A stretch of 64,000 bases of DNA, taken from positions 62,001 through 126,000 of the forward strand of contig JAEULJ010000001.1 of assembly GCA_016793865.1 (NCBI GenBank), read 5' to 3'. The position numbers were made by a program, and so were the translations under genes. Below, in pieces: positions 1-64,000 of this stretch (the stretch's first letter is position 1; every line of letters begins with the position of its first letter). Origin of the DNA: Altererythrobacter sp. Its GTDB lineage: Bacteria > Pseudomonadota > Alphaproteobacteria > Sphingomonadales > Sphingomonadaceae. The notes beneath the pieces were generated by a model. It was not told the DNA's origin. It searched no databases and worked only from the letters and a program-made list of their open reading frames with translations.

Positions 1-1318
1 CGGCATCGAAGGCTTCGAGGATGCGCGCTTTGGGCACGCGATCGAAGAAGTTCGCCGCCGTCGGCCTCCACCAATGCGCCATCTCGATCTCGAGCAAGGC
101 GCCCAGCGCGTCGTGGAGCGGGAGTCCGCGCTCACCATCGGTATTGAGGCTGGCAACGAGCGTACGGGCGACCACGAAGCCAAGCCAGAGGCTCCGTGCT
201 TCATCGGGAAGCCCTCGGAACGCTGAGAAACGCTCGATTTCCGAAGCGCCGGCGCGCCAACTTTCGTCGAGCGAACCAGTGAACTCCGCCAGCGCCGCAC
301 TCGCCGGAGCATCCTTGGCTTCGAACCCCGAGACCGGGCCGCTCGCAGCCGGCCCAGAGATCGTGACTGCCGTTTTGGCGCGCCAGTCGTGACCATCGGC
401 ATCGGCCAGCGTGAAGATCATAAGGTCGAGCGCCAGGCCTGGGTCGTTGACGAGATGGATGGCGAGGACATCGCGGCGCTGCATCGCCAGTTCGTCGAGG
501 AGTCGCTGCGAATAAGTTGCAGGCTTGCTCGACGCATCACCGCCATCTTCGACGGGCTCGATGATGCCCTCGTCGGACTGTGCTACCTCACTTGCGGTGT
601 AGTACTGCGGAACAAGGGTAGGCTCGCCACCGCGCGACAGGACCAGGAAGGCTCCCGCTTCTTCCTTCAGATCTTCGGCAAGCACCGGCGGGCGATCGTT
701 GAGCGCTCGCATGGCCCGATCGATGCGGGCCAGTTGCTCCTCGGCTCTGGCGACCTCCTCCTCGCTGCTGTCCTCGTCCTCGAGGACTGCCGCTTCACGG
801 TCGTAGTCTGCCTCGAGTATCGACAGCTCCTCGGCTTCCGCTTCATTCAGCGGGGCCGGCTCGGCGGAAAGGCGGCTGAGCCCCTCGATCAGTTCGTGGC
901 AGACATAGGCCCCGAGTGTCGGACGGACCCACGCTAGGCCGAGTTCCCGCGCTTTGACGCTCGCTGCCTCCTCCATTTTCTTTTGAGCGAGACCCTCGAG
1001 CAGCGCGATATCGACCCAGCTCTCGCTGGCATCGTCGTCGAAAAGCTCGCGCTCGATCCGCCCGCCGGCTTGAAGATAGGCCTCGCGGCCAACCAGGATC
1101 GCGCGCGGGTCGCTGCCGCGCACGGTCGCGTCCAGCACCATTCGCCGGATCGTGTCGGGCGTGACCTGATACCAGGCGTCCTGCAGCTCGGCGAAGACAT
1201 GAGCTTGCCGCTCGGTATCCGAGACCGCGCCATAGGCCTTGGCCATGTCGAGGGTGATCGCGCCTTCCACCAGCGCTTCGAAGACGCACGGCGCAAGCGA
1301 AGCGAGCCGCAGTCGGCC
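1..1318 (-). pseudogene. C-terminal part of a large ParB-like partition protein, 5' end lost
   Basis: Reading the minus strand with codons starting at 1318 gives a stop-free frame of about 439 residues to the window edge. Its beginning (GRLRLASLAP, then VEGAITLDMAKAYG) matches the helix-turn-helix end and linker of plasmid or ICE-type ParB/RepB/Spo0J proteins, and the rest is the long acidic C-terminal region of the roughly 700-aa versions. The ParB nuclease-like N-terminal domain is absent, and no start codon or ribosome site precedes the fragment, because upstream sequence is the strawberry-notch gene in another frame. I infer a deletion fusion and a non-functional remnant. The true 3' end lies outside the window. 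The family assignment rests on recalled motifs only. Confidence 0.7.
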
Positions 1319-4300
1319 CTCCGGTAGCGGATGATCTCGGTGAAGCAGCCTTTGGCCTTGTACCACTCGAGCCGATCGGGCGCGAAGCCAGTCAGCTCGA
1401 TGCGCTGATCGCCGCCGACGAGACTGCGCTTGACGGTCAGCGGATCATGGCTCTGCAAGGTTTGTGCGGTGCCGCTCGAGAGGACGAGAGCGGCCAGCTC
1501 ACCGGGGGCAGGCAAGACCGGGTTTTCGAGGCCGAAGGTCTGCGACACCTTTGCGATATCCGCGGCCACGACCTCGCGGCCGATGATGGAGGTGCCGTCG
1601 GCCGAGACGATGCGGGTCACGCGCACGTGATCGCCGGGCAGGCGCTTCCAGACCGGGAGTAGCAGCCCGGTTGCAAGGTGCACCCGTTCGCGGACCGGCT
1701 CCTTGGCGGCCTCGATCTCTTCCGCGCGCCAGAGACGTTCGAACGAAGCCGGATCGATGGCCTCCCAAGCGCTTTCGGCGAGCGCCTCGCGGGTCCAGTT
1801 GGCGGATTTGAGGGGACGCAGCAGACGCCGCCGCTCGATCACACTTCCGTCGTCGGCAATCAGGCGCCGCGCGGGCACGCTGAGCGCTACCCGGCCGGAG
1901 CGGGCATTGTGCAGGGGTATGCCATTGGGCGAGCCAATGTCATGCAGTCGCGCGAGCCGCTCGAAGCGCAGCGACCGCAAGTGCCGCTCGATCTCCAACG
2001 AGAGGAGGCGGGTTTCAGCACCGGTGAGCGGGTCGCTGCGAAGGATCTGATCCGAAATAACTCGACAGCTGTCGACCTTGACCGTTTCGAGCCCGAGATC
2101 GAGTGTTCCTGCCTCTCGCGCAGCTTCTATGCGCGCTTCGATCAGTGCAAGATATTCGTCGAAGATCGCGTTCTGCAGCGCGATCGGCAGCGCGAGAACG
2201 CGATTGAGCCAGCGCTGGATCGGGGGCAGGTCGTCCGTAAGACCGCCCTCGGGGCCTTCGAGCCGCAAACCGGTCTGGCGCACGAAGTCGGCGAAGCTCG
2301 TCGCTTCGAGCTTGCCGTCATAGAGCAGGTGGAACCAGCGACTGAGGGCATCCTTGGCATAATCGCTTTCCAGATTGTCGGCCGGATCGAACAGGTTCTG
2401 TCCACCCGTTTGCCGCTGTCCGCGGGTGAGTGCGCCGAGGCTGTCGAGCCGCCGCGCGATCGTCGAGATGAACCGCCGCTCACCCTTCACATCCGTGGTC
2501 ACAGGTCGGAACAGCGGCGGGGAAGCCTGGTTGGTGCGATTGGTCCGCCCCAGCCCCTGGATCGCGTTGTCGGCGCGCCACCCCGGTTCGAGCAGGAAAT
2601 GCACGCGCCGCTGCCGGTTCTGGCAATCGAGGTCGGCGTGATAGGAACGGCCCGTTCCGCCGGCGTCGGAAAAGACCAGGATGCGCTTGGCACCATCCAT
2701 GAAGGCCTGAGCCTCGGCAACATTGGCCGAACCGCCGCGGCGTTCGAGCCGCTGTTGTCCGTCCCGCACCAGGACCAGTCGTCTCGTCCTGCCCGTCACT
2801 TCGGCGACGCTGCCGGTTCCAAAGTGTTCGATAATCGCATCGAGCGCGGTTGCGATCGGCGGCAGGGCGCAGAGCTGTTCGATCAGCGCATCGCGCGCGG
2901 CGACGGCGCGTGGACACATGACCGGATTGCCATCGTCGTCGCTCATCGGTTCGGAACGCAGATTGCCCTCTTCGTCGGTGAAAATCTGCATCAGACGAGT
3001 GGGGAAGCTCTTTGCGAGATAGTCGATGACATACTCGCGCGGCGAGAGATCGATATTGAGCGCTTCGCGTTCCTCGGGAGTCAGATCGGCCAAGCGGCGG
3101 TCGAGCATCGCCTCGGCGGTCGAGACCAGCTGCACGACGACCGAGTGGCCGGCCGCGAGCGACTCCTCCATCGCGGGGACCAGGCTTGGGAGTTTCATCG
3201 AGAGCAGGAGCTGAGCAAAGAACCGCTGCTTGGTGCCTTCGAAGATCGAAAGCGCGGCAGCCTTCGCGTTGCGGTTGAGCGTATCGCCGCTGTCCTCGTC
3301 GACTATCCGCGTGGCCTTAAGCCCCTCGTCGAGATTGCGATGAATGATCGCCCAGGCTTCGGCATAGGCATCGTAGATGGCGACCTGCGCACTGGTCAGA
3401 CCGTGCTCGAGGATTTCGTACTCGACTCCGGCGAAGGACAAGGCGCGCGAGAGATAAAGTCCCTGAGCCTTGAGGTCTCTGGCGACGAGCTCCATCGCCG
3501 CGACACCGCCTGCCCGAATTTCGGTCGTGAACGCCTCATGTGTCGGGAAAGCGGTTTCGGCTCCCCACAAGCCGAGGCGGGTCGCATATCCGAGATTGGA
3601 AATGTCCGAAGCGCCGGTAGCCGAGGCGTAGAGAATCCGGGCGCGCGGAAGCCGGTTCTGCAGTCTTAGCCCGGCCATACCCTGTTCGGAGCCTTTAAAA
3701 GCGCCGCGCGCATTACGGCTGCCTATGGCGTTGACCATCGCGTGGGCTTCATCGAACGCGATCACGCCCTCGAAATCATCGCCAGTCCAGGCGAGGATCT
3801 GGTCAAGCCGCGTATCGTCCGCGCGACCGGAGCGAAGCGTCGGATAGGTAATGAAGAGGATGCCCTGGGACCAACGAACCGGTACTCCCAGCTTCCAACC
3901 GGAGAGTGGCTGAATGTCGAGGCGCATACCGCCGAGTGCTTCCCAGTCGCGGCGGGCATCTTCGAGCAGCGCCTCATTCTTGGTAATCCAGATGTGTCGA
4001 CGTTCGCCGTCAAGCCAGCGATCCATGATCACCGACGCGATCTGCCGTCCCTTTCCCGCTCCGGTGCCGTCCCCGAGGAAAAAGCCCTGACGATAACGAG
4101 CTCCATCCTCGGCCTGCTCGAGCGTGGTTCCTTCCTGAGTGGCTCGGAAGCGCCCTGGCAGATCGTGCGAAAACGCCTCGCAGGCATAGACGAGCGTTTC
4201 GAGTTGGGCTTCGGAAAGCAATTCGCGTGTTCGCCAGTCGGCGGGCATCTTTGGGCGCACTGTCGGTATCGGAGCCGCGACCGACCCCATCGCGATGGAC

Positions 4301-4896
4301 TCCACGAGCGGCGTCGGATGGACCGGCGCGCCTTCGATCCGGATCCGGCTCGGGCAATAGGGAAGGTAGATCCCTGTCTGCTCCGGAACGGGCGCGGGCT
4401 CATCGAGGGTAGCATAACCGAGCTCTTCGAACGGCTCGCCAGGTAGGGCAAGCGCGCCATTACCTGCCGAAGGCTCGAGGGCCTGATCGGACGAGCGAAG
4501 CTGAGCCGCTTGCGCCATGAGCCAGGACAGCATGGGCGGGGTCGAGAACTGCTGCAGCTCGATCTGCGCCTCGCTACGCACATGGCGGGGGGGCAAGGCG
4601 GTTTCGAGCCATTCAAAGCGCGCGTCCGCTTCATGGATCGCGGTACCGAGCGTAATCCGGCCGTGAGACTTCAGCCACAGGAGCGCGCCGATCTCGATCG
4701 CATCGTTGTAGTCGTCGATGGACCAACCCGTCCCCCAGGTCTGGATCCCGGTCTCTTCGGCAAAGAGCGCAGAAATGGAGCTACGCGTAAGATGGCAGCC
4801 GTCGGCCAGACGAGAGGCTATCCGTTCGCCGATCGTCACCGCCAAGGGCTGGGCACGAGGTTCAGCATCGGGTTCTAAAAGTTCAAACTGAAGCAT
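934..4896 (-). pseudogene. Strawberry-notch-type helicase, C-terminus replaced by out-of-frame ParB sequence
   Basis: The ATG at 4896 sits behind AGGAGG. About 1,192 residues are normal coding sequence. They include a Walker A-like segment (GDGTGAGKGRQ), a DEAH box (FDEAHAM), and the bacterial SNO helicase core with a C-terminal helicase part (VFSDAGGTGRS, IQGLGRTNRTNQ, and a block ending SDYAKDAL). These proteins are SF2-type ATPases typical of plasmids and ICEs in alphaproteobacteria, usually about 1,400 aa in my recollection. After TEIIRYR near 1320 the frame becomes an arginine, serine and tryptophan-rich tail of about 128 residues. That tail is the wrong reading frame of ParB-coding DNA and ends at 934. 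The genuine C-terminus is therefore missing and activity is doubtful. Confidence 0.8.
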
Positions 4897-4967
4897 TGTC
4901 GGTCCTCCTGATGGAGGCATCGGGCACGAAGCCTTCTGCCGATCACGAGGCCAAAGCTTTCTCTTCT

Positions 4968-5879
4968 CTACGAAGCCCGCTTGCGGGCGAGCCAGTTCAC
5001 CAGTTCGTCGTTCCAGTCGGTGTCGCGCCTTGAAGGACGCCGGACATGGATGGTCCGGCCTTCGAGCGCATGGCTCTGGAGCGCGCGTTCCACCGCCACT
5101 TGGCCCCCTGCATCGTAATCGACAAAGAGATGGAGCTCGGTGACACTCTCGGGGATCGAGACGAGCGCAAAGCGCTCATTACCAAGCGTTGCCCAGCACG
5201 GGACGCCGGTGAGTGCGCGAGCTGAGAGCGCGCTTTCAACACCTTCGGCGATGCCCAGCACTCCATCGATCGCAGGGAACAGTCGCACGGCGGCTGATCG
5301 GAGCGCACCGAGTGCACGCTTCGGGCCGTCGAATGCCGCGAGCCTGGGCGCCTCCGCATCGAGAAATGTTCGGTGAATAGCGATTGGCCCTTCGTCGAGG
5401 CTGACGGCTGCAATCATTGCTGGAATGAATTGCGCGCGGCCTTTGGGCCCTAGAGGCGTTCGGGAGTTGAAGCGCAGCGCGGGCGAGACAGCCGTGATAC
5501 CCCGCGCTTCGAGATAAGCTTTGGCCGGGCTGTCGTTCAGGGGCGAGGCGCCATGCCATGTCCGGAGCGCACCCCGCGAGGGCAACCGCTCAACCGTCGA
5601 TTCTCCGGCATTCGGCGGAAGGCCGCCGAACAGCTGCGCGGGCGAAAGCCCCTCCCTTCTGAAAGCGTCAATCACGCTCGCTTGGTCGCACCCGGCAAAG
5701 CAATGGAACAGGATAGCACGTCGGCCCAGCGTGACGCCGAGCGAGGGAGTGCGATCATCGTGAGCCGGGCACCGGGCCATGCCCTTGGAACCGGACCAGC
5801 GCCCGCCGCGGCTTTTGCAGAGCTGGCGAGCAGTTGCTTCGAGGGATTGTGTGTTCTGACCTTCACTTCGGACCTGCAT
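4968..5879 (-). CDS. Toprim-domain primase-like protein of a mobile element (DUF7146/Toprim)
   Basis: This 303-aa protein resembles the primase-like proteins found next to strawberry-notch helicases on alphaproteobacterial plasmids and ICEs. The N-terminal part has a zinc-finger-like set, CPAHDDRTPSL followed by HCFAGC, as in CHC2-type primases. The C-terminal half has Toprim features: GIAEGVESALSA (acidic motif) around residues 205-220 and LFVDYDAGG (DxD-like motif) around 250-260. It starts 72 bases upstream of the strawberry-notch ATG on the same strand, so the two are probably one operon serving replication or transfer of the island. No truncation is seen. Whether it still works without an intact partner is unknown. 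Confidence 0.8.
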   Translation of the reverse strand: MQVRSEGQNTQSLEATARQLCKSRGGRWSGSKGMARCPAHDDRTPSLGVTLGRRAILFHCFAGCDQASVIDAFRREGLSPAQLFGGLPPNAGESTVERLPSRGALRTWHGASPLNDSPAKAYLEARGITAVSPALRFNSRTPLGPKGRAQFIPAMIAAVSLDEGPIAIHRTFLDAEAPRLAAFDGPKRALGALRSAAVRLFPAIDGVLGIAEGVESALSARALTGVPCWATLGNERFALVSIPESVTELHLFVDYDAGGQVAVERALQSHALEGRTIHVRRPSRRDTDWNDELVNWLARKRAS

Positions 5880-6010
5880 CGGAAGACTCCGTATCGTCTG
5901 CTCGCGTCCCCAGCGCTGCCTCTCCTCTTTGCGGTGTTTAATCGCTTTCCTACAGGTTGATGTTCTTTTTATGTTCTCTTGTGATTCGGAGTAATCGAGG
6001 AGAACGCGAA

Positions 6011-6595
6011 GTGGTAAGCCGGTTCATTGCAGGCTTGATCTGTGCAGCGAGCCTGACGGCTGCCGAAGGAGCAATCGCTCAGGAATTTCGAATTTTCGAT
6101 CACGACTATGGAGCGTCGGTTGGGCCCAGTGCGGAAAGCTTGGGCAGCGAAAGCAGTCCGCGCTCGACGGAAAGTACACTTGCGTTTCGCGCAGTCGTTT
6201 CCGGCTATCGGGAAGCGATCTACCTGCCGCTCATCCGCGACGCCGAGTTAAGGTATCGGCTACCGCCGCGGCTTCTTCAGGCTCTGATCTGGGCGGAGTC
6301 CCGGTTCAACCCGCTTGCGGTCAGTCCCGCAGGGGCGGCAGGTCTGGCCCAACTGATGCCGGCCACCGCCCGCGAACTCGGCGTCGCAAACCGGCATGAT
6401 CCGAGGGAGAATATCGAGGGTGGTGCGCGCTACCTCAGGCAGATGCTAGATCGGTTCGGATCGGTACATCTCGCCCTTGCCGCATACAACGCTGGACCCG
6501 GCGCCGTGAGGAAGGCAGGCGGGATTCCAAGGAATCGCGAGACGCCGGGTTATGTGCGCAACGTTCTCGGTCGTTGGATGGCATACACAAATTAA
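6011..6595 (+). CDS. Lytic transglycosylase (SLT family), exported
   Basis: The protein is about 194 aa from GTG at 6011, chosen because AGGAG lies just upstream (about 5999) and the start gives a clean signal peptide ending near AIAQEF. An upstream in-frame ATG at 5957 would put a charged stretch before the signal. The SLT domain shows ALIWAESRFNPLAVSP (catalytic Glu in the WAES context), GLAQLMPATARELG and YNAGPGAV, the usual soluble lytic transglycosylase motifs. It cleaves peptidoglycan glycosidic bonds in the periplasm. On mobile elements such enzymes open the wall for a conjugation pore. It is divergent from the Toprim gene and belongs to the island. Confidence 0.85.
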   Translation: MVSRFIAGLICAASLTAAEGAIAQEFRIFDHDYGASVGPSAESLGSESSPRSTESTLAFRAVVSGYREAIYLPLIRDAELRYRLPPRLLQALIWAESRFNPLAVSPAGAAGLAQLMPATARELGVANRHDPRENIEGGARYLRQMLDRFGSVHLALAAYNAGPGAVRKAGGIPRNRETPGYVRNVLGRWMAYTN

Positions 6596-6600
6596 TCGAC

Positions 6601-6798
6601 ATGAATCGCAAACGCATCACCGGACGCCTTGAACACACTCCCCGCGGATTCGCGGTCATTACCGATGCAGGTGAACGTTGGATCCTCGAAGATTGCGCAC
6701 CCGATAGCGCTCTTGTGGGTAACGACATCATTGCCGAAGGCGTAGTTTCAGGACTCGATCGGCTGCGGGCCGCCTGGATCGGTTCTCCGGCCCATTGA
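6601..6798 (+). CDS. Small DUF5818-like protein of the island
   Basis: A 65-aa protein begins MNRKRITGRLE and contains ITDAGERWILE and a GVVSGLDRL segment. It resembles a small sphingomonad family I recall as DUF5818 (an OB-like fold is plausible). Function is unknown. It follows the lytic transglycosylase by five bases. Its 3' end overlaps the 3' end of the convergent integrase gene by about 50 bases. No good ribosome-binding site precedes 6601. An in-frame ATG at 6574 would overlap the upstream gene and allow coupling, so the start is uncertain. Confidence 0.6.
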   Translation: MNRKRITGRLEHTPRGFAVITDAGERWILEDCAPDSALVGNDIIAEGVVSGLDRLRAAWIGSPAH

Positions 6799-7953
6799 CC
6801 TTTGCTCCCTGCTTAAACAGAAATCCGCCCAATCCCGCATCAGGTTCTTGCGCTTCGCGAAGAAATCGGTTCGCCGATACGCGGCTTCAACCTTGTTCGA
6901 AATTGTGTGGGCGAGAGCCGCCTCTGCCACTTCTCCCTGATAATCAGTTTCCTCGGCGACCCAATCGCGAAACGAGGAGCGAAAGCCGTGGACGGTGCAA
7001 TCGAGATCCATGTCACGCACGATCTTCAGCAATGTCATGTCGGACATCGGAAGCTTCGGTCGTTGCCCAGGGAAGACAAGGTCGCTCGCCTCACAGCGGA
7101 ATACCTGGGCTCTTTCAAGGACATCCAGGGCTTGGGGCGTAAGTGGAACATGATGCTCGCGGTTAATTTTCATGCGCTCGGCAGGAATCGTCCAAACCGC
7201 TGCCTTGAGATCGATCTCCGACCAACATGCCCCCCGCACCTCGCCCGAGCGCGAAGCGTTGAGGATCAGGTACTCCAAGGCCAAGCGGCCGATTGAGGTG
7301 CGGCTACGCAACTTCGCGAGAAACGCAGGGACCTCTTCAAAAGGCATCGCCGCAAAATGGCCCGACTTCCTGGGCTGCCTTGGCAATCCCTTCGCGATTG
7401 AGCGCATTGGTGCTTCGGTAGTCCGATAACCCTTCGCATAGGACCAGTCGAGGATCGTGCCTATTCGCTGCCGAACCCGGCGGGCGGTTTCCGGCTTAGC
7501 GAGCCAGATTGGTGCTAGGGCATCACGAATTGCCGGGCCTTCGATCTCCGAGACGAGCCGCTCGCCAATGTGAGGAAATACATAGGTCTGCAACGTCGCC
7601 AACCATTGGGCCTGATGCTTGCCGTTCTTCCAACTGGCCTTGTGCTCTTCGTGGACTCTCACGGCGGCGCCGCGGAAGGTGGGAATGACGTTCTTTTCCT
7701 TCTTGCGCTCGGCGATCACGTCGATCCCGGCCTTGGCCTGTCGGCGCACATCCGCAGCGGTCTCGCGCGCCTCGCCCAATGAAATTTCAGGATAGGAGCC
7801 GATTCCTATATCCCTTCGGCGTCCGGCATTCTGCACACGCACGATCCAGCTAGCCTTGCCCGACTGGTTGAGGACAAGGATCAACCCGCTGCCGTCGGAA
7901 TAGCGTCCGGCATCCTTGAGGTTTCTAACCTTGATTGCGGTTAGGCTTCCCAT
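6748..7953 (-). CDS. P4-type tyrosine recombinase (integrase)
   Basis: From ATG at 7953 the product is 401 aa and begins MGSLTAIKVRNLK, the usual start of this family. Starts at 7980 and 8016 are in frame and cannot be excluded. An N-terminal arm-binding domain (DUF4102 type: RYSDGSGL, IGIGSYPEISLGEAR) is followed by a core-binding domain and the catalytic domain. The visible catalytic set is Arg in SRSGEVRG, HxxR in HGFRSSFRDW, His in ALAHTISNK and Tyr in EAAYRRTD. The gene ends the island and points away from the tRNA-Ser gene about 150 bases upstream of it. This arrangement is typical of site-specific integration into the tRNA 3' end. Confidence 0.93.
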   Translation of the reverse strand: MGSLTAIKVRNLKDAGRYSDGSGLILVLNQSGKASWIVRVQNAGRRRDIGIGSYPEISLGEARETAADVRRQAKAGIDVIAERKKEKNVIPTFRGAAVRVHEEHKASWKNGKHQAQWLATLQTYVFPHIGERLVSEIEGPAIRDALAPIWLAKPETARRVRQRIGTILDWSYAKGYRTTEAPMRSIAKGLPRQPRKSGHFAAMPFEEVPAFLAKLRSRTSIGRLALEYLILNASRSGEVRGACWSEIDLKAAVWTIPAERMKINREHHVPLTPQALDVLERAQVFRCEASDLVFPGQRPKLPMSDMTLLKIVRDMDLDCTVHGFRSSFRDWVAEETDYQGEVAEAALAHTISNKVEAAYRRTDFFAKRKNLMRDWADFCLSREQRSMGRRTDPGGPQPIES

Positions 7954-8106
7954 GCGTCCGCCACACTCCTTTCCCCACATTCTTCCCCACACCATGCGGG
8001 AGATGTCGTGAAACATATAGAGAACAACTGAGATGACAGCAAGCCAGAAAATGGCGGAAATCCGCCGCTTTTAGAGACAATCCGGGAAGTATAGGGAATT
8101 GGTAAT

Positions 8107-8196
<90 letters not shown>

Positions 8197-8373
8197 GCGA
8201 AGGGCTGCTGCCGGGGAACGCCAGGGGCGTGTCTCCGGGGCCGGGGCGGTGCGGTTAGCGGGTCGCCCCGGGTTTGCCAAGCGGCAAGCGCGCCGCATCG
8301 CGCGGAAAATATGGGGAGAGCACCCGCCCCCAACCTTGCGCGCGACCCGCTGCGCCCCATATCATGCACTCAG

Positions 8374-8754
8374 ATGCCCCGCGCGCAGTTCTTCTCCGCC
8401 CAGGCCGGTCGCACGATCGAGGCGCCCCAGCATGTCCGCAGCCGCTTCGCCCTGGGCGATGTGGTGCGCCATCGCCTGTTCGATTTCCGCGGCGTGGTGT
8501 TCGACGTCGATCCCGTTTTTGCCAACAGCGAAGCGTGGTACGAGGCGATACCGGAGAAAATCCGGCCCGATCGCGAGCAGCCCTTCTACCATCTCTTCGC
8601 CGAGAACGAGGACGGGTGCTATGTGGCCTATGTCAGCCAGCAGAACCTGACGGCCGACGCGCCCGGCGGCCCGGTGGAGCATCCAGCCGTGGCCGAGATG
8701 TTCGAACCGTTCGAGAACGGCCGCTATCGCCTGCGCCGGGGCCTCACGCACTGA
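8374..8754 (+). CDS. hspQ: Heat shock protein HspQ (hemimethylated-DNA-binding, YccV family)
   Basis: This 126-aa protein contains the YccV-like domain: RFALGDVVRHRLFDFRGVVF, then FANSEAWYEAIP, and QPFYHLFAE followed by YVAYVSQQNL. In E. coli HspQ modulates Lon-dependent proteolysis and binds hemimethylated DNA in vitro. ATG at 8374 gives the standard length, while upstream in-frame codons only extend into non-conserved sequence. The first core gene after the tRNA-Ser, it converges on the ABC permease gene 24 bases downstream. Confidence 0.88.
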   Translation: MPRAQFFSAQAGRTIEAPQHVRSRFALGDVVRHRLFDFRGVVFDVDPVFANSEAWYEAIPEKIRPDREQPFYHLFAENEDGCYVAYVSQQNLTADAPGGPVEHPAVAEMFEPFENGRYRLRRGLTH

Positions 8755-8778
8755 GCGACCCGCGCCCGCGCGTCCTTC

Positions 8779-9666
8779 TCAGCCGCGGATCTTCCAGCCT
8801 GAGCGCAGCAGGCGATAGGCCGCAAAGGCCAGCAGCAGGTTGAAGGCCAGCAGGCCGATGCCCGCCCATATCACATGCGCCTCGTCCCCCATGTCACTGC
8901 GCCCCAGGAAGCCGTAGCGGAAGCCGGAAATCACATAGAAGAACGGGTTGGCGCGGCTGATGGACTGGAACACGCCGTGCAGCCGTTCGATCGTGTAGAA
9001 CGTTCCCGAAAGCAGGCTGAGCGGGGCGACGATGAAATTGGTGACCGCCGCGTTGTGATCGAACTTCTCCGCCCAGATCGAGGCGATCAGGCCCATCAGC
9101 GCCAGCAGCGTGGCCCCCATCAGCCCGAACCACACGATGGCCCAGGGCTCGCGCACATGCAGGGTCAGCCCGGGGTAGAGCAGCATCGCACCGGCGATCG
9201 CGGCGCCCACCAGCACCGCCCGCGTCACCGCCGCGGCCACGATGCCGGTCATCAGCTCGCCTTCGGACAAGGGCGGCATCAGCATGTCGATGATCGTCCC
9301 CTGGATCTTGCCCGAGAGGAACGAGAACGAGGAATTGGCGAAGGCGTTCTGCATCATGCCCATCATGATGAGCCCCGGCGCAAGGAAATCGCTGAACGGG
9401 ACCCCCAGCACCTCTCGCCCGCTACCCCCCAGCGCGACAGCGAAGATGACCAGAAACAGCAGCGTGGTGACGGCCGGGGCCCAGATCGTCTGCGTCTGCA
9501 CCTTGAAGAACCGCCGCACCTCCTTCACATAGAGGCTCCACAGCCCGATGCGGTTGACGCCGGTGATCACCGGCACGCCGCGTTCGGGAAAGCGTGGCGC
9601 GGATGCGGGGCCGGCAGCGGGCTCGTGTGCCGCGCCGATCTTGATCGCCTGAGGTTGTTCGGCCAT
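8779..9666 (-). CDS. ABC-2 type transporter permease
   Basis: A 295-aa inner-membrane protein with a soluble N-terminus of about 40 residues and six hydrophobic segments, matching the ABC-2 permease family (YadH/DrrB-like). Visible features are WSLYVKEVRRFFKVQTQT before the first membrane segment and the signature region LSGTFYTIERL followed by NPFFYVISGFRYGFLG. Its ATPase partner is not in the neighbouring sequence, so it may be encoded elsewhere. Substrate cannot be deduced. It is divergent from gcrA with a 78-base gap. Confidence 0.88.
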   Translation of the reverse strand: MAEQPQAIKIGAAHEPAAGPASAPRFPERGVPVITGVNRIGLWSLYVKEVRRFFKVQTQTIWAPAVTTLLFLVIFAVALGGSGREVLGVPFSDFLAPGLIMMGMMQNAFANSSFSFLSGKIQGTIIDMLMPPLSEGELMTGIVAAAVTRAVLVGAAIAGAMLLYPGLTLHVREPWAIVWFGLMGATLLALMGLIASIWAEKFDHNAAVTNFIVAPLSLLSGTFYTIERLHGVFQSISRANPFFYVISGFRYGFLGRSDMGDEAHVIWAGIGLLAFNLLLAFAAYRLLRSGWKIRG

Positions 9667-9744
9667 GGCGCGCGCCTAGGTGCATGCGCCCGGGCTGGCA
9701 AGCGCCGGACCGCCCCGCCCTCGGGCAAACAAACGGAAAGTGCC

Positions 9745-10404
9745 ATGAGCTGGACCGACGAACGGATCGCGAAACTGAAGGAGATGTGGGCGGGCGGTGC
9801 CACCGCGAGCCAGATCGCCGACGATCTGGGCGGTGTCAGCCGCAATGCCGTGATCGGCAAGGCCCACAGGCTGGGCCTGAAGGCGCGCCCTTCCCCGGTC
9901 AAGGAGAAGGAGCGGCCCGCACCCGCCGCTCCGGCCGCGCCGCGCCCCGCTCCGCGCCTTGCGCCCGAAGCGCCGCGCGCGCAGCCCGCCGCCCCGCCGG
10001 TGGAGCGCGCCGAGCCCCGCGCGACGGACATCCCCTCGCAGCCGATTCCCGGCCGCACGCCCGACATGCCTCGCATCGTCTCGGTCGGCCCCGGCGGCTT
10101 CCTGCGGCAGGGCCCGGGGGATCAGCAGCAGCCCATCCCCGCCGCGCCGCCGCGCCGGCTGGTGCCCGCCAAGCCCAGCCCGGAAATCGCCGGCAAGACG
10201 ACTCTGCTCGATCTCAACGAGCGCGTCTGCCGCTGGCCGATGGGCCATCCGGGCGAGGCGGACTTCCATTTCTGCGGCCAGGCCGTGAACCCCGGCTTTC
10301 CCTATTGCGTCGAACATTGTGGCCGGGCCTATCAGGCGCAGCTCCCGCGTGGCGCGCGCCGCCCACCTCCGCCGTTGCCCTTCGGTGGGCCGCGGGTTCG
10401 CTGA
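9745..10404 (+). CDS. gcrA: GcrA cell-cycle regulator
   Basis: The product is 219 aa. The N-terminal MSWTDERIAKLKEMWAGG with SQIADDLGGVSRNAVIGKAH is the GcrA DNA-binding helix-turn-helix, and the C-terminal CRWPMGHPGEADFHFCG with YCVEHCGRAYQ is the conserved cysteine-containing sigma-interacting end. Between them lies a proline and alanine-rich linker of about 120 residues, longer than in Caulobacter GcrA. In Caulobacter GcrA binds sigma-70 and activates promoters carrying methylated GANTC sites. Together with chpT at 57894 this marks the organism as an alphaproteobacterium with the CtrA/GcrA circuitry. Confidence 0.95.
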   Translation: MSWTDERIAKLKEMWAGGATASQIADDLGGVSRNAVIGKAHRLGLKARPSPVKEKERPAPAAPAAPRPAPRLAPEAPRAQPAAPPVERAEPRATDIPSQPIPGRTPDMPRIVSVGPGGFLRQGPGDQQQPIPAAPPRRLVPAKPSPEIAGKTTLLDLNERVCRWPMGHPGEADFHFCGQAVNPGFPYCVEHCGRAYQAQLPRGARRPPPPLPFGGPRVR

Positions 10405-10474
10405 GCCTGCGCGCCCGCCGGCGGCGCCCGCGCCATCGCATCGAACATAGCAGTATCCGTCCCGGAGAGCGTCC

Positions 10475-10999
10475 ATGCCCCTTTCGCTTCACGCTGCCTT
10501 CGTCCCCAGCGCGCTCCAGATGCTGGGCACCTGCGATAATCTGCTCGACAAGGCCGAAGGCTGGTGCGCCGACACCGGTGGCGCTCCCGGTGAGATAATC
10601 GGCGCCCGCATCTATGAGAACATGCTGCCCTTCAGCTATCAGGTGAAAAGCGTGGCCGCGCATACCGCCGGCGCCATCGATGGCGTGCGCGCGGGGGTGT
10701 TCTCGCCCGAGCTGACGCCGCCCCCTGCCGATTTCGCAGGGCTGCGCGCCGCGATCCGGAAGGCGCGGCAGGCGCTCGAAGCGGTAAGCGAGGACGAACT
10801 GGAAGGTTTGCAGGACAATCCCGTGCGCTTCGTCTTCGGCGAGGCCAGCCTACCCTTCACCGCCGGGGATTTCCTGCTCACCTTCAGCCAGCCGAACTAC
10901 TACTTCCACGCCGCCACCGCTTACGACATCCTGCGGATGAAGGGCGTGGCGCTGTCCAAGCGCGATTTCATGGGCAAGCTGCGGCTGGCGACGGGCTAG
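10475..10999 (+). CDS. DUF1993 family protein
   Basis: A 174-aa protein matching DUF1993: an N-terminal helix (LSLHAAFVPSALQMLG), a central RIYENMLPFSYQVKS segment and a C-terminal QPNYYFHAATAYDILR, with the conserved YFH near the end. The fold is DinB-like (four-helix bundle) in related families. The molecular role is unknown. It lies 70 bases after gcrA on the same strand and converges on the SpeE-like gene. Confidence 0.85.
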   Translation: MPLSLHAAFVPSALQMLGTCDNLLDKAEGWCADTGGAPGEIIGARIYENMLPFSYQVKSVAAHTAGAIDGVRAGVFSPELTPPPADFAGLRAAIRKARQALEAVSEDELEGLQDNPVRFVFGEASLPFTAGDFLLTFSQPNYYFHAATAYDILRMKGVALSKRDFMGKLRLATG

Positions 11000-11012
11000 G
11001 ACGCCCGCGGCC

Positions 11013-11693
11013 CTATCGTTTCTCCGCGAACCAGATCGTGTGGCGCGGCCCCTTGTTGTTCGGGCGGGCGCGTACCGTGCGCTCCTCCACGGCCATGCCG
11101 GTCTCGCGCAGGCGCCGCGCGAAGGCGGGGTCGGGCGCGGCCGACCAGACCGCCAGCACACCGCCGGGATTGAGCGCATCGCGGGCACGCGCGAGGCCGG
11201 TGCGGGTGTAGAGCCGGCCATTGGCATCGCGCACAATTCCATCCGGCCCATTATCCACGTCGAGCAGGATCGCGTCATAGCCGGGCGTGGTGCCGTCCAC
11301 CGCATCGTCGATCAGCGCGGCGACATCGGCGATCACCACCTCGCCCCGGGGATCGTCTAGCGTATCGCCGGTGAGATGCGCGAGCGGCCCGCGCGCCCAG
11401 TCGAGAATATCGGGCACCACCTCGGCCACGGTGACCCTGCCACCGTCCGGCAGGCCCGCCAGCGCGGCGCGGAAGGTGTAGCCCAGGCCGTAGCCGCCGA
11501 TCAGGAGACGCGGGCGCGGCGCGGTCACCCGTTCCAGCGTCAGCACCGCGAGCTGTTCCTCGGAGAACTGCATCCGCGTTCCCATGAGTTCGTCGCGGCC
11601 GAGCATCACCACGAAATCGCGCCCGTGGCTTACCAGCGTGAGCGTTTCCCCGCCCGGGATGGCGGCGGTGACGAGGGTTTCGCGCGGCAGCAT
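11013..11693 (-). CDS. Small spermidine-synthase-like methyltransferase-fold protein
   Basis: From ATG at 11693 the protein is 226 aa. It has a Rossmann nucleotide-binding motif (LLIGGYGLGYTFRAAL), an acidic strand-end motif (VTVAEVVPDI) and ILLDVDNGPDGIV, as in spermidine synthase and SAM-dependent methyltransferase folds. Such stand-alone SpeE-like proteins are common in alphaproteobacteria and are not proven polyamine synthases. It lies directly downstream of pnp, separated by the pnp terminator hairpin. Longer in-frame starts run into pnp and look artefactual. Confidence 0.75.
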   Translation of the reverse strand: MLPRETLVTAAIPGGETLTLVSHGRDFVVMLGRDELMGTRMQFSEEQLAVLTLERVTAPRPRLLIGGYGLGYTFRAALAGLPDGGRVTVAEVVPDILDWARGPLAHLTGDTLDDPRGEVVIADVAALIDDAVDGTTPGYDAILLDVDNGPDGIVRDANGRLYTRTGLARARDALNPGGVLAVWSAAPDPAFARRLRETGMAVEERTVRARPNNKGPRHTIWFAEKR

Positions 11694-11716
11694 GATCGCA
11701 CTCCTTGCAAATGAAA

Positions 11717-11741
11717 GGGGCCGCGAAATGCTCGCGGCCCC
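11717..11741 (-). terminator. Hairpin after pnp
   Basis: A perfect 10-bp stem GGGGCCGCGA/TCGCGGCCCC with a 5-base loop lies 22 bases after the pnp stop. On the minus strand it is followed by the moderately U-rich CTTTCATTTG, so it probably ends pnp transcription, at least partly, before the SpeE-like gene. Confidence 0.7.
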
Positions 11742-11763
11742 CTCCTCTTTCTCGCGTTCCGGA

Positions 11764-14100
11764 TCAGTCCTTGAGGAAGTCCGGGATGTGGGCGCCGCCC
11801 TCGCGCGGACGATCGTCGCGATCCCTGCGCGGGCCGCGATCGCCGCGGGGGCCACGGTCACGGTCGCCTCCGTCACGGCGCGGGCCGCGGTCGCCACCAC
11901 GATCGCCGCGCGGGCCACGCCGGTCACCACGGTCGCCGCCACGATCCCCGCGCGGTTCGCGCGGCTCGCGCGGCGGACGGGTGTCCTCCAGCTCCTCGCC
12001 GGTTTCCTGATCGACGACGCGCATGGAAAGGCGAACCTTGCCACGCGGGTCGATCTCGAGAACCTTGACCTTCACCTCCTGGCCTTCCGAGACGACATCG
12101 GTCGGACGCTCCACGCGCTCGTTCTTCATTTCGCTGACATGGACGAGACCGTCCTTGCCGCCCATGAAGTTCACGAAGGCGCCGAAGTCGACGATGTTCA
12201 CGACCTTGCCGTTGTAGATCTTGCCGACTTCCGCTTCCTCGACGATGCCGAGGATCCACTTCTTCGCGGCTTCGATCTGGTCGGAATCGGAGGAGCTGAT
12301 CTTGATCACGCCCTCGTCGTCGATATCGACCTTGGCGCCGGTCTCGGCCACGATCTCGCGGATCACCTTGCCGCCGGTGCCGATGACGTCGCGGATCTTC
12401 GACTTGTCGATCTGGATCGTCTCGATGCGGGGGGCATGGCGGCTGACTTCGGTGCGGGCGGTGCCCAGCGCCTTCTGCATCTCGCCGCGGATATGCGTCA
12501 GACCGGCCTTCGCCTGATCCAGCGCCTTCTCCATGATGTCCTTGGTGATGCCGGCCACCTTGATGTCCATCTGGAGCGAGGTGATGCCAGCTTCGGTGCC
12601 GGCGACCTTGAAGTCCATGTCGCCCAGGTGGTCCTCGTCGCCGAGGATGTCGCTCAGAACCGTGAATTCCTTGCCCTCGAGGATCAGGCCCATCGCGATG
12701 CCCGAGACCGGGCGCGCGATCGGCACGCCGGCATCCATCATCGAAAGGCACCCGCCGCAAACCGTCGCCATCGAGCTCGAGCCATTGGACTCGGTGATGT
12801 CGGAGAGGACGCGGATGGTGTAGGGGAAGTCCTCGTGCGTGGGCAGCACGTTCTTGAGCGCGCGCCAGGCAAGCTTGCCGTGGCCGGTGTCACGCCGTGA
12901 CGGAGCGCCGAATCGCCCTACTTCGCCGACCGAATAGGGCGGGAAGTTGTAGTGCAGCATGAAGCGCTCGTAGGTGAGCCCTTCCAGCCCGTCGATCATC
13001 TGCTCGCTGTCCTTGGTGCCCAGCGTGGTCGAGCAGATCGCCTGCGTCTCGCCGCGGGTGAACAGCGCCGAACCGTGGGTACGGGGCAGAAAGCCGACCA
13101 TCGCCTCGATCGGGCGGACCTGATCGACCTTGCGGCCGTCGATGCGCGTGCCGTCCTTCAGGATCGACTTGCGCACGATGTCGCTTTCCAGCTTCTTCAC
13201 CAGCTTCAGCTTGCCGAGATATTCGGCCGGATCGTTGTGATCGAGGCCCTCGTAATGCGCGCGCGCCTTGGCGCGGGCGGCGTTGACGGCATCCTGGCGC
13301 TGGGCCTTGTTGGTGAGGCGGTAGGCGGCGGCGAGATCGTCACCGACGATACCGCGCAGTTCCGCCAGCGTGCCGGACTTGTCGCCGACCGGGGACAGTT
13401 CCCAGGCGTCCTTCGCCGCCTGCTCGGCCAGATCGACGATCGCGCCCACGACCTTGCGGCATTCGTCATGCGCGAACATGACGGCGCCCAGCATCTCGGC
13501 CTCGGTAAGCTCCTTGGCTTCCGATTCCACCATCATCACCGCGTCCTGCGTCGCGGCCACGATCAGGTCGAGGCGGCCGTCGCCGGCCAGCGCGGCATTC
13601 TGCTTGGGGTTGAGGATGTATTCGCCATTCGCGAAGCCGACGCGGCAGGCGCCGATCGGGCCCTGGAACGGCACGCCCGAGATCGTCAGCGCGGCGGATG
13701 CGGCGATCATCGCCAGCACGTCCGGCTCGTTCTCGCCGTCATAGCTGAAGACCTGCGCGATGACGTTGATCTCGTTGTAGAACCCCTCGGGGAACAGCGG
13801 GCGGCAGGGCCGGTCGATAAGGCGGCTGGTCAGCGTTTCCTTCTCGGTCGCCCCGCGCTCGCGCTTGAAGAAGCCGCCCGGGATGCGCCCGGCCGACGAG
13901 AATTTTTCCTGGTAGTGGACGGTGAGCGGGAAGAAGTCCTGCCCTTCCTTCACGGTGCGCGCGGCGGTGACAGCGCACAGCACCACGGTTTCGCCCAGCG
14001 TGGCGAGCACGGCGCCATCGGCCTGACGGGCCACGCGGCCGGTTTCCAGAGTGAGGGTCTTTCCGCCCCACTCCAGCTCTACTTTCTTGGTGTCGAACAT
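11764..14100 (-). CDS. pnp: Polyribonucleotide nucleotidyltransferase (PNPase)
   Basis: The product is 778 aa from ATG at 14100 ([13 protein letters not shown]). It catalyses phosphorolytic 3'-5' RNA decay as a trimer and commonly works in the degradosome. Order of domains: RNase PH 1, helical linker, RNase PH 2 ([30 protein letters not shown]), KH domain ([14 protein letters not shown]), and S1 domain ([16 protein letters not shown]). The last 60 residues are an unusual repeat of RGD, RGG and DRG units, absent from E. coli PNPase. It follows rpsO, the conserved order, and probably shares its promoter. Confidence 0.98.
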
Positions 14101-14238
14101 GTGTTTTCCTTCTGACCCGCGCGCCACATTGCGCCGGGGGCCTCAAAGCCGGGGATGCCGTCCCGGTCCGGTGCGGGGCGCTCTGCGGCCCCTGTTGATG
14201 GCGCTTCGCCGGATTGCGAGCGCGCCAGATGCGAAGAA

Positions 14239-14255
14239 GGCGGCCCTCGGCCGCC
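14239..14255 (-). terminator. Hairpin between rpsO and pnp
   Basis: A stem GGCGGCC/GGCCGCC with a 3-base loop lies just after the rpsO stop and is followed on the minus strand by TTCTTCGC. In many bacteria the rpsO-pnp gap holds a leaky terminator plus RNase III processing sites. Here only the hairpin itself can be shown. Confidence 0.55.
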
Positions 14256-14271
14256 CTCCCCTCAAAATCTC

Positions 14272-14541
14272 TTACTTCCGAAGCCCGAGCTTCTGGATCA
14301 GCGCATTGTACCGCTCGACGTCGATCTTCTTGAGATAGGCGAGCAGGGTGCGGCGCTTGTTGACCATCATCAGCAGGCCGCGGCGCGAATGGTTGTCCTT
14401 GTGGTGGCCCTTGAAGTGCTCGGTTAGGTTGCGGATGCGCTCGGTGAGGATCGCGACCTGGACTTCGGGGGAGCCGGTATCGCCCTTTTCGCGGGCGTTG
14501 TCCTTGATGACTTCCTGCTTTTTTTCCGCGGTAATGGTCAT
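14272..14541 (-). CDS. rpsO: 30S ribosomal protein S15
   Basis: An 89-aa protein with the standard S15 sequence: [17 protein letters not shown] near residue 25, [16 protein letters not shown] in the middle, and [20 protein letters not shown] at the end. It binds 16S rRNA helices 20-22 and nucleates the platform of the small subunit. It sits between truB and pnp, the order seen across proteobacteria. Confidence 0.98.
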
Positions 14542-14546
14542 TCGTG

Positions 14547-15566
14547 TTACTCCGCGACATCGTTTGGTAGGTTGAAGCCCCGGACGACCTTGGCCGTCCC
14601 TTGCGTCACATCCATCAGCGCAACGGGCAGATCACCCAGCTTGGCGAGATGGAGCCCGTCAGCCCGATACGAACCGGGGGGCAATTCCGACAATTCACGG
14701 CCCTGTCGGACCGCCTGCGCGCTTGTCGGATCGAGTGCGAGGGCCGGGATGTCGTCCAGCCCCGCCTCCAGCGGCAGGAGGTGGTCTTGAAGGCGCGCGC
14801 CCTTGCCGATTTCGTTCAGCTTGTCCAGCGAAATCGCCCGGTCCTGGTGGAACGGGCCGGCCTTCACGCGGCGCAGATAGGTGACGTGACCGACGGTGCC
14901 CAACGCGTGCGCGATGTCCCGAGCCAGCGATCGGATATAGGTGCCCTTGGAGACGTGCGCGCGCAAGGTGATGTGGCCGAGCCCTTCCCCTTCAGGGGAC
15001 GGATTGGGGTGGGGGCTGTCGGCAGCGATGGCACCTCCCGCACCCCCATCCCCTCCGCTGAAGGCAAGGGGTGAGAGCGCCTGGATCGTCACGGCGCGGG
15101 TCGCCAGTTCCACCTCGGCCCCGCTACGGGCAAGATCATACGCCCGCCGGCCATCCACCTTGAGCGCCGAATAGGCCGGCGGCACCTGCTCGATCGGCCC
15201 GGTGAAGCGCGGCAGGATCGCCTCGATCTCCGCGCGGGAGGGAAAATGCCCGCACCTTGCGACAACCTCGCCCTCGGCATCGAGCGTGTCGGTTTCCTCG
15301 CCGAAACGGATCGTGAAGTCATAGACCTTGCTCGCATCGAGCATCCGCCCCGCGAGCTTGGTCGCCTCGCCCAGTGCGATCGGCAGCACGCCTTCCGCCA
15401 GCGGGTCCAGCGTGCCGCCGTGGCCCACCTTGACCTTGCCGTATCCCGCCTCGCGCAGATTGCGCTTCACCGCGCCCACGGCCTGGGTGGAACCCAGCCC
15501 GCGCGGCTTGTCGAGGATCAGCCAGCCGTGCGGCGGTGCCTTCCGGTCCTGCGAAAAATCAGCCAC
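14547..15566 (-). CDS. truB: tRNA pseudouridine-55 synthase TruB with an in-frame insertion
   Basis: The enzyme makes pseudouridine 55 in the T-loop of tRNAs. The chosen start is GTG at 15566, overlapping the M50 protease stop by 8 bases, which gives 339 aa. Motifs: [37 protein letters not shown] with the catalytic Asp in [25 protein letters not shown], and [15 protein letters not shown]. Between LSPLAF and HITLRAHV (residues about 164-195) lies a low-complexity segment containing [11 protein letters not shown]. It is encoded by a palindromic repeat and is not part of the normal family fold. Confidence 0.95.
14982..15075. repeat. REP/MITE-like palindromic element inside truB
   Basis: Imperfect inverted arms of about 34 bases (14982-15015 and 15041-15075) share ACCCC.AATCC, CTGAAGG and AAGGGG blocks and are separated by about 25 bases. 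The element is read in frame on the minus strand, giving a proline, glycine and glutamate-rich insertion. Short palindromes with this CCCCTTCAGGGG core are, as I recall, dispersed in sphingomonad genomes. Confidence 0.65.
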
Positions 15567-16227
15567 CGGCGAAGAACGCCGCGACCGCCAGGTACCGGCC
15601 AAGCAGCCACTGGACCGGCGGGCCAATCAAACGCTGCACGATGTCGAGAGCCGGGAACGCCCAGGCTGCGGCGATGAGCGCCAGAAACAGCACCATACCA
15701 TAGGGACGCAGCCTTTCGTAGCGCGCGGCCCAGCGGCGAGGCAGCAGGCCTTCCACGATGTGCGAGCCGTCGAAGGGCGGGATCGGCAGCAGGTTGAAAG
15801 TGCCGATGAAGAGATTGATGAGGAGGAAGGTGACCAGTCCCTGCCTGACCAGCGCCGATGGCTCGCCCACATAGGTCACGAGGCCCAGCATCGCCGCGGC
15901 GATCAGCGCCAGCAGGAAGTTGGTCGCTGGGCCGGCCGCCGCCACCGCCATCATTCCGCCACGCGGGTTGCGGAGCCGCGCCGCATCGACCGGTACGGGC
16001 TTCGCCCAGCCGAACACCGGCGCGCCGACCAAGGCCAGGAATCCCGGCACCACCACCGTCCCGACCGGATCGACATGGCGGATGGGGTTGAGCGTCAGCC
16101 GCCGCTGCTCCTTCGCAGTGGGATCGCCCAGCGCCAGCGCGGCCCAGCCGTGCGCGACCTCGTGGAACACGATCGCGACGATCAGGCAGGGCAGGAGGAC
16201 GAGCGCGAGTTGCAGCGTTTCGGTCAT
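15559..16227 (-). CDS. Site-2 protease-like membrane peptidase (M50)
   Basis: A 222-aa polytopic membrane protein. The zinc-binding HEVAH motif (VFHEVAHGWAALALGD) is in the first transmembrane segment, and the second metal motif is FNLLPIPPFDGSHIV. It lacks a PDZ domain, so it belongs to the short FwdE/YwhC-like M50 group rather than RseP. Intramembrane cleavage is expected but substrates are unknown. The gene overlaps truB and follows tdk by six bases, so it is co-transcribed with the ribosome-maturation block. Confidence 0.9.
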   Translation of the reverse strand: MTETLQLALVLLPCLIVAIVFHEVAHGWAALALGDPTAKEQRRLTLNPIRHVDPVGTVVVPGFLALVGAPVFGWAKPVPVDAARLRNPRGGMMAVAAAGPATNFLLALIAAAMLGLVTYVGEPSALVRQGLVTFLLINLFIGTFNLLPIPPFDGSHIVEGLLPRRWAARYERLRPYGMVLFLALIAAAWAFPALDIVQRLIGPPVQWLLGRYLAVAAFFAGG

Positions 16228-16233
16228 GGCCGC

Positions 16234-16815
16234 CTATCTGGTGTCGGCGAGCGCTTCGGTGAAGTGGCGGCGGCACAGCGCGACATAGCGCTCGTTTCCG
16301 CCCACTTCGGTCTGCGCGCCGGCTCTGACCGCCGCACCGTCCGCTCCCACGCGCATATTCATCGTCGCCTTGCGGCCGCAGTGGCACACGCCCTTCAGCT
16401 CTACCAGCGAATCGGCGATGCCGAGGAGCACGGCCGAACCGGGAAACAGGTCGCCGCGGAAATCCGTCCGCAGCCCATAGCACAGCACCGGGATATTCGC
16501 CTCGTCGGCCAGCCGCGCGCATTGCCACACCTGCTTGGCGGTGAGGAACTGCGCCTCGTCCACCAGGACGCAGGCCAGCCCGCCGCTCTCGTGCCGCGCC
16601 AGCGTCTCGCCCCACAGGTCGGTGCCCGGCGTGTAGCGATCGGCATCCGCCTCCAGCCCGATACGGCTGCGGACCATCCCTTCGGAACGTGTATCGAGCG
16701 CCGCTGTCCACAGCATCGTCGCCATGCCGCGCTCGCGATAGTTGAAATCGGCCTGGAGCAGGTTGGTCGATTTGCCGGCGTTCATGCTGGCGTAGTAGAA
16801 ATAGAGCTTAGCCAT
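16234..16815 (-). CDS. tdk: Thymidine kinase
   Basis: A 193-aa type II thymidine kinase that phosphorylates thymidine to dTMP in salvage. It shows the P-loop YYASMNAGKSTNLLQ, the Walker B-like VDEAQFL, the lasso-forming region and the zinc cysteines (VCHCGRKATMNMR, LCRRHF). It overlaps the rbfA stop by one base (TGATG-type coupling) and precedes the M50 gene. Confidence 0.96.
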   Translation of the reverse strand: MAKLYFYYASMNAGKSTNLLQADFNYRERGMATMLWTAALDTRSEGMVRSRIGLEADADRYTPGTDLWGETLARHESGGLACVLVDEAQFLTAKQVWQCARLADEANIPVLCYGLRTDFRGDLFPGSAVLLGIADSLVELKGVCHCGRKATMNMRVGADGAAVRAGAQTEVGGNERYVALCRRHFTEALADTR

Positions 16816-17222
16816 CAGTCCTCGCCCAGCTCGCCCAGGTCGCGGGCCACGCGCGGATCGTCCAGCAACCGCTCGATCCGCTCGGCCTCGTCGAAGCTCT
16901 CGTCGGACCGGAAGGAGAGGCGCGGCGCGAATTTGAGGCCGAGCCGCTGGGCGACCTCCTTCTGGAAGAACGCCGTGTTGGTACGCAGCGCCTTCAGCAC
17001 GGCGGCCTCGTCCTCGCCCAGCAGCGGCTTTACGAATGCCTTGGCGTTGCGCAGGTCGGGCGTCATCCGCACCTCGGTGACGGAGACCGAATGCGCGGTC
17101 AGCACATCGTCATGCGCCTCACCCCGCGCGAGCAGCTCGCTGAGGATATGCCGCACCCGCTCGCCCACCTTGAGGACGCGGACCGATTGCTGTTCGGGAG
17201 TGGCGGAGTGGCGGGCCATCAT
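16815..17222 (-). CDS. rbfA: Ribosome-binding factor A
   Basis: A 135-aa cold-shock ribosome maturation factor acting on 16S rRNA 5' processing in the 30S subunit. Motifs: [18 protein letters not shown] near the N-terminus, [19 protein letters not shown] in the KH-like fold, and [19 protein letters not shown]-like text at the end (here [20 protein letters not shown]). It follows infB, as in most bacteria, but with an unusually structured 181-base gap. Confidence 0.95.
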
Positions 17223-17294
17223 ACCTCACGACAAGATGCGACAATTCGCGACGGGCCTTCGGCGCGGAGCCGGCCTATAGCATCGTTCAGACGC

Positions 17295-17396
17295 TGCGGC
17301 TCCGGCCTGACCCTTCCCTCCCCCTTCGGGATTCGGAGCCGCAGACATTCTCGACCCCTTCGAGAACGGGGCGCCCAAGCGGGCGCCCCATTTTTT
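17295..17396. repeat. Cluster of palindromes and a plus-strand intrinsic terminator between infB and rbfA
   Basis: Three hairpins are stacked in about 100 bases. A 10-bp TGCGGCTCCG/CGGAGCCGCA pair spans 17295-17343. TTCTCGA/TCGAGAA spans 17348-17366. GGGGCGCCC/GGGCGCCCC at 17368-17389 is followed by ATTTTTT. The T-run lies on the plus strand, so the last hairpin is an intrinsic terminator for transcription opposite to the infB-rbfA operon. On the minus strand it has no U-tract. Confidence 0.75.
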
Positions 17397-17403
17397 GTTC
17401 AAC

Positions 17404-19926
<2,523 letters not shown>

Positions 19927-19942
19927 CTGACTCGTGCTTCCT

Positions 19943-20695
19943 TCAAATCTCGTCATCGTCCGGGGCGCGCGAGATGGGCTCGCCCCCTGAATTGCTGTCC
20001 GCAGACCAGGTCTCGCTGGTCCCAAGAAAATGCTGCAGGCGCTCAAGCGGGGCGTTTACCCGCGCGGCGGCCCTGGGATCGCCCAGCGCCAGGTGGACGA
20101 CATTGTCGCGGCCCAGTGCCACAGACAGCGCCGCCCGGTCCAGTGGCAAGATGTCCCCGCGTTCACCGGAACCTTCGCGGTCCAAACCCACGCGCCAGGC
20201 CTGGTCGAGCTTCTTGCGCCCGTCCTCGCTGGAATCGCTGGCATGGAACAACTGCTCGACCCCGCCCGCGCGGGCGGTTTCGGCGATACGCTGGGTGCCC
20301 AGTATGAGCGTGCCGGCACGCATTTCCAGGCCCAGCCGGTCGGCAAGCGCGCGGCGCAGCGCCTCCTCGATACGAGCCGGAAGGTCCGCGGGAATGTCGA
20401 GCGCGCCCGATTTGAAGGCCCGCGCAAGCGCCGCCTTGAGCTTGCCCCCGCCCTTGCCGGCGCCGAGCGCGGCTTCGAGCTCGGCGCGGCTTACCCCGAT
20501 CCAGGCCCCGCGGCCCGGCGCCTTGGCGTGAACATCGGGCAGCACCAGGCCGTCGGGCGAAACCGCCAGCCTGACAAGCTCTGCGCGCGCGCCATGCTCC
20601 CCGGAGAGGATGCAGCGGCGCTCGGGCCCCGCCTTGTCGGAGCCTCGCGCGTCAACGATGTCGGAGCTTACGCGCTCATTGTTCGGAGTCCGCAT
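19943..20695 (-). CDS. ylxR: YlxR (DUF448) RNA-binding protein with C-terminal L7Ae-like domain
   Basis: The 250-aa protein has a YlxR domain near residues 24-80 (RRCILSGEHG, PDVHAKAPGRGAWI) and a C-terminal part resembling the L7Ae/L30e fold (EMRAGTLILGTQRIAETARAG). E. coli lacks this fused form. In alphaproteobacteria it regularly lies between nusA and infB. YlxR-type proteins bind RNA or nucleoid targets and have been linked to RNase P and transcription control in other groups. The specific role here is not known. It overlaps the nusA 3' end by 20 bases. Confidence 0.9.
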   Translation of the reverse strand: MRTPNNERVSSDIVDARGSDKAGPERRCILSGEHGARAELVRLAVSPDGLVLPDVHAKAPGRGAWIGVSRAELEAALGAGKGGGKLKAALARAFKSGALDIPADLPARIEEALRRALADRLGLEMRAGTLILGTQRIAETARAGGVEQLFHASDSSEDGRKKLDQAWRVGLDREGSGERGDILPLDRAALSVALGRDNVVHLALGDPRAAARVNAPLERLQHFLGTSETWSADSNSGGEPISRAPDDDEI

Positions 20696-22337
20696 GCGCG
20701 GCCTCCTGCGTATCGGCTGCGGCCGTAGCCGGCTCTTCGTCCTCGAACCAGTGCGCGCGGGCAGCCATGATGATCTCGTTGCCCTGCTCTTCGCTGAGGC
20801 CGTACTCGCCCAGCACGCCGCCCTTGTCCTCGGGGCGGGCGCGGACCTGCTCGCTGCGCAGGCGCGGCCCTTCGGCCGGGGCCTGGCGGCGACGCGGTGC
20901 CTCGCGCTTCTTGGCGATCAGCTCGTCGGTGGCCAGATCGGCCAGGTCGTCGAGCGTCTTGATCCCGGCCTTGCCCAGCGTGACCAGCATGGCCTCGGTC
21001 AGATGCGGGATTTCCGCCAGCGCATCCTCCACGCCGAGCGCGGTGCGCTCCTCGCGATAGGCCGTCTCGCGCCGTTCGATCGCTTCCTGCGCGCGGCTTT
21101 GGAGCTCCTCGGCCAGTTCCTGGTCGAAGCCTTCGATTCCGGCCAGCTCGTCGAGCTCGACATAGGCGACCTCCTCGAGCTCGGCGAAACCCTCGGCCAC
21201 CAGAAGCTGGCTCAGCGTCTCGTCGACGTCGAGTTCTTCCTCGAAGCTCTTGGAGCGCTCGGCGAATTCCTTCTGCCGCTTGGCGGAGGATTCCTCCTCG
21301 GTCATGATGTCGATCTGGTGGCCGGTCAGCTGGCTGGCCAGCCGCACGTTCTGGCCGCGGCGGCCGATCGCCAGCGAAAGCTGGTCGTCGGGCACCACCA
21401 CCTCGATGCGGCCGTCGTCCTCGTCGAGCACCACGCGGCTGACGGTCGCCGGCTGGAGCGCGTTGACGATGAAGGTGGCCTGATCGTCGCTCCAGGGGAT
21501 GATGTCGATCTTCTCGCCCTGCAGTTCCTGCACCACCGCCTGCACGCGGCTGCCCTTCATGCCGACGCAGGCGCCGACCGGATCGATGCTGGAATCGCGG
21601 CTGATGACGCCGATCTTGGCGCGGCTGCCCGGATCGCGGGCAGCAGCCTTGATCTCGATCACATTGTCATAGATCTCGGGCACTTCCTGCGCGAACAGCT
21701 TCTTCATGAACTCGGGGTGCGCGCGGCTCAGGAAGATCTGCGGGCCGCGGTTGTTGCGCTCCACCTTGGTGATGAGCGCGCGGACACGCTCGCCGGTGCG
21801 CGCGGCCTCGCGGGGGATCTGCTGATCGCGGCGGATCACGCCTTCGGCGCGGCCGAGGTTGACGATCACATGGCCGAATTCGACCGATTTGATGACGCCG
21901 GTGATGATCTCGCCGGCGCGATCCTTGAATTCCTCGAACTGGCGCTCGCGCTCGGCGTCGCGGACCTTCTGGAAGATGACCTGCTTGGCGCTCTGCGCGT
22001 CGATGCGGCCGAGATCGACCGGGGGCAGCGGGTCGACGATGAAGTCACCCAGCTTGGCGCCCTTGTCGAGCTTCTGCGCGGCCTTGAGATCGACCTGCTT
22101 GAAGTAGTCCTCGACCTCCTCGACCACCTCGACCACGCGCCACAGGCGCAGATCGCCCGACACGGGATCGAGCTTGGCGCGAATGTCGTTCTCCGCACCG
22201 TAGCGGGCGCGCGCGGCCTTCTGGATCGCCTCTTCCATCGCCTCGATGACGATGGCCTTGTCGATCATCTTCTCGCTCGCCACGGAATTGGCGATCGCGA
22301 GGAGTTCTGCCTTGTTCGCGGAAATGGCGGTGGCCAT
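20676..22337 (-). CDS. nusA: Transcription termination/antitermination factor NusA
   Basis: A 553-aa protein with the N-terminal RNA-polymerase-binding domain, an S1 domain (GEIITGVIKSVEFGHVIVNL), two KH domains (DPVGACVGMKGSRVQAVVQE and LAIGRRGQNVRLASQL) and C-terminal helix-hairpin-helix repeats (LVTLGKAGIKTLDDLADL). The C-terminus has an extra acidic, Ala-rich tail. NusA controls pausing, termination and antitermination. It starts at 22337, exactly where rimP ends, giving tight coupling. Confidence 0.98.
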   Translation of the reverse strand: MATAISANKAELLAIANSVASEKMIDKAIVIEAMEEAIQKAARARYGAENDIRAKLDPVSGDLRLWRVVEVVEEVEDYFKQVDLKAAQKLDKGAKLGDFIVDPLPPVDLGRIDAQSAKQVIFQKVRDAERERQFEEFKDRAGEIITGVIKSVEFGHVIVNLGRAEGVIRRDQQIPREAARTGERVRALITKVERNNRGPQIFLSRAHPEFMKKLFAQEVPEIYDNVIEIKAAARDPGSRAKIGVISRDSSIDPVGACVGMKGSRVQAVVQELQGEKIDIIPWSDDQATFIVNALQPATVSRVVLDEDDGRIEVVVPDDQLSLAIGRRGQNVRLASQLTGHQIDIMTEEESSAKRQKEFAERSKSFEEELDVDETLSQLLVAEGFAELEEVAYVELDELAGIEGFDQELAEELQSRAQEAIERRETAYREERTALGVEDALAEIPHLTEAMLVTLGKAGIKTLDDLADLATDELIAKKREAPRRRQAPAEGPRLRSEQVRARPEDKGGVLGEYGLSEEQGNEIIMAARAHWFEDEEPATAAADTQEAAHADSEQ

Positions 22338-22903
22338 CAGTCGTCTGCCTTCTCTTCTTCGAGTTCGATGATTTCATCCGCGCCGCTGGTGTCGAGCGGG
22401 CGGGTGGCGGCGATCAGCGCGTCGGTGAGGACGAGCTGCGCCGAATGGATCTGGTCGCGGGGCACGGTCACCTCGCCCGCCTTGCGGTCGGCGATGGTGA
22501 CATCCTCGCCGGAAATGCCCTTCAGTTCGCCACGAAGGCTGCGCTGACCGTCCCAGCCCTTGGCCATCGCGATCTTCGCCTCGTGCCCCGCCCAGGCGGC
22601 GAAGTCCTTCACGCGGGTCAGCGGGCGGTCGATGCCGGGGCTGCTGACTTCGAGGTGGTAATGCCCCTCGATCAGCACCGTCCCCTCCTCTTCCAGCGCA
22701 TCGAACCGGTCGGAGATGCGGCGGCTCAGGGAGGCGCACTGGTCGATCACGAGCTGCCCGGTGGCGGGATCCTCGGCCATGACCTGCAGCGCCTCGCCGC
22801 CGTCACCGGCTTCCGAAGGCATCATCTTCACGCGCACCAAGTCGAGCCCGAGCGCGGCGGCTTCGGGTTCGATCACTTCGGTCAGGCGCGCGATATCGGC
22901 CAA
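22337..22903 (-). CDS. rimP: Ribosome maturation factor RimP
   Basis: A 188-aa protein needed for 30S maturation. Motifs: IEPEAAALGLDLVRVKM at the N-terminus, LVIDQCASLSRRISD, and HYHLEVSSPGIDRPLTR. The start is TTG at 22903, supported by GGAG about 9 bases upstream and by the normal length. No ATG or GTG fits the conserved N-terminus. First gene of the rimP-nusA-ylxR-infB operon. Confidence 0.94.
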   Translation of the reverse strand: MADIARLTEVIEPEAAALGLDLVRVKMMPSEAGDGGEALQVMAEDPATGQLVIDQCASLSRRISDRFDALEEEGTVLIEGHYHLEVSSPGIDRPLTRVKDFAAWAGHEAKIAMAKGWDGQRSLRGELKGISGEDVTIADRKAGEVTVPRDQIHSAQLVLTDALIAATRPLDTSGADEIIELEEEKADD

Positions 22904-23066
22904 GCTGGTCTCCGGTCAGGGGCCGCCAGTGCCGCAACGGGGTTTCGTGCCGGCCCCTCGCGGCGCCAGCCCCACACAGTCACGACAATGTCGGGATGAG
23001 CGGCAGATAGGCGCGCGCCGGCGCGATTGCAACTCGGAAATCGGGCGTCACCGAAGACGGGCGGCA

Positions 23067-24098
23067 TCACGCCTGCTCGGCGGCGATCCCGTGCTTGCGG
23101 ATGCAATGGCGCAGCTGGTCATAGCTCAGCCCGAGCGCCTTGGCGGTCTGGCGCTGATTCCAGCGGTTGCGGCCCAGCGAATGCTCCAGGATCGCGCGTT
23201 CATGCGCATCCACCGCAGCGCGCAGGTCCGCAACCGAATCGTAATCGGGGGCGGACGGGGTGGAGGTAGCGCCGCCGGGTGGAACCTCGGCCGGGGTAGC
23301 CTGGCCAGCCGCGCAATCCGGCTTCCACGGACTGTCGAAGGGATCGAACTGGACATGGCCGATGGGCGCTCCCCAATCGTCCCAGCGGTACACCGCGCGC
23401 TCGATCACATTGCGCAGCTCGCGCACATTGCCGGGCCAGCCGTAGTCGCCGAGCTGGCCTGCGACATGGGTCGCGAAGCCGGGCCAGCGCTCCCAGCCGA
23501 GTTCGGCCGCCATGCGCCGCCCGAAATAGTCCGACAGCACCTCCACATCGCCTTCCCGCACCCTGAGCGGCGGCAGGGTGATGACCTCGAAGCTAAGCCG
23601 GTCCAGCAGGTCGGAGCGGAAACCGCCGCGCGCGGCCTTGGCCGGCAGGTCCTCGTTGGTGGCGGCCACGATGCGCACGTTCACGCGCATGGGGCGGGAG
23701 GAGCCGATGCGGGTGACCTCGCCATATTCGACCGCGCGCAACAGCCGTTCCTGCGCACCCATCGACAGCGTGCCCAGTTCGTCGAGAAAAAGCGTCCCTT
23801 TGTCGGCTTCTTCGAACCGTCCGGCGCGGGTTCTGGTAGCCCCGGTAAATGCGCCGGCCTCGTGTCCGAAAAGTTCGGCCTCGATCAGCGTTTCGGGCAA
23901 GGCGGCGCAGTTCATGGTGACGAGCGGTTCGTCCCAGCGCGAGGACAGGCGATGCAAGCGTTCGGCGATCAACTCCTTGCCAGTGCCTCGCTCGCCGATG
24001 ATCAGCACCGGGCGCTGCATCGGCGCGGCCTTGCTGGTCCGCTCCACGGCATCGAGGAAGGCGGTCGATTGACCGACGAACTGGTTGTCCCGCTGCAT
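23067..24098 (-). CDS. pspF: Phage shock operon activator PspF (sigma-54 enhancer-binding protein)
   Basis: The product is 343 aa from ATG at 24098 (MQRDNQFVGQS). It consists of an AAA+ domain with no N-terminal sensor domain, as expected for PspF: Walker A GERGTGKEL, the sigma-54 contact loop GAFTGA, Walker B TLFLDEL and WPGNVRELRNVIERAVYRWD. The C-terminus is a Fis-type helix-turn-helix (NQRQTAKALGLSYDQLRHCI). It activates the divergent psp promoter at 24198 and is normally held inactive by PspA. Confidence 0.95.
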   Translation of the reverse strand: MQRDNQFVGQSTAFLDAVERTSKAAPMQRPVLIIGERGTGKELIAERLHRLSSRWDEPLVTMNCAALPETLIEAELFGHEAGAFTGATRTRAGRFEEADKGTLFLDELGTLSMGAQERLLRAVEYGEVTRIGSSRPMRVNVRIVAATNEDLPAKAARGGFRSDLLDRLSFEVITLPPLRVREGDVEVLSDYFGRRMAAELGWERWPGFATHVAGQLGDYGWPGNVRELRNVIERAVYRWDDWGAPIGHVQFDPFDSPWKPDCAAGQATPAEVPPGGATSTPSAPDYDSVADLRAAVDAHERAILEHSLGRNRWNQRQTAKALGLSYDQLRHCIRKHGIAAEQA

Positions 24099-24197
24099 CC
24101 CCGCGATATAGCGGATTTCACCGAATCTTGGCAAGAATTCCCTTGCCCGGAGTTGGGTGAATTTCACACTATGGCTGATTTTCGCCATTCCGGTGGT

Positions 24198-24214
24198 TTG
24201 GCACGGTGCTTGCT
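24198..24214 (+). promoter_or_regulatory. Sigma-54 promoter of the psp operon
   Basis: TTGGCACGGTGCTTGCT matches the -24/-12 consensus YTGGCACG-N4-TTGCW perfectly. It is 34 bases upstream of the 50-aa gene at 24248 and faces away from pspF, which encodes the matching enhancer-binding activator. Confidence 0.93.
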
Positions 24215-24247
24215 GCTATCTCGGCAACTGCATCCGGGAGGACCACC

Positions 24248-24400
24248 ATGTACAACCGCAGCTTCTTCACCACCCGCCTTGGCCAAGCCGCGCTCGCCTC
24301 GATCGGCGCGATGGCGGCCTTCGTGATGCTGTCCACCCAGATCACCATCACCGCCCCCGCGGCGCAGCTCGCGCTGGTGCAGACGGCGGAACTGGCGTGA
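24248..24400 (+). CDS. 50-aa membrane peptide, first gene of the psp operon
   Basis: ATG at 24248 follows GGGAGGACCACC. The peptide begins MYNRSFFTTRLGQAALASIG and has one hydrophobic segment (about residues 13-30) and no charged tail. It is the first cistron after the sigma-54 promoter. Its stop overlaps a GTG (24397) that is in frame with pspA. No family is recognised. Position suggests a role in membrane stress sensing or translational coupling. Confidence 0.7.
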   Translation: MYNRSFFTTRLGQAALASIGAMAAFVMLSTQITITAPAAQLALVQTAELA

Positions 24401-24612
24401 TCGGCAACGACCCTTTCGATCCCCTAGGGCCGGAGCCTCGCTCCCCCGACCCCCGCGGCGCGTCCTCCCGGACCGCCGCCGAGGCTTCGGCCCGCCTCCA
24501 CATGCCGTCCGAAAATCGCCGGTCGCGCCTCGACGAGGAAGTCGAACGGTTGCGCCGGTCGCCCACCCCCACCCAGTCGGGACCGAACCCTTCGTTCAAT
24601 GGAGTACCTTTG

Positions 24613-25308
24613 ATGGGCATATTCAACCGCGCCCGAGACATCTTCGCCGCCAATTTCAACGAGCTGCTCGACAAGGCGGACGATCCGCAGAAGATGATCC
24701 GCATGATCATCCTCGAGATGGAGGAAACCCTTGTCGAGGTTCGCGCCAGCGCCGCGCGCACCATCGCCGACCAGAAGGAGATGCACCGCCATTCGGTCAA
24801 GCTGGACAAGCTCCAGGCCGACTGGTCGGAAAAGGCGCAGCTCGCGCTCAGCAAGGACCGCGAGGATCTCGCCCGCGCGGCCCTGGTCGAGAAGAAGAAG
24901 GCGGCCGACATGAGCGAACAGCTCAAGGCGGAAATCGCGGTGCTCGACGATGCACTGCGGGCCTACGAGCAGGACATCCAGAAGCTGCAGAACCGCCTGC
25001 GCGAGGCGCGCACGCGCCAGACCGCGATCGCGGCCCGGCTTGAGAGCGCCGAGAACCGCGTGAAGCTGCGCAGCCTGATGACCAACGAGCGCGTGGACGA
25101 TGCCCTCAGCCGCTTCGACCAGCTCGAGCGGCGGGTCGATTACGCGGAAGGCCGCGCCGATGCGCTCCAGATCGCGGACGGCACCGGAAAGCCCACGCTG
25201 GCCGACGAGATCGCCGCACTGGAGGGTGCCGACGCGATCGACGACGAACTTGCTGAAATGAAGCGCGCCCTCGGCAAGCCCGGCGCGGCGGCTGAAAAGG
25301 GGGAATAA
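24613..25308 (+). CDS. pspA: Phage shock protein A
   Basis: The product is 231 aa from ATG at 24613, which follows GGAGTACCTTTG and gives the standard start MGIFNRARDIFAANFNELLD. PspA is an ESCRT-III-like, coiled-coil membrane-remodelling protein that binds stressed inner membrane and inhibits PspF. The whole length is helical (KKKAADMSEQLKAEIAVLDD, NRLREARTRQTAIAARLESA). The frame stays open upstream to a GTG at 24397, which would add 72 residues of proline and arginine-rich sequence. I regard the shorter form as real. Confidence 0.95.
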   Translation: MGIFNRARDIFAANFNELLDKADDPQKMIRMIILEMEETLVEVRASAARTIADQKEMHRHSVKLDKLQADWSEKAQLALSKDREDLARAALVEKKKAADMSEQLKAEIAVLDDALRAYEQDIQKLQNRLREARTRQTAIAARLESAENRVKLRSLMTNERVDDALSRFDQLERRVDYAEGRADALQIADGTGKPTLADEIAALEGADAIDDELAEMKRALGKPGAAAEKGE

Positions 25309-25311
25309 CCA

Positions 25312-25614
25312 ATGGAGCCCGAGAATTTCTTCTTCCTGGTAATGCTGCTGCTGGGGCTTCCCTGGCTGGTCCTGCACTATATCACCAAGTGGAAGACCGC
25401 CGCCACGATCACCACCGATGACGAGGTGCTGCTCGAGGAGCTCTACAATCTGGCCAAGCGGCTCGACGAGCGCATGGACACGGTCGAGCGGCTGGTCGCC
25501 AGCGACAACCCCGACTTCCGTCCGGCCCGCCTCACGCACAACCTGGAAACCGACAACCAGCAGCTTCGCGAACTGGAGAAGCTCATGGCAGAAAAGAACG
25601 GAGCAAGCCGGTGA
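25312..25614 (+). CDS. pspB: Envelope stress response membrane protein PspB
   Basis: A 100-aa protein with an N-terminal membrane helix (FFFLVMLLLGLPWLVLHYITK) and a C-terminal amphipathic helix, LAKRLDERMDTVERLVASDN, with the PspB pattern R(M/I)..(L/V)E..L. It starts 3 bases after pspA and ends on the GTGA start of pspC. PspB and PspC sense envelope stress and relieve PspA inhibition of PspF. The C-terminus is about 25 residues longer than in E. coli. Confidence 0.9.
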   Translation: MEPENFFFLVMLLLGLPWLVLHYITKWKTAATITTDDEVLLEELYNLAKRLDERMDTVERLVASDNPDFRPARLTHNLETDNQQLRELEKLMAEKNGASR

Positions 25615-25988
25615 AGACGCCTCACACAACGCTGTATCGCGACAAGGCCAATGCCAAGCTCATGGGCGTCTGCGCCGGTATCGCGGACTACACGGGCGTC
25701 AACCTGTTCTGGGTCCGCATGATGGCAATCCTGGTCTTCTTCATGACCAGCGGCGGAGTGGTCCCGTTCTACATCCTGGCCGGGATGCTGCTCGATAAGA
25801 AGCCACCCTATCTCTACTCCGACAAGCAGGAGCAGCGTTACTGGCAGGGCGTCCGCCAGAGCCCTCAGCGCACCGCGCGCGAAATCCGCAGCCGCATGAA
25901 GGACGTGGATCGCCGCCTGGCCGAGGTCGAGAACTTCTACGTCAGCAGCAATCCGCGGCTCAACGCCGAGATCGAACGGCTGCGCTGA
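25611..25988 (+). CDS. pspC: Envelope stress response membrane protein PspC
   Basis: A 125-aa protein with a GTG start overlapping the pspB stop. It has the PspC domain, LYRDKANAKLMGVCAGIADY followed by NLFWVRMMAILVFF and a second hydrophobic stretch ending FYILAGMLLDKK. A cytoplasmic or periplasmic helix (SRMKDVDRRLAEVENFYVSS) ends the protein. Works with PspB in psp signalling and membrane protection. Confidence 0.95.
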   Translation: MKTPHTTLYRDKANAKLMGVCAGIADYTGVNLFWVRMMAILVFFMTSGGVVPFYILAGMLLDKKPPYLYSDKQEQRYWQGVRQSPQRTAREIRSRMKDVDRRLAEVENFYVSSNPRLNAEIERLR

Positions 25989-26017
25989 ACACATCCAACA
26001 GGGGAGTACACACTATC

Positions 26018-26329
26018 ATGGAAGGCACCATCGCGCTGCTTATTCCGATCCTGGCGCTGACGATACCGATTGTCGCGATCTGGACCAAGCACCAGCAGAA
26101 GCTGGCGGAGATGAACGTCAAGTCGACGGCTGAAAATACCGCTGAGCGGGCCGCGCAATACGCCACCCAGATCACCCAGCTCGAGGATCGGGTGCGCGTG
26201 CTGGAACGTATCGTCACCGACGGCGGCTACAACGTCGCGACCCAGATCGAGGCGCTGCGCGACCAACGCCGGGTCGAAGACCAGAGTGCCGGCGTGCCGC
26301 TCGACGCGATTCGCAAGGAGCGCGCATGA
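26018..26329 (+). CDS. PspB-like small membrane protein, paralogue 1
   Basis: A 103-aa protein with an N-terminal membrane helix (LLIPILALTIPIVAIW) and a C-terminal coiled coil containing LEDRVRVLERIVTDGGYNV, then QIEALRDQ. The RV..LERIV pattern resembles the C-terminal helix of PspB, but the proteins are longer and more divergent than PspB itself. ATG at 26018 has a GGGGAG element. It starts 29 bases after pspC and its stop overlaps the next start (ATGA), so it belongs to the psp transcript. Function unknown. I infer a membrane-stress role. Confidence 0.8.
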   Translation: MEGTIALLIPILALTIPIVAIWTKHQQKLAEMNVKSTAENTAERAAQYATQITQLEDRVRVLERIVTDGGYNVATQIEALRDQRRVEDQSAGVPLDAIRKERA

Positions 26330-26676
26330 TGGATTGGGGCGGGCCATTTTTCGTGATCGCGATCATCGCGATCAGCACGGGCGGCTGGCTCGTGAACAAC
26401 TGGATCCGTGCGCGTCACGGCTATTCCCTGGAGAATGAGTGGGGCGGCACGACCGAGCCCACCGAAGCCAAGGCGAATTCGGAACTCAAGCGCGAGAACG
26501 TTGCCCTGAGAAGCGAACTCAAGACCGTACACGATCGTGTGGCAGTGCTGGAGCGGATCGTGACCGACAAGGGTTACGGCTTGCGCGAGGAGATCGAGGC
26601 GCTGCGCGATGCCCGCGGTGGCACGGATCAGGGCGCGGGCGCGCCCCTCGACATCGCCAGGCAGGAGCGCGTCTGA
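26326..26676 (+). CDS. PspB-like small membrane protein, paralogue 2
   Basis: A 116-aa protein with a membrane helix (FFVIAIIAISTGGWLV) and a soluble coiled coil with VHDRVAVLERIVTDKGYGL and EEIEALRDA. It shares with paralogue 3 a GYSLENEWG or GYPLEGMWG motif right after the membrane segment, which paralogues 1, 4 and 5 lack. Four-base overlap with the gene before it. The stop and the next ATG share one base. Confidence 0.8.
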   Translation: MMDWGGPFFVIAIIAISTGGWLVNNWIRARHGYSLENEWGGTTEPTEAKANSELKRENVALRSELKTVHDRVAVLERIVTDKGYGLREEIEALRDARGGTDQGAGAPLDIARQERV

Positions 26677-27014
26677 TGGATGGGTCCGACTTCCTCCAAT
26701 ATCTGCCCTTCCTCATCGGCGGCGGCCTGTTGGTCAGCTTCGCGGGTGTGATCGGCTGGGTCCAGACCACCAAGCTGAAGATCAACGCCGGCTATCCGCT
26801 GGAGGGGATGTGGGGCCAATCGCTCCACCCCAAGCGCGACGCGCAGACCGATCAGCGGGTCATGTTGCTGACGCAGGAGAATGCCGCGCTCCAGGCCGAG
26901 ATCGGCTCGGTCAAGGACCGGCTCGCCAATGTCGAGCGCATCGTCACCGACAGCGGCTTCCATCTCACGCATGAAATCGACCGGCTGCGGATCGGGAAGG
27001 ACAAGGACCAGTGA
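26676..27014 (+). CDS. PspB-like small membrane protein, paralogue 3
   Basis: A 112-aa protein with a membrane helix (LPFLIGGGLLVSFAGVIGW), the GYPLEGMWG motif, and a coiled coil with VKDRLANVERIVTDSGFHL and HEIDRLR. ATG at 26676 begins on the last base of the previous stop, implying termination-reinitiation. An in-frame upstream extension into paralogue 2 is not used, since it loses the membrane helix start. Confidence 0.8.
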   Translation: MDGSDFLQYLPFLIGGGLLVSFAGVIGWVQTTKLKINAGYPLEGMWGQSLHPKRDAQTDQRVMLLTQENAALQAEIGSVKDRLANVERIVTDSGFHLTHEIDRLRIGKDKDQ

Positions 27015-27298
27015 ACTTTCCCGAAGCAATCGCCCTGTGCGCTGTCGTCATCGGGCTGATCGCGGGAGCGGGCATCCTGCTGGAGGCATACAACCGCCGC
27101 CTCAAGAACCGCGAGCGCGAGCTCGAGCTAAGGGTCCGCATGGCCGAGACCCAGGGCCGCGACCGCATTGCCGGCCTGCCGCAGGTCGAGGAAAGGCTGC
27201 GTGTGCTCGAACGCATTGCAACTGACCGGCGCAGCGATCTTGCCAGCGAAATCGAGGAGCTGCGCGAGATCGCGCCGCTGCGGGAGAATGTTCGATGA
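27011..27298 (+). CDS. PspB-like small membrane protein, paralogue 4
   Basis: A 95-aa protein starting at GTG 27011 within the previous stop (GTGA). Membrane helix LCAVVIGLIAGAGILLEAY is followed by a strongly charged helix (RLKNRERELELRVRMAE) and the signature VEERLRVLERIATDRRSDL with SEIEELRE. The spacing of membrane helix to signature is similar to that in paralogues 1 and 5. Confidence 0.8.
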   Translation: MNFPEAIALCAVVIGLIAGAGILLEAYNRRLKNRERELELRVRMAETQGRDRIAGLPQVEERLRVLERIATDRRSDLASEIEELREIAPLRENVR

Positions 27299-27579
27299 GC
27301 GGTTGGATGGTCGTGGCGATCGTGGCGATCGTGATGTCGGCACTGGTCAAGATCGTCAGCATCCGCCGCGACGAGCGCCACGGCGTGGTCCGGGACGAGG
27401 ATGACAATCCGGTCCGCCTGCCTCGCGACGATCCGGCGGCGCGCCGCGAGATCGAGGAACTGCGCGAGCGCATCAAGGTGCTGGAGCGCATCGCCACCGA
27501 TGGCAACACGCCGTCGGCCAATGAAACCCGCCGCATCTCGCAGGAGATCGAGGCGTTGCGGGACCGCCAGGACGGCTGA
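27295..27579 (+). CDS. PspB-like small membrane protein, paralogue 5
   Basis: A 94-aa protein with ATG at 27295 overlapping the previous stop. Membrane helix MVVAIVAIVMSALVKIV, then a charged linker and the signature LRERIKVLERIATDGN with a 7-residue insertion before QEIEALRDR. It ends 21 bases before the next start, where a strong AGGAGGAGG ribosome site restarts translation. Confidence 0.8.
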   Translation: MSGWMVVAIVAIVMSALVKIVSIRRDERHGVVRDEDDNPVRLPRDDPAARREIEELRERIKVLERIATDGNTPSANETRRISQEIEALRDRQDG

Positions 27580-27600
27580 GGGACAGGAGGAGGAACGAAC

Positions 27601-27846
27601 GTGATCATGCCCGAACCTACGCTTGTGATCGCCGGTGCCGCGCTCGTCGGGCTGGTGGTGGTGGTGGCCGCGCTGCTCAAGGGCTGGCAAGGCTGGCTGG
27701 CGCTCAAGCAGCGCGAGATGGACGTGCAGGCCACGCCGGCCAAGGGCGCGGGCGGTTCCCCGCTCATCGTCGCCCGGATCGAGCTCAGCGACCTGAAAGA
27801 GCGCATTCGCAAGCTGGAAGCGATCGCAAGCGGGGTGGACCCGTGA
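27601..27846 (+). CDS. PspB-like small membrane protein, paralogue 6 (degenerate signature)
   Basis: An 81-aa protein. GTG at 27601 has ideal spacing from AGGAGGAGG, while ATG at 27607 is the alternative. Membrane helix LVIAGAALVGLVVVVAALLK, then a C-terminal LKERIRKLEAIASG that keeps the helix pattern but lacks the TD ending and the following EIEALRD helix. Shorter than the others, so it could be a diverged copy. Confidence 0.7.
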   Translation: MIMPEPTLVIAGAALVGLVVVVAALLKGWQGWLALKQREMDVQATPAKGAGGSPLIVARIELSDLKERIRKLEAIASGVDP

Positions 27847-28031
27847 GCGGCGCCAGAAGCGTGGTCCGGGGCGATGCCGCGCGGGTCGGGATCGGCCTGG
27901 GCAGCGCGATCGCGGTTGCCATCAGCTGGTCGCTGCACAAGTCGATCCTGTGGGCGGCCATTCATGGCTTCCTCGGCTGGTTCTACGTCATCTATTACGC
28001 GATCACCCGCCCTGGCGGGATTTCGGGCTGA
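27843..28031 (+). CDS. Small two-helix membrane protein ending the psp cluster
   Basis: A 62-aa protein with a GTG start inside the previous stop (GTGA). It has two hydrophobic segments, IGLGSAIAVAISWSL and ILWAAIHGFLGWFYVIYYAI. No coiled coil or LERI signature. It is probably the last gene of the psp transcript, and no clear terminator is seen before sufE, 142 bases on. Function unknown. Confidence 0.65.
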   Translation: MSGARSVVRGDAARVGIGLGSAIAVAISWSLHKSILWAAIHGFLGWFYVIYYAITRPGGISG

Positions 28032-28172
28032 GCGCCGGCTTCAACCCCGCCACCGCCCGTTCCCATTTGACACAGGGCTGCCATAGCCCGCTTGTCGCGC
28101 CGGCCGTCAGCGCATAGCGGCGGACGATGGGCCGGAGCGGGGGAGGCCCCCTGCGCCGAACGGAGGGCAGCG

Positions 28173-28586
28173 GTGAGGAGCCTGGACGACATCGCCGAGG
28201 AATATGCGTTCCTCGATCCCGACGACCGCTATCGCCTGCTGATCGAGCTCGGCCGGTCGCTGGAGCCGATGCCGCCCGCGCTCAGGACCGATGCGACGCT
28301 CGTGCGTGGCTGCTCGGCGCAGGTATGGGTTTATCCCACGGGCGATGAGGGTCGGCTCCATTTCCTGGCGGACAGCAATGCCGCCATCACCAAGGGCATC
28401 GTGGCGCTGGTCGTTGCCGCCGTGCAGGACAGGCCCGCCGCCGATGTCGCCGGCATGGACATCGCCGCCGCGCTCGCACCCTTCGATCTCGCCAATCAGC
28501 TTTCTTCCAATCGCACGCAGGGCCTTCCCAACATGATCGCACTGGTCAGGGACCATGCCGCGCGCATCGCGGCGGTGACGCGATGA
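28173..28586 (+). CDS. sufE: SufE family cysteine desulfuration protein
   Basis: A 137-aa protein from GTG at 28173, with CGGAGGG just upstream. SufE accepts persulfide sulfur from SufS for Fe-S cluster assembly. The active cysteine is in LVRGCSAQVWVY, and the C-terminal LSSNRTQGLPNMIALVRD is typical. The start of an upstream in-frame ATG (28092) would add unconserved residues. Overlaps the next gene by four bases. Confidence 0.92.
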   Translation: MRSLDDIAEEYAFLDPDDRYRLLIELGRSLEPMPPALRTDATLVRGCSAQVWVYPTGDEGRLHFLADSNAAITKGIVALVVAAVQDRPAADVAGMDIAAALAPFDLANQLSSNRTQGLPNMIALVRDHAARIAAVTR

Positions 28587-29176
28587 CCGGCGCGCAGGAA
28601 TTGAACGTGGCCTATTGGCGGGCCGGTATCCTGGCTGCCAACGCGGCGGACTGGATCACCGTGGCGGCATATGCGATCGCGGCGGTGCTGGCGCTGTATG
28701 CGGCACGCGCCGCCACGGCGCGCGATGTGCCGCGCGAGAGGCTGTTCTGGCAGTTCACCGCCGCCGCGATGCTGGCGCTGGGAATCAACGAGGTGTTCGA
28801 CTTCCAGCTCCTGCTCACCGCGCTGGGCAAGGAGTGGGCGCAATCCCACGGCCTTTACGAGCAGAGGCGCACCTTCCAGCTCATCTTCATCATATGCCTG
28901 GCGGGCGCGGCGCTTGTGGCGGGCGCTGCCACCTTGGCGCTGATGCGCCGCGCCCATCGCGCGGTGCGCCTGGCGCTGCTGGGTCTGGGCTTCATCGCGG
29001 TCTTCGTGCTGATCCGCGCCGCCTCGTTCCATCATGTCGACAGCCTGCTGGGCATGGGTCCGCGCAGCTTCAATTTCGGCTCGATCCAGGAGATGGCGGG
29101 CATCGTGCTCGTCGGCTTCGCCGCGTATGCCTACGTTCCGCGCCAAACGCGCGTGACTGCCCGGGGCGAAGACTAG
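28583..29176 (+). CDS. Polytopic membrane protein of unknown function
   Basis: A 197-aa protein with about five hydrophobic segments: near residues 22-40, 55-72, 95-120, 128-145 and 165-185. No enzymatic motif is recognised. It starts within the sufE stop (ATGA), so it may be translated with it, though no iron-sulfur link can be shown. It converges on the phytase-like gene. Confidence 0.7.
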   Translation: MTGAQELNVAYWRAGILAANAADWITVAAYAIAAVLALYAARAATARDVPRERLFWQFTAAAMLALGINEVFDFQLLLTALGKEWAQSHGLYEQRRTFQLIFIICLAGAALVAGAATLALMRRAHRAVRLALLGLGFIAVFVLIRAASFHHVDSLLGMGPRSFNFGSIQEMAGIVLVGFAAYAYVPRQTRVTARGED

Positions 29177-29214
29177 GTCGACACGCCCTGCGTGCCGGGG
29201 ATCGTCCGCGTGGC

Positions 29215-30690
29215 TTACCTCCTGGCGGGCAATGGTGCGGGAAGGCGAAGGCGATAGATCAGCAGGCGGCTGTCCACGTCCATAGCCGATCCGCAGGCCT
29301 GACCGGACATGACGCAATTCCTGGCGGTGAAATCATTGTCGTTGCCGACGATGAGGAAATATTCGTCGGGCCGGTCCGCTTCCAGCGCGGAAACCAGATC
29401 CATCGCTTCCCACTTCTCGGACAGTCTGCCGACGCTCAGCCCCAGGCGCGCGAGTTGGGCCGGGTCCAGCATGTTCACCAGCGCAGCCTTCTCGGCCGGC
29501 CTTAGGTCCGGCCGCAGCGCCGTGCCCGCCGGATCGGCCAGCACGGAGGTTGTGCCGGTTTCATATTCCGTCCCGGCCAGATTGCTGGCGCCGGCCAGAT
29601 CGACCAGCAGGATGCTCTTGTAGACGGCCGGGTTCTTGCTGGAGGCGCCCTCGCCCGCGCTGTCTCGGGCAAGCATCAGGAAGCTCCGCTCGTTCAGCGC
29701 GACGATTTCGCTTTGCGCCGCGGTGCGGTTTGCCTTCCCGCCGGTGCCATCGTCGCGATAGGCGGGAAGCTGCACGATGTGATGCGCGCTGGGCCGCTCC
29801 GGGGTGGGCGTCCCGCTCACGTCATAGACCAGCACGCGGGTATTGATGCGGCCGGCGGCGTTGCCTGTGGCGCTGTCCTGGACGAGAGCGCTCTGCATCA
29901 TCACGAACAGGGTGCGCCCGTCGGGCGAGAGCGCCATGCCTTCGGCCCCCTGGTTGTTGCGGCGGCCGGTTTCGGGCGGCTGCAACGAGCCGAAATGCGG
30001 AGCCCCGGCGCGGCGCGGGGTCACCGCGGCGGGAGGCCGGATGACCCCGCGCAAATGGCCGCCCCGGTCGAAGTAATAGACGTTCGCGGTATATTCGTCG
30101 CCGATGTAGAACCCGCCGTCACGTGTGAACTGTAGCGATTCCGCGTCGAGCGACACCTTGCCGTGGCCGATGCCGCTTGCCGGTGCGGGCAGGGTCATGC
30201 CCCGCTGGATCAGCGTGCCGGTGCCGGGATCGGCTCCGGTGAAGGGCCGTCCGCGAAAGTCGCGCAGTTCGATGCCGCCATCGGGGACCACGGTCACGCG
30301 GCCGTCGGCGGGGGTGAACTGGATGCGGAAGCGGTGCAGCCGCCCCCGGTAGTCGAAAAACAGATTGGCGTCGGGATCGTTGCGCCCGCGATCGGGCAGC
30401 GTCCAGAGGATCGCCTCATAGCCATCGCCGGTCCGCTTCCAGCTTCCCGGTGCGATCTTCAGCGACGAGAAGGACCCGAGCGTGTCGCCAAGAAAATCGA
30501 TGGTGCCCGCCGCAAGCGTGCCGGTGCCGGCAAGCCCAAGGTCGATATAGGTCTGTCCGCGCAGGGATACGCTGCGCGCGCCATCGCCCTGTTCGATCTG
30601 GGGCCGCGTGACGGGTTCTTCCCCGGCTGCCGCGCCGGGGAAGAACGCCACCAGGGCCAGTGCGGCAAGCCCGGTTCGCCTAGAAGCCAA
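29215..30690 (-). CDS. Exported phytase-like esterase (beta-propeller, 'esterase-like activity of phytase')
   Basis: The predicted product is 491 aa from TTG at 30690, which gives MASRRTGLAALALVAFFPGA, a good signal peptide. The start overlaps the TonB receptor stop by 11 bases. Motifs: DAESLQFTRDGGFYIGDEY, NNQGAEGMALSPDGRTL, LNERSFLMLARDSAGEG and VGNDNDF, typical of the phytase-like beta-propeller family. It probably hydrolyses phosphate esters or other esters outside the cytoplasm. Co-transcription with the TonB receptor suggests that receptor takes up a product or substrate. The start choice is moderately certain. Confidence 0.78.
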   Translation of the reverse strand: MASRRTGLAALALVAFFPGAAAGEEPVTRPQIEQGDGARSVSLRGQTYIDLGLAGTGTLAAGTIDFLGDTLGSFSSLKIAPGSWKRTGDGYEAILWTLPDRGRNDPDANLFFDYRGRLHRFRIQFTPADGRVTVVPDGGIELRDFRGRPFTGADPGTGTLIQRGMTLPAPASGIGHGKVSLDAESLQFTRDGGFYIGDEYTANVYYFDRGGHLRGVIRPPAAVTPRRAGAPHFGSLQPPETGRRNNQGAEGMALSPDGRTLFVMMQSALVQDSATGNAAGRINTRVLVYDVSGTPTPERPSAHHIVQLPAYRDDGTGGKANRTAAQSEIVALNERSFLMLARDSAGEGASSKNPAVYKSILLVDLAGASNLAGTEYETGTTSVLADPAGTALRPDLRPAEKAALVNMLDPAQLARLGLSVGRLSEKWEAMDLVSALEADRPDEYFLIVGNDNDFTARNCVMSGQACGSAMDVDSRLLIYRLRLPAPLPARR

Positions 30691-33034
30691 AGCTGAGCGA
30701 CCCGAAGACCTGGCGCGGCGCCGAGGCGTGGAAAACGGCGATCGTGCCCGCCACATCATCCGGGGCGAACACGCTGTTGTCGAAGTTCGCGGCATAGCGC
30801 AGGTTGGTCAGGTTGGTGACGTTCAACGACAGCTTCGCCCCCTTCATCGGCCCGATATCGCCGAACTTGTAGCCGAGACCGAGATCGAAGGTCGCATAGC
30901 CCTTGACGCTCTGGTCGTTGGTATAGGTGTAATAGCGCCGACCGGTGTATTTGCCCATCAGCGAAGCGGAAAAACCGCCTTCTGTCAGGGTGAGCACGCT
31001 GGAGAACATTTCCCTCGGCGTATCCACCTGCTGCTTGCCCTTGGTCTGCTTCAGGTCACAGGTCGCGCCCGTGCACCAGTTCAGATTCTCGTCATAGGTC
31101 GATTTGTTGTAGGATGCCGAATTGTACCAGTTCAGCCAGTGCGTCGGCTTCCACAAAACGCCCAGCTCGACGCCGCGGCTGGTGACCCCGCCGGCGTTGT
31201 GAAAGCTGTTCCCGCAACCGGGGTTCTGCTGCTGGTTGGTGGGGCAAGGATTGTACTGAAGCAGGCGATTTTCGAACTGCGTGCGGTACGCCGCGAGCGA
31301 CAGCTGCAGCGGCCCGCTGACATAGCGATAGCCGCCCTCCACGCTCTTGGATGTCTGCGGCTTCAGATATTTGCCCTGAAGATCCCAGATGGTCTGCGAT
31401 ACCGACTGCGGCCCCAGTTTGAAGCCGCCCTGGAACATGGCCATGTTCTCGGCATAGCTGGCATAGAGCTCGTGCCCCGGCGCGACGTCCCAGTGAACGC
31501 CGATCTCGGGCAGGAAATTGTCCTTGGCGACCAGGGTGCCGCTCGCGAACTGGCTCGAGGCGGGCGGGGGCGCCTTGGCGATCCCGTCGATCGCCCGGGC
31601 ATCGGATCTGGCAAAGGTGCTCTTGAAGCCGAAATCGATCGTCAGCGCGTCGTCGAACAGCTTCATCGTGTTCTGGACGTAGAACTGCCAGGTCGTCCAG
31701 CGGGTTTCCTGCACCCATTGCGCGGTGTCGGGCTGACCCTTCAGGTACTGGGCGAGGCTGAACGGCCCCTTCACATTGGTCCAGATATAGCGGGCCGCGC
31801 TGCTGGTGTTGTCCTCGAACCACATGCCCGCCTGCAGGCGATTGAAGCCCGCTTCCCAGCTCGCGCTGGCGAGCACGCCGCTGCGGTCGATGGTATAGCG
31901 CGTGTCGCGGATCTGCACCGGCACATCGTCCGCCGTGTCGGCCGTGCCCTGTTTCGACCAGCCCATGATCCAGTTGTTGCCGGCGCCCTTGTTGTTGTGG
32001 CGATAGCCCTGCACGGTCACTGCGAGGGTGCGGGTGATGTCGAACTCGCCCTTGAGGTAATAGACCTCGTCGTTGCGCAGGATCTGGCCGTTGGTGAAGG
32101 TCACGTCGGACCGCTTTTCCGGCAGCACCGAATTCACGCAACGCGCCGTGGCGGTGGGATTGGTCACCGCGCAATAGGCGCGGTCGAGATAGCCCTGCCA
32201 GTTGGGCGCATAGCCGCCCTGGTCCCAGCCGAGCCTCGCGAGCATATCCTTCGAGATATAGGCGTCGCTGGCCTGGTTGGTGCGCGACACGTCGGCGAAG
32301 GCGGTGATCTTGCCCGCGTCGAACTCGTACATCAGCTTGGCGTTGAGCTGCTTGCCGGTGGAGGTGTTGTAGGCGGCCTGGTTCACGAAGAGATCGTATT
32401 CGTGGTACTGGCCGGAGAGATAGGCGGAGAAGCCGCCGCTTTCCCCGGTATCGAAGCGAACGAAACCGCGCCGCGCGTTGTTGCTACCGATGCTGGCGGT
32501 GGCGGTCAGCCCCATGTCCCTGCGCGGATCGCTGGAGAAATAGGTCACCGCGCCGCCGAGGTTGCTGGTGGAGGGAATGGCGAGGCCGGCGATGCCGGTC
32601 GCGAGCTCGGCCCGACCCAGGTTCTCGGAAATCAGCGCGCGGCTGATGCTGAGCCCGTTGTAGTTGTTGTACGCGCCATCGCCGAGCGGCATCCCGTCGA
32701 GCGTGTAGCCGAGGAAGGTGGTGCTGAAGCCGCGCACCTGCAGCGACATCGATTTTTCATTGACGCCCAGGGCGTCGATCGACTGCGCGCTGACGCCGGG
32801 CAGGAAGTTGAGCGCCTTCTGCGCGCTTACGCCCGGGGGCAGGACGTCCAGGTTCGAGGGAAGCAGGGTCGAGACCGAGCGGGTCTGTCCCGTGCCGATC
32901 ACGACGATCTCGCCGGTATCGACAGCATCGCCATTCTCCGGATCGACCGGCGCGGCGTCCTGCGCATTCGCGGCTGCGGCATAAGTGAAACAGGCAACCG
33001 CCAGCGCGAGGACGGATACGGACTTCTTCGACAT
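30680..33034 (-). CDS. TonB-dependent receptor (first of two)
   Basis: A 784-aa outer-membrane receptor. Signal peptide MSKKSVSVLALAVACFTYAA with cleavage near ANAQDA, then a TonB-box-like IVVIGTG, a plug domain (KSMSLQVRGFSTTFLGYTLD, NLGGAVTYFSS) and a 22-strand barrel ending in a terminal Phe (GSLSFGF). ATG at 33034 follows a GGGGG element. It is translationally linked to the downstream phytase-like esterase. The ligand is not known. No siderophore genes are nearby. Confidence 0.92.
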   Translation of the reverse strand: MSKKSVSVLALAVACFTYAAAANAQDAAPVDPENGDAVDTGEIVVIGTGQTRSVSTLLPSNLDVLPPGVSAQKALNFLPGVSAQSIDALGVNEKSMSLQVRGFSTTFLGYTLDGMPLGDGAYNNYNGLSISRALISENLGRAELATGIAGLAIPSTSNLGGAVTYFSSDPRRDMGLTATASIGSNNARRGFVRFDTGESGGFSAYLSGQYHEYDLFVNQAAYNTSTGKQLNAKLMYEFDAGKITAFADVSRTNQASDAYISKDMLARLGWDQGGYAPNWQGYLDRAYCAVTNPTATARCVNSVLPEKRSDVTFTNGQILRNDEVYYLKGEFDITRTLAVTVQGYRHNNKGAGNNWIMGWSKQGTADTADDVPVQIRDTRYTIDRSGVLASASWEAGFNRLQAGMWFEDNTSSAARYIWTNVKGPFSLAQYLKGQPDTAQWVQETRWTTWQFYVQNTMKLFDDALTIDFGFKSTFARSDARAIDGIAKAPPPASSQFASGTLVAKDNFLPEIGVHWDVAPGHELYASYAENMAMFQGGFKLGPQSVSQTIWDLQGKYLKPQTSKSVEGGYRYVSGPLQLSLAAYRTQFENRLLQYNPCPTNQQQNPGCGNSFHNAGGVTSRGVELGVLWKPTHWLNWYNSASYNKSTYDENLNWCTGATCDLKQTKGKQQVDTPREMFSSVLTLTEGGFSASLMGKYTGRRYYTYTNDQSVKGYATFDLGLGYKFGDIGPMKGAKLSLNVTNLTNLRYAANFDNSVFAPDDVAGTIAVFHASAPRQVFGSLSFGF

Positions 33035-33211
33035 TAATACCCCCTGATGGACGAGGGCGCCGCGAGACATGACTTGTTCGCGGCCCCAGCGTCGGCGGGG
33101 CGGGCCTATTTCATGGGTTGATGACGCTTTGACGACGGCATGGGGCACGGCGGCACCCCCGGACCTGGCCGGGCCAATCTCCGGCTCGGCAATGTCCGGA
33201 CCGGGAGGTCG

Positions 33212-33733
33212 CTAGAGCCCGCCGCCGCCCTCGCGCAGCACCGCGATCCCGGCCTCGCGCTGGCGCTTGAGCTCGGCCTTCAGCCGGGCCGGATCGCGGG
33301 CGAAGACGAAGCCGAAACTGACCCCGCCTTCCTTGCCCACGGTGGCGTGGTGCAGCTTGTGCGCCTGGACGATGCGGCGCGCATAACCGCTGCGCGGCAC
33401 CCAGCGGAAATAGCGCTGATGGACCAGCCCGTCGTGAACGAGCGTGTAGATGATTCCATAGCCCAGAATGCCGAGGCCGATCCATGTCGCGGGCCACCAT
33501 GCCTGCTCGCCCAGGATCAGCGGGCTGCCGAGCGCGAACATGGAAATGCTCATCGCCGCGCCGACCAGGCCGAACAGGTCGTTCTTCTCGAGCACCCCGT
33601 CATGCGGTTCGTGATGGTCGCGGTGCCACGCCCAGCCGAACCCGTGCATGATGTATTTGTGGCTCGCCCAGGCGACGCCTTCCATCGCCAGCATGGTGGC
33701 GATCACGATGAGAACTGGCGGCATCACGGCCAT
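33212..33733 (-). CDS. crtZ: Beta-carotene hydroxylase (CrtZ-type, fatty acid hydroxylase superfamily)
   Basis: A 173-aa integral membrane di-iron hydroxylase that converts beta-carotene to zeaxanthin. Histidine clusters typical of CrtZ are visible: HKYIMHGFGWAWHRDHHEPH, HDGLVHQRY and HKLHHATVG. Four hydrophobic segments flank them. ATG at 33733 gives the standard start. The thioesterase gene is 17 bases upstream on the same strand. Sphingomonads are usually yellow from hydroxylated carotenoids, which fits. Confidence 0.88.
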   Translation of the reverse strand: MAVMPPVLIVIATMLAMEGVAWASHKYIMHGFGWAWHRDHHEPHDGVLEKNDLFGLVGAAMSISMFALGSPLILGEQAWWPATWIGLGILGYGIIYTLVHDGLVHQRYFRWVPRSGYARRIVQAHKLHHATVGKEGGVSFGFVFARDPARLKAELKRQREAGIAVLREGGGGL

Positions 33734-33750
33734 GACAGCCGGAATATAGG

Positions 33751-34152
33751 CTATTGCTCGCTCACATTGAAGAAGGCGCGCAAATGGTCGCCGATGCGCG
33801 CCGGCCTGAGCGTCTCGGCATCGATGCAGCACCAGGCGGAGCGAACTTCGGCCAGCACCTCCTCGCCCCGGCTGATGACCGTGCGATAGAAGGCACGCGC
33901 GCCCTTGAAGCTTTCCAGCACCGGGGCGGCGATCACCGCATCGCCCAGGAAGCCGGGCCGCAGATAGGTGATCTCGTGCTTGAGCGCGACCCAGGCCTTG
34001 CTGGCCACCTCATCGGCCGGGGCAAGCCCGCGCCAATGCGCCAGCACCGCATCCTGTACCCAGGTCAGATAGCGCGCGTTGTTGACGTGCCCCATGAAGT
34101 CGATGTCAGCGGCCTCGACCGTGATGGGAATCGCGAAGGGTTGTGCTGACAT
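33751..34152 (-). CDS. Acyl-CoA thioesterase, hotdog fold
   Basis: A 133-aa single-hotdog protein of the 4-hydroxybenzoyl-CoA/YbgC type. The active-site region DIDFMGHVNNARYLTWVQDA contains the conserved Asp and His-Val-Asn-Asn. Substrate unknown. Lies upstream of crtZ on the same strand, probably co-transcribed but with no obvious functional link. Confidence 0.88.
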   Translation of the reverse strand: MSAQPFAIPITVEAADIDFMGHVNNARYLTWVQDAVLAHWRGLAPADEVASKAWVALKHEITYLRPGFLGDAVIAAPVLESFKGARAFYRTVISRGEEVLAEVRSAWCCIDAETLRPARIGDHLRAFFNVSEQ

Positions 34153-34292
34153 GGCTGTAAGTTAGCGCGGGGAAGTTACGGAATCCATACGGCTCGCGGT
34201 TTATTTTGCGAGCCGTTCGCCACTTTTGGACTTGCGCTGGCCCAAGCTAAACCATCTTGCCCCCCGGGCGCGGCGGCGGGCATAGCCGGGCG

Positions 34293-35729
34293 ATGGCCAG
34301 CCGCCCCCGCACCCTCTACGAAAAGATCTGGGACGCCCATGTGGTGGAACGGCGCGAGGACGGAACCTGCCTCCTCTACATCGACCGCCATCTCGTCCAC
34401 GAGGTCACCAGCCCGCAGGCATTCGAGGGGCTGCGCGTGGCCGGGCGGCGGGTCCGGCGGCCGGAGCTGACGCTGGCCGTTCCCGACCACAATGTGCCAA
34501 CCACCGCGCGCCTCGGCGCGGACGGCACGCCCCTGCCCATCGCCGATCCCGAAAGCGCGGCCCAGCTTGCCGCGCTGACCCGCAACACCGCCGAGTTCGG
34601 CATCCCCTATATCCCCGCCACCGCGCCGGCGCAGGGTATCGTCCATGTCGTCGGGCCGGAACAGGGCTTCTCGCTGCCCGGCGCCACCGTGGTCTGCGGC
34701 GATTCGCACACCGCCGCGCACGGCGGGATCGGCGCGCTGGCGTTCGGCATCGGCACCAGCGAGGTCGAGCACGTGCTGGCAACGCAAACCCTTCTGCTCG
34801 CGGGATCGAAGACGATGGAGGTGCGCGTGGAGGGCGATCTGGGCCCCGGCATCACCGCGAAGGACCTGATACTCCACATCATCGGCCGGATCGGCACCGC
34901 CGGCGGCACCGGCCATGTCATCGAATATCGCGGCCGGGTTTTCGAGGAGATGAGCGTCGAGGGGCGGCTGACCGTCTGCAACATGAGCATCGAGGGCGGC
35001 GCCCGCGCCGGGCTGATCGCACCCGACGAGACCGTTTTCGCCTGGCTCGAGGGCCGGCCGATGGCCCCTGCGGGCGAGGCATGGGACGCGGCGCTGGCAT
35101 GGTGGCGGACGCTGGCCACCGACCCCGGTGCGCGCTTCGACAAATCGGTGGTGATCGATGCCGCCGAGGTCGAGCCGACGGTGACCTGGGGCACCAGCCC
35201 CGAGGATGTCGCGGGCATCGGCGGCCACGTGCCGGACCCGGACAGCTTCGCCGATCCCGCCAAGCAGGCGGCCGCCGCCAAGAGCCTTGCCTACATGGGC
35301 CTCGCCCCCGGCACACCGCTGTCCGATATCCCGGTCGAGAACGTGTTCATCGGGAGCTGCACCAACAGCCGGATCGAGGATCTGCGCGCCGCCGCCGCCG
35401 TGCTCGACGGGCGGACCAAGGCGCCGGGCGTGAAATGGGCCATCGCCGTGCCCGGCTCGGGCCTGGTCAAGCGCCAGGCCGAGGCGGAGGGGCTGGACCG
35501 CATCTTCACCGCCGCCGGCTTCGAATGGCGCGAACCGGGCTGTTCGGCCTGCCTCGCCATGAACCCCGACAAGGTGCCCGCAGGCGAGCGCTGCGCCTCC
35601 ACCAGCAACCGCAATTTCGTCGGCCGCCAGGGTCCGGGCGCGCGGACCCATCTGATGAGCCCGGCGATGGCCGCTGCCGCCGCGGTGACCGGCCGGCTGA
35701 CCGACGTGCGCGCGCTGATGGCCTCATGA
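34293..35729 (+). CDS. leuC: 3-isopropylmalate dehydratase large subunit
   Basis: The product is 478 aa from ATG at 34293. With LeuD it isomerises 2-isopropylmalate to 3-isopropylmalate in leucine synthesis. It has the aconitase-type 4Fe-4S ligands in [13 protein letters not shown] and [13 protein letters not shown], and substrate motifs [12 protein letters not shown] and [15 protein letters not shown]. leuD lies downstream after a tiny gene. Confidence 0.97.
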
Positions 35730-35778
35730 CACCGCGCCACGGCTTGCCAAGTCCGCGCACCCTCCGCATGGAACACCT

Positions 35779-35937
35779 ATGACCAAGAAAGAGAAAACCG
35801 CCGTCGCGATCGCGGGCGCCGTTGGCTCGGCGGCGCTGGCCGCAGCGCTGCTCTATGCCAACAAGCGCAAGGAGAAGAAGCGCGGCCCCGCCCAGCCCGG
35901 CCCCATCCCTTCCGGCGAAAAGCCCGAAACCGACTGA
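35779..35937 (+). CDS. 52-aa membrane-anchored small protein between leuC and leuD
   Basis: A 52-aa protein starts at ATG 35779 and ends with TGA at 35935-35937, where the overlapping ATGA starts leuD. Sequence features: lysine-rich start ([20 protein letters not shown]), one hydrophobic helix (about residues 8-27), a basic run ([10 protein letters not shown]), and a proline-rich end. I recall similar short proteins next to leuD in sphingomonads that databases sometimes label 'isopropylmalate isomerase', apparently because of position. No catalytic feature supports that name. No Shine-Dalgarno site is obvious. Confidence 0.7.
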
Positions 35938-36557
35938 TGAAACCGGTGGCGACCATCGAAGGGCGCGCGATTCCGCTCGGCCTCAAGAACCTCGATACCG
36001 ACGTCATCATCCCGGCGCATTGGCTCAAGACCATCACCCGCGACGGGCTGGGCAAGGGCGCGTTCGAGACGCTCCGCGCCGAGCCTGGCAATATCCTCGA
36101 CGACCCTGAGTACGCAGGCGCGCCGATCCTGATCGCGGGCGACAATTTCGGCTGCGGATCGAGCCGGGAACACGCCGCCTGGGCGCTTGCCGACCTCGGC
36201 ATCGCGGCGGTGATCGCGCCGAGCTTCTCCGACATCTTCTCCGGCAATGCGTTCAAGAACGGCATCCTGACGGTTGCCCTTCCGCAGGAGGCGGTGGACC
36301 GGCTGCTGGAAGTGGCGCGCGATCACCCGGTCACCGTCGACCTCGACAGCCAGACCGTCACCACCCCGTTCCAGGACCGTTTCGCCTTCGCCATCGACCC
36401 ATTCCGCAAGCACTGCCTGAGCGAGGGGCTGGACGAGATCGGGCTGACGCTCGCCAGTTCCGCTGCGATCGGCGCGTTCGAGCGGATGGAGGGACGGCCC
36501 TGGCTCGTCCCTTCTGCCTCTCCTGCAAATGTTGGCTTGAATGGCACGATTGCATAA
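35937..36557 (+). CDS. leuD: 3-isopropylmalate dehydratase small subunit
   Basis: A 206-aa partner of LeuC, with [16 protein letters not shown] at the N-terminus and the swivel-domain motif [19 protein letters not shown] at 35937 overlaps the stop of the 52-aa gene by one base. The stop is followed by a GC-rich hairpin region and TTTTCTTTT at 36656-36664, a possible terminator. Confidence 0.97.
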
Positions 36558-36610
36558 CCCATATGGTTTACATGATCGCGCGTGCTCCAGCATCGAACGT
36601 GGGGATGGGG

Positions 36611-36664
36611 CGGGGCATTTCGCCCCTGCCGACCGGTGCTTTCGGGCGCGGCGGCTTTTCTTTT
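36611..36664 (+). terminator. Possible terminator after leuD
   Basis: Between leuD and the oxidoreductase gene, a GGGGCG/CGCCCC hairpin is followed by an imperfect GC-rich stem and TTTTCTTTT. The stem is imperfect, so this is only a candidate. Confidence 0.4.
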
Positions 36665-36753
36665 CCTGGACCGTGTAACACCCGGTCCATGTGTTGCGTG
36701 GCAGCGACGAAACGAGCGCCTGCGCGGGCGCGACAAATAGGAGTTTGGCTGAC

Positions 36754-37752
36754 GTGAAAGCGGTGCTGTCGAAAGACGTGGGCGGGCCCGAAACGCTGGT
36801 TCTGGAGGATATCGACGCCCCCGTGCCGGGCGCGGGCGAGGTGCTGGTGGATGTCGCCGCCTGCGCGATCAACTTCCCGGACACCCTCATCATCCGCGAT
36901 CTCTACCAGTTCAAGCCGCCCCGCCCCTTCTCTCCCGGCGGAGAGATTTCGGGCACCGTGACCGCCATCGGCGAAGGCGTGACCGGCTGGAAGCCCGGCG
37001 ACAAGGTGCTGGCCGGTATCGGCAGCGGCGGCCTGCGCGAGCAGGTGGTGATCGCCGCGGAGCGGCTGTTCGCGGTGCCCGAGGGTATCGATCTGGTGCA
37101 GGCGAGCGCGCTGCTGATGACCTATGGCACCACCATCCACGCGCTGAAGGACCGGGGCGATATCGCCGCCGGGCAGACCGTGCTGGTGCTGGGCGCGGCC
37201 GGCGGCGTCGGGCTGTCGGGGGTCGAACTGGCCAAGGCCTATGGCTGCCGCGTCGTGGCCGCCGTCTCCAGCCAGGAAAAGGCCGAGGCCGCGCGCGCCG
37301 CCGGTGCCGACGAGGTCGTGATCTATGGCCGCCCGCCATTCGACAAGGACCAGAGCAAGGCGCTGGCACAGCAGTTCAAGGATGCCGTCGGGCCGGAGGG
37401 CGCGGATATCGTCTACGATATCGTCGGCGGCGATTATTCGGAGCCGGCGCTGCGCTCGATCGCCTGGGAAGGGCGCTTCCTGGTGGTCGGCTTTCCCGCG
37501 GGGATCGCGAAGCTTCCGCTCAACCTGACGCTGCTCAAGAGCTGCGACGTGCGCGGCGTGTTCTGGGGCGCATTCGCGGCCCGCGAGCCGGCGTGCAATG
37601 CCGCCAATATCGCCGAGCTGTTCGCGTTGTGGCGCGCGGGGAAGATCGGGCCGAAGATCAGCGAGACCTACCCGCTCAGCCGCGCCCACGAAGCCATCGC
37701 CAAGCTCGCGCGGGGCGAGGCGATCGGCAAGCTGGTGGTGACGATGGACTGA
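36754..37752 (+). CDS. NADPH:quinone oxidoreductase-like MDR family protein
   Basis: The product is 332 aa from GTG at 36754, with an AGGAG site upstream (about 36740). Medium-chain dehydrogenase fold without zinc-binding cysteines: GDKVLAGIGSGGLREQV and the NADP-binding VLVLGAAGGVGLSGVELAKA. It likely reduces quinones or enals with NADPH. Stand-alone gene between leuD and the DUF1476 gene. Confidence 0.9.
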   Translation: MKAVLSKDVGGPETLVLEDIDAPVPGAGEVLVDVAACAINFPDTLIIRDLYQFKPPRPFSPGGEISGTVTAIGEGVTGWKPGDKVLAGIGSGGLREQVVIAAERLFAVPEGIDLVQASALLMTYGTTIHALKDRGDIAAGQTVLVLGAAGGVGLSGVELAKAYGCRVVAAVSSQEKAEAARAAGADEVVIYGRPPFDKDQSKALAQQFKDAVGPEGADIVYDIVGGDYSEPALRSIAWEGRFLVVGFPAGIAKLPLNLTLLKSCDVRGVFWGAFAAREPACNAANIAELFALWRAGKIGPKISETYPLSRAHEAIAKLARGEAIGKLVVTMD

Positions 37753-37804
37753 TTCCGGCCCGGCCGCTAAACTGCGGTCGACGCCAGACACCGAGAGGAT
37801 TCCC

Positions 37805-38131
37805 ATGACCAGTTTCAACGATCGCGAGCGTGGCGAGGAAGCCAAATACGCCTTCGACGAGGAGAACGCCTTCAAGATCGCCGCGCGCGCCACCCGCCTG
37901 GCGGGGGAATGGGCCGCCGGACTGATGGGCCTCACCGCCGAGGAAGCGGACGCCTATCGCAAATCGGTCGTGCAGGCCGATTTCGAGGAAGCGGGCCACG
38001 AAGACGTGATCCGCAAGCTGCTGGGCGATCTCACCCAGGCCGGCGCCGACACCGACGAGGCCGCCATCCGTGCCAAGATGGAAGAGTGCATCGTCGAGGC
38101 GCGCCGCCAGTTCATGACCGCGAGCAACTGA
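37805..38131 (+). CDS. DUF1476 protein, F1-ATPase inhibitor zeta-like subunit
   Basis: A 108-aa protein with MTSFNDRERGEEAKYAFDEE at the start and AGEWAAGLMGLTAEEADAYR and ECIVEARRQFM later. This is the alphaproteobacterial zeta subunit family, which in Paracoccus inhibits reverse rotation of F1F0-ATPase. It lies just before the bolA-grx pair. Confidence 0.93.
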   Translation: MTSFNDRERGEEAKYAFDEENAFKIAARATRLAGEWAAGLMGLTAEEADAYRKSVVQADFEEAGHEDVIRKLLGDLTQAGADTDEAAIRAKMEECIVEARRQFMTASN

Positions 38132-38136
38132 CCGCC

Positions 38137-38370
38137 ATGCCGATGGCGGGGGCCGAGATCGAGCGGCTGATCGTCGCCGCGCTGCCCGGTGCGCTGGTCA
38201 CCTTGCGCGACCTTGCCGGTGACGACGATCATTGGGCCGCGCACGTCGTCGCGCCGCAGTTCGCGGGCGTGAGCCGGGTGCAGCAGCACAAGCTGGTCTA
38301 TGCCGCGCTCGGCGGGCGGATGGGCGGCGAGCTTCACGCCTTGCAAGTCACCACCGCGGTTCCCACCTGA
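38137..38370 (+). CDS. BolA family protein
   Basis: A 77-aa protein with the BolA fold: an N-terminal helix ([18 protein letters not shown]) and the C-terminal [20 protein letters not shown], with the conserved His that can ligate a shared 2Fe-2S cluster. Its partner, the CGFS monothiol glutaredoxin, is encoded 43 bases downstream, the conserved alphaproteobacterial pair. ATG at 38143 is an alternative start. Confidence 0.9.
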
Positions 38371-38413
38371 AGACCACGTCCTTCGGGACACCCCAATTTT
38401 GAAGGATCGGCCC

Positions 38414-38746
38414 ATGTCCGATGTGAATGCGCGCCTCTCCGATATCGTTTCTTCGAACGACGTCGTCCTGTTCATGAAGGGCACGCCGCTGTTCCCGCAA
38501 TGCGGCTTTTCCAGCCGGGCGATCTCCATCCTCGATCACATGGGCATCGCCTATGACACTGTGGACGTGCTTCAGGACATGGAAATCCGCCAGGGGATCA
38601 AGGACTTCTCGGATTGGCCGACCATCCCGCAGCTTTACGTCAAGGGTGAGTTCGTGGGCGGCAGCGACATCATGATGGAGATGTACGAGGCGGGCGAGCT
38701 CCAGCAGATGATGCAGGACAAGGCGGTCGCCCGCGCCGAGGGCTGA
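38414..38746 (+). CDS. grxD: Monothiol glutaredoxin (CGFS type, Grx4/GrxD)
   Basis: A 110-aa protein with the CGFS active site ([13 protein letters not shown]), the [14 protein letters not shown] segment and a [15 protein letters not shown]-terminus. It carries 2Fe-2S clusters and pairs with BolA. The strong hairpin at 38802 ends the unit. Confidence 0.96.
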
Positions 38747-39093
38747 GCCACACCGCCGACCGGGCGCGCGCCTCGCCGGGATTACAGAGCCTGGACCAAA
38801 GAAAAGCCGCCCGGGTCGGGGCGGCTTTTCCGTTGGGGGCCTCGTGAACCGAAACCGGGAAACTCGCGGGGTGGGAAGGCGGGACCGGGAGACCAGTGGC
38901 CCCGCCTTCTCCTCGAGGACTTGAAGAGACACCATCTCCTGTGCATTCCGCGTGCCAAACACGCCCGAGGCCGGAAATGCAGGCCTTGCAATGGTTAACG
39001 GGATCGCAAGGGCGGCCGGGCTGTAAACTATTCCGACAGGCCGCGGCTGCCGCGCCGCTTGGCAAGGCCCCGCCCCGGCTGCATGGGAGGACC
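38747..39093 (+). terminator. Gap with an intrinsic terminator at 38802-38830 and nothing else clear
   Basis: A stem of AAAAGCCGCCC pairing with GGGGCGGCTTTT, followed by CC, lies 55 bases after the glutaredoxin stop and reads as an intrinsic terminator for the plus strand. The remaining 260 bases up to the Nudix gene show no ORF, repeat or strong promoter that I can support. Confidence 0.75.
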
Positions 39094-39864
39094 ATGAGCG
39101 CACCCGCCAGCGAGATTCCCGCAGCCACCCTGGTGGTATTCCGCCGGGCGGCGGGCGGCGGCCCGCCCGAGCTGCTGATGGTGGTGCGCTCCAATACCAT
39201 GTCCTTCGCCGGCGGCATGGCGGTGTTCCCCGGCGGCCGGGTCGATCCCGGTGACCATGCGCTGGCCGAGGCGATCGGCGATGGCCTGGGCGAAGCGGAG
39301 GCAGCACACCGCATCGCAGCCATCCGCGAGACGATCGAGGAAACGGGCCTCGCCCCGGCCCTGCGCCCGCAGCCCGACGCCGCGACTGCGGCGGGGCTGC
39401 GGCGGGAGCTGGAAGCCGGAGCGCCGCTGGGCCAGGCGCTGGCGGCGCGCGGTCTGGCGCTGGACCTGACAGCGCTGGTCCCCTTCGCCCGCTGGTGCCC
39501 GCGCGGGATCACCAGCCACCGCATCTTCGACACCCGCTTCTACCTCGCCGATCTTGGCACCGGCGCGGTCGATCTGACGGTCGATGCCACGGAGAACACG
39601 CGGCTGTTCTGGACCAGCGCCCGCGACGCGCTCGCCGCCGCCGACCGGGGCGAGCTGTCGGTGATCTTCCCGACCCGCCGCAATCTCGAGCGGCTGGCCC
39701 AGTTCGCAAGCTTCGCCCATGCCTGGGATCATGCCCTGGCGACGCCGGTACGGACGATCGTGCCGAAGGTGGCACAACGCGACGGGCACGAGGCGCTGAC
39801 CATTCCCGACGACCTCGGTTATCCGGTCACCCACGAGCCGCTGGCGAGCGCGATGCGCGGCTGA
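39094..39864 (+). CDS. Nudix hydrolase (NUDT7/8/19-like)
   Basis: The 256-aa protein carries the Nudix core RETIEETGLA with the upstream Gly in FPGGRVDPGD, separated by an unusually long insertion as in the NUDT7/NUDT8/NUDT19-type coenzyme A pyrophosphatases. ATG at 39094 follows a GGGAGG site. Substrate is therefore probably a CoA ester or similar nucleoside diphosphate derivative, but this is inference. Confidence 0.85.
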   Translation: MSAPASEIPAATLVVFRRAAGGGPPELLMVVRSNTMSFAGGMAVFPGGRVDPGDHALAEAIGDGLGEAEAAHRIAAIRETIEETGLAPALRPQPDAATAAGLRRELEAGAPLGQALAARGLALDLTALVPFARWCPRGITSHRIFDTRFYLADLGTGAVDLTVDATENTRLFWTSARDALAAADRGELSVIFPTRRNLERLAQFASFAHAWDHALATPVRTIVPKVAQRDGHEALTIPDDLGYPVTHEPLASAMRG

Positions 39865-39904
39865 GGCGCGCGACACGCCGCCGTCGGCGCACATATGACG
39901 GGCG

Positions 39905-39932
39905 TGTCACATTGCGGAAAACATAGTGTCAC
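39905..39932 (+). promoter_or_regulatory. Pho-box-like TGTCAC direct repeats
   Basis: Two perfect TGTCAC half-sites start 22 bases apart (two 11-base helical steps), 70 bases upstream of the lipoprotein ATG. A weaker TATGACG match lies one 11-base step before the first. PhoB binds CTGTCAT-type repeats with 11-base periodicity, so this is a plausible PhoB site. The intermediate half-site is poor (GGAAAA). Confidence 0.5.
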
Positions 39933-40001
39933 GACGCGTCCCTAGGCGAGCCGGCGAGGGAGGCGAATCGGCCCCCGCCATCACAGCCAAGGGGATCGAT
40001 C

Positions 40002-41621
40002 ATGAGGAAATTCCACAGCCTGCTGCTCGCCTGTGCCAGCGCGGCGGCGCTTTCGGCCTGCGGAGCCGATTCCATCGGTTCGCCGGGCACCGGCGGCAAT
40101 GTCACCATCAACAATCCGCCCCCGGTCACCCCGCCCACCACGCCTCCGCCGACGACGCCGACGGGCGTCACCGCCGCTGCGGGTTGCCCGACGATCTCCG
40201 ATCCCCAGGGCCTGACCGACGGCGGCACCATCACCGGCCCGACCGGCACCTGGCGCGTGTGCCGCCTGCCCGGCGTGGTGCGCGTCTCCTCCACCCTCCC
40301 CAAGGTCGCGGGCCTGCTCTACGAGATCAACGGCCGCGTGAACGTCGGCTGCGATGGCGGCTTCAGCGCCCCCACCGCCGCCGCACCGCTGGCCACGCCG
40401 CTGACCATCGGCTGCACCGGCGCGCAGACCTCGGACACCAATGTCACGCTCAGCGTCGCGCCCGGCGCGATCTTCTTTGCCGCGACCGGCCAGTCCTGGC
40501 TCGCGGTCAACCGCGGCAACAAGATCAGCGCCGTCGGCACCGCCGCGCAGCCGATCATCTTCACCAGCCGCGACAATGTGCTCGGCCTCAATGATGACAC
40601 CAGCCAGGGCCAGTGGGGCGGCGTGGTGCTGCTCGGCCGCGGTGTGACCACCGACTGCCGCGCCGGCTCGGTGGGGGCGGGCGCCGCCAACACCTGCGAG
40701 CGCGACACCGAAGGCTCCGCCGATCTGGCGCGCTTCGGCGGCAACGACGATACCTACAACGCTGGCCGCATGAGCTACATCCAGATCCGTTATTCGGGCT
40801 TCGTCCTGGGCGCGAACAACGAGTTGCAGGCGCTGACAGCGCAGGGGGTCGGGACCGGCACCGTGCTCGACCATATCCAGACGCACAACAGCTCGGACGA
40901 TGCCATCGAGTTCTTCGGCGGCGCGGTCAACATGTCGCACTACGTCGCCACCGGCGCCGACGACGACAGCCTCGATGTCGATACCGGCGCCCAGCTCGAC
41001 CTGCAGTATGCCATGCTGCTGCCGCGCCCGGGCCGCGCCGACACCCTGATGGAAATCGACTCGAACGGGTTCGAGACGGACATTCGCCGCACCCGGGTGC
41101 GCGTGGTCAATTTCGTCGGCATCCAGCAGCAGACCAGCGCCGACAACGAAGCCAACGGCCGCGCCGCGCTGTTCTTCCGCGGCAACTCGGATGTCACGCT
41201 CATCAACGGCGTGATCATCGCGCCCAACAATGAATGCGTCCGCCTCAACGGGTCGGGCACGACCCCGGCCACGCTCACCGCGCGGTCCGTGGTGATGCAG
41301 TGCGGCACGACCAAATACATCAGTACCGGAACGGGCGTCGATGCGGCCGCCTCGTTCGGAGCGAGCGCCAACAACAACAGCGACAGCTTCACCGGCACGC
41401 TGACCGGCACCGGCCTCTTCCTCAACGGCACCAACGAAAATGGGGTCGTGACGAGCAGCCCGACGACCTTGTCGAGCTTCTTCGTCACCACGCCGACGCC
41501 CTACCGGATCGGCGCCGCCTGGGCCGGGAACGACCAGTGGTACGTGGGCTGGACCTGCAACAGCGCGACCGCGAACTTCGGCGCCACTTCGACCGCCTGC
41601 ACCTCGCTGCCGGTCACCTGA
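40002..41621 (+). CDS. Large surface lipoprotein with predicted beta-helix, paired with a TonB receptor
   Basis: A 539-aa protein. Lipobox ALSACGAD follows a signal peptide (MRKFHSLLLACASAAA), then a Pro/Thr spacer (NNPPPVTPPTTPPPTTPT) and a repetitive domain with QGQWGGVVLLGRGV, DDTYNAGRMSYIQIRYSGF, LDHIQTHNSSDDAIEFFGG and DDDSLDVDTGAQL. I recall this arrangement as a widespread family of unknown function next to TonB-dependent receptors. A right-handed beta-helix is plausible from the short repeated turns. It probably sits on the outer membrane and presents or binds a substrate for the receptor at 41703. Pho-box-like repeats precede it. Confidence 0.75.
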   Translation: MRKFHSLLLACASAAALSACGADSIGSPGTGGNVTINNPPPVTPPTTPPPTTPTGVTAAAGCPTISDPQGLTDGGTITGPTGTWRVCRLPGVVRVSSTLPKVAGLLYEINGRVNVGCDGGFSAPTAAAPLATPLTIGCTGAQTSDTNVTLSVAPGAIFFAATGQSWLAVNRGNKISAVGTAAQPIIFTSRDNVLGLNDDTSQGQWGGVVLLGRGVTTDCRAGSVGAGAANTCERDTEGSADLARFGGNDDTYNAGRMSYIQIRYSGFVLGANNELQALTAQGVGTGTVLDHIQTHNSSDDAIEFFGGAVNMSHYVATGADDDSLDVDTGAQLDLQYAMLLPRPGRADTLMEIDSNGFETDIRRTRVRVVNFVGIQQQTSADNEANGRAALFFRGNSDVTLINGVIIAPNNECVRLNGSGTTPATLTARSVVMQCGTTKYISTGTGVDAAASFGASANNNSDSFTGTLTGTGLFLNGTNENGVVTSSPTTLSSFFVTTPTPYRIGAAWAGNDQWYVGWTCNSATANFGATSTACTSLPVT

Positions 41622-41640
41622 GCGCGACGGACCGACCTTT

Positions 41641-41671
41641 CCGGGGGCGGCCGATCGCGGTCCGCCCCCGG
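41641..41671 (+). terminator. Hairpin between lipoprotein and TonB receptor
   Basis: CCGGGGGCGG and CCGCCCCCGG form a 10-bp perfect stem with an 11-base loop, followed by CTTTGC. It may attenuate transcription or protect the upstream transcript's 3' end, giving different levels of lipoprotein and receptor mRNA. Confidence 0.6.
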
Positions 41672-41702
41672 CTTTGCATGATCTTCCCGAGGGAACAGCC
41701 CG

Positions 41703-44417
41703 ATGTCATTCTCGTCGCGCGCAGCCGCCGCTCTCCTGGCCGCCACCACGCTTGCGGGGGCGCACCCCGCCCTGGCGCAAGGTTTCGCCGCGGATTCCGA
41801 GGCCGATGCCGCCACCGCGGCCGCGCCCGACGAGGCGGAGAACGCTCCCGCGCGCACCGACGCGGCGGACGAACCGGTAGAAGTTTCGATCCCGGGAGAT
41901 TCGATCATCGTCACGGGTCGGCGCGACCGCAATCTGGCGAAATCTTCCGATCAGGTGGTCTCGGTGCTTTCCAGCGCGGAGATAGCCCGGACCGGCGAAG
42001 GCAATATCGCCGGCGCGCTGAGCCGCGTCACCGGTCTCAGCGTGGTGGGCAGCGGCCTGGTCTATGTCCGCGGCCTGGGCGATCGCTACAGCCTGGCGCT
42101 CCTCAACGGCTCGCCCCTCCCCAGCCCGGAGCCGCTGCGGCGCGTGGTCCCGCTCGACCTGTTCCCCAGCGGCGTGATCGCGAGTTCGCTGGTCCAGAAG
42201 AGCTATTCGGTCAATTTTCCCGGCGAGTTCGGCGGCGGCGTCATCAACCTCACCACCAAGGCGGTGCCGCAGGATCCGTTCCTGACGGTGGGCATGGGCG
42301 CAAGCGTTGACAGCGAGACGACCGGCCAGTTCGGCTATACCTATCGCGGCGGCGGTAACTCGGACTGGCTTGGCTTCGACGACGGCACCCGGAACATCCC
42401 GGCCCCGCTCGCCGAATATTTCGCCAGCGGTGCCAATCTCAACAATCCGAACGAGGTGTCAGCGGCACAAAACCGGGCCATCGCGGGCAGCCTGGTCAAT
42501 TTCCGCAACGCGGTGGTGCAGAAGGTGGGCAACATGCCCGCCAACTTTTCCGCCTCCAGCTCCGGCGGCACCGCTTTCGACATCGGCGACGGGCTGCGGC
42601 TGGGCGTGATCGCCGCCGCTGGATACAGCAACAAGTTCCAGACCCGCGAGGCGCTTCAGCAGTCGTCGCTCTCCGCCGACCTCCAGACCCTGGAAAGCAG
42701 CTTCCGCCAGGTCAACACCAACCAGCAGGTGGTGGTGAACGGCCTGTTCGGGCTCGGCGCGGAGTTCGGCGAGCACCGGGTGCGCTGGACCAATCTGTTC
42801 ATCCGCGACACCATCAAGCAGGCGCGCCTGGCCATCGGCAACCGCCAGCAGACGGATGTCGATTTCCTCCAGCAGCGCACCACCTGGATCGAACGCCAGC
42901 TTTTCGACAGCCAGGTGGTTGGCGAATTCAAGCTGGCCCCCGACCTCGCGCTCGACGTGCGCGGCACCTACGCCAGGACGCAGCGCGATGCGCCCTTCGA
43001 GCTGAGCATGGAGTATGTCCGCACCAACGAGCCCACGGACCCGTTCGGCAACATCTTCGTGAACAGGCTCAACAATGGCGCGCGCGGCGATGCCGAGATC
43101 ACCTTCTCGGCCCTCCGCGAAACCCTGTGGTCGGGCGGGGTGGACCTCACCTACCGCCCCGCCGACTTCCTGAGCACGACGTTCGGCGGCTATTACGCCA
43201 TCACCGACCGCACCAGTTCGCGGCGCAACTTCCTGTTCGTGGCGCCGAACAACTTCCCTGGCGGAGTGGACACCTTCCGCCCCGACTATCTGCTCCAGCC
43301 CTCGGTCATCAACGCCTTCGGCATCACCCTGATCGAGGGCGATACCGGCAACCCGGCGTTCCGCGCGCGGCTCGAGAACGTGGCGGGCTACGTCAAGGCG
43401 AACTGGGCGATCGCGGACACGATCAGCCTGGATGCGGGCGTCCGCTTCGAACACGCCCGGCAGCAGGTGGATCCGGTGCGGGTGTTCACCACCCCGATCG
43501 CCAGCGATGCCGGCACTTTCCTGGCGCGCGACTACTGGCTGCCGGCCGCGACGCTGACCTGGGAAATCCGGACCGGTATGCAGGTCCGCCTGTCCGGCTC
43601 CAAGACCGTCGCCAGACCGCAGTTCCGCGAGCTGATCTTCCAGCGCTATTTCGATCCCGAAAGCAACCGCCCCTACCTCGGCAACCCGCTGCTGGTGGAC
43701 AGCCAGCTGCTGAACGGCGAGGCGCGCTTCGAATGGTATTTCGCGCCCGAGCAGCGCGTATCCGTGGCTGGCTTCGTCAAGCAGATCGAAAAGCCGATCG
43801 AGGCCTTCATCAGCGGGATCGACCTCACCACCTCCTTCGCCAACGCGCCGAAGGCGCGGCTCTATGGCGCGGAGACGGAGCTGGTGAAGTACTTCGACAC
43901 CGCCCCGCTGCTGGGCGAGGGCGCATTCTGGGCCACCCGGCGCTTCGTCACCGTCGTGAACTACACCTTCACCCAGTCGCGGCTGAGCGTGTCGGCCAGC
44001 GACTCGGTGCCGGTGTACGGCGCGGCTTCGTCGATCGGCACCGATTATTTCCGCGATGGCGATCCGCTGACCGGCCAGTCCGATCACATCGCCAATCTTC
44101 AGCTGGGGCTTGAGGATACGGAACGGGTGAGCCAGCAGACGATCCTGCTCACCTATGCCAGCGACCGGGTGGTCAGCCGCGGCCTCAACGGCTCGCCGCG
44201 CCAGCCCGACGTGATCGAGCGGCCGGGCCTGCGCCTGGATTTCGTAGCACGCGAGGCGCTCGACTTCCTCGGCCTGCCCATCGAGATGAAGTTCGAAGCC
44301 CGCAACCTGACCGGGCGCCGGCACGAGGAGTTCCAGCAGTCCGGCGACAATCGCGTCGACGTCAACACCTATCGCCTCGGCCGGGTGTTCTCGCTGGGCG
44401 TGTCGGCGACGTTCTAG
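41703..44417 (+). CDS. TonB-dependent receptor (second)
   Basis: A 904-aa outer-membrane receptor with signal peptide ending near HPALAQGF, an acidic Ala-rich stretch, a TonB-box-like DSIIVTGRRD, a plug domain (GEFGGGVINLTTKAVPQDPF) and a barrel ending VFSLGVSATF. ATG at 41703 follows CGAGGGA. It is the partner of the preceding lipoprotein. Ligand unknown. Phosphate-linked regulation is inferred only from the upstream repeats. Confidence 0.9.
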   Translation: MSFSSRAAAALLAATTLAGAHPALAQGFAADSEADAATAAAPDEAENAPARTDAADEPVEVSIPGDSIIVTGRRDRNLAKSSDQVVSVLSSAEIARTGEGNIAGALSRVTGLSVVGSGLVYVRGLGDRYSLALLNGSPLPSPEPLRRVVPLDLFPSGVIASSLVQKSYSVNFPGEFGGGVINLTTKAVPQDPFLTVGMGASVDSETTGQFGYTYRGGGNSDWLGFDDGTRNIPAPLAEYFASGANLNNPNEVSAAQNRAIAGSLVNFRNAVVQKVGNMPANFSASSSGGTAFDIGDGLRLGVIAAAGYSNKFQTREALQQSSLSADLQTLESSFRQVNTNQQVVVNGLFGLGAEFGEHRVRWTNLFIRDTIKQARLAIGNRQQTDVDFLQQRTTWIERQLFDSQVVGEFKLAPDLALDVRGTYARTQRDAPFELSMEYVRTNEPTDPFGNIFVNRLNNGARGDAEITFSALRETLWSGGVDLTYRPADFLSTTFGGYYAITDRTSSRRNFLFVAPNNFPGGVDTFRPDYLLQPSVINAFGITLIEGDTGNPAFRARLENVAGYVKANWAIADTISLDAGVRFEHARQQVDPVRVFTTPIASDAGTFLARDYWLPAATLTWEIRTGMQVRLSGSKTVARPQFRELIFQRYFDPESNRPYLGNPLLVDSQLLNGEARFEWYFAPEQRVSVAGFVKQIEKPIEAFISGIDLTTSFANAPKARLYGAETELVKYFDTAPLLGEGAFWATRRFVTVVNYTFTQSRLSVSASDSVPVYGAASSIGTDYFRDGDPLTGQSDHIANLQLGLEDTERVSQQTILLTYASDRVVSRGLNGSPRQPDVIERPGLRLDFVAREALDFLGLPIEMKFEARNLTGRRHEEFQQSGDNRVDVNTYRLGRVFSLGVSATF

Positions 44418-44524
44418 GCGGCTCGCACCACGCGAACGCGCGCTTCTTCGTCGTACCGCGCGAAGGGCGGCGGGTTCCTGAGTAGAGGGCCAGCGAGGTA
44501 TGGATCGTTGGCCGAGCGAATCCG

Positions 44525-45391
44525 CTAGGACGCATCGGAAAGCGGGGCTTCCTCGCCGAACCACCCCTCGCGTCGGAGCAGGGACAGTGCGGACCGGCTG
44601 ACCGGCGCAGTCACGCCGTTGGCAAGCTCCAGTTCCCCGCGGCCATCGCCGCGCTTGGCGGAACGCACCGCGTCACGCGCCACCCACCAGGAACGGTGGG
44701 TCCGCGCGCCGGCCAACCCATCCAGTTCCGCCGTGGCGTCGGTCAGGCGAAGCAGCAACAGCTCGGAACCGACCGCCGTATGCACGCGTACGTAATGGTC
44801 TTCGGCTTCAAGCGCCAGAATCGGAGCACCGCGCAAATATGCCGGCAACCGCTCGACGAGGCGCGGAGGCGAAGGTGCCTCGGGGACGGGGCAAACCGTA
44901 TCGATACTGTCCGTCCTGGCCTTGGCGACTGACGAATCGCCCGGGATATCAGGCTTGCTCGCGTAGTTGATGGCGGTGATGGCGCCGGTGATTACGAACA
45001 CCGCCACGAACATGACGAGCGCGCCCTGCGTGGCGAAGCCGCGCGTCCCGAAGAACAGCGCGGTCGTTCCGGTGGCGACCAGAGTCAGCGGCAGCGCGAT
45101 CAGCGTGGTAATCGCAACGCCTTCGGCCAGGGGCGACGCGGCGAGGCGTCCCCAAACCCGAATTCCGGTAGATGCGCCGATCCCGATCAACGCGCCCGAT
45201 TCCATAATGACCAACCAGTAGGCGAGGCGCGGCAGCAGCGGCAAGAGATCGGTCTCGAACGCGCCCACGAACGCCATCAGCAGCCCCGCCAGCGTCGCGA
45301 TGACTAGGCCCCGCCAGTGGCCCCGTCCTGTTATCGTCGGCGCAGCGACAACTGGCGCTTCGCGAACTGCATCCGTCGGCACTTCCCGCAT
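44525..45391 (-). CDS. LytTR DNA-binding regulator with membrane anchor
   Basis: A 288-aa protein: four hydrophobic segments (roughly residues 25-45, 55-75, 95-112, 122-140), a linker, and a C-terminal LytTR DNA-binding domain (ILALEAEDHYVRVHTAVGSE and THRSWWVARDAVRS). The membrane domain is not a histidine kinase or response receiver, so signal input is probably direct through the membrane part. It is divergent from the DUF2141 gene. Its targets are not identifiable, although the neighbouring carotenoid oxygenase locus is a candidate. Confidence 0.88.
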   Translation of the reverse strand: MREVPTDAVREAPVVAAPTITGRGHWRGLVIATLAGLLMAFVGAFETDLLPLLPRLAYWLVIMESGALIGIGASTGIRVWGRLAASPLAEGVAITTLIALPLTLVATGTTALFFGTRGFATQGALVMFVAVFVITGAITAINYASKPDIPGDSSVAKARTDSIDTVCPVPEAPSPPRLVERLPAYLRGAPILALEAEDHYVRVHTAVGSELLLLRLTDATAELDGLAGARTHRSWWVARDAVRSAKRGDGRGELELANGVTAPVSRSALSLLRREGWFGEEAPLSDAS

Positions 45392-45487
45392 TTTCAGCGT
45401 CTTTTCACGAAGATACGCAAGACGAGCGCCACGTCCTCCGTCATCCAGCAGGCATCGGCCGTGTCCGGAGCAAAGGAGATCATCGCC

Positions 45488-45961
45488 ATGCAGTTCATAG
45501 ACCTCGCCTGTATCGCCGTCCTTGCCGCGCTGGTCGCTGGGGGGACCGCCCGGGCCCAGACCGACACACCCGCTCCCAACGCAGCGGCTTCCACTGCACC
45601 GGCGACCAGCATGCTTTCAGTAACCTTTACAGGCATCGAGGCCAAGCGGGGGAACATCATGCTGGCTCTCTATGACGAAGCCAGCTGGAGTAGCGGCAAG
45701 CCCGTGCGGTCCGAGATACTGGACGCGGCGACCGGGACAGCGAGCGTGGTCATAAGCGGGCTTCCCGTCGGGCGCTACGGCATAAAGGCGTTCCACGACA
45801 TCAACGGCAACAGCCGGATGGACAGCAACCCGTTCGGCATGCCGACAGAGCCTTTCGCCTTCTCCAACAATGCCAAGGGCAGCATGGGGCCGGCCGCATG
45901 GGAGGATGCGGCCTTCGCGGTGGGTGCGGGCGAAGCCGCGCAGACGATCACGATCCGCTGA
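45488..45961 (+). CDS. Exported DUF2141 family protein
   Basis: A 157-aa protein from ATG at 45488, with AAAGGAGATC upstream. Signal peptide to about residue 23 (TARAQTD), then a Pro/Ala/Thr spacer and the DUF2141 domain: TGIEAKRGNIMLALYDEASW, GLPVGRYGIKAFHDINGN, MPTEPFAFSNNAKG. Function unknown. Often found next to carotenoid oxygenases in sphingomonads, as here (30 bases downstream). Confidence 0.88.
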   Translation: MQFIDLACIAVLAALVAGGTARAQTDTPAPNAAASTAPATSMLSVTFTGIEAKRGNIMLALYDEASWSSGKPVRSEILDAATGTASVVISGLPVGRYGIKAFHDINGNSRMDSNPFGMPTEPFAFSNNAKGSMGPAAWEDAAFAVGAGEAAQTITIR

Positions 45962-45990
45962 TTCCCCATACCAAGCCCGGAACCGCCCAG

Positions 45991-47457
45991 ATGACCTTCG
46001 ATCCTGCCCGTCGCCGCTTCCTTACCCAGGCGACTGTCGCCGCCGGCACCCTCGTCGCCGCCTCGCTGTTCTCGCCCGAGGCCGTGCTGGCAGCCGCCCT
46101 GCCCGATGACTGGCAGCTTGGCTTCGCCGACTTGGAAGGCGACCTCGCTCCCACGGCGATGCGGCTGGTCCAGGGGCGGGCGCCCTACGGGCTCGCGGGA
46201 CGACTCTACCGCAACGGGCCGGCGAAGTTCCGCCGTGGCACGACGAGCGCCGGCCACTGGTTCGATGGGGATGGCCTGATCCGCCGCTTCACCCTGGGCG
46301 AAGGCGGAGCCGATCTCTCGGCGCGCTTCGTCGATACGACCAAGCGGCGCATCGAGGTGAAGGCGGGCGCGATGATCGTGCCGGGGTTCGGCACCCCGGC
46401 GGGGCCGGGAGTGGCGCTGTCGAACAACGACGATGCTTCGCCGGCCAACACCAGCGTCATGATGGCTGGCAGCGAGATGTGGGCGCTGTGGGAAGCCGGA
46501 TCGCCCATGCGGATCGACCCGGTAACGCTGGAGACACGTGGATTTCGCACACTCGGCGAGGGGCTGGAGCATATGCCGTTCCTCGCCCATCCCCGCATCG
46601 AGGCCGACGGGACAGTCTGGAACCTTGGCCAGGCCGGCCGGCAAGCGATCGTATGGCGACTGGCCAAGAACGGCGTGCTCGAGGCGGCAACCCCGGTCGA
46701 ACTGCCCCGCGCCAGCTACATCCACGATTTCACCGCGACCGAGCGGTGTCTGGTCATCGTGCTGCAACCGTGGGTCCGCACCCGCGACGCGATGCCCATC
46801 GTCGACGCGCTCGAATGGCGCCCCGAGCTCGGCACGCAGGTGCTGGTGCTCGACAAGGCCGACCTGTCCCGACGGCGAGTGTTCGAGCTTCCCGCTTTCT
46901 CGTTCTTCCATCTGGGTGATGCATGGGAGGAGCGTGACGGGACGATCCGCTTCGATGCCTGCATCGAACACGACCCGGCGTTCGGGGCCAGTGGCGCACG
47001 CGCGCTCATCGCCGGCCACATCGTCCCCTCACCGCTTCCCACGCTCGCGATGATCGCGCTGCACGGGAACGGTAGGGGCGAGTTGAACCCGACCGGCATC
47101 GCCGCCGAATTCCCGCGCTCCGACCCCCGCCGGGCAGGGCTGGTGCGGCGCTACAGCATCCATACGGCGCTTTATCGCGGCGGGCCGCTGGCACGCGGGG
47201 TGGGGGTGTTCGACTGGCGCACCGGCCGCGACAGCCGCTTCGACTTCGGCGACCGCCAGATCGCAGAGGAATTCCTGTTCGTCCCCGCTGGCGCCGGCGA
47301 GGCGGACGGGTGGCTGGTCGGTACAACGCTCAACCTCGCGGCACGCGAGACCGAGCTGCACGCCTTCCGCGCCGATGACGTGGCTTCCGGGCCCGTCGCC
47401 ACCTGGAGCGCCGGAACCGCGCTGCCGCTTGGCTTCCACGGCACCTTTGTCGCGTAG
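45991..47457 (+). CDS. Tat-exported carotenoid oxygenase (RPE65/CCD superfamily)
   Basis: A 488-aa protein. The N-terminal ARRRFLTQATVAAG is a twin-arginine-type signal, followed by a hydrophobic segment ending AVLAAAL. The body matches carotenoid or stilbene cleavage oxygenases: RLYRNGPAKFRRG, GHWFDGDGLIRRF, AHPRIEADGTVWNLG, PRASYIHDFTATERC and LPLGFHGTFVA at the end. Visible His residues in those blocks could form the four-His iron centre. Substrate unknown. It may act on carotenoids or stilbenes outside the cytoplasm, unlike most CCDs. Confidence 0.88.
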   Translation: MTFDPARRRFLTQATVAAGTLVAASLFSPEAVLAAALPDDWQLGFADLEGDLAPTAMRLVQGRAPYGLAGRLYRNGPAKFRRGTTSAGHWFDGDGLIRRFTLGEGGADLSARFVDTTKRRIEVKAGAMIVPGFGTPAGPGVALSNNDDASPANTSVMMAGSEMWALWEAGSPMRIDPVTLETRGFRTLGEGLEHMPFLAHPRIEADGTVWNLGQAGRQAIVWRLAKNGVLEAATPVELPRASYIHDFTATERCLVIVLQPWVRTRDAMPIVDALEWRPELGTQVLVLDKADLSRRRVFELPAFSFFHLGDAWEERDGTIRFDACIEHDPAFGASGARALIAGHIVPSPLPTLAMIALHGNGRGELNPTGIAAEFPRSDPRRAGLVRRYSIHTALYRGGPLARGVGVFDWRTGRDSRFDFGDRQIAEEFLFVPAGAGEADGWLVGTTLNLAARETELHAFRADDVASGPVATWSAGTALPLGFHGTFVA

Positions 47458-47551
47458 CGCCTGCTCGGCGTCGTCTCCGACCAATGGATTCCGGGCGGCG
47501 CGTTCGGCGTGCAGCGGGAGCGGATCGCCTGCCAGAACCTGGCCGGCTACG

Positions 47552-47628
47552 TGGCGCGCCCGGCAGGACTCGAACCTGCAACTCCAAGCTTAGAAGGCTC
47601 GTGCTCTATCCAGTTGAACTACGGGCGC
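47552..47628 (-). tRNA. tRNA-Arg (TCT)
   Basis: The minus strand gives acceptor GCGCCCG/CGGGCGC, D-arm GTTCAACTGGATAGAGC, anticodon loop CTTCTAA (anticodon TCT), T-arm GCAGGTTCGAGTCCTGC, discriminator G and encoded CCA at 47552-47554. Standard class I fold. No integrase adjoins it. Confidence 0.95.
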
Positions 47629-47690
47629 GCGCTGGTGTGGGCCTTTAGCGTGCTTTGCGCGCACGCCAAAGCGCGATAGGCCCCGCGCTC

Positions 47691-48446
47691 ATGAAAAACG
47701 CCGCCCCCGTCCCCTCCGCCGCCGCCAGCGCCGCCGCGCCGGGCCTGCGCTTCCGCTACTACGACCTGGTGATGGCGGGTTTCGTCACCATCCTGCTGCT
47801 CTCCAACCTGATCGGCGCGGCCAAGCCGAGCTATGTCACCCTGCCCGATGGCACCCAGTGGTCGTTCGGCGCGGGGGTGCTGTTCTTTCCCATAAGCTAC
47901 ATCATCGGCGACGTGCTGACCGAGGTTTACGGCTATGCCCGCGCGCGGCGGGTGATCTGGACCGGTTTCGCGGCGCTGGCGTTCATGGCGTTCATGAGCT
48001 GGGTGGTGGTCAGCCTTCCCCCGGCCCAGGGATGGGGCGGCCAGGCCGCCTATGAACAGGTGTTCGGCAACACCTGGCGCATCGTCGCCGCATCGATGAT
48101 CGCCTTCTGGGTGGGCGAATTCGCCAACTCCTATGTCCTGGCGCGGATGAAGGTCTGGACCGGGGGGCGGCATCTGTGGAGCCGCACGATTGGCTCTACC
48201 GTGGTGGGACAGGGGCTCGACAGCCTGATCTTCTACCCGCTCGCCTTCTGGGGCATTGCCGGCTGGCCGCCGGAGCTGTTGTGGCAGGTGGTCCTGTCGC
48301 AATGGGCGATCAAGACCGCGTGGGAAGCGCTGCTGACGCCGTTCACCTATGCGGTGGTCGGTTGGCTCAAGCGGCGCGAAGGCGTGGAGATCTTCGACAC
48401 CGAGACCGATTTCTCGCCCTTCGCGCGCAGCAGCACCCCGCGCTAG
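47691..48446 (+). CDS. Queuosine-precursor transporter-like protein (VUT/YhhQ family)
   Basis: A 251-aa membrane protein with about six hydrophobic segments and the family motif GVLFFPISYIIGDVLTEVYG. E. coli YhhQ imports 7-cyano-7-deazaguanine or preQ1 for queuosine synthesis. The start ATG at 47691 gives a short cytoplasmic Ala-rich N-terminus. Its stop overlaps the stop of convergent virB11 by four bases. Confidence 0.85.
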   Translation: MKNAAPVPSAAASAAAPGLRFRYYDLVMAGFVTILLLSNLIGAAKPSYVTLPDGTQWSFGAGVLFFPISYIIGDVLTEVYGYARARRVIWTGFAALAFMAFMSWVVVSLPPAQGWGGQAAYEQVFGNTWRIVAASMIAFWVGEFANSYVLARMKVWTGGRHLWSRTIGSTVVGQGLDSLIFYPLAFWGIAGWPPELLWQVVLSQWAIKTAWEALLTPFTYAVVGWLKRREGVEIFDTETDFSPFARSSTPR

Positions 48447-49489
48447 GCGGAGCCGGACGCAGCGCCCAGAAGCGAGTGGCTCTCCGCGATCTGCACGATC
48501 CCGCGCCGGCCGCCCGCATCGCGGCCGAGCTGGACCAGCACATCGATCACGCTGGCGGCATAGGCGATGGTGTCCGAGCGAGTGAGCCCGATGCCGGTCT
48601 GCATCACCATCAGCGCGAGTTGCTCGAGCGCGCCGGTGAGGCTGTTGGCGTGGATGGTCGAGAAGCTGCCCGGGTGACCGGTGTTGATGGCGCGCAGGAA
48701 GCTGACGCTTTCGGCCCCGCGCAGCTCGCCCAGCACGATCCGGTCGGGCCTGAGGCGCAGCGCGGCCTGCAGCAGTTCGTTGGCGGTCACCTTGGCCTCG
48801 CCCAGCTCGCCCTTGACCGCCACCAGCCCCACGCCGTTCTCGCCCGGTAGCTTCAGCTCGGGCGTGTCCTCGACCAGAACCACACGTTCATGCGCGGGAA
48901 TTTCGCCCAGCATGGCGTTGAGGAAGGTCGTCTTGCCGGTGCTGGTGCCGCCGGAGATGAGGATCGTGCGGCGCTGGCGGATCGCCTCGCGCAGGAAGGC
49001 GATCGGCTGGGCCTGCGGATCGGGCAGCGCGGCCTCCTGCGCGGCGCGCAGCGGCCCGGCGTCATACGCGTCGAGCGGCAGGTCGAGCCGGCGGTGGCGG
49101 CGGATCGCCATCGCCCAGTGCCGGCGCGCGGCGGGCGGCCCGCAGAACTGGACGCGGGCGCCATCGGGCAGGGTCGCGCCCAGCAGCGGATGCTCGCGGT
49201 TGATGCCCTGATGGCTGACGCGGGCAACCTGCTCCGCAAGCCGTTGAACCAGCCGGTCGTCGATCTCGGGACGGCGGATCTTGCGCATCCCCGGGTGGGC
49301 GGCGTCCTCGATCCACACCTCGCCGGGGCGGTTGACGATGATTTCGGTCACGGTGTCCCGCGACAGCCATTCCTGGAATGGCGCCAGATAGGCGTCGAGA
49401 TAGACGCTGCGCTCGCCGTGGAGCTCCACCGGCGGCGCATCCTCCTCGGGATGATCGTCGGGGAGGAAGGGGTGAATCTCGGCCGTCAT
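48443..49489 (-). CDS. virB11: T4SS ATPase VirB11
   Basis: A 348-aa hexameric traffic ATPase of the P-type T4SS. N-terminal domain then Walker A GGTSTGKTTFLNAML, the Asp box (VVLVEDTPEL), the Walker B-like RPDRIVLGELRG and the His box STIHANS. Last gene of the minus-strand virB operon, 19 bases after virB10. Confidence 0.95.
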   Translation of the reverse strand: MTAEIHPFLPDDHPEEDAPPVELHGERSVYLDAYLAPFQEWLSRDTVTEIIVNRPGEVWIEDAAHPGMRKIRRPEIDDRLVQRLAEQVARVSHQGINREHPLLGATLPDGARVQFCGPPAARRHWAMAIRRHRRLDLPLDAYDAGPLRAAQEAALPDPQAQPIAFLREAIRQRRTILISGGTSTGKTTFLNAMLGEIPAHERVVLVEDTPELKLPGENGVGLVAVKGELGEAKVTANELLQAALRLRPDRIVLGELRGAESVSFLRAINTGHPGSFSTIHANSLTGALEQLALMVMQTGIGLTRSDTIAYAASVIDVLVQLGRDAGGRRGIVQIAESHSLLGAASGSA

Positions 49490-49508
49490 GCGCGCGTCGC
49501 CCGGGGGC

Positions 49509-50633
49509 TCAGCTCACCGCCGAGAAGTCGAGATCGCGGGCGGTGAAGATGCGGATCGGCTCGCCCTGGCGCACACGCACGATGGGGCCGCGCTGGCCGT
49601 CCTGCTGCGCGGCGGCGGCGGCGGCGGAAGTACCCGCCCCACCCACGATGACCGAGGCGCCGCCCGTGACCAGCCCGCCCAGCCCGCCAACCACCGACAG
49701 CAGCATCGCGGAACCGAAGCGCTTGAAGAAGCCGGCGCCCGATACCGCACCGGCAAGGCCCGTCGTGCCGTCGAAGCCGACGGCGGGCGAAGCGAGGTTG
49801 ACCGATGCCCCATCGGGCCGGATCAGCCGCGTCCAGATCACATAGGCGCGGCGCTGGCCGTTCTGGAGGCCGGACTGATACTGACCGATCAGCCGGCTTG
49901 AACGCGGCACCAGCACCCGGCTGCCGTCGAAGCTGCGCACGTCCTGGCTCACCACCGCGCGGACATAGCCGGGCACATTGGTGTCGATCGCGGTCTCCAG
50001 CACGGCGGGGATCAGCGTGCCTTGCGTGACCGTGGTGCCGGGATTGGCCATCGGATTGGCGCGCGCCGCCGCCCCGCCCACGCCGCCCACGCGGCTGGCG
50101 AAATCGCTCGCCGAATTGCCGGAGGCGGCAGCAACGGCAGCGGCATCGGGCAGCATGGCGCCGGCCGGCGCAACGCCGGTTCCGGCATCGAACACCACGG
50201 TCGGGCTGGAAAAGGGATTGGCGGCCGGCGCGGCGGCGACGGCGGCGGCCGGAGGCACGGCATAGACCGGTGCCGGCGCGGGATCGGGCTGCGGCATCGC
50301 CATCGGAGCGGGCACCGTAACGGGCTGCGGCGCGGGCGCCGGAACCGCCGCTTGCGGTGCGGGTGCCTGGACCGCGGGATTGCCCACGCCCTCCGGCTTG
50401 CCGAGCCGTGCCGAGCTCATGCTCCACAGCGTCACCAGCCCGAGCCCGGCGACGAGGGCGATGCCCGCCACCATGCCCAGCCCGTCGGCCCGGCCCTTGC
50501 GGCCCGCGACCACGGGATAGGCGTTGCGGCTGGCGAGATCGATGACGTCGAGGTTCTCGGTCTCGCGCGGATCGACATCGTTGGCGACGGCGGCCCGTTG
50601 GTCCTTGGGCGGCAGCTTCATGGCCATACGCAT
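49509..50633 (-). CDS. virB10: T4SS core-complex protein VirB10 (TrbI family)
   Basis: A 374-aa protein. ATG at 50633 lies 4 bases after the virB9 stop. One N-terminal membrane helix (MVAGIALVAGLGLVTLWSM), a long proline-rich periplasmic region (PAPAPQPVTVPAPMAMPQPD) and the C-terminal VirB10/TrbI beta-barrel domain (GTLIPAVLETAIDTNVPGYV, LVPRSSRLIGQYQSGLQNGQ). It spans both membranes with VirB9. Confidence 0.95.
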   Translation of the reverse strand: MRMAMKLPPKDQRAAVANDVDPRETENLDVIDLASRNAYPVVAGRKGRADGLGMVAGIALVAGLGLVTLWSMSSARLGKPEGVGNPAVQAPAPQAAVPAPAPQPVTVPAPMAMPQPDPAPAPVYAVPPAAAVAAAPAANPFSSPTVVFDAGTGVAPAGAMLPDAAAVAAASGNSASDFASRVGGVGGAAARANPMANPGTTVTQGTLIPAVLETAIDTNVPGYVRAVVSQDVRSFDGSRVLVPRSSRLIGQYQSGLQNGQRRAYVIWTRLIRPDGASVNLASPAVGFDGTTGLAGAVSGAGFFKRFGSAMLLSVVGGLGGLVTGGASVIVGGAGTSAAAAAAQQDGQRGPIVRVRQGEPIRIFTARDLDFSAVS

Positions 50634-50637
50634 AGGG

Positions 50638-51420
50638 TTATCTCCGATCCTGCTGGGCGAGTGCCGCCTGGGCACCCGGCTGGCGATTGCCGCCCTGCGC
50701 CGGGCGCGGAGGCCCGGCGTTGACGATGAGCGCGCGCTCCTTGCCGGCGCGCAGCACGATCTGGGACGGGACGCCCTCGACCACGATGGTATCGCCGCGC
50801 ACGGTGAAATTCACCGGTCCTTCGGTGCCCACCGTATCGGTGATGAGGATGGCGGGAACGGGCCGTCCCTCAGGCCAGGTCAGGAAGGTCGCCTCGCCAT
50901 CGTCGAACACGTTCTCGGGCAGCAGCTTGGCCGCGCCGGACTTGTTCCAGGCGAAATTGAGCTGGGCGGGATCGACGGTGGCGGATGGTGCCGCCCCGGC
51001 CGCCGCGCTCCCGTCCGCCAGTTGCGCGCCGGGCTCGACGCGCGGCTTGACCGGCTCGGGATAGGTGAAGCTGAGCACATACATCGGCTGGGCCACGGGG
51101 CTGGCGACGAGATCGAACAGATAGGTGTGCTTGTTGGTCACCACGGTCATATTGGTGTTGGCCCGCGCCAGCAGCGGCTTCACGAACAGCAGGTTGGCGC
51201 GCTTGTTGGGGGTGATCTGCCAGGCGTTGGAATCGCCCACCGCCACGTTCTCGATCGCCTCGTCTTCGCCGAAGCGGATGGTGGCCTGCACCTTGGGCCG
51301 CCCCTCGATACGATAGACCTTGGCCGGATCATAACGGACCTGCATCAGCCGCGTATCGGCCGAGGCCGGCGCGGCGACGAGCGCCGCGAGCGCGAGCGGG
51401 AGGGCGAGGCGGCGGATCAT
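50638..51420 (-). CDS. virB9: T4SS core-complex protein VirB9
   Basis: A 260-aa protein with signal peptide (ALPLALAALVAAPASADTRL), an N-terminal region with TRLMQVRYDPAKVYRI and a C-terminal region containing LLPENVFDDGEATFLTWPEG. The latter two are the VirB9 family marks. ATG at 51420 overlaps the virB6 stop by four bases. Outer-membrane core component. No VirB7 lipoprotein gene is visible next to it. Confidence 0.95.
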   Translation of the reverse strand: MIRRLALPLALAALVAAPASADTRLMQVRYDPAKVYRIEGRPKVQATIRFGEDEAIENVAVGDSNAWQITPNKRANLLFVKPLLARANTNMTVVTNKHTYLFDLVASPVAQPMYVLSFTYPEPVKPRVEPGAQLADGSAAAGAAPSATVDPAQLNFAWNKSGAAKLLPENVFDDGEATFLTWPEGRPVPAILITDTVGTEGPVNFTVRGDTIVVEGVPSQIVLRAGKERALIVNAGPPRPAQGGNRQPGAQAALAQQDRR

Positions 51421-52595
51421 GATGCTTTCTCCGTGGGGCGCGCGGCGGGCGGGCGGAAGCGGTTGCCCAGCCCCTGAGTGCGCGAAGGGCCGCCATTGAG
51501 CGGCCCAAGCTGCGTGCCACCGGCCGCGCCGGCAGCGTGAACGACGGTGGAGCGCTGGGCGGAAACTCCGCCCGCCGTGCCCGCCGCATCGTTCGCGGCG
51601 AGACCGACCGGCTGCGCCGAGATGTCGATCCGGCGCGCGGCGGCGATGGCCTGCCCGGCCTCCTGCGCCTGGCCGATCTGCGGCGCGATCGCCTGCGCGG
51701 CGAGTGCCGGCGCGGGCGCGCGATCGCGCTCGCGATCGGGCACTGCCAGGCCGAACACGCTCCATCCGCCGACCATCGTGCCCGCGACGCGCAGCACCAT
51801 CACCATCAGCGCGACATGGACCGCGCCGACCATGAAAAAGCCCATCGCCGCCTGCGGATCGATCTGCCCGGGGCTGGCGACCAGCGCCGCCAGGATCGGA
51901 ACCGCCAGCTCCAGCATCACGCTGCCGCCAAGGACGGCGAACAGCGGCGCCAGCGCCAGCATCGTCACTCCCTTGACCCAGCCCGCGAACATCCCGCGGG
52001 TGCCCGAGAACAGCGCCATCACCACGAAGATCGGACCCAGCGCAATCAGCACCGCCAGCGCGATCCGCGTGGTCACAAGCACGCCCACCGTGCCCAGCAG
52101 CAACAGGATCGCGCCCAGCCACATCATGCCCGGCGGCGAGAAGGCGGATATATCGCTGGTATTGCCGCGGTTGGCCTCCTGCACGGCCTGGAACACCACA
52201 TCGATCTTGGCGGCGAAAGTCTGGGTGGCCGATCCCCGATCGCCGGTGAGCACGCCCGCGATCCAGTCGGGCGCGCCGACCGCCAGGTTCCACACCACGC
52301 TCTGGTAGGCGACCCAGCTCGTCGCGAAGGTCAGCACCAGGCCGACAGTCATCATCCGCGGGGTGAGCGACCTGATGCCAAGGCTCGCGCGGCCCGTGAG
52401 GAGCTGGATGGCGAAAAAGGCGACATACAGCGTCAGCAGGATGGTCAGCACCAAAGCCAGCGAGCCGCCGGGTGCGAACAGCCGCCCGAACGCCTGGCCG
52501 GTGGCGGCGCCGGCTACGCAATCGACCGCCTGCAACGAGGCGGCGATGCTGTTGGCGACGCCCTGGGCGGCGGTCTGGCAGGCCTGCGGGTTCAT
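51417..52595 (-). CDS. virB6: T4SS inner-membrane protein VirB6 (TrbL family)
   Basis: A 392-aa polytopic protein with about six hydrophobic segments, SLGIRSLTPRMMTVGLVLTF and FVVMALFSGTRGMFAGWVKG. The C-terminal 100 residues are hydrophilic, rich in Ala and Gly. Start at 52595 overlaps the virB4 stop (ATGA). Substrate-channel component of the inner membrane. Confidence 0.93.
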   Translation of the reverse strand: MNPQACQTAAQGVANSIAASLQAVDCVAGAATGQAFGRLFAPGGSLALVLTILLTLYVAFFAIQLLTGRASLGIRSLTPRMMTVGLVLTFATSWVAYQSVVWNLAVGAPDWIAGVLTGDRGSATQTFAAKIDVVFQAVQEANRGNTSDISAFSPPGMMWLGAILLLLGTVGVLVTTRIALAVLIALGPIFVVMALFSGTRGMFAGWVKGVTMLALAPLFAVLGGSVMLELAVPILAALVASPGQIDPQAAMGFFMVGAVHVALMVMVLRVAGTMVGGWSVFGLAVPDRERDRAPAPALAAQAIAPQIGQAQEAGQAIAAARRIDISAQPVGLAANDAAGTAGGVSAQRSTVVHAAGAAGGTQLGPLNGGPSRTQGLGNRFRPPAARPTEKAS

Positions 52596-55018
52596 TCGGC
52601 GGCGAGCCTGAATTCGGCGCCATCGCCGCTTGCGTCATTGGCCCCGCCGCCCGGCCAGGCCGCGCCGGTTAGCGTGGGAAACCAGTCTGCCGGAGCATCG
52701 CCCACCGCATCGCGCAGCAGGTCGAGTCGGCGCACCGCGCTCTCGCGGCCGGAAAGCACCGTCAGCACCTCGGGCGCGCCCGAAAGATCGAGCCGCACCA
52801 CGACGCTGGCGTCGGGCTGGCGGACCAGGAAGCAGCGGCTGTGCGCGGGCAGGGTGCGGATCAGCGCCAGTTCGTGGCCGGTGAGGCCGAAGCCGTCGCA
52901 GTAGTCCTCGGCCCGGGCGCGGCTGTTGGGCATGAAGATCATCGTCGCGGTCTGCTCGACCAGCGCGGTGGCGATGCGGCTGTCGAGCGCGTCGCGCGCG
53001 CTCTGGGTTGCGAAACCGACCAGCGCGTTGCGCTTCCTCAGCGTCTTGAGCCAGTCGCGGATGCGCGCGGCGAAAACGGCATCGTCGAGCGCCTTCCAGC
53101 CCTCGTCGATCAGGATCATCGTCGGCTGCCCGTCGAGCCGCTCGTCCACGCGGTGGAACAGATACATCATCACCGGCGTGCGCAGGCGCGGGTTCTCCAG
53201 CAGCGCGGTCATGTCGAAGCCGAGCACGCGGGCGCTCATGTTCAGCCGGTCCACCGGATTGTCGAACAGCCAGGCGTGCTCGCCCGTGCCGATCCATGCG
53301 GACAGGCGATCGGCCAGATCGCCCGGTTGCGGGCGGCGGCTACCCGAGAGCAGCTCGCGGAAATTGCCGAGGCGGCGCAGCGAGGGATCATTGCCATAGG
53401 CGGCATCCACCGCGCCGGCGATGGTGGCCTCCTCTTCCGGCCCTTCGGCCTTGAGCAACACGCCCAGCCAGTCGCGCAGGAAGGCGCGATTGCCGGGGGT
53501 ATCGACCACCGCGAGCGGGTTGAAGCCGGTCGGCTCGCCGGCGCGGATCGCGTCGTAACGGCCGCCGATGCCGCGGATGAACAGCTCCGCCCCGCGGTCC
53601 TTGTCGAAAAGCACCGTCCGCGGGCGGAACTTCTGCGCCTGCGCGGCGAGGAAGTTCATCACCACCGTCTTGCCCGAACCCGATGGGCCGATGACGCTGA
53701 AATTGCCCAGGTCGCCGTGGTGGAAATTGAAAAAGAACGGCGTGGCGCTGGTGGTCTGGAGCAGGGTGACGGCATCGCCCCAGTGGTTGTTCGACGCGCT
53801 GCCGAGGGCAAAGCCGTGGAAGCTGCCGAAGCTGGCCATATTGGCGCTGGAGATCAGCGCGCGGCGCACGACATAGCCCTCGTTGCCGGGGAACTGCCCC
53901 CAGAAGGCGGGCTCGAGATTGATGTCCTCGCGCACGGCGATGGCGCCGGTGTCGGAAAGCGCGGCGGCGCAGGCGGCGGTCGCCTCGTCCAGCCGGGCGA
54001 GATCGCGTTCGCGCACCAGCACGGTCAGGTGATGATCGCCGAAGCCGACCGCGCCATTGCCCAGCGCATCGCGCGCGGCGAGCATATCGGCACGCTCGGC
54101 CATCGCCTCCTCGTCGGCGGATTTCAGCCTGCGGATGGCCAGGTCCATGCGCTCGCGCGCGGTCTGCCGCTCGGTCGGGGCGTAGCTTTCGCACACCACC
54201 ATCTCAAAAGGCAGGCGCAGCAGCGCATCGAGCAGCCCGGGGCTGGTCGCCTCGGGATAGTCCTTGAGGCCCAGGATAGAGCAGAAATCGGGCGCGCCCG
54301 AGCCGCGTTGCTCGATCGCGTCGAGCCCGAAGCTGACCCGGCGATAGGGCAGCATATGGCCGAGATCGACGTCATCGGCGGGGCGGCGCACCGGGCGCAC
54401 CTCGCCGTTGTAGAGCGCGCTGAGCAGTTCCAGCAGCTCGTTGTTGGTGGCGCCCTGCGGCCCCTGGTAATCGCCCAGGAGCTGCGCGCCATAGCTCGAC
54501 AACGAGGCCATCAGCCCGGTCGCCGCGGCCTTGAGCGCGCGAATGTCCTTGGGATCGGCCTCCGTCAGCCCCTTGGCCTTGCGGCCGCGCTTCTGGATCC
54601 GCTCGATCAGCCCGGCCTTGCCGCGCGCGGGACGGCGGATGAGGGTGACGAACTGATCGTTGACGAACAGCGCGCCCGAACCCAGCCGTTCGCGCCAGCG
54701 CGCGTCGATATGGCGGCTCAGCGGATCGGGGAAGGCGGCGTCCAGCTCGACCTCGACCCGGCGGCGCACGACGTGGTGATACAGCACGAAGCGCGCATCC
54801 AGGGTGGAGCGCAGCATCACCTCGCGCGTCGCCTGGTGGGCGTTGAGCGCTTCGCTGTCCTCGGTCTCGAACAGCAGGCCGGGCACCTGCATCGCGGTCA
54901 TCACGCTGCCGTCGCGCAGCAGCACGGTACTTTCGTCGAGCAGGCGCGCATAGGGCAGCCGGTCGCCCGCCTGCGCCTCCTTCGGCGCCCACGCCGCCGC
55001 TCCGATCCACTTGCTCAT
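52592..55018 (-). CDS. virB4: T4SS ATPase VirB4
   Basis: An 808-aa protein with the VirB4/CagE/TrbE N-terminal domain and the ATPase domain: Walker A FSVIGPSGSGKTVVMNFLAA, Walker B PTMILIDEGWKAL, and LVGFATQSARDALDSRIA. It energises pilus assembly. Start ATG at 55018, 30 bases after virB3. Confidence 0.96.
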   Translation of the reverse strand: MSKWIGAAAWAPKEAQAGDRLPYARLLDESTVLLRDGSVMTAMQVPGLLFETEDSEALNAHQATREVMLRSTLDARFVLYHHVVRRRVEVELDAAFPDPLSRHIDARWRERLGSGALFVNDQFVTLIRRPARGKAGLIERIQKRGRKAKGLTEADPKDIRALKAAATGLMASLSSYGAQLLGDYQGPQGATNNELLELLSALYNGEVRPVRRPADDVDLGHMLPYRRVSFGLDAIEQRGSGAPDFCSILGLKDYPEATSPGLLDALLRLPFEMVVCESYAPTERQTARERMDLAIRRLKSADEEAMAERADMLAARDALGNGAVGFGDHHLTVLVRERDLARLDEATAACAAALSDTGAIAVREDINLEPAFWGQFPGNEGYVVRRALISSANMASFGSFHGFALGSASNNHWGDAVTLLQTTSATPFFFNFHHGDLGNFSVIGPSGSGKTVVMNFLAAQAQKFRPRTVLFDKDRGAELFIRGIGGRYDAIRAGEPTGFNPLAVVDTPGNRAFLRDWLGVLLKAEGPEEEATIAGAVDAAYGNDPSLRRLGNFRELLSGSRRPQPGDLADRLSAWIGTGEHAWLFDNPVDRLNMSARVLGFDMTALLENPRLRTPVMMYLFHRVDERLDGQPTMILIDEGWKALDDAVFAARIRDWLKTLRKRNALVGFATQSARDALDSRIATALVEQTATMIFMPNSRARAEDYCDGFGLTGHELALIRTLPAHSRCFLVRQPDASVVVRLDLSGAPEVLTVLSGRESAVRRLDLLRDAVGDAPADWFPTLTGAAWPGGGANDASGDGAEFRLAAE

Positions 55019-55048
55019 CGTTCTACCGAACCTTTCCCGACGTCACCG

Positions 55049-55333
55049 TCAGGCCGAATAGCTGTTGCAGCCCCAGTGCCTGTAGTTCTTCACTCGCGGG
55101 CATTTGGAAACCTTGGTGATCCACAGATCGAAAATGCGCGGTTCGCGCAGGCAGGCGAAATAGCCCACGCCGTGGATCACCAGGGCCGCCGGGAGCGCCC
55201 AGAAGCTGCCCGTGATCAGGAACAGCTCGGTAGTTACCATTGCGTTAATGACGAAGAAGTTGAACGTCACGCCGGCGAACATCTGCGGCCGGGTGAGCGC
55301 GCGGTGGACGCGGTGGCGGGCGAGCTGCGTCAC
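55049..55333 (-). CDS. virB3: T4SS inner-membrane protein VirB3
   Basis: A 94-aa protein with two hydrophobic stretches around residues 20-55 and the VirB3-type VHRALTRPQMFAGV start and EPRIFDLWITK end. Starts 6 bases after the virB2 stop. Confidence 0.93.
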   Translation of the reverse strand: MTQLARHRVHRALTRPQMFAGVTFNFFVINAMVTTELFLITGSFWALPAALVIHGVGYFACLREPRIFDLWITKVSKCPRVKNYRHWGCNSYSA

Positions 55334-55339
55334 GGCGCG

Positions 55340-55642
55340 CTAGACCGCCGCCGCCGACTGGATGCCGGCCACGATGGATGCGGCGCCGAACAGGATGAAC
55401 ACCCCGATGATGACGGTCGCGCCGAAGCGCCAGTTGAGCCGGCCGGTCAGCATCATGAAGCCGACCGCGGCCACCGCCATCACCGCGACCGCTGTGGCGA
55501 CATTGCCGAGCAGCGTGCCCTGAAGCCAGCCGAGCGCGGCGACGATGGGGCCGGAGCCCGCGGGATCGGCGGCCTGGGCATGGGCGGCCGTGGGCGCGGC
55601 GAGAAGCGCGGCGACGGCGGAAAGGCGGAGGATCGAACGCAT
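55340..55642 (-). CDS. virB2: T4SS major pilin VirB2 (TrbC family)
   Basis: A 100-aa prepilin. Long signal peptide (RLSAVAALLAAPTAAHAQA), then two hydrophobic helices separated by a short polar loop (TGRLNWRF). The mature pilin would be about 78 residues. Confidence 0.93.
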   Translation of the reverse strand: MRSILRLSAVAALLAAPTAAHAQAADPAGSGPIVAALGWLQGTLLGNVATAVAVMAVAAVGFMMLTGRLNWRFGATVIIGVFILFGAASIVAGIQSAAAV

Positions 55643-55648
55643 GAAGGA

Positions 55649-56317
55649 CTATTGCTCCCGGGAATGATTGCTGAGCCGCCCCATGATGGCGGCGACATAA
55701 CCTTGGGTCTCGCGGATGCGCGGGATGCCGTTGCTGCGCATCACCCGCCCTGGCCCCGCGTTGTAGGCGGCCAGCGCCTTTTCGACATCGCCGCCGAAAC
55801 GATCCATCTGGGCGCGCAGGTAACGCGCGCCGCCTTCCAGGTTGGCGAAGGGATCGCGCGGGTCGACGCCCAGGTCGCGCGCGGTGCCGGGCATGAGCTG
55901 GGCAAGGCCCTGCGCGCCGACGCGGGATACCGCCCCGCTGCGCCAGCGGCTCTCCTGCCACACCAGCGCCTCGATCAGCGCGGGCGAGAGGTCGAAGCGG
56001 GCGGCGAGCTCGGCCACCTTGGCCTGATAGGCTGGGGGGATGGCGGCGCCGCTCAGATGGGGGTGCGCCACCGCGTGCTCGGGCACCAGCGCGCCCTCCT
56101 CCTCGCCGATCGGATCGATGCCGGCCGGATCGAGCGTGTCGAGCCCCGCATGCGCCAGCGCCAGCCGCTCCTCCTCCGCAACGACGGTGGCGGGGGCGCC
56201 GGCGATCCAGCGCGCGCCTTCCTCGCCGATCTCCAGAACGTCGGCGCGCGCGGGCACGGCAGAGCCGAGCGCAAGCGCACCCGCTACTGCTCCAAAAGAC
56301 ACGGCTCCGCGAATCAT
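55649..56317 (-). CDS. virB1: T4SS lytic transglycosylase VirB1
   Basis: A 222-aa exported SLT-domain enzyme. Signal peptide (SFGAVAGALALGSAVPARAD), catalytic Glu in ALVWQESRWRSGAVSR, then GLAQLMPGTARDLG and YNAGPGRVM. It resembles the island lytic transglycosylase at 6011 in the catalytic domain but has a different N-terminal region. First gene of the operon. Confidence 0.94.
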   Translation of the reverse strand: MIRGAVSFGAVAGALALGSAVPARADVLEIGEEGARWIAGAPATVVAEEERLALAHAGLDTLDPAGIDPIGEEEGALVPEHAVAHPHLSGAAIPPAYQAKVAELAARFDLSPALIEALVWQESRWRSGAVSRVGAQGLAQLMPGTARDLGVDPRDPFANLEGGARYLRAQMDRFGGDVEKALAAYNAGPGRVMRSNGIPRIRETQGYVAAIMGRLSNHSREQ

Positions 56318-56668
56318 CCGCGCCCTCCAAGCGCCATCATGTGACCCCTTTGAGCAAAAGGGATGACAATATGGTTAACATGCCCCTTCCGTGCGACCTA
56401 TAGCCGAACTTGGCTAAACCGGGAACAACCCGGGTGGAGGACTTGCCCTCGGAAAATCCTATTTGGCACTTTTTGCTTGACGATATTTCCGAATATCGCC
56501 ATATCAAGCTTCGCCGAATTTCCGGCTCGCTCTTTGACATCGTGAGATACCAATCCCTACGGACACCGCCCTTTCGGGCCGTTCCGCGCGCCCTTCGAGC
56601 ACCTCATAGAAGGGTGGGCGCGGACAGGCGGATGCCGCGGCCCGCCGCGCTTATGGTGCGGGAAATGT
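56318..56668. other. Gap between virB1 and rnpB with three inverted repeats
   Basis: No convincing gene. Three perfect inverted repeats occur: TAGCC/GGCTA at 56401-56416, CCGGG/CCCGG at 56419-56433, and a double one at 56475-56509 in which GCTTGA/TCAAGC flanks CGATATT/AATATCG. The last is AT-rich compared with the surroundings and could be an operator for the virB promoter. No promoter could be assigned with confidence. Confidence 0.55.
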
Positions 56669-57083
<415 letters not shown>

Positions 57084-57133
57084 GCCGCTACGCCTAGCCG
57101 ATTTCCGCCATGCTGCCAAACATCGATCCCGCC

Positions 57134-57841
57134 TCAGCGGGTGCGGCCCTCGTCTCGGTCGAGCAGGAGCTGGAACAGGAGCGCCCGGATTTCACCGTCG
57201 ATCTCGCCGTCGATCTTGCGCGGACGCCAGCGCCGCTGGAACGCCTCCACCGCCTTGTGCCCATCGGTGATGTCATAGCCGAAGCGCTCCATCGCGAGAT
57301 AGAAGGCGCTGTCGTTGTCGAAGGGATCGCCTAGCTCGATCCTGGGGGCCGGGAGGCACAGTCCGTATTCCGCCAGCCGCTCCCACGGGAACAGCTCGCC
57401 CGGATCGATCTTGCGCGCCGGCGCCACATCGGAATGGCCGACCACATTGGCGCGGGGGATCGCGTGTTCCTTCGCCATCCGCGCCAGCAGCGGGACCAGC
57501 GCCTCGAACTGGGCGTCGGGAAAATCGCCATAGCCGTATTTGTGGCCGGGATGGTCCAGCTCGATCCCGATGCTGGCCGAATTCACGTCGCGGATGCCGC
57601 GCCAGTAGCTCAGCCCGGCGTGCCAGGCGCGCTTGTCCTCGCTCACCAGCCGCGTCACCTCGCCATCGCGCGAGATCAGGTAATGGGCCGAAACCTTGGC
57701 CTCCGGATCGCTCAACCGCTCCAGCGCCTCGGCCGCATCGCGCATCTCGGTGTAATGGATCACCGCCATCGTCACCGGCAGCACGCGCTCGTCCCAATTG
57801 GGCGAAGGCATCTCGCGGTGGACGAGCTCGTCGCCCGTCAT
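57134..57841 (-). CDS. ampD: N-acetylmuramoyl-L-alanine amidase (AmpD-like)
   Basis: A 235-aa amidase_2 domain protein acting on muropeptides. Zinc ligands are in AVIHYTEM, HAGLSYWRGI and GHSDVAPARKIDPG. The extra C-terminal tail has repeated KIDGEID GEIR units. Without a clear signal peptide, it would work in the cytoplasm in cell-wall recycling, as E. coli AmpD does. Confidence 0.9.
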   Translation of the reverse strand: MTGDELVHREMPSPNWDERVLPVTMAVIHYTEMRDAAEALERLSDPEAKVSAHYLISRDGEVTRLVSEDKRAWHAGLSYWRGIRDVNSASIGIELDHPGHKYGYGDFPDAQFEALVPLLARMAKEHAIPRANVVGHSDVAPARKIDPGELFPWERLAEYGLCLPAPRIELGDPFDNDSAFYLAMERFGYDITDGHKAVEAFQRRWRPRKIDGEIDGEIRALLFQLLLDRDEGRTR

Positions 57842-57893
57842 GCGCCGCCGCCATGCGTGTGCCGAACCCCGGCGTGAACTGCGCCGGGGCTTA

Positions 57894-58565
57894 TCACCCG
57901 ATCAGACCCTCGCCCTCGGGCAGGATGGCGCCCAGCATCAGCGCGCCATCGTCCAGCCGGTACTGCAAGGTTCCGCCGCACTCCCTGGCCAGCAGATGGA
58001 TCATGTGCGCCGCCGCGGTGCGGCTGGACAATTCGCGCGCCGCCAGCGTGCCTTCCAGCGCGTGGCCCAGCGTCTGGTCGAAGGCGACCTTGGGGCCGCT
58101 GGCGCGAACCACGATCTCGCAGGTGTAGCCGGCCCCGTCGGCGCGGCGTTCGGCCCCCACCATCAGCGTGCCTCCCCGCACCAGCGAATCCACCGCGATC
58201 TGAGCGAAATTGAGCATCACCTTGACCGCGGGCTTCGCCAGATTGGCATCCGCGAGCGCCCATTCCATTTCGATGCGCCCCTTGTCGGCGGCCAGCGCGG
58301 CGATCAGCTCCCGTGCCTCGGCCGCCGGTACCCGGTCGCCGAAGCCGCCCGCGGCCCCGAAGGCGAGGCGGAAAAACTTCAGCTTGTTGGTGGCGATGCC
58401 GGCGCTCTGCTCCAGCAGGTCCACGCAGTTCTGCCGCATCGCCGGATCGCTTTCCGTGGCGAGCAGCTCCAGCCCGTTGGCGAAGGCACCCACGGGGGAA
58501 AGCAGGTCATGGCACAGCCGCGAGCACATCATTGCGGCAAGATCGGTCTGGGATGTATCGGTCAT
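57894..58565 (-). CDS. chpT: ChpT histidine phosphotransferase
   Basis: The product is 223 aa from ATG at 58565. The dimerising helical hairpin carries the phospho-accepting His in SRLCHDLLSPVGAFANGLEL, and the rest is a degenerate HATPase-like domain. In Caulobacter ChpT relays phosphate from CckA to CtrA and CpdR. It shares the window with gcrA but is not adjacent. Confidence 0.93.
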   Translation of the reverse strand: MTDTSQTDLAAMMCSRLCHDLLSPVGAFANGLELLATESDPAMRQNCVDLLEQSAGIATNKLKFFRLAFGAAGGFGDRVPAAEARELIAALAADKGRIEMEWALADANLAKPAVKVMLNFAQIAVDSLVRGGTLMVGAERRADGAGYTCEIVVRASGPKVAFDQTLGHALEGTLAARELSSRTAAAHMIHLLARECGGTLQYRLDDGALMLGAILPEGEGLIG

Positions 58566-58600
58566 GGTATCCGGCGGTCGGCAAAGCGTTGCCTGTTCGC

Positions 58601-58996
58601 TTACGCGGCTGCGCGGCGATAGGGAAGCGGCACCATCCCGCCCTCCCCCGCGCGCCACAGCTCGACCCGCCCTTCCCCCGCGATCGCCCATATCATGCCG
58701 TCGGCCGCGGCCAGCGCACGGTCCGTGGCGGATGGCCGGGGCGGCCCGGCGGGGTGCGAATGATAATAGCCCACCAGGCGCGCGCCTCCGCCACGCATGG
58801 CCCGGTGCGCGTCGACCAGCGCTTGCGGGTCGATCTCGAAGTGGGTGGCGGGCGTGGGGTGGATATTGGCAGCCGGCCGGTGCTCGGTGACGGCGGAATC
58901 GGTGCCGAACAGCAGGCCGCAGCATTCCCGCGGATGGGCGGCGCGCGCTTCGGCCAGAAGGGCATCGAGCACCGCGCTTGTCACCTCGATGGCCAT
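58601..58996 (-). CDS. M67 (JAMM/MPN) family metallopeptidase
   Basis: A 131-aa protein with the JAMM zinc motif YYHSHPAGPPRPSATD and an upstream HPRECCGLLFG segment that supplies the conserved Glu. ATG at 58996 is chosen because the next gene starts on the other strand 17 bases away. Bacterial members often act on C-terminal peptides of sulfur-carrier or ubiquitin-like proteins. The target is not visible here. Confidence 0.88.
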   Translation of the reverse strand: MAIEVTSAVLDALLAEARAAHPRECCGLLFGTDSAVTEHRPAANIHPTPATHFEIDPQALVDAHRAMRGGGARLVGYYHSHPAGPPRPSATDRALAAADGMIWAIAGEGRVELWRAGEGGMVPLPYRRAAA

Positions 58997-59012
58997 CGCC
59001 CATGTCCCTAGC

Positions 59013-59960
59013 ATGTCCGCGCCCGAGGTCATCGAGGGAATCATCGCCGCGCCCGGCCGGCTCGACAAGGCGCTGGCCGAGGCGAGCGGCCTGTCGCGCG
59101 AGCGGGTGAAGGCGCTTCTGGGCGAAGGCGCGGTGCGGATCGAGGGCCGGGCCGCGACCAACGCTTCCGCCAAGGTGGCGCCGGGGGCGTCCTTCGCGAT
59201 CGCCCTGCCCCCCACCGCGCCGCTGGAGGCCGCGCCGCAGGACATCCCGCTCTCCATCGCGTTCGAGGACGATCACCTGATCGTTGTCGACAAGCCCGCC
59301 GGCATGGTGGTGCACCCCGCCGCCGGCAATCGCGACGGCACGCTGGTCAACGCGCTGCTCCACCATTGCGCGGGCGCCCTGTCGGGCATCAACGGGGTCG
59401 CCCGGCCCGGCATAGTCCACCGCATCGACAAGGATACTTCCGGCCTGCTGGTTGTGGCCAAGACCGACGCCGCGCACGAGGGGCTGGCGGCGCAGTTCGC
59501 CGCCCACACGATCGAGCGCCGCTATCTGGCGGTCTGCGCCGGCCACCCCTCCCCGCCCGAAGGGACGGTGGCAACCCGCATCGGCCGCTCCGACGCCGAC
59601 CGCAAGAAGATGGCCGTGCTCGCGGGCGACAGCAGGCGCGGCAAGCACGCCGTCACGCATTTCCGCACCCTGCGCCGCCTGGGCGGCCATGCGGCGCTGA
59701 TCGAGTGCCGGCTGGAGACAGGGAGAACCCACCAGGTGCGCGTTCACTGCGCGTCAATCGGCCATCCGCTATTGGGCGATCCTGTCTATGGCCGCACCCC
59801 CAGGGCCCTCAGGCCATTGCTCGATCATCTCGGCTTCCGCCGCCAGGCGCTTCACGCCGCGACGCTCGGCTTCGGCCATCCGGTCACGGGGGAACCGCTT
59901 TCGTTTTCGGCGGAGCTGCCGGCGGATATGGAGGAACTGATCGACGAAGCCGCTCGTTGA
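59013..59960 (+). CDS. rluD: 23S rRNA pseudouridine synthase (RluD type)
   Basis: A 315-aa protein with an N-terminal S4 domain (RLDKALAEASGLSRERVK) and the RluA-family catalytic domain: GIVHRIDKDTSGLLVVAKT with the catalytic Asp, and ETGRTHQVRVHCASIGHPL. The N-terminus is short. ATG at 59013 is divergent from the M67 gene with a 16-base gap. Confidence 0.93.
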   Translation: MSAPEVIEGIIAAPGRLDKALAEASGLSRERVKALLGEGAVRIEGRAATNASAKVAPGASFAIALPPTAPLEAAPQDIPLSIAFEDDHLIVVDKPAGMVVHPAAGNRDGTLVNALLHHCAGALSGINGVARPGIVHRIDKDTSGLLVVAKTDAAHEGLAAQFAAHTIERRYLAVCAGHPSPPEGTVATRIGRSDADRKKMAVLAGDSRRGKHAVTHFRTLRRLGGHAALIECRLETGRTHQVRVHCASIGHPLLGDPVYGRTPRALRPLLDHLGFRRQALHAATLGFGHPVTGEPLSFSAELPADMEELIDEAAR

Positions 59961-59975
59961 AATCGACGAAACCCG

Positions 59976-60004
59976 CTTCAATCGCACCTTCGCCAACCCT
60001 ATAT
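59976..60004 (+). promoter_or_regulatory. Candidate heat-shock promoter of rpoH
   Basis: CTTCAA, 15 bases, then CCCTATAT lies 80 bases upstream of rpoH. This resembles the alphaproteobacterial sigma-32 pattern (CTTGAA, spacer, CCTATAT), with one mismatch in the -35. Autoregulation of rpoH by RpoH occurs in other alphaproteobacteria. Confidence 0.4.
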
Positions 60005-60084
60005 ATGCAAGAGCGGCCCGACCGCCGGACGCCCATCAGGGGTCCGCGCACCAGAGGCTGGCAGATGAAAGGTCAGGGATACCA

Positions 60085-60987
60085 GTGACTAACAACAAGA
60101 GTTTGAGCGTCCCGGCGCTTGGCGGCGAGCAGAGCCTCAACCGCTATCTCTCCGAAATCAAGAAATTCCCCGTGCTCACGCCGGAGCAGGAATACATGCT
60201 CGCCAAGCGTTACCAGGAGCATGAGGATCCCGAGGCCGCGGCCCAGCTCGTCACCAGCCACCTGCGGCTGGTGGCCAAGATCGCCATGGGTTACCGCGGC
60301 TACGGCCTGCCGGTCGCCGATCTCATCTCCGAAGGCAATGTCGGCCTGATGCAGGGCGTCAAGAAGTTCGAACCCGATCGCGGCTTTCGCCTCGCCACCT
60401 ATGCGATGTGGTGGATCAAGGCGAGCATGCAGGAATTCATCCTGCGGAGCTGGAGCCTGGTCAAGATGGGCACCACGGCGGCTCAGAAGAAGCTGTTCTT
60501 CAACCTGCGGCGGATGAAGCGCGAGTTGGAAGCGTACGAGGATTCCGATCTCCACCCCGACGATGTCGCCAAGATCGCCACCGACCTCGGCGTGCCCGAG
60601 CAGGAGGTGATCAACATGAACCGCCGCATGATGATGGGCGGCGACGGATCGCTGAACGCCCCGCTGCGCGGCGGCGAGGATGGCGCCGGCGAATGGCAGG
60701 ACTGGCTGACCGACGACCGCCCGCTGCAGGACGAGACGGTGGCCGAGGACCAGGAGGCGAGCCTGCGCCACGCCATGCTGGCCGAGGCGATGGAGAGCCT
60801 CAACGAGCGCGAGAAGCACATCCTGACCGAGCGGCGGCTGACCGACAATCCGCAGACGCTGGAAGAGCTGAGCCAGGTCTATGACGTCAGCCGCGAACGC
60901 ATCCGCCAGATCGAGGTGCGTGCCTTCGAGAAGCTCCAGAAGGCGATGCAGCGGCTCGCGGGCGAGAAGCTGATGCTGGCGGCCTGA
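60085..60987 (+). CDS. rpoH: RNA polymerase heat-shock sigma factor RpoH
   Basis: A 300-aa sigma-32. GTG at 60085 is the start that gives the usual MTNNKSLSVPALGGEQSLNR. Motifs: region 2 HLRLVAKIAMGYRGYGLPVA and FRLATYAMWWIKASMQEFIL, the RpoH-specific box QKKLFFNLRRMK, and region 4 LEELSQVYDVSRERIRQIEV. It directs heat-shock gene transcription. The upstream reading frame beginning at ATG 60065 ends after 7 codons. Confidence 0.97.
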   Translation: MTNNKSLSVPALGGEQSLNRYLSEIKKFPVLTPEQEYMLAKRYQEHEDPEAAAQLVTSHLRLVAKIAMGYRGYGLPVADLISEGNVGLMQGVKKFEPDRGFRLATYAMWWIKASMQEFILRSWSLVKMGTTAAQKKLFFNLRRMKRELEAYEDSDLHPDDVAKIATDLGVPEQEVINMNRRMMMGGDGSLNAPLRGGEDGAGEWQDWLTDDRPLQDETVAEDQEASLRHAMLAEAMESLNEREKHILTERRLTDNPQTLEELSQVYDVSRERIRQIEVRAFEKLQKAMQRLAGEKLMLAA

Positions 60988-61057
60988 ACCCGGCGGCATT
61001 GCCGGTGGTGGCGGGTGTCGGCGCTTCCACGCGCTCGGCCCGCCTCCTGCGGACGGA

Positions 61058-61915
61058 TCAGACCTCGTGCGAGACCGGCACCGAGACGCGCTCGGCCCGT
61101 GCCAGCTGGCGGTGGACCGACGAGATCACCGCAAAGCCGACAGCTATCAGCACCGAATAGACCGCACCCGACAACAGCGCGCCGAGGATCGCCGCGAGTT
61201 CGGCGCCCGGCAGCGCCGTCACCAGACCGATCAACAGGCCGATAACCTGCGAGATCACGAAGAAAGCCGCGAACAGCAGGACGTAGAAGAACACCAGCCG
61301 CAACCCGTTGCCGCCGGTCAGCCGCCACGAACGGCGCAGCGCCGCCACCGGATTGGGTATCCGTTCGATCGCGATCGACGCGCCGCTCAGCGACAGGCGC
61401 GTCATCAGCCAGACGATCACCGGTAGCGCGAACACCGCAAGCGTTCCCGCGACCGTCCGCGAGCCCGTGAGCGCCCCCAGCAGGATGGCCAGGAACAGCG
61501 CCAGTGTCGTGGCCAGCGCGGTCAGAACCTGCGCCCCGACGCTGGACAACAGGAAAGCGCCGCCGCGACGCACCGCTTCGCCAACCGTGGGCCGGGCGGG
61601 ATCGCCCACCACCGCCATCACCGCGGTGCCGCCCGCCGTCTGAACCACAGCCAGCAGCGCGGCCGCCCACCAGTAATCGGCGATAAAGCCTCTCACCGCC
61701 GCCATCAGCGCCGGGGTCGTCTCTCCCGAAGGACCGGCCAGGCCGGAGAAATCGGGAATCGGCACCAGCAGCAGGAACAGCACATGGGGGAGGAAGAAAA
61801 ACACTCCCGTCAGCACCAGCACGACCTCGCGGTTGAGCGCCATCAGCCGGACCGCCTGGTCCCATGCCGCGTTGAGATCGAGTTTCGTGTTGGCAGGGGC
61901 GCGTGTCGGGATCAT
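61058..61915 (-). CDS. Membrane protein with GPDPase-type membrane domain
   Basis: A 285-aa protein from ATG at 61915, with about six hydrophobic segments. It resembles the membrane domain of glycerophosphoryl diester phosphodiesterase (GDPD membrane-spanning family), without the catalytic GDPD domain. Motifs are [20 protein letters not shown] and [20 protein letters not shown]. Function unknown. Divergent from lipB. Confidence 0.8.
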
Positions 61916-61957
61916 CGCCCCTTGATAAGCGCGCGGCGAGGCACCACGCAATCGCCG

Positions 61958-62629
61958 ATGCCCGCCGCGCCGCCCGATTCCATCGAAATTCGCCGCGAAA
62001 GCGCGGTTGTGCCCTATCGCGATGCGCTCGCCGCGATGGAAACGCGCAACGCCGCGATCGCTGCGGGGATGGAACGCGAGCTGATCTGGCTGCTCGAGCA
62101 TCCGCCGGTCTACACGGCGGGGACCAGCGCGGCGGCGCCCGAGCTGATCGACCCGCGCTTCGACGTGGTCGAGGCCGGGCGCGGCGGGCGCTACACCTAT
62201 CACGGGCCGGGGCAGCGGGTCGGCTATGTCCTGCTCGATCTCAGGGAACGCGGGCGCGACGTGCGCTGCTTCGTGAATGCGCTCGAAGGCTGGGTGATCG
62301 CCGCGCTCGGAGAAATCGGGCTGGAGGCGTGGCGCGCACCGGGGCGGATCGGCATCTGGACCGATGGGCCCGGGGGGCGCGAGGCGAAGATCGGCGCCAT
62401 CGGCGTGCGTGTGCGGCGCTGGGTCACGATGCACGGCTTTTCGGTCAACATCGCGCCCGATCTGGCGCATTTCACCGGCATCGTGCCCTGCGGCATCGAC
62501 AGTTTCGGCGTCACCAGCCTGGCCGAGCTCGGGATCGATCTTGCGCCCGATGCTTTCGATACGGCATTGCTGGCGGCGTTTCCCCGCTTCCTCGCCTCGC
62601 TGGAGGGTTCCTCATGCGCCTCGTCCTGA
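61958..62629 (+). CDS. lipB: Lipoyl(octanoyl) transferase
   Basis: A 223-aa enzyme that moves octanoyl from acyl-carrier protein to lipoyl domains. Family motifs are present: [39 protein letters not shown] with the conserved Lys, and FTGIVPCGI with the catalytic Cys. Downstream small lipoprotein overlaps it by 16 bases. Confidence 0.96.
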
Positions 62630-62955
62630 CAGTTATCGCCGCCGCCCTGCTGTCGTCATGCGGCGCGGCGGACGATGCCCCGCCCGAACGGGCCAATGCC
62701 GCCGGCCAGGTGCTCGGCGGGCAGGTGACGGATGACATGCTGCCGCTCGACACCGCCCGCTCGGTTTCGCCGGCCGGGCGGAGCGGCCCGGAAGCTTCGG
62801 GCGCCGCCCGGGGAGCGTCCGACGCGGCCGATCCCGCCGATGCCGCGCCAGACCTGCCGGTGCCGCAGATGACCGACGGGAGCGAGACCCCCGCCCCGCC
62901 CGCGACACCGCCCCCCGCCGCCGGCCCCGGCCCGAGCCGCGAAGAAGGGGCATGA
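62614..62955 (+). CDS. Small proline-rich lipoprotein
   Basis: A 113-aa protein with a clean lipobox ([14 protein letters not shown]) and a low-complexity Ala, Pro, Gly-rich body. ATG at 62614 follows TGGAGGG inside lipB and overlaps it by 16 bases, which implies translational coupling. The function is not recognised. Confidence 0.8.
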
Positions 62956-63012
62956 CCGCCGCCGCCGGGCACGCTAGGGCCGATTGTCCGCAGAGTTGAA
63001 CGAACCGCCTCA

Positions 63013-64000
63013 TTGTCCAAGTTCTTCCCCGCCATCGATCGCTATATCGCGCGGCTCGTCATCATGCCGATGCTGGGTGTGTTCGCGCTCGCCACCAGCC
63101 TGCTGGTGCTGGACAAGCTCCAGCGGCTGCTGAACTTCGTGGCGGTGCAGGGCGGCCCGGCCAGCGTTGTGGTCAAGATGCTCGCCGCACTGATGCCCGA
63201 ATACGCCAGCCTCGCCATTCCGCTGGGGCTGATGCTCGGCACGCTGCTCGCCTTCCGCAAGCTGGCGATCAGCAGCGAGCTGGACGTGATGCGCGGGGTC
63301 GGCTGGTCCTATGGCCGGCTGCTGCGCGTCCCCTATATCATCACCGCCGTGCTGATGGCCGCCAATCTGGCGATCGTGTTCTATGTCCAGCCGGTCGCCC
63401 GCTACTACTACGAACAGCTCGACTACCAGCTCAAGTCCGGCGCGTTGGGCGCCTCCATCAAGGTGGGGGAGTTCACCACCCTGGCCGACAAGATGGCGCT
63501 CAGGATCGAGGACAGCCAGGATAACGGCCGCCGCCTCCAGGGCATCTTCGCCCGCGTGACGGACGGCGGCGGGCAGGTGCTCTCCATCTCGGCGCGCGAG
63601 GGCACATTTCTTGCCACCAGCGACAACCCCAACACCATCATACTTCGCCTGCTCGACGGCACAATCGTGCAGGACCGCGCCGGCCCCGCGGGCACGCCCC
63701 GGGTACTGACCTTCGTCCGCCACGACCTGCCGATCGACCTGCCGCGCGTCGAAGCGTTCCGCGAACGCGGGGGCAAGGAACGCGAGTATATCCTGCCCGA
63801 GCTGCTGCGTATGGGATGGGGTGCGGAAAACCCGGAAATCATGCGCGATGCCAGCGTGGCGAGCTTCAACTATCGCATGGTCGAGGTGGCCATGATGGCG
63901 CTGCTGCCGCTGCTGGCGGTGGCGCTGGCGATCCCGCCCAAGCGATCGACGAGCGCGCTCGGCGTCTTCGTCTCCATCGTCATGGTGGTCAGCTACCACA
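63013..64000 (+). CDS. lptF: LPS export permease LptF (partial, 3' end beyond window)
   Basis: Open for 329 codons to the window end. A YjgP/YjgQ-family permease: FFPAIDRYIARLVIMPML at the N-terminus, first membrane helices, SLAIPLGLMLGTLLAFRKLA and ISSELDVMRGVGWSYGRLLR, then a jellyroll periplasmic domain. TTG at 63013 is the probable start (an ATG at 63064 would remove the conserved IDRYIA). With LptB and LptG it extracts LPS from the inner membrane. Confidence 0.9.
   Translation, partial: MSKFFPAIDRYIARLVIMPMLGVFALATSLLVLDKLQRLLNFVAVQGGPASVVVKMLAALMPEYASLAIPLGLMLGTLLAFRKLAISSELDVMRGVGWSYGRLLRVPYIITAVLMAANLAIVFYVQPVARYYYEQLDYQLKSGALGASIKVGEFTTLADKMALRIEDSQDNGRRLQGIFARVTDGGGQVLSISAREGTFLATSDNPNTIILRLLDGTIVQDRAGPAGTPRVLTFVRHDLPIDLPRVEAFRERGGKEREYILPELLRMGWGAENPEIMRDASVASFNYRMVEVAMMALLPLLAVALAIPPKRSTSALGVFVSIVMVVSYH

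What the first reader, a model, noticed from the sequence alone, without database searches (positions are those of the whole stretch)
26018..28031. Tandem array of PspB-like membrane/coiled-coil paralogues appended to the psp operon
Five consecutive genes (26018, 26326, 26676, 27011, 27295) each encode one N-terminal membrane helix and a C-terminal helix with (L/V)ERI(V/A)TD, mostly followed by EIEALRD-type text. A sixth (27601) has a degenerate copy, and a seventh (27843) is a two-helix membrane protein. Seen directly: overlaps of 1-4 bases between most of them. PspB itself ends with RMDTVERLVASDN, so I infer local duplication and divergence of a PspB-like module. Graded binding to PspA or PspC, or a hetero-oligomeric sensor, is a testable hypothesis. 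In E. coli the psp locus has only a single PspB.
Basis: partly seen in the sequence, partly recalled or inferred. Interest (0 to 1): 0.75.

Follow-up and report, generated by a model that had tools for sequence, protein, structure and literature searches.

The report
Expanded membrane-tail array in psp operon
In sphingomonad bacteria the cell-envelope stress operon (psp) carries one to seven extra small membrane proteins whose inner tails resemble the part of the sensor PspC thought to grip the effector PspA, so the sensor may have become a multi-part device.

Summary
The array is real. Five overlapping genes (26018-27579) follow pspA/pspB/pspC. Each encodes one N-terminal membrane helix and a tail with R-x4-E-R-I-V/A-T-D and, further on, I-x2-LR. 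A degenerate sixth (27601) and an unrelated seventh (27843) follow. All 75 PspC-bearing sphingomonad loci examined (51 genera) have 1-7 copies. Twelve of 15 family genomes without PspC have neither PspA nor array.

'Local duplication of PspB' is only partly right. PspB models match gene 1 below threshold. The best profile match is the PspC tail for three of five classes, PspB for one, neither for one. A tree sets array and stand-alone homologues apart from PspB (support 72). Similarity classes recur across genera, and no concerted evolution was seen.

Best reading: PspC-like PspA-docking tails on PspB-like single-helix anchors. Two arrangements fit: one locus with a tail-less PspC, no pspB found, and two array genes; and two loci with an extra tail-less PspC core followed by one array gene. 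'PspB duplicates' in psp operons are mentioned in one line of a 2024 paper. New variant of a known system; mechanism untested.

The parts
24199..24213 (+). sigma-54 (-24/-12) element TGGCAC-N5-TTGC (consensus recalled), likely start of the psp operon
   Evidence: the only exact match in the window, though chance predicts about 4-5 matches at one mismatch; site scoring >=14 of 15.5 on my own scale within 600 nt upstream of pspA in 76 of 81 loci
23067..24188 (-). pspF-like sigma-54 activator, divergent
   Evidence: ORF of 373 aa; recognised by eye and position, not by HMM
24248..24400 (+). conserved 50-aa hydrophobic leader protein, first ORF after the promoter element
   Evidence: one hit per locus in 50 of 75 family loci, none of 6 outgroup loci
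24613..25308 (+). pspA
   Evidence: TIGR02977 1.9e-80
25312..25614 (+). pspB
   Evidence: TIGR02976 1.4e-24
25611..25988 (+). pspC, with the C-terminal tail (residues about 90-125) that resembles the array tails
   Evidence: TIGR02978 5.1e-38; tail match
26018..26329 (+). array gene 1, class c2
26326..26676 (+). array gene 2, class c0 (subtype a)
26676..27014 (+). array gene 3, class c0 (subtype b)
27011..27298 (+). array gene 4, class c4
27295..27579 (+). array gene 5, class c1 (the class of the one array gene in 5 of 5 single-copy family loci)
27601..27846 (+). terminal degenerate member, class c3 (tail stops at LEAIASGVD)
   Evidence: last member in 69 of 75 family loci; median dN/dS 0.26 among 11 loci
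27843..28031 (+). 62-aa hydrophobic protein with no recognisable tail; not counted as a family member
   Evidence: found in 18 of 75 family loci; no Pfam or NCBIfam match

Best explanation
The array encodes single-pass membrane proteins (N-terminus out, C-terminus in) that each present a PspC-type cytoplasmic tail on a PspB-like anchor. They act inside the Psp complex: made together with PspA/B/C when PspF fires the sigma-54 promoter, they associate with PspB/PspC in the membrane and supply extra docking tails for PspA. That would turn a single PspA switch into a multi-subunit platform whose members differ in their membrane and juxtamembrane parts. Shown here: operon position and overlaps, conservation, topology by charge rule, co-absence with psp, remote relation to PspC tail and PspB. 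Inferred: one transcript, PspA binding, hetero-oligomers, different inputs.
For: Genes and overlaps. Array in 75 of 75 PspC-bearing family loci fetched. 12 of 15 PspC-negative family genomes lack PspA and array together. Profile-profile match to PspC 95.0/85.9/82.7% for c0/c1/c4 against 4.4/6.0/1.1% for reversed PspC profiles; against PspA, a coiled-coil control from the same operon, 2.4-15.7% for these and c2. MAFFT aligns the end of E. coli PspC with the tails. Own-genome search: PspC tail is the best non-array match. In 5 of 6 outgroup loci the only tail-model hit under 0.05 is the ORF in pspB position. In 23 genomes, of the 19 matches weaker than 1e-6, 14 lie within 150 nt downstream of pspA, 2 on pspC, 3 elsewhere. 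Tail-less PspC with array genes in L177; extra tail-less PspC core followed by an array gene in L187 and L188. More K/R after than before the membrane segment in 353 of 357 proteins. Median dN/dS 0.25-0.37 for six genes. Sigma-54 element. [quoted passage not shown] in E. coli the PspC leucine zipper is required for PspA interaction (PMC3068692, abstract and passages).
Against: The sequence relation is weak and coiled-coil-like: the PDB search with the array profile returns generic coiled coils from E 0.0074 (177,635 sequences), and PspC's tail in one genome is only 0.0036. c2 matches PspC at 37% only, c1 matches PspB at 14.7% only, c3 matches neither; PspB and PspC themselves did not match each other in the trimmed comparison (0.9%). 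Array tails are not more like their own genome's PspC tail than others' (200 tails, 51 of 81 PspC usable). In the E. coli-containing alignment only M1, one R and one E are invariant. The model of gene 1 is one long helix, pTM 0.33, and says nothing about partners. In other families the fetched homologues are mostly unlinked to psp, and 9 tested had no outstanding sigma-54 site. L122-type exceptions exist to the co-absence: G122 (66% complete) has an array and no PspA found. E. coli work once placed the PspC C-terminus in the periplasm (passages of PMC3068692), which disagrees with the Yersinia picture. Nothing experimental is available for this lineage.
Confidence: 0.6

Rival explanations
1. 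The array proteins are mainly effectors, not PspA-docking regulators: small single-pass proteins that oligomerise through their coiled coils to strengthen damaged membrane or to neutralise mislocalised pores, as PspBC does with secretins, without binding PspA.
For: PspBC are sufficient to counteract mislocalised secretin toxicity in Yersinia (PMC5596341, abstract passage). The proteins are many and vary in the membrane part; nine stand-alone homologues tested have no outstanding sigma-54 site.
Against: The most conserved part is the tail that resembles PspC, not the membrane helix. The one locus with a tail-less PspC keeps tails on its array proteins.
Confidence: 0.2
2. Local duplication of this operon's PspB: the array is a recent tandem expansion of pspB whose copies mainly add dosage.
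For: Tandem arrangement; sub-threshold PspB match of gene 1; c2 matches PspB better than PspC; PspB-like topology; a 2024 survey mentions PspB duplicates in operons (PMC11237479 section 17, read).
Against: Classes recur across genera; no concerted evolution; PspB sequences, E. coli's among them, stay outside the array plus stand-alone group (support 72); three of five classes match the PspC tail better than PspB.
Confidence: 0.1
3. The similarity to PspB/PspC is convergent coiled-coil composition, and the array is an unrelated membrane-protein family that shares the operon.
For: Generic coiled coils reach E 0.0074 in the PDB search; c3 matches neither protein, and PspB against PspC gave 0.9%; stand-alone homologues lie outside psp.
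Against: Reversed and column-shuffled controls score lower; searches with the array profile land on the PspC tail or the pspB position rather than on other coiled coils; tail spacing agrees with E. coli PspC.
Confidence: 0.1

Closest known systems
PspC (PF04024 / TIGR02978), C-terminal tail
   Same: Tail R-x4-E-...-L-x2-E/R-I/F-x2-L with equal spacing in E. coli PspC, the window's PspC and window genes 1-4 (gene 5 has an insertion); same operon.
   Different: Array proteins have no match to the PspC membrane domain and carry a single-helix anchor.
PspB (PF06667 / TIGR02976)
   Same: Short protein, one N-terminal membrane helix, coiled-coil tail with R-x4-E; same operon.
   Different: Below both curated cut-offs; lacks, by eye, the PW-x2-LHY-x-TKWK text of the window's PspB; has the I-x2-LR end that PspB lacks; separate group in the tree.
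'PspB duplicates' and PspC-PspB fusions in psp operons (Ravi et al. 2024, PMC11237479)
   Same: Extra PspB-like proteins in a psp operon, noted in one line with the example AOL22920.1 (section 17).
   Different: The parts I saw (sections 17 and 26 and passages) give no array size, classes, PspC-tail relation, lineage distribution or stand-alone homologues. Supplements could not be read and I could not check what AOL22920.1 is.
PspD and PspG, accessory Psp membrane proteins of E. coli
   Same: Small proteins of the PspF regulon (pspG: passage of PMC9239133).
   Different: Not compared by profile. E. coli PspD as translated shows no such tail by eye; PspG was not looked at.

Membership tests
PspB (PF06667 / TIGR02976) | score above curated cut-off | tested here: not met
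   gene 1: 16.1 vs 25.6 and 21.1 vs 51.7 bits; the other array genes lower or not listed
PspB (PF06667 / TIGR02976) | one N-terminal membrane helix, cytoplasmic C-terminus | tested here: met
   hydropathy and K/R distribution; a prediction, not an experiment
PspB (PF06667 / TIGR02976) | branches with known PspB | tested here: not met
   86 array and stand-alone sequences on one side, 10 PspB (E. coli included) on the other, support 72, 85 columns
PspB (PF06667 / TIGR02976) | remote profile similarity | tested here: inconclusive
   hhalign probability c0 85.0, c2 69.9, c4 60.6, c1 14.7, c3 0.2%
PspB (PF06667 / TIGR02976) | binds PspC and regulates the PspA-PspF switch | not testable with these tools
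   needs experiment
PspC (PF04024 / TIGR02978) | PspC membrane domain | tested here: not met
   no PF04024 match in any of the window's array proteins
PspC (PF04024 / TIGR02978) | C-terminal tail | tested here: met
   met for c0 95.0, c1 85.9, c4 82.7% against reversed 4.4, 6.0, 1.1; weak for c2 (37.2%), not met for c3 (0.1%)
psp operon / PspF regulon | sigma-54 promoter and contiguous transcription unit | tested here: inconclusive
   promoter element present and no + strand terminator-like site to 28300; transcript and PspF binding not measured

The most novel reading that the evidence does not exclude
In sphingomonads the PspC sensor has been taken apart: the PspA-gripping tail is supplied in trans by a graded set of up to seven single-helix anchors with different membrane and juxtamembrane parts, so that Psp induction and PspA recruitment depend on which hetero-oligomer forms. 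In a genome with a tail-less PspC these tails replace the PspC tail.
Probability: 0.35. Interest if true: 0.75.

Novelty: new variant of a known kind. Interest (0 to 1): 0.5.

Why it matters
How PspB and PspC sense membrane damage and pass it to PspA is still unsettled. A lineage that multiplies the putative PspA-docking tail, and in one genome appears to have moved it off PspC, offers a natural way to test which part senses and which part signals. In this window five of the seven membrane proteins that carry PspB- or PspC-like tails (pspB, pspC, array genes 1-5) fall below the standard family cut-offs, so surveys based on those models would miss them.

Tried and rejected
Recent tandem duplication with gene conversion: within-genome tail identity exceeds between-genome identity by 0.004 only, 37 of 70 genomes positive; in the label-shuffle test 486 of 500 shuffles reached the observed value, so the deviation is if anything the other way. 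Co-evolution of array tails with the own PspC tail: not seen (mean difference 0.0014, 200 tails, 51 of 81 PspC usable by my pattern).

PspF control of stand-alone homologues: no sigma-54 site stood out upstream of 9 tested.

Solved structures: for the array only generic coiled coils; PspC none useful; PspB one hit on 25 residues of a long repetitive protein, VopV, not followed. AlphaFold of gene 1: helix 2-90 and a short helix, mean pLDDT 76.2, pTM 0.33; PspC: tail helices 85-113 and 115-124, mean pLDDT 79.1, pTM 0.54. I ran no fold search, since a single helix would match anything.

The first profile-profile run was spoiled by one PspB row (L085): a tblastn hit spanned a stop and my script read on into pspC. 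That row was dropped (80 of 81 kept) and the comparisons were redone on trimmed alignments. The first leader-ORF search used a wrong frame and was redone; notebook entry 2 still gives the leader coordinates as 24249-24401, the right ones are 24248-24400. A draft of this report said 'conserved class order' without a count; one search shows more than one order.

Literature searches: PspB with PspA, PspC, alphaproteobacteria (2 papers); PspC, PspB, PspA, cytoplasmic domain, Yersinia; phage shock protein, Sphingomonas, PspB; PspB, paralog, phage shock, operon, duplicat; Erythrobacter, phage shock protein; PspC, Caulobacter, phage shock. Apart from the one line in PMC11237479, no listing or passage that I saw describes the array. 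Only these open-licence papers were searched, and supplements could not be read.

Full report
Observation. The window holds a psp locus: a divergent pspF-like ORF (by eye), a sigma-54 element at 24199, pspA, pspB, pspC, then seven small ORFs. The first five share one architecture and tail. Against the whole own genome in six frames the family profile A1 (25 rows, these five included) finds these five (E 1.4e-26 to 1.2e-18), then the PspC tail (0.0036), then gene 27601 (0.016), then 0.18. Consensus scans found no + strand terminator-like site and no sigma-70-like promoter from 24150 to 28300.

Distribution. Of 199 family genomes sampled, 184 have PspC at E <= 1e-12. I fetched 80 PspC-centred regions: 65 family genomes in 51 genera (recount; the own genus is one of them), nine more congeners, and six genomes of other families. 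With the window that makes 75 family loci, all chosen for having PspC. All 75 have at least one array gene at E < 1e-5: 1 copy in 5 loci, 2 in 4, 3 in 22, 4 in 20, 5 in 16, 6 in 7, 7 in 1; of the six outgroup loci five have none there and one has one. The tail model was built from the window and nine congeners, so those ten match by construction. Between neighbours, 153 of 213 junctions overlap by 1 or 4 nt; starts were chosen by a rule that favours closeness to the previous gene, so that count leans upward. No hit fell on the minus strand. In a separate sample of 196 genomes of the order, 171 match the profile at E <= 1e-4: by my count of the listing, 113 of the own family with 1-7 matches each and 58 of other families; 25 have none, 20 of them listed and all from other families.

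Co-absence. The 15 family genomes without PspC at the threshold were searched for the array (E <= 0.001) and for PspA (E <= 1e-4). Twelve, from seven genera, have neither; ten of these are at least 90% complete. The three others: G080 has PspA and two array genes; G122 (66% complete) has an array but no PspA found; G137 (about 660 contigs) has PspA 543 bases from a contig start and no array found.

Split arrangements. The G080 locus (L177) has pspA, an 88-aa PspC that matches the first 67 of 121 positions of the PspC model, no pspB among ORFs of 55 aa or more in the 6.5 kb read, then two array genes. Two genomes of family f8 (L187, L188) have pspA, pspB, pspC with tail, a second PspC core of about 80 aa without tail, then one array gene; coordinates suggest the same in G037. 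These are few cases and I take them as suggestive.

Relations. Pfam and NCBIfam give only sub-threshold matches for array proteins and for the stand-alone ones tested. Trimmed profile-profile comparison: against PspC c0 95.0, c1 85.9, c4 82.7, c2 37.2, c3 0.1% (reversed 4.4, 6.0, 1.1, 1.4, 0.5); against PspB c0 85.0, c2 69.9, c4 60.6, c1 14.7, c3 0.2%; against PspA as coiled-coil control 5.5, 2.4, 15.7, 12.6, 0.4% in the order c0, c1, c4, c2, c3; PspB against PspC 0.9%. In the earlier untrimmed run c3 matched c1 and c4 at 92-94%. MAFFT places the end of E. coli PspC on the array tails. Against all this, generic coiled coils in the PDB reach E 0.0074. What tips the balance is place. In 5 of 6 outgroup loci the only tail-model hit under 0.05 is the ORF in pspB position. 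In 23 genomes searched with A1 (45 matches), of the 19 matches weaker than 1e-6, 14 lie within 150 nt downstream of pspA, 2 on pspC, and 3 elsewhere (pspA places; pspC).

Origin. Matches in other families include true array-type homologues and also pspB or pspC themselves. Nine loci of array-type proteins outside psp were read (L178-L186; 64-90 aa); in the eight whose neighbours I listed no neighbour is shared by all, though by eye two have a flagellin-like and two an aspartyl-protease-like ORF nearby. In the class sample 10 of 289 genomes match, four of them own-family. In a tree of 96 sequences (85 columns) array and stand-alone proteins lie apart from ten PspB, support 72; none of the five classes is a strict clade, c2 and c4 group together with one c1 (23 tips, support 84), and the stand-alone proteins fall among the array classes. 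The classes come from a similarity graph, not from the tree. Of 75 loci, 50 have an order that is part of c2-c0-c0-c4-c1-c3 (the window's order, exact in 11), 19 one that is part of c0-c0-c2-c1-c3, 58 one or the other, and 17 neither; c3 is last in 69, and c1 is last or next to last in 71 of 80 cases. Class c1 is the one array gene in 5 of 5 single-copy loci and the best-scoring model for 7 of 11 stand-alone proteins. I infer that a c1-like gene joined the psp operon and expanded there before the genera split; the reverse, stand-alone copies leaving an old array, is not excluded. Concerted evolution was tested and not seen. Six genes tested among up to 11 congeners are under purifying selection, median dN/dS 0.25-0.37 at high synonymous divergence.

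Mechanism. Charge distribution puts the tail in the cytoplasm in 353 of 357 proteins. [quoted passage not shown] In E. coli the PspC leucine zipper is needed for PspA binding, though that work discusses a periplasmic C-terminus and more than one topology (PMC3068692, passages). Hence the proposal that array proteins are extra PspA-docking subunits of a PspBC-based platform. Binding and function are inferred.

Known or new. Ravi et al. 2024 (PMC11237479; sections 17 and 26 read, other passages seen) state in one line that PspB duplicates appear in psp operons. In the passages seen of a 2022 survey (PMC9239133) no such array is mentioned. A Qipengyuania genome paper (PMC9241875, two passages) says that all strains have genes for phage shock protein. 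A scan of genome contigs with a c0-subtype alignment found 401 stretches encoding a relative and kept the best 80; the named ones are Erythrobacter, Qipengyuania, Porphyrobacter, Altererythrobacter and allied sphingomonads.

Change on checking: best-explanation confidence was lowered from 0.62 to 0.60 and the convergence rival raised from 0.08 to 0.10, because PspB and PspC did not match each other in the trimmed comparison and the tree does not resolve the classes as clades.

Noticed in passing
window 24248-24400: A 50-aa hydrophobic protein (starts MYNRSFF, ends ELA) begins about 34 nt after the sigma-54 element and is probably the first gene of the operon; found once per locus in 50 of 75 family loci and in none of 6 outgroup loci. 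None of the papers seen mentions it, but I made no search for it.
   Followed up: partly
L187:2724-2966, L188:3040-3276, L177:3122-3388: PspC cores without a C-terminal tail, each followed by array-type genes.
   Followed up: partly
L178-L186: Stand-alone 64-90 aa homologues of the array proteins in other Sphingomonadales families and in one genome of another order of the class (L182), unlinked to psp, function unknown.
   Followed up: partly
L179:669-1499 and L183:3626-4459; L180:1336-2289 and L183:4610-5626: Near stand-alone homologues, two loci have a flagellin-like ORF and two an aspartyl-protease-like ORF, recognised by eye only.
   Followed up: no
window 27843-28031: 62-aa hydrophobic protein overlapping the last array gene by 4 nt, found in 18 of 75 family loci.
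   Followed up: partly
window 28173-28586: A SufE-like ORF (named by eye, not by HMM) follows the array; a homologue is found in 73 of 75 family loci, mostly within a few hundred bases of the last array gene.
   Followed up: partly
family genomes without PspC: Twelve genomes in seven genera of the family seem to have lost pspA, pspC and the array together.
   Followed up: partly
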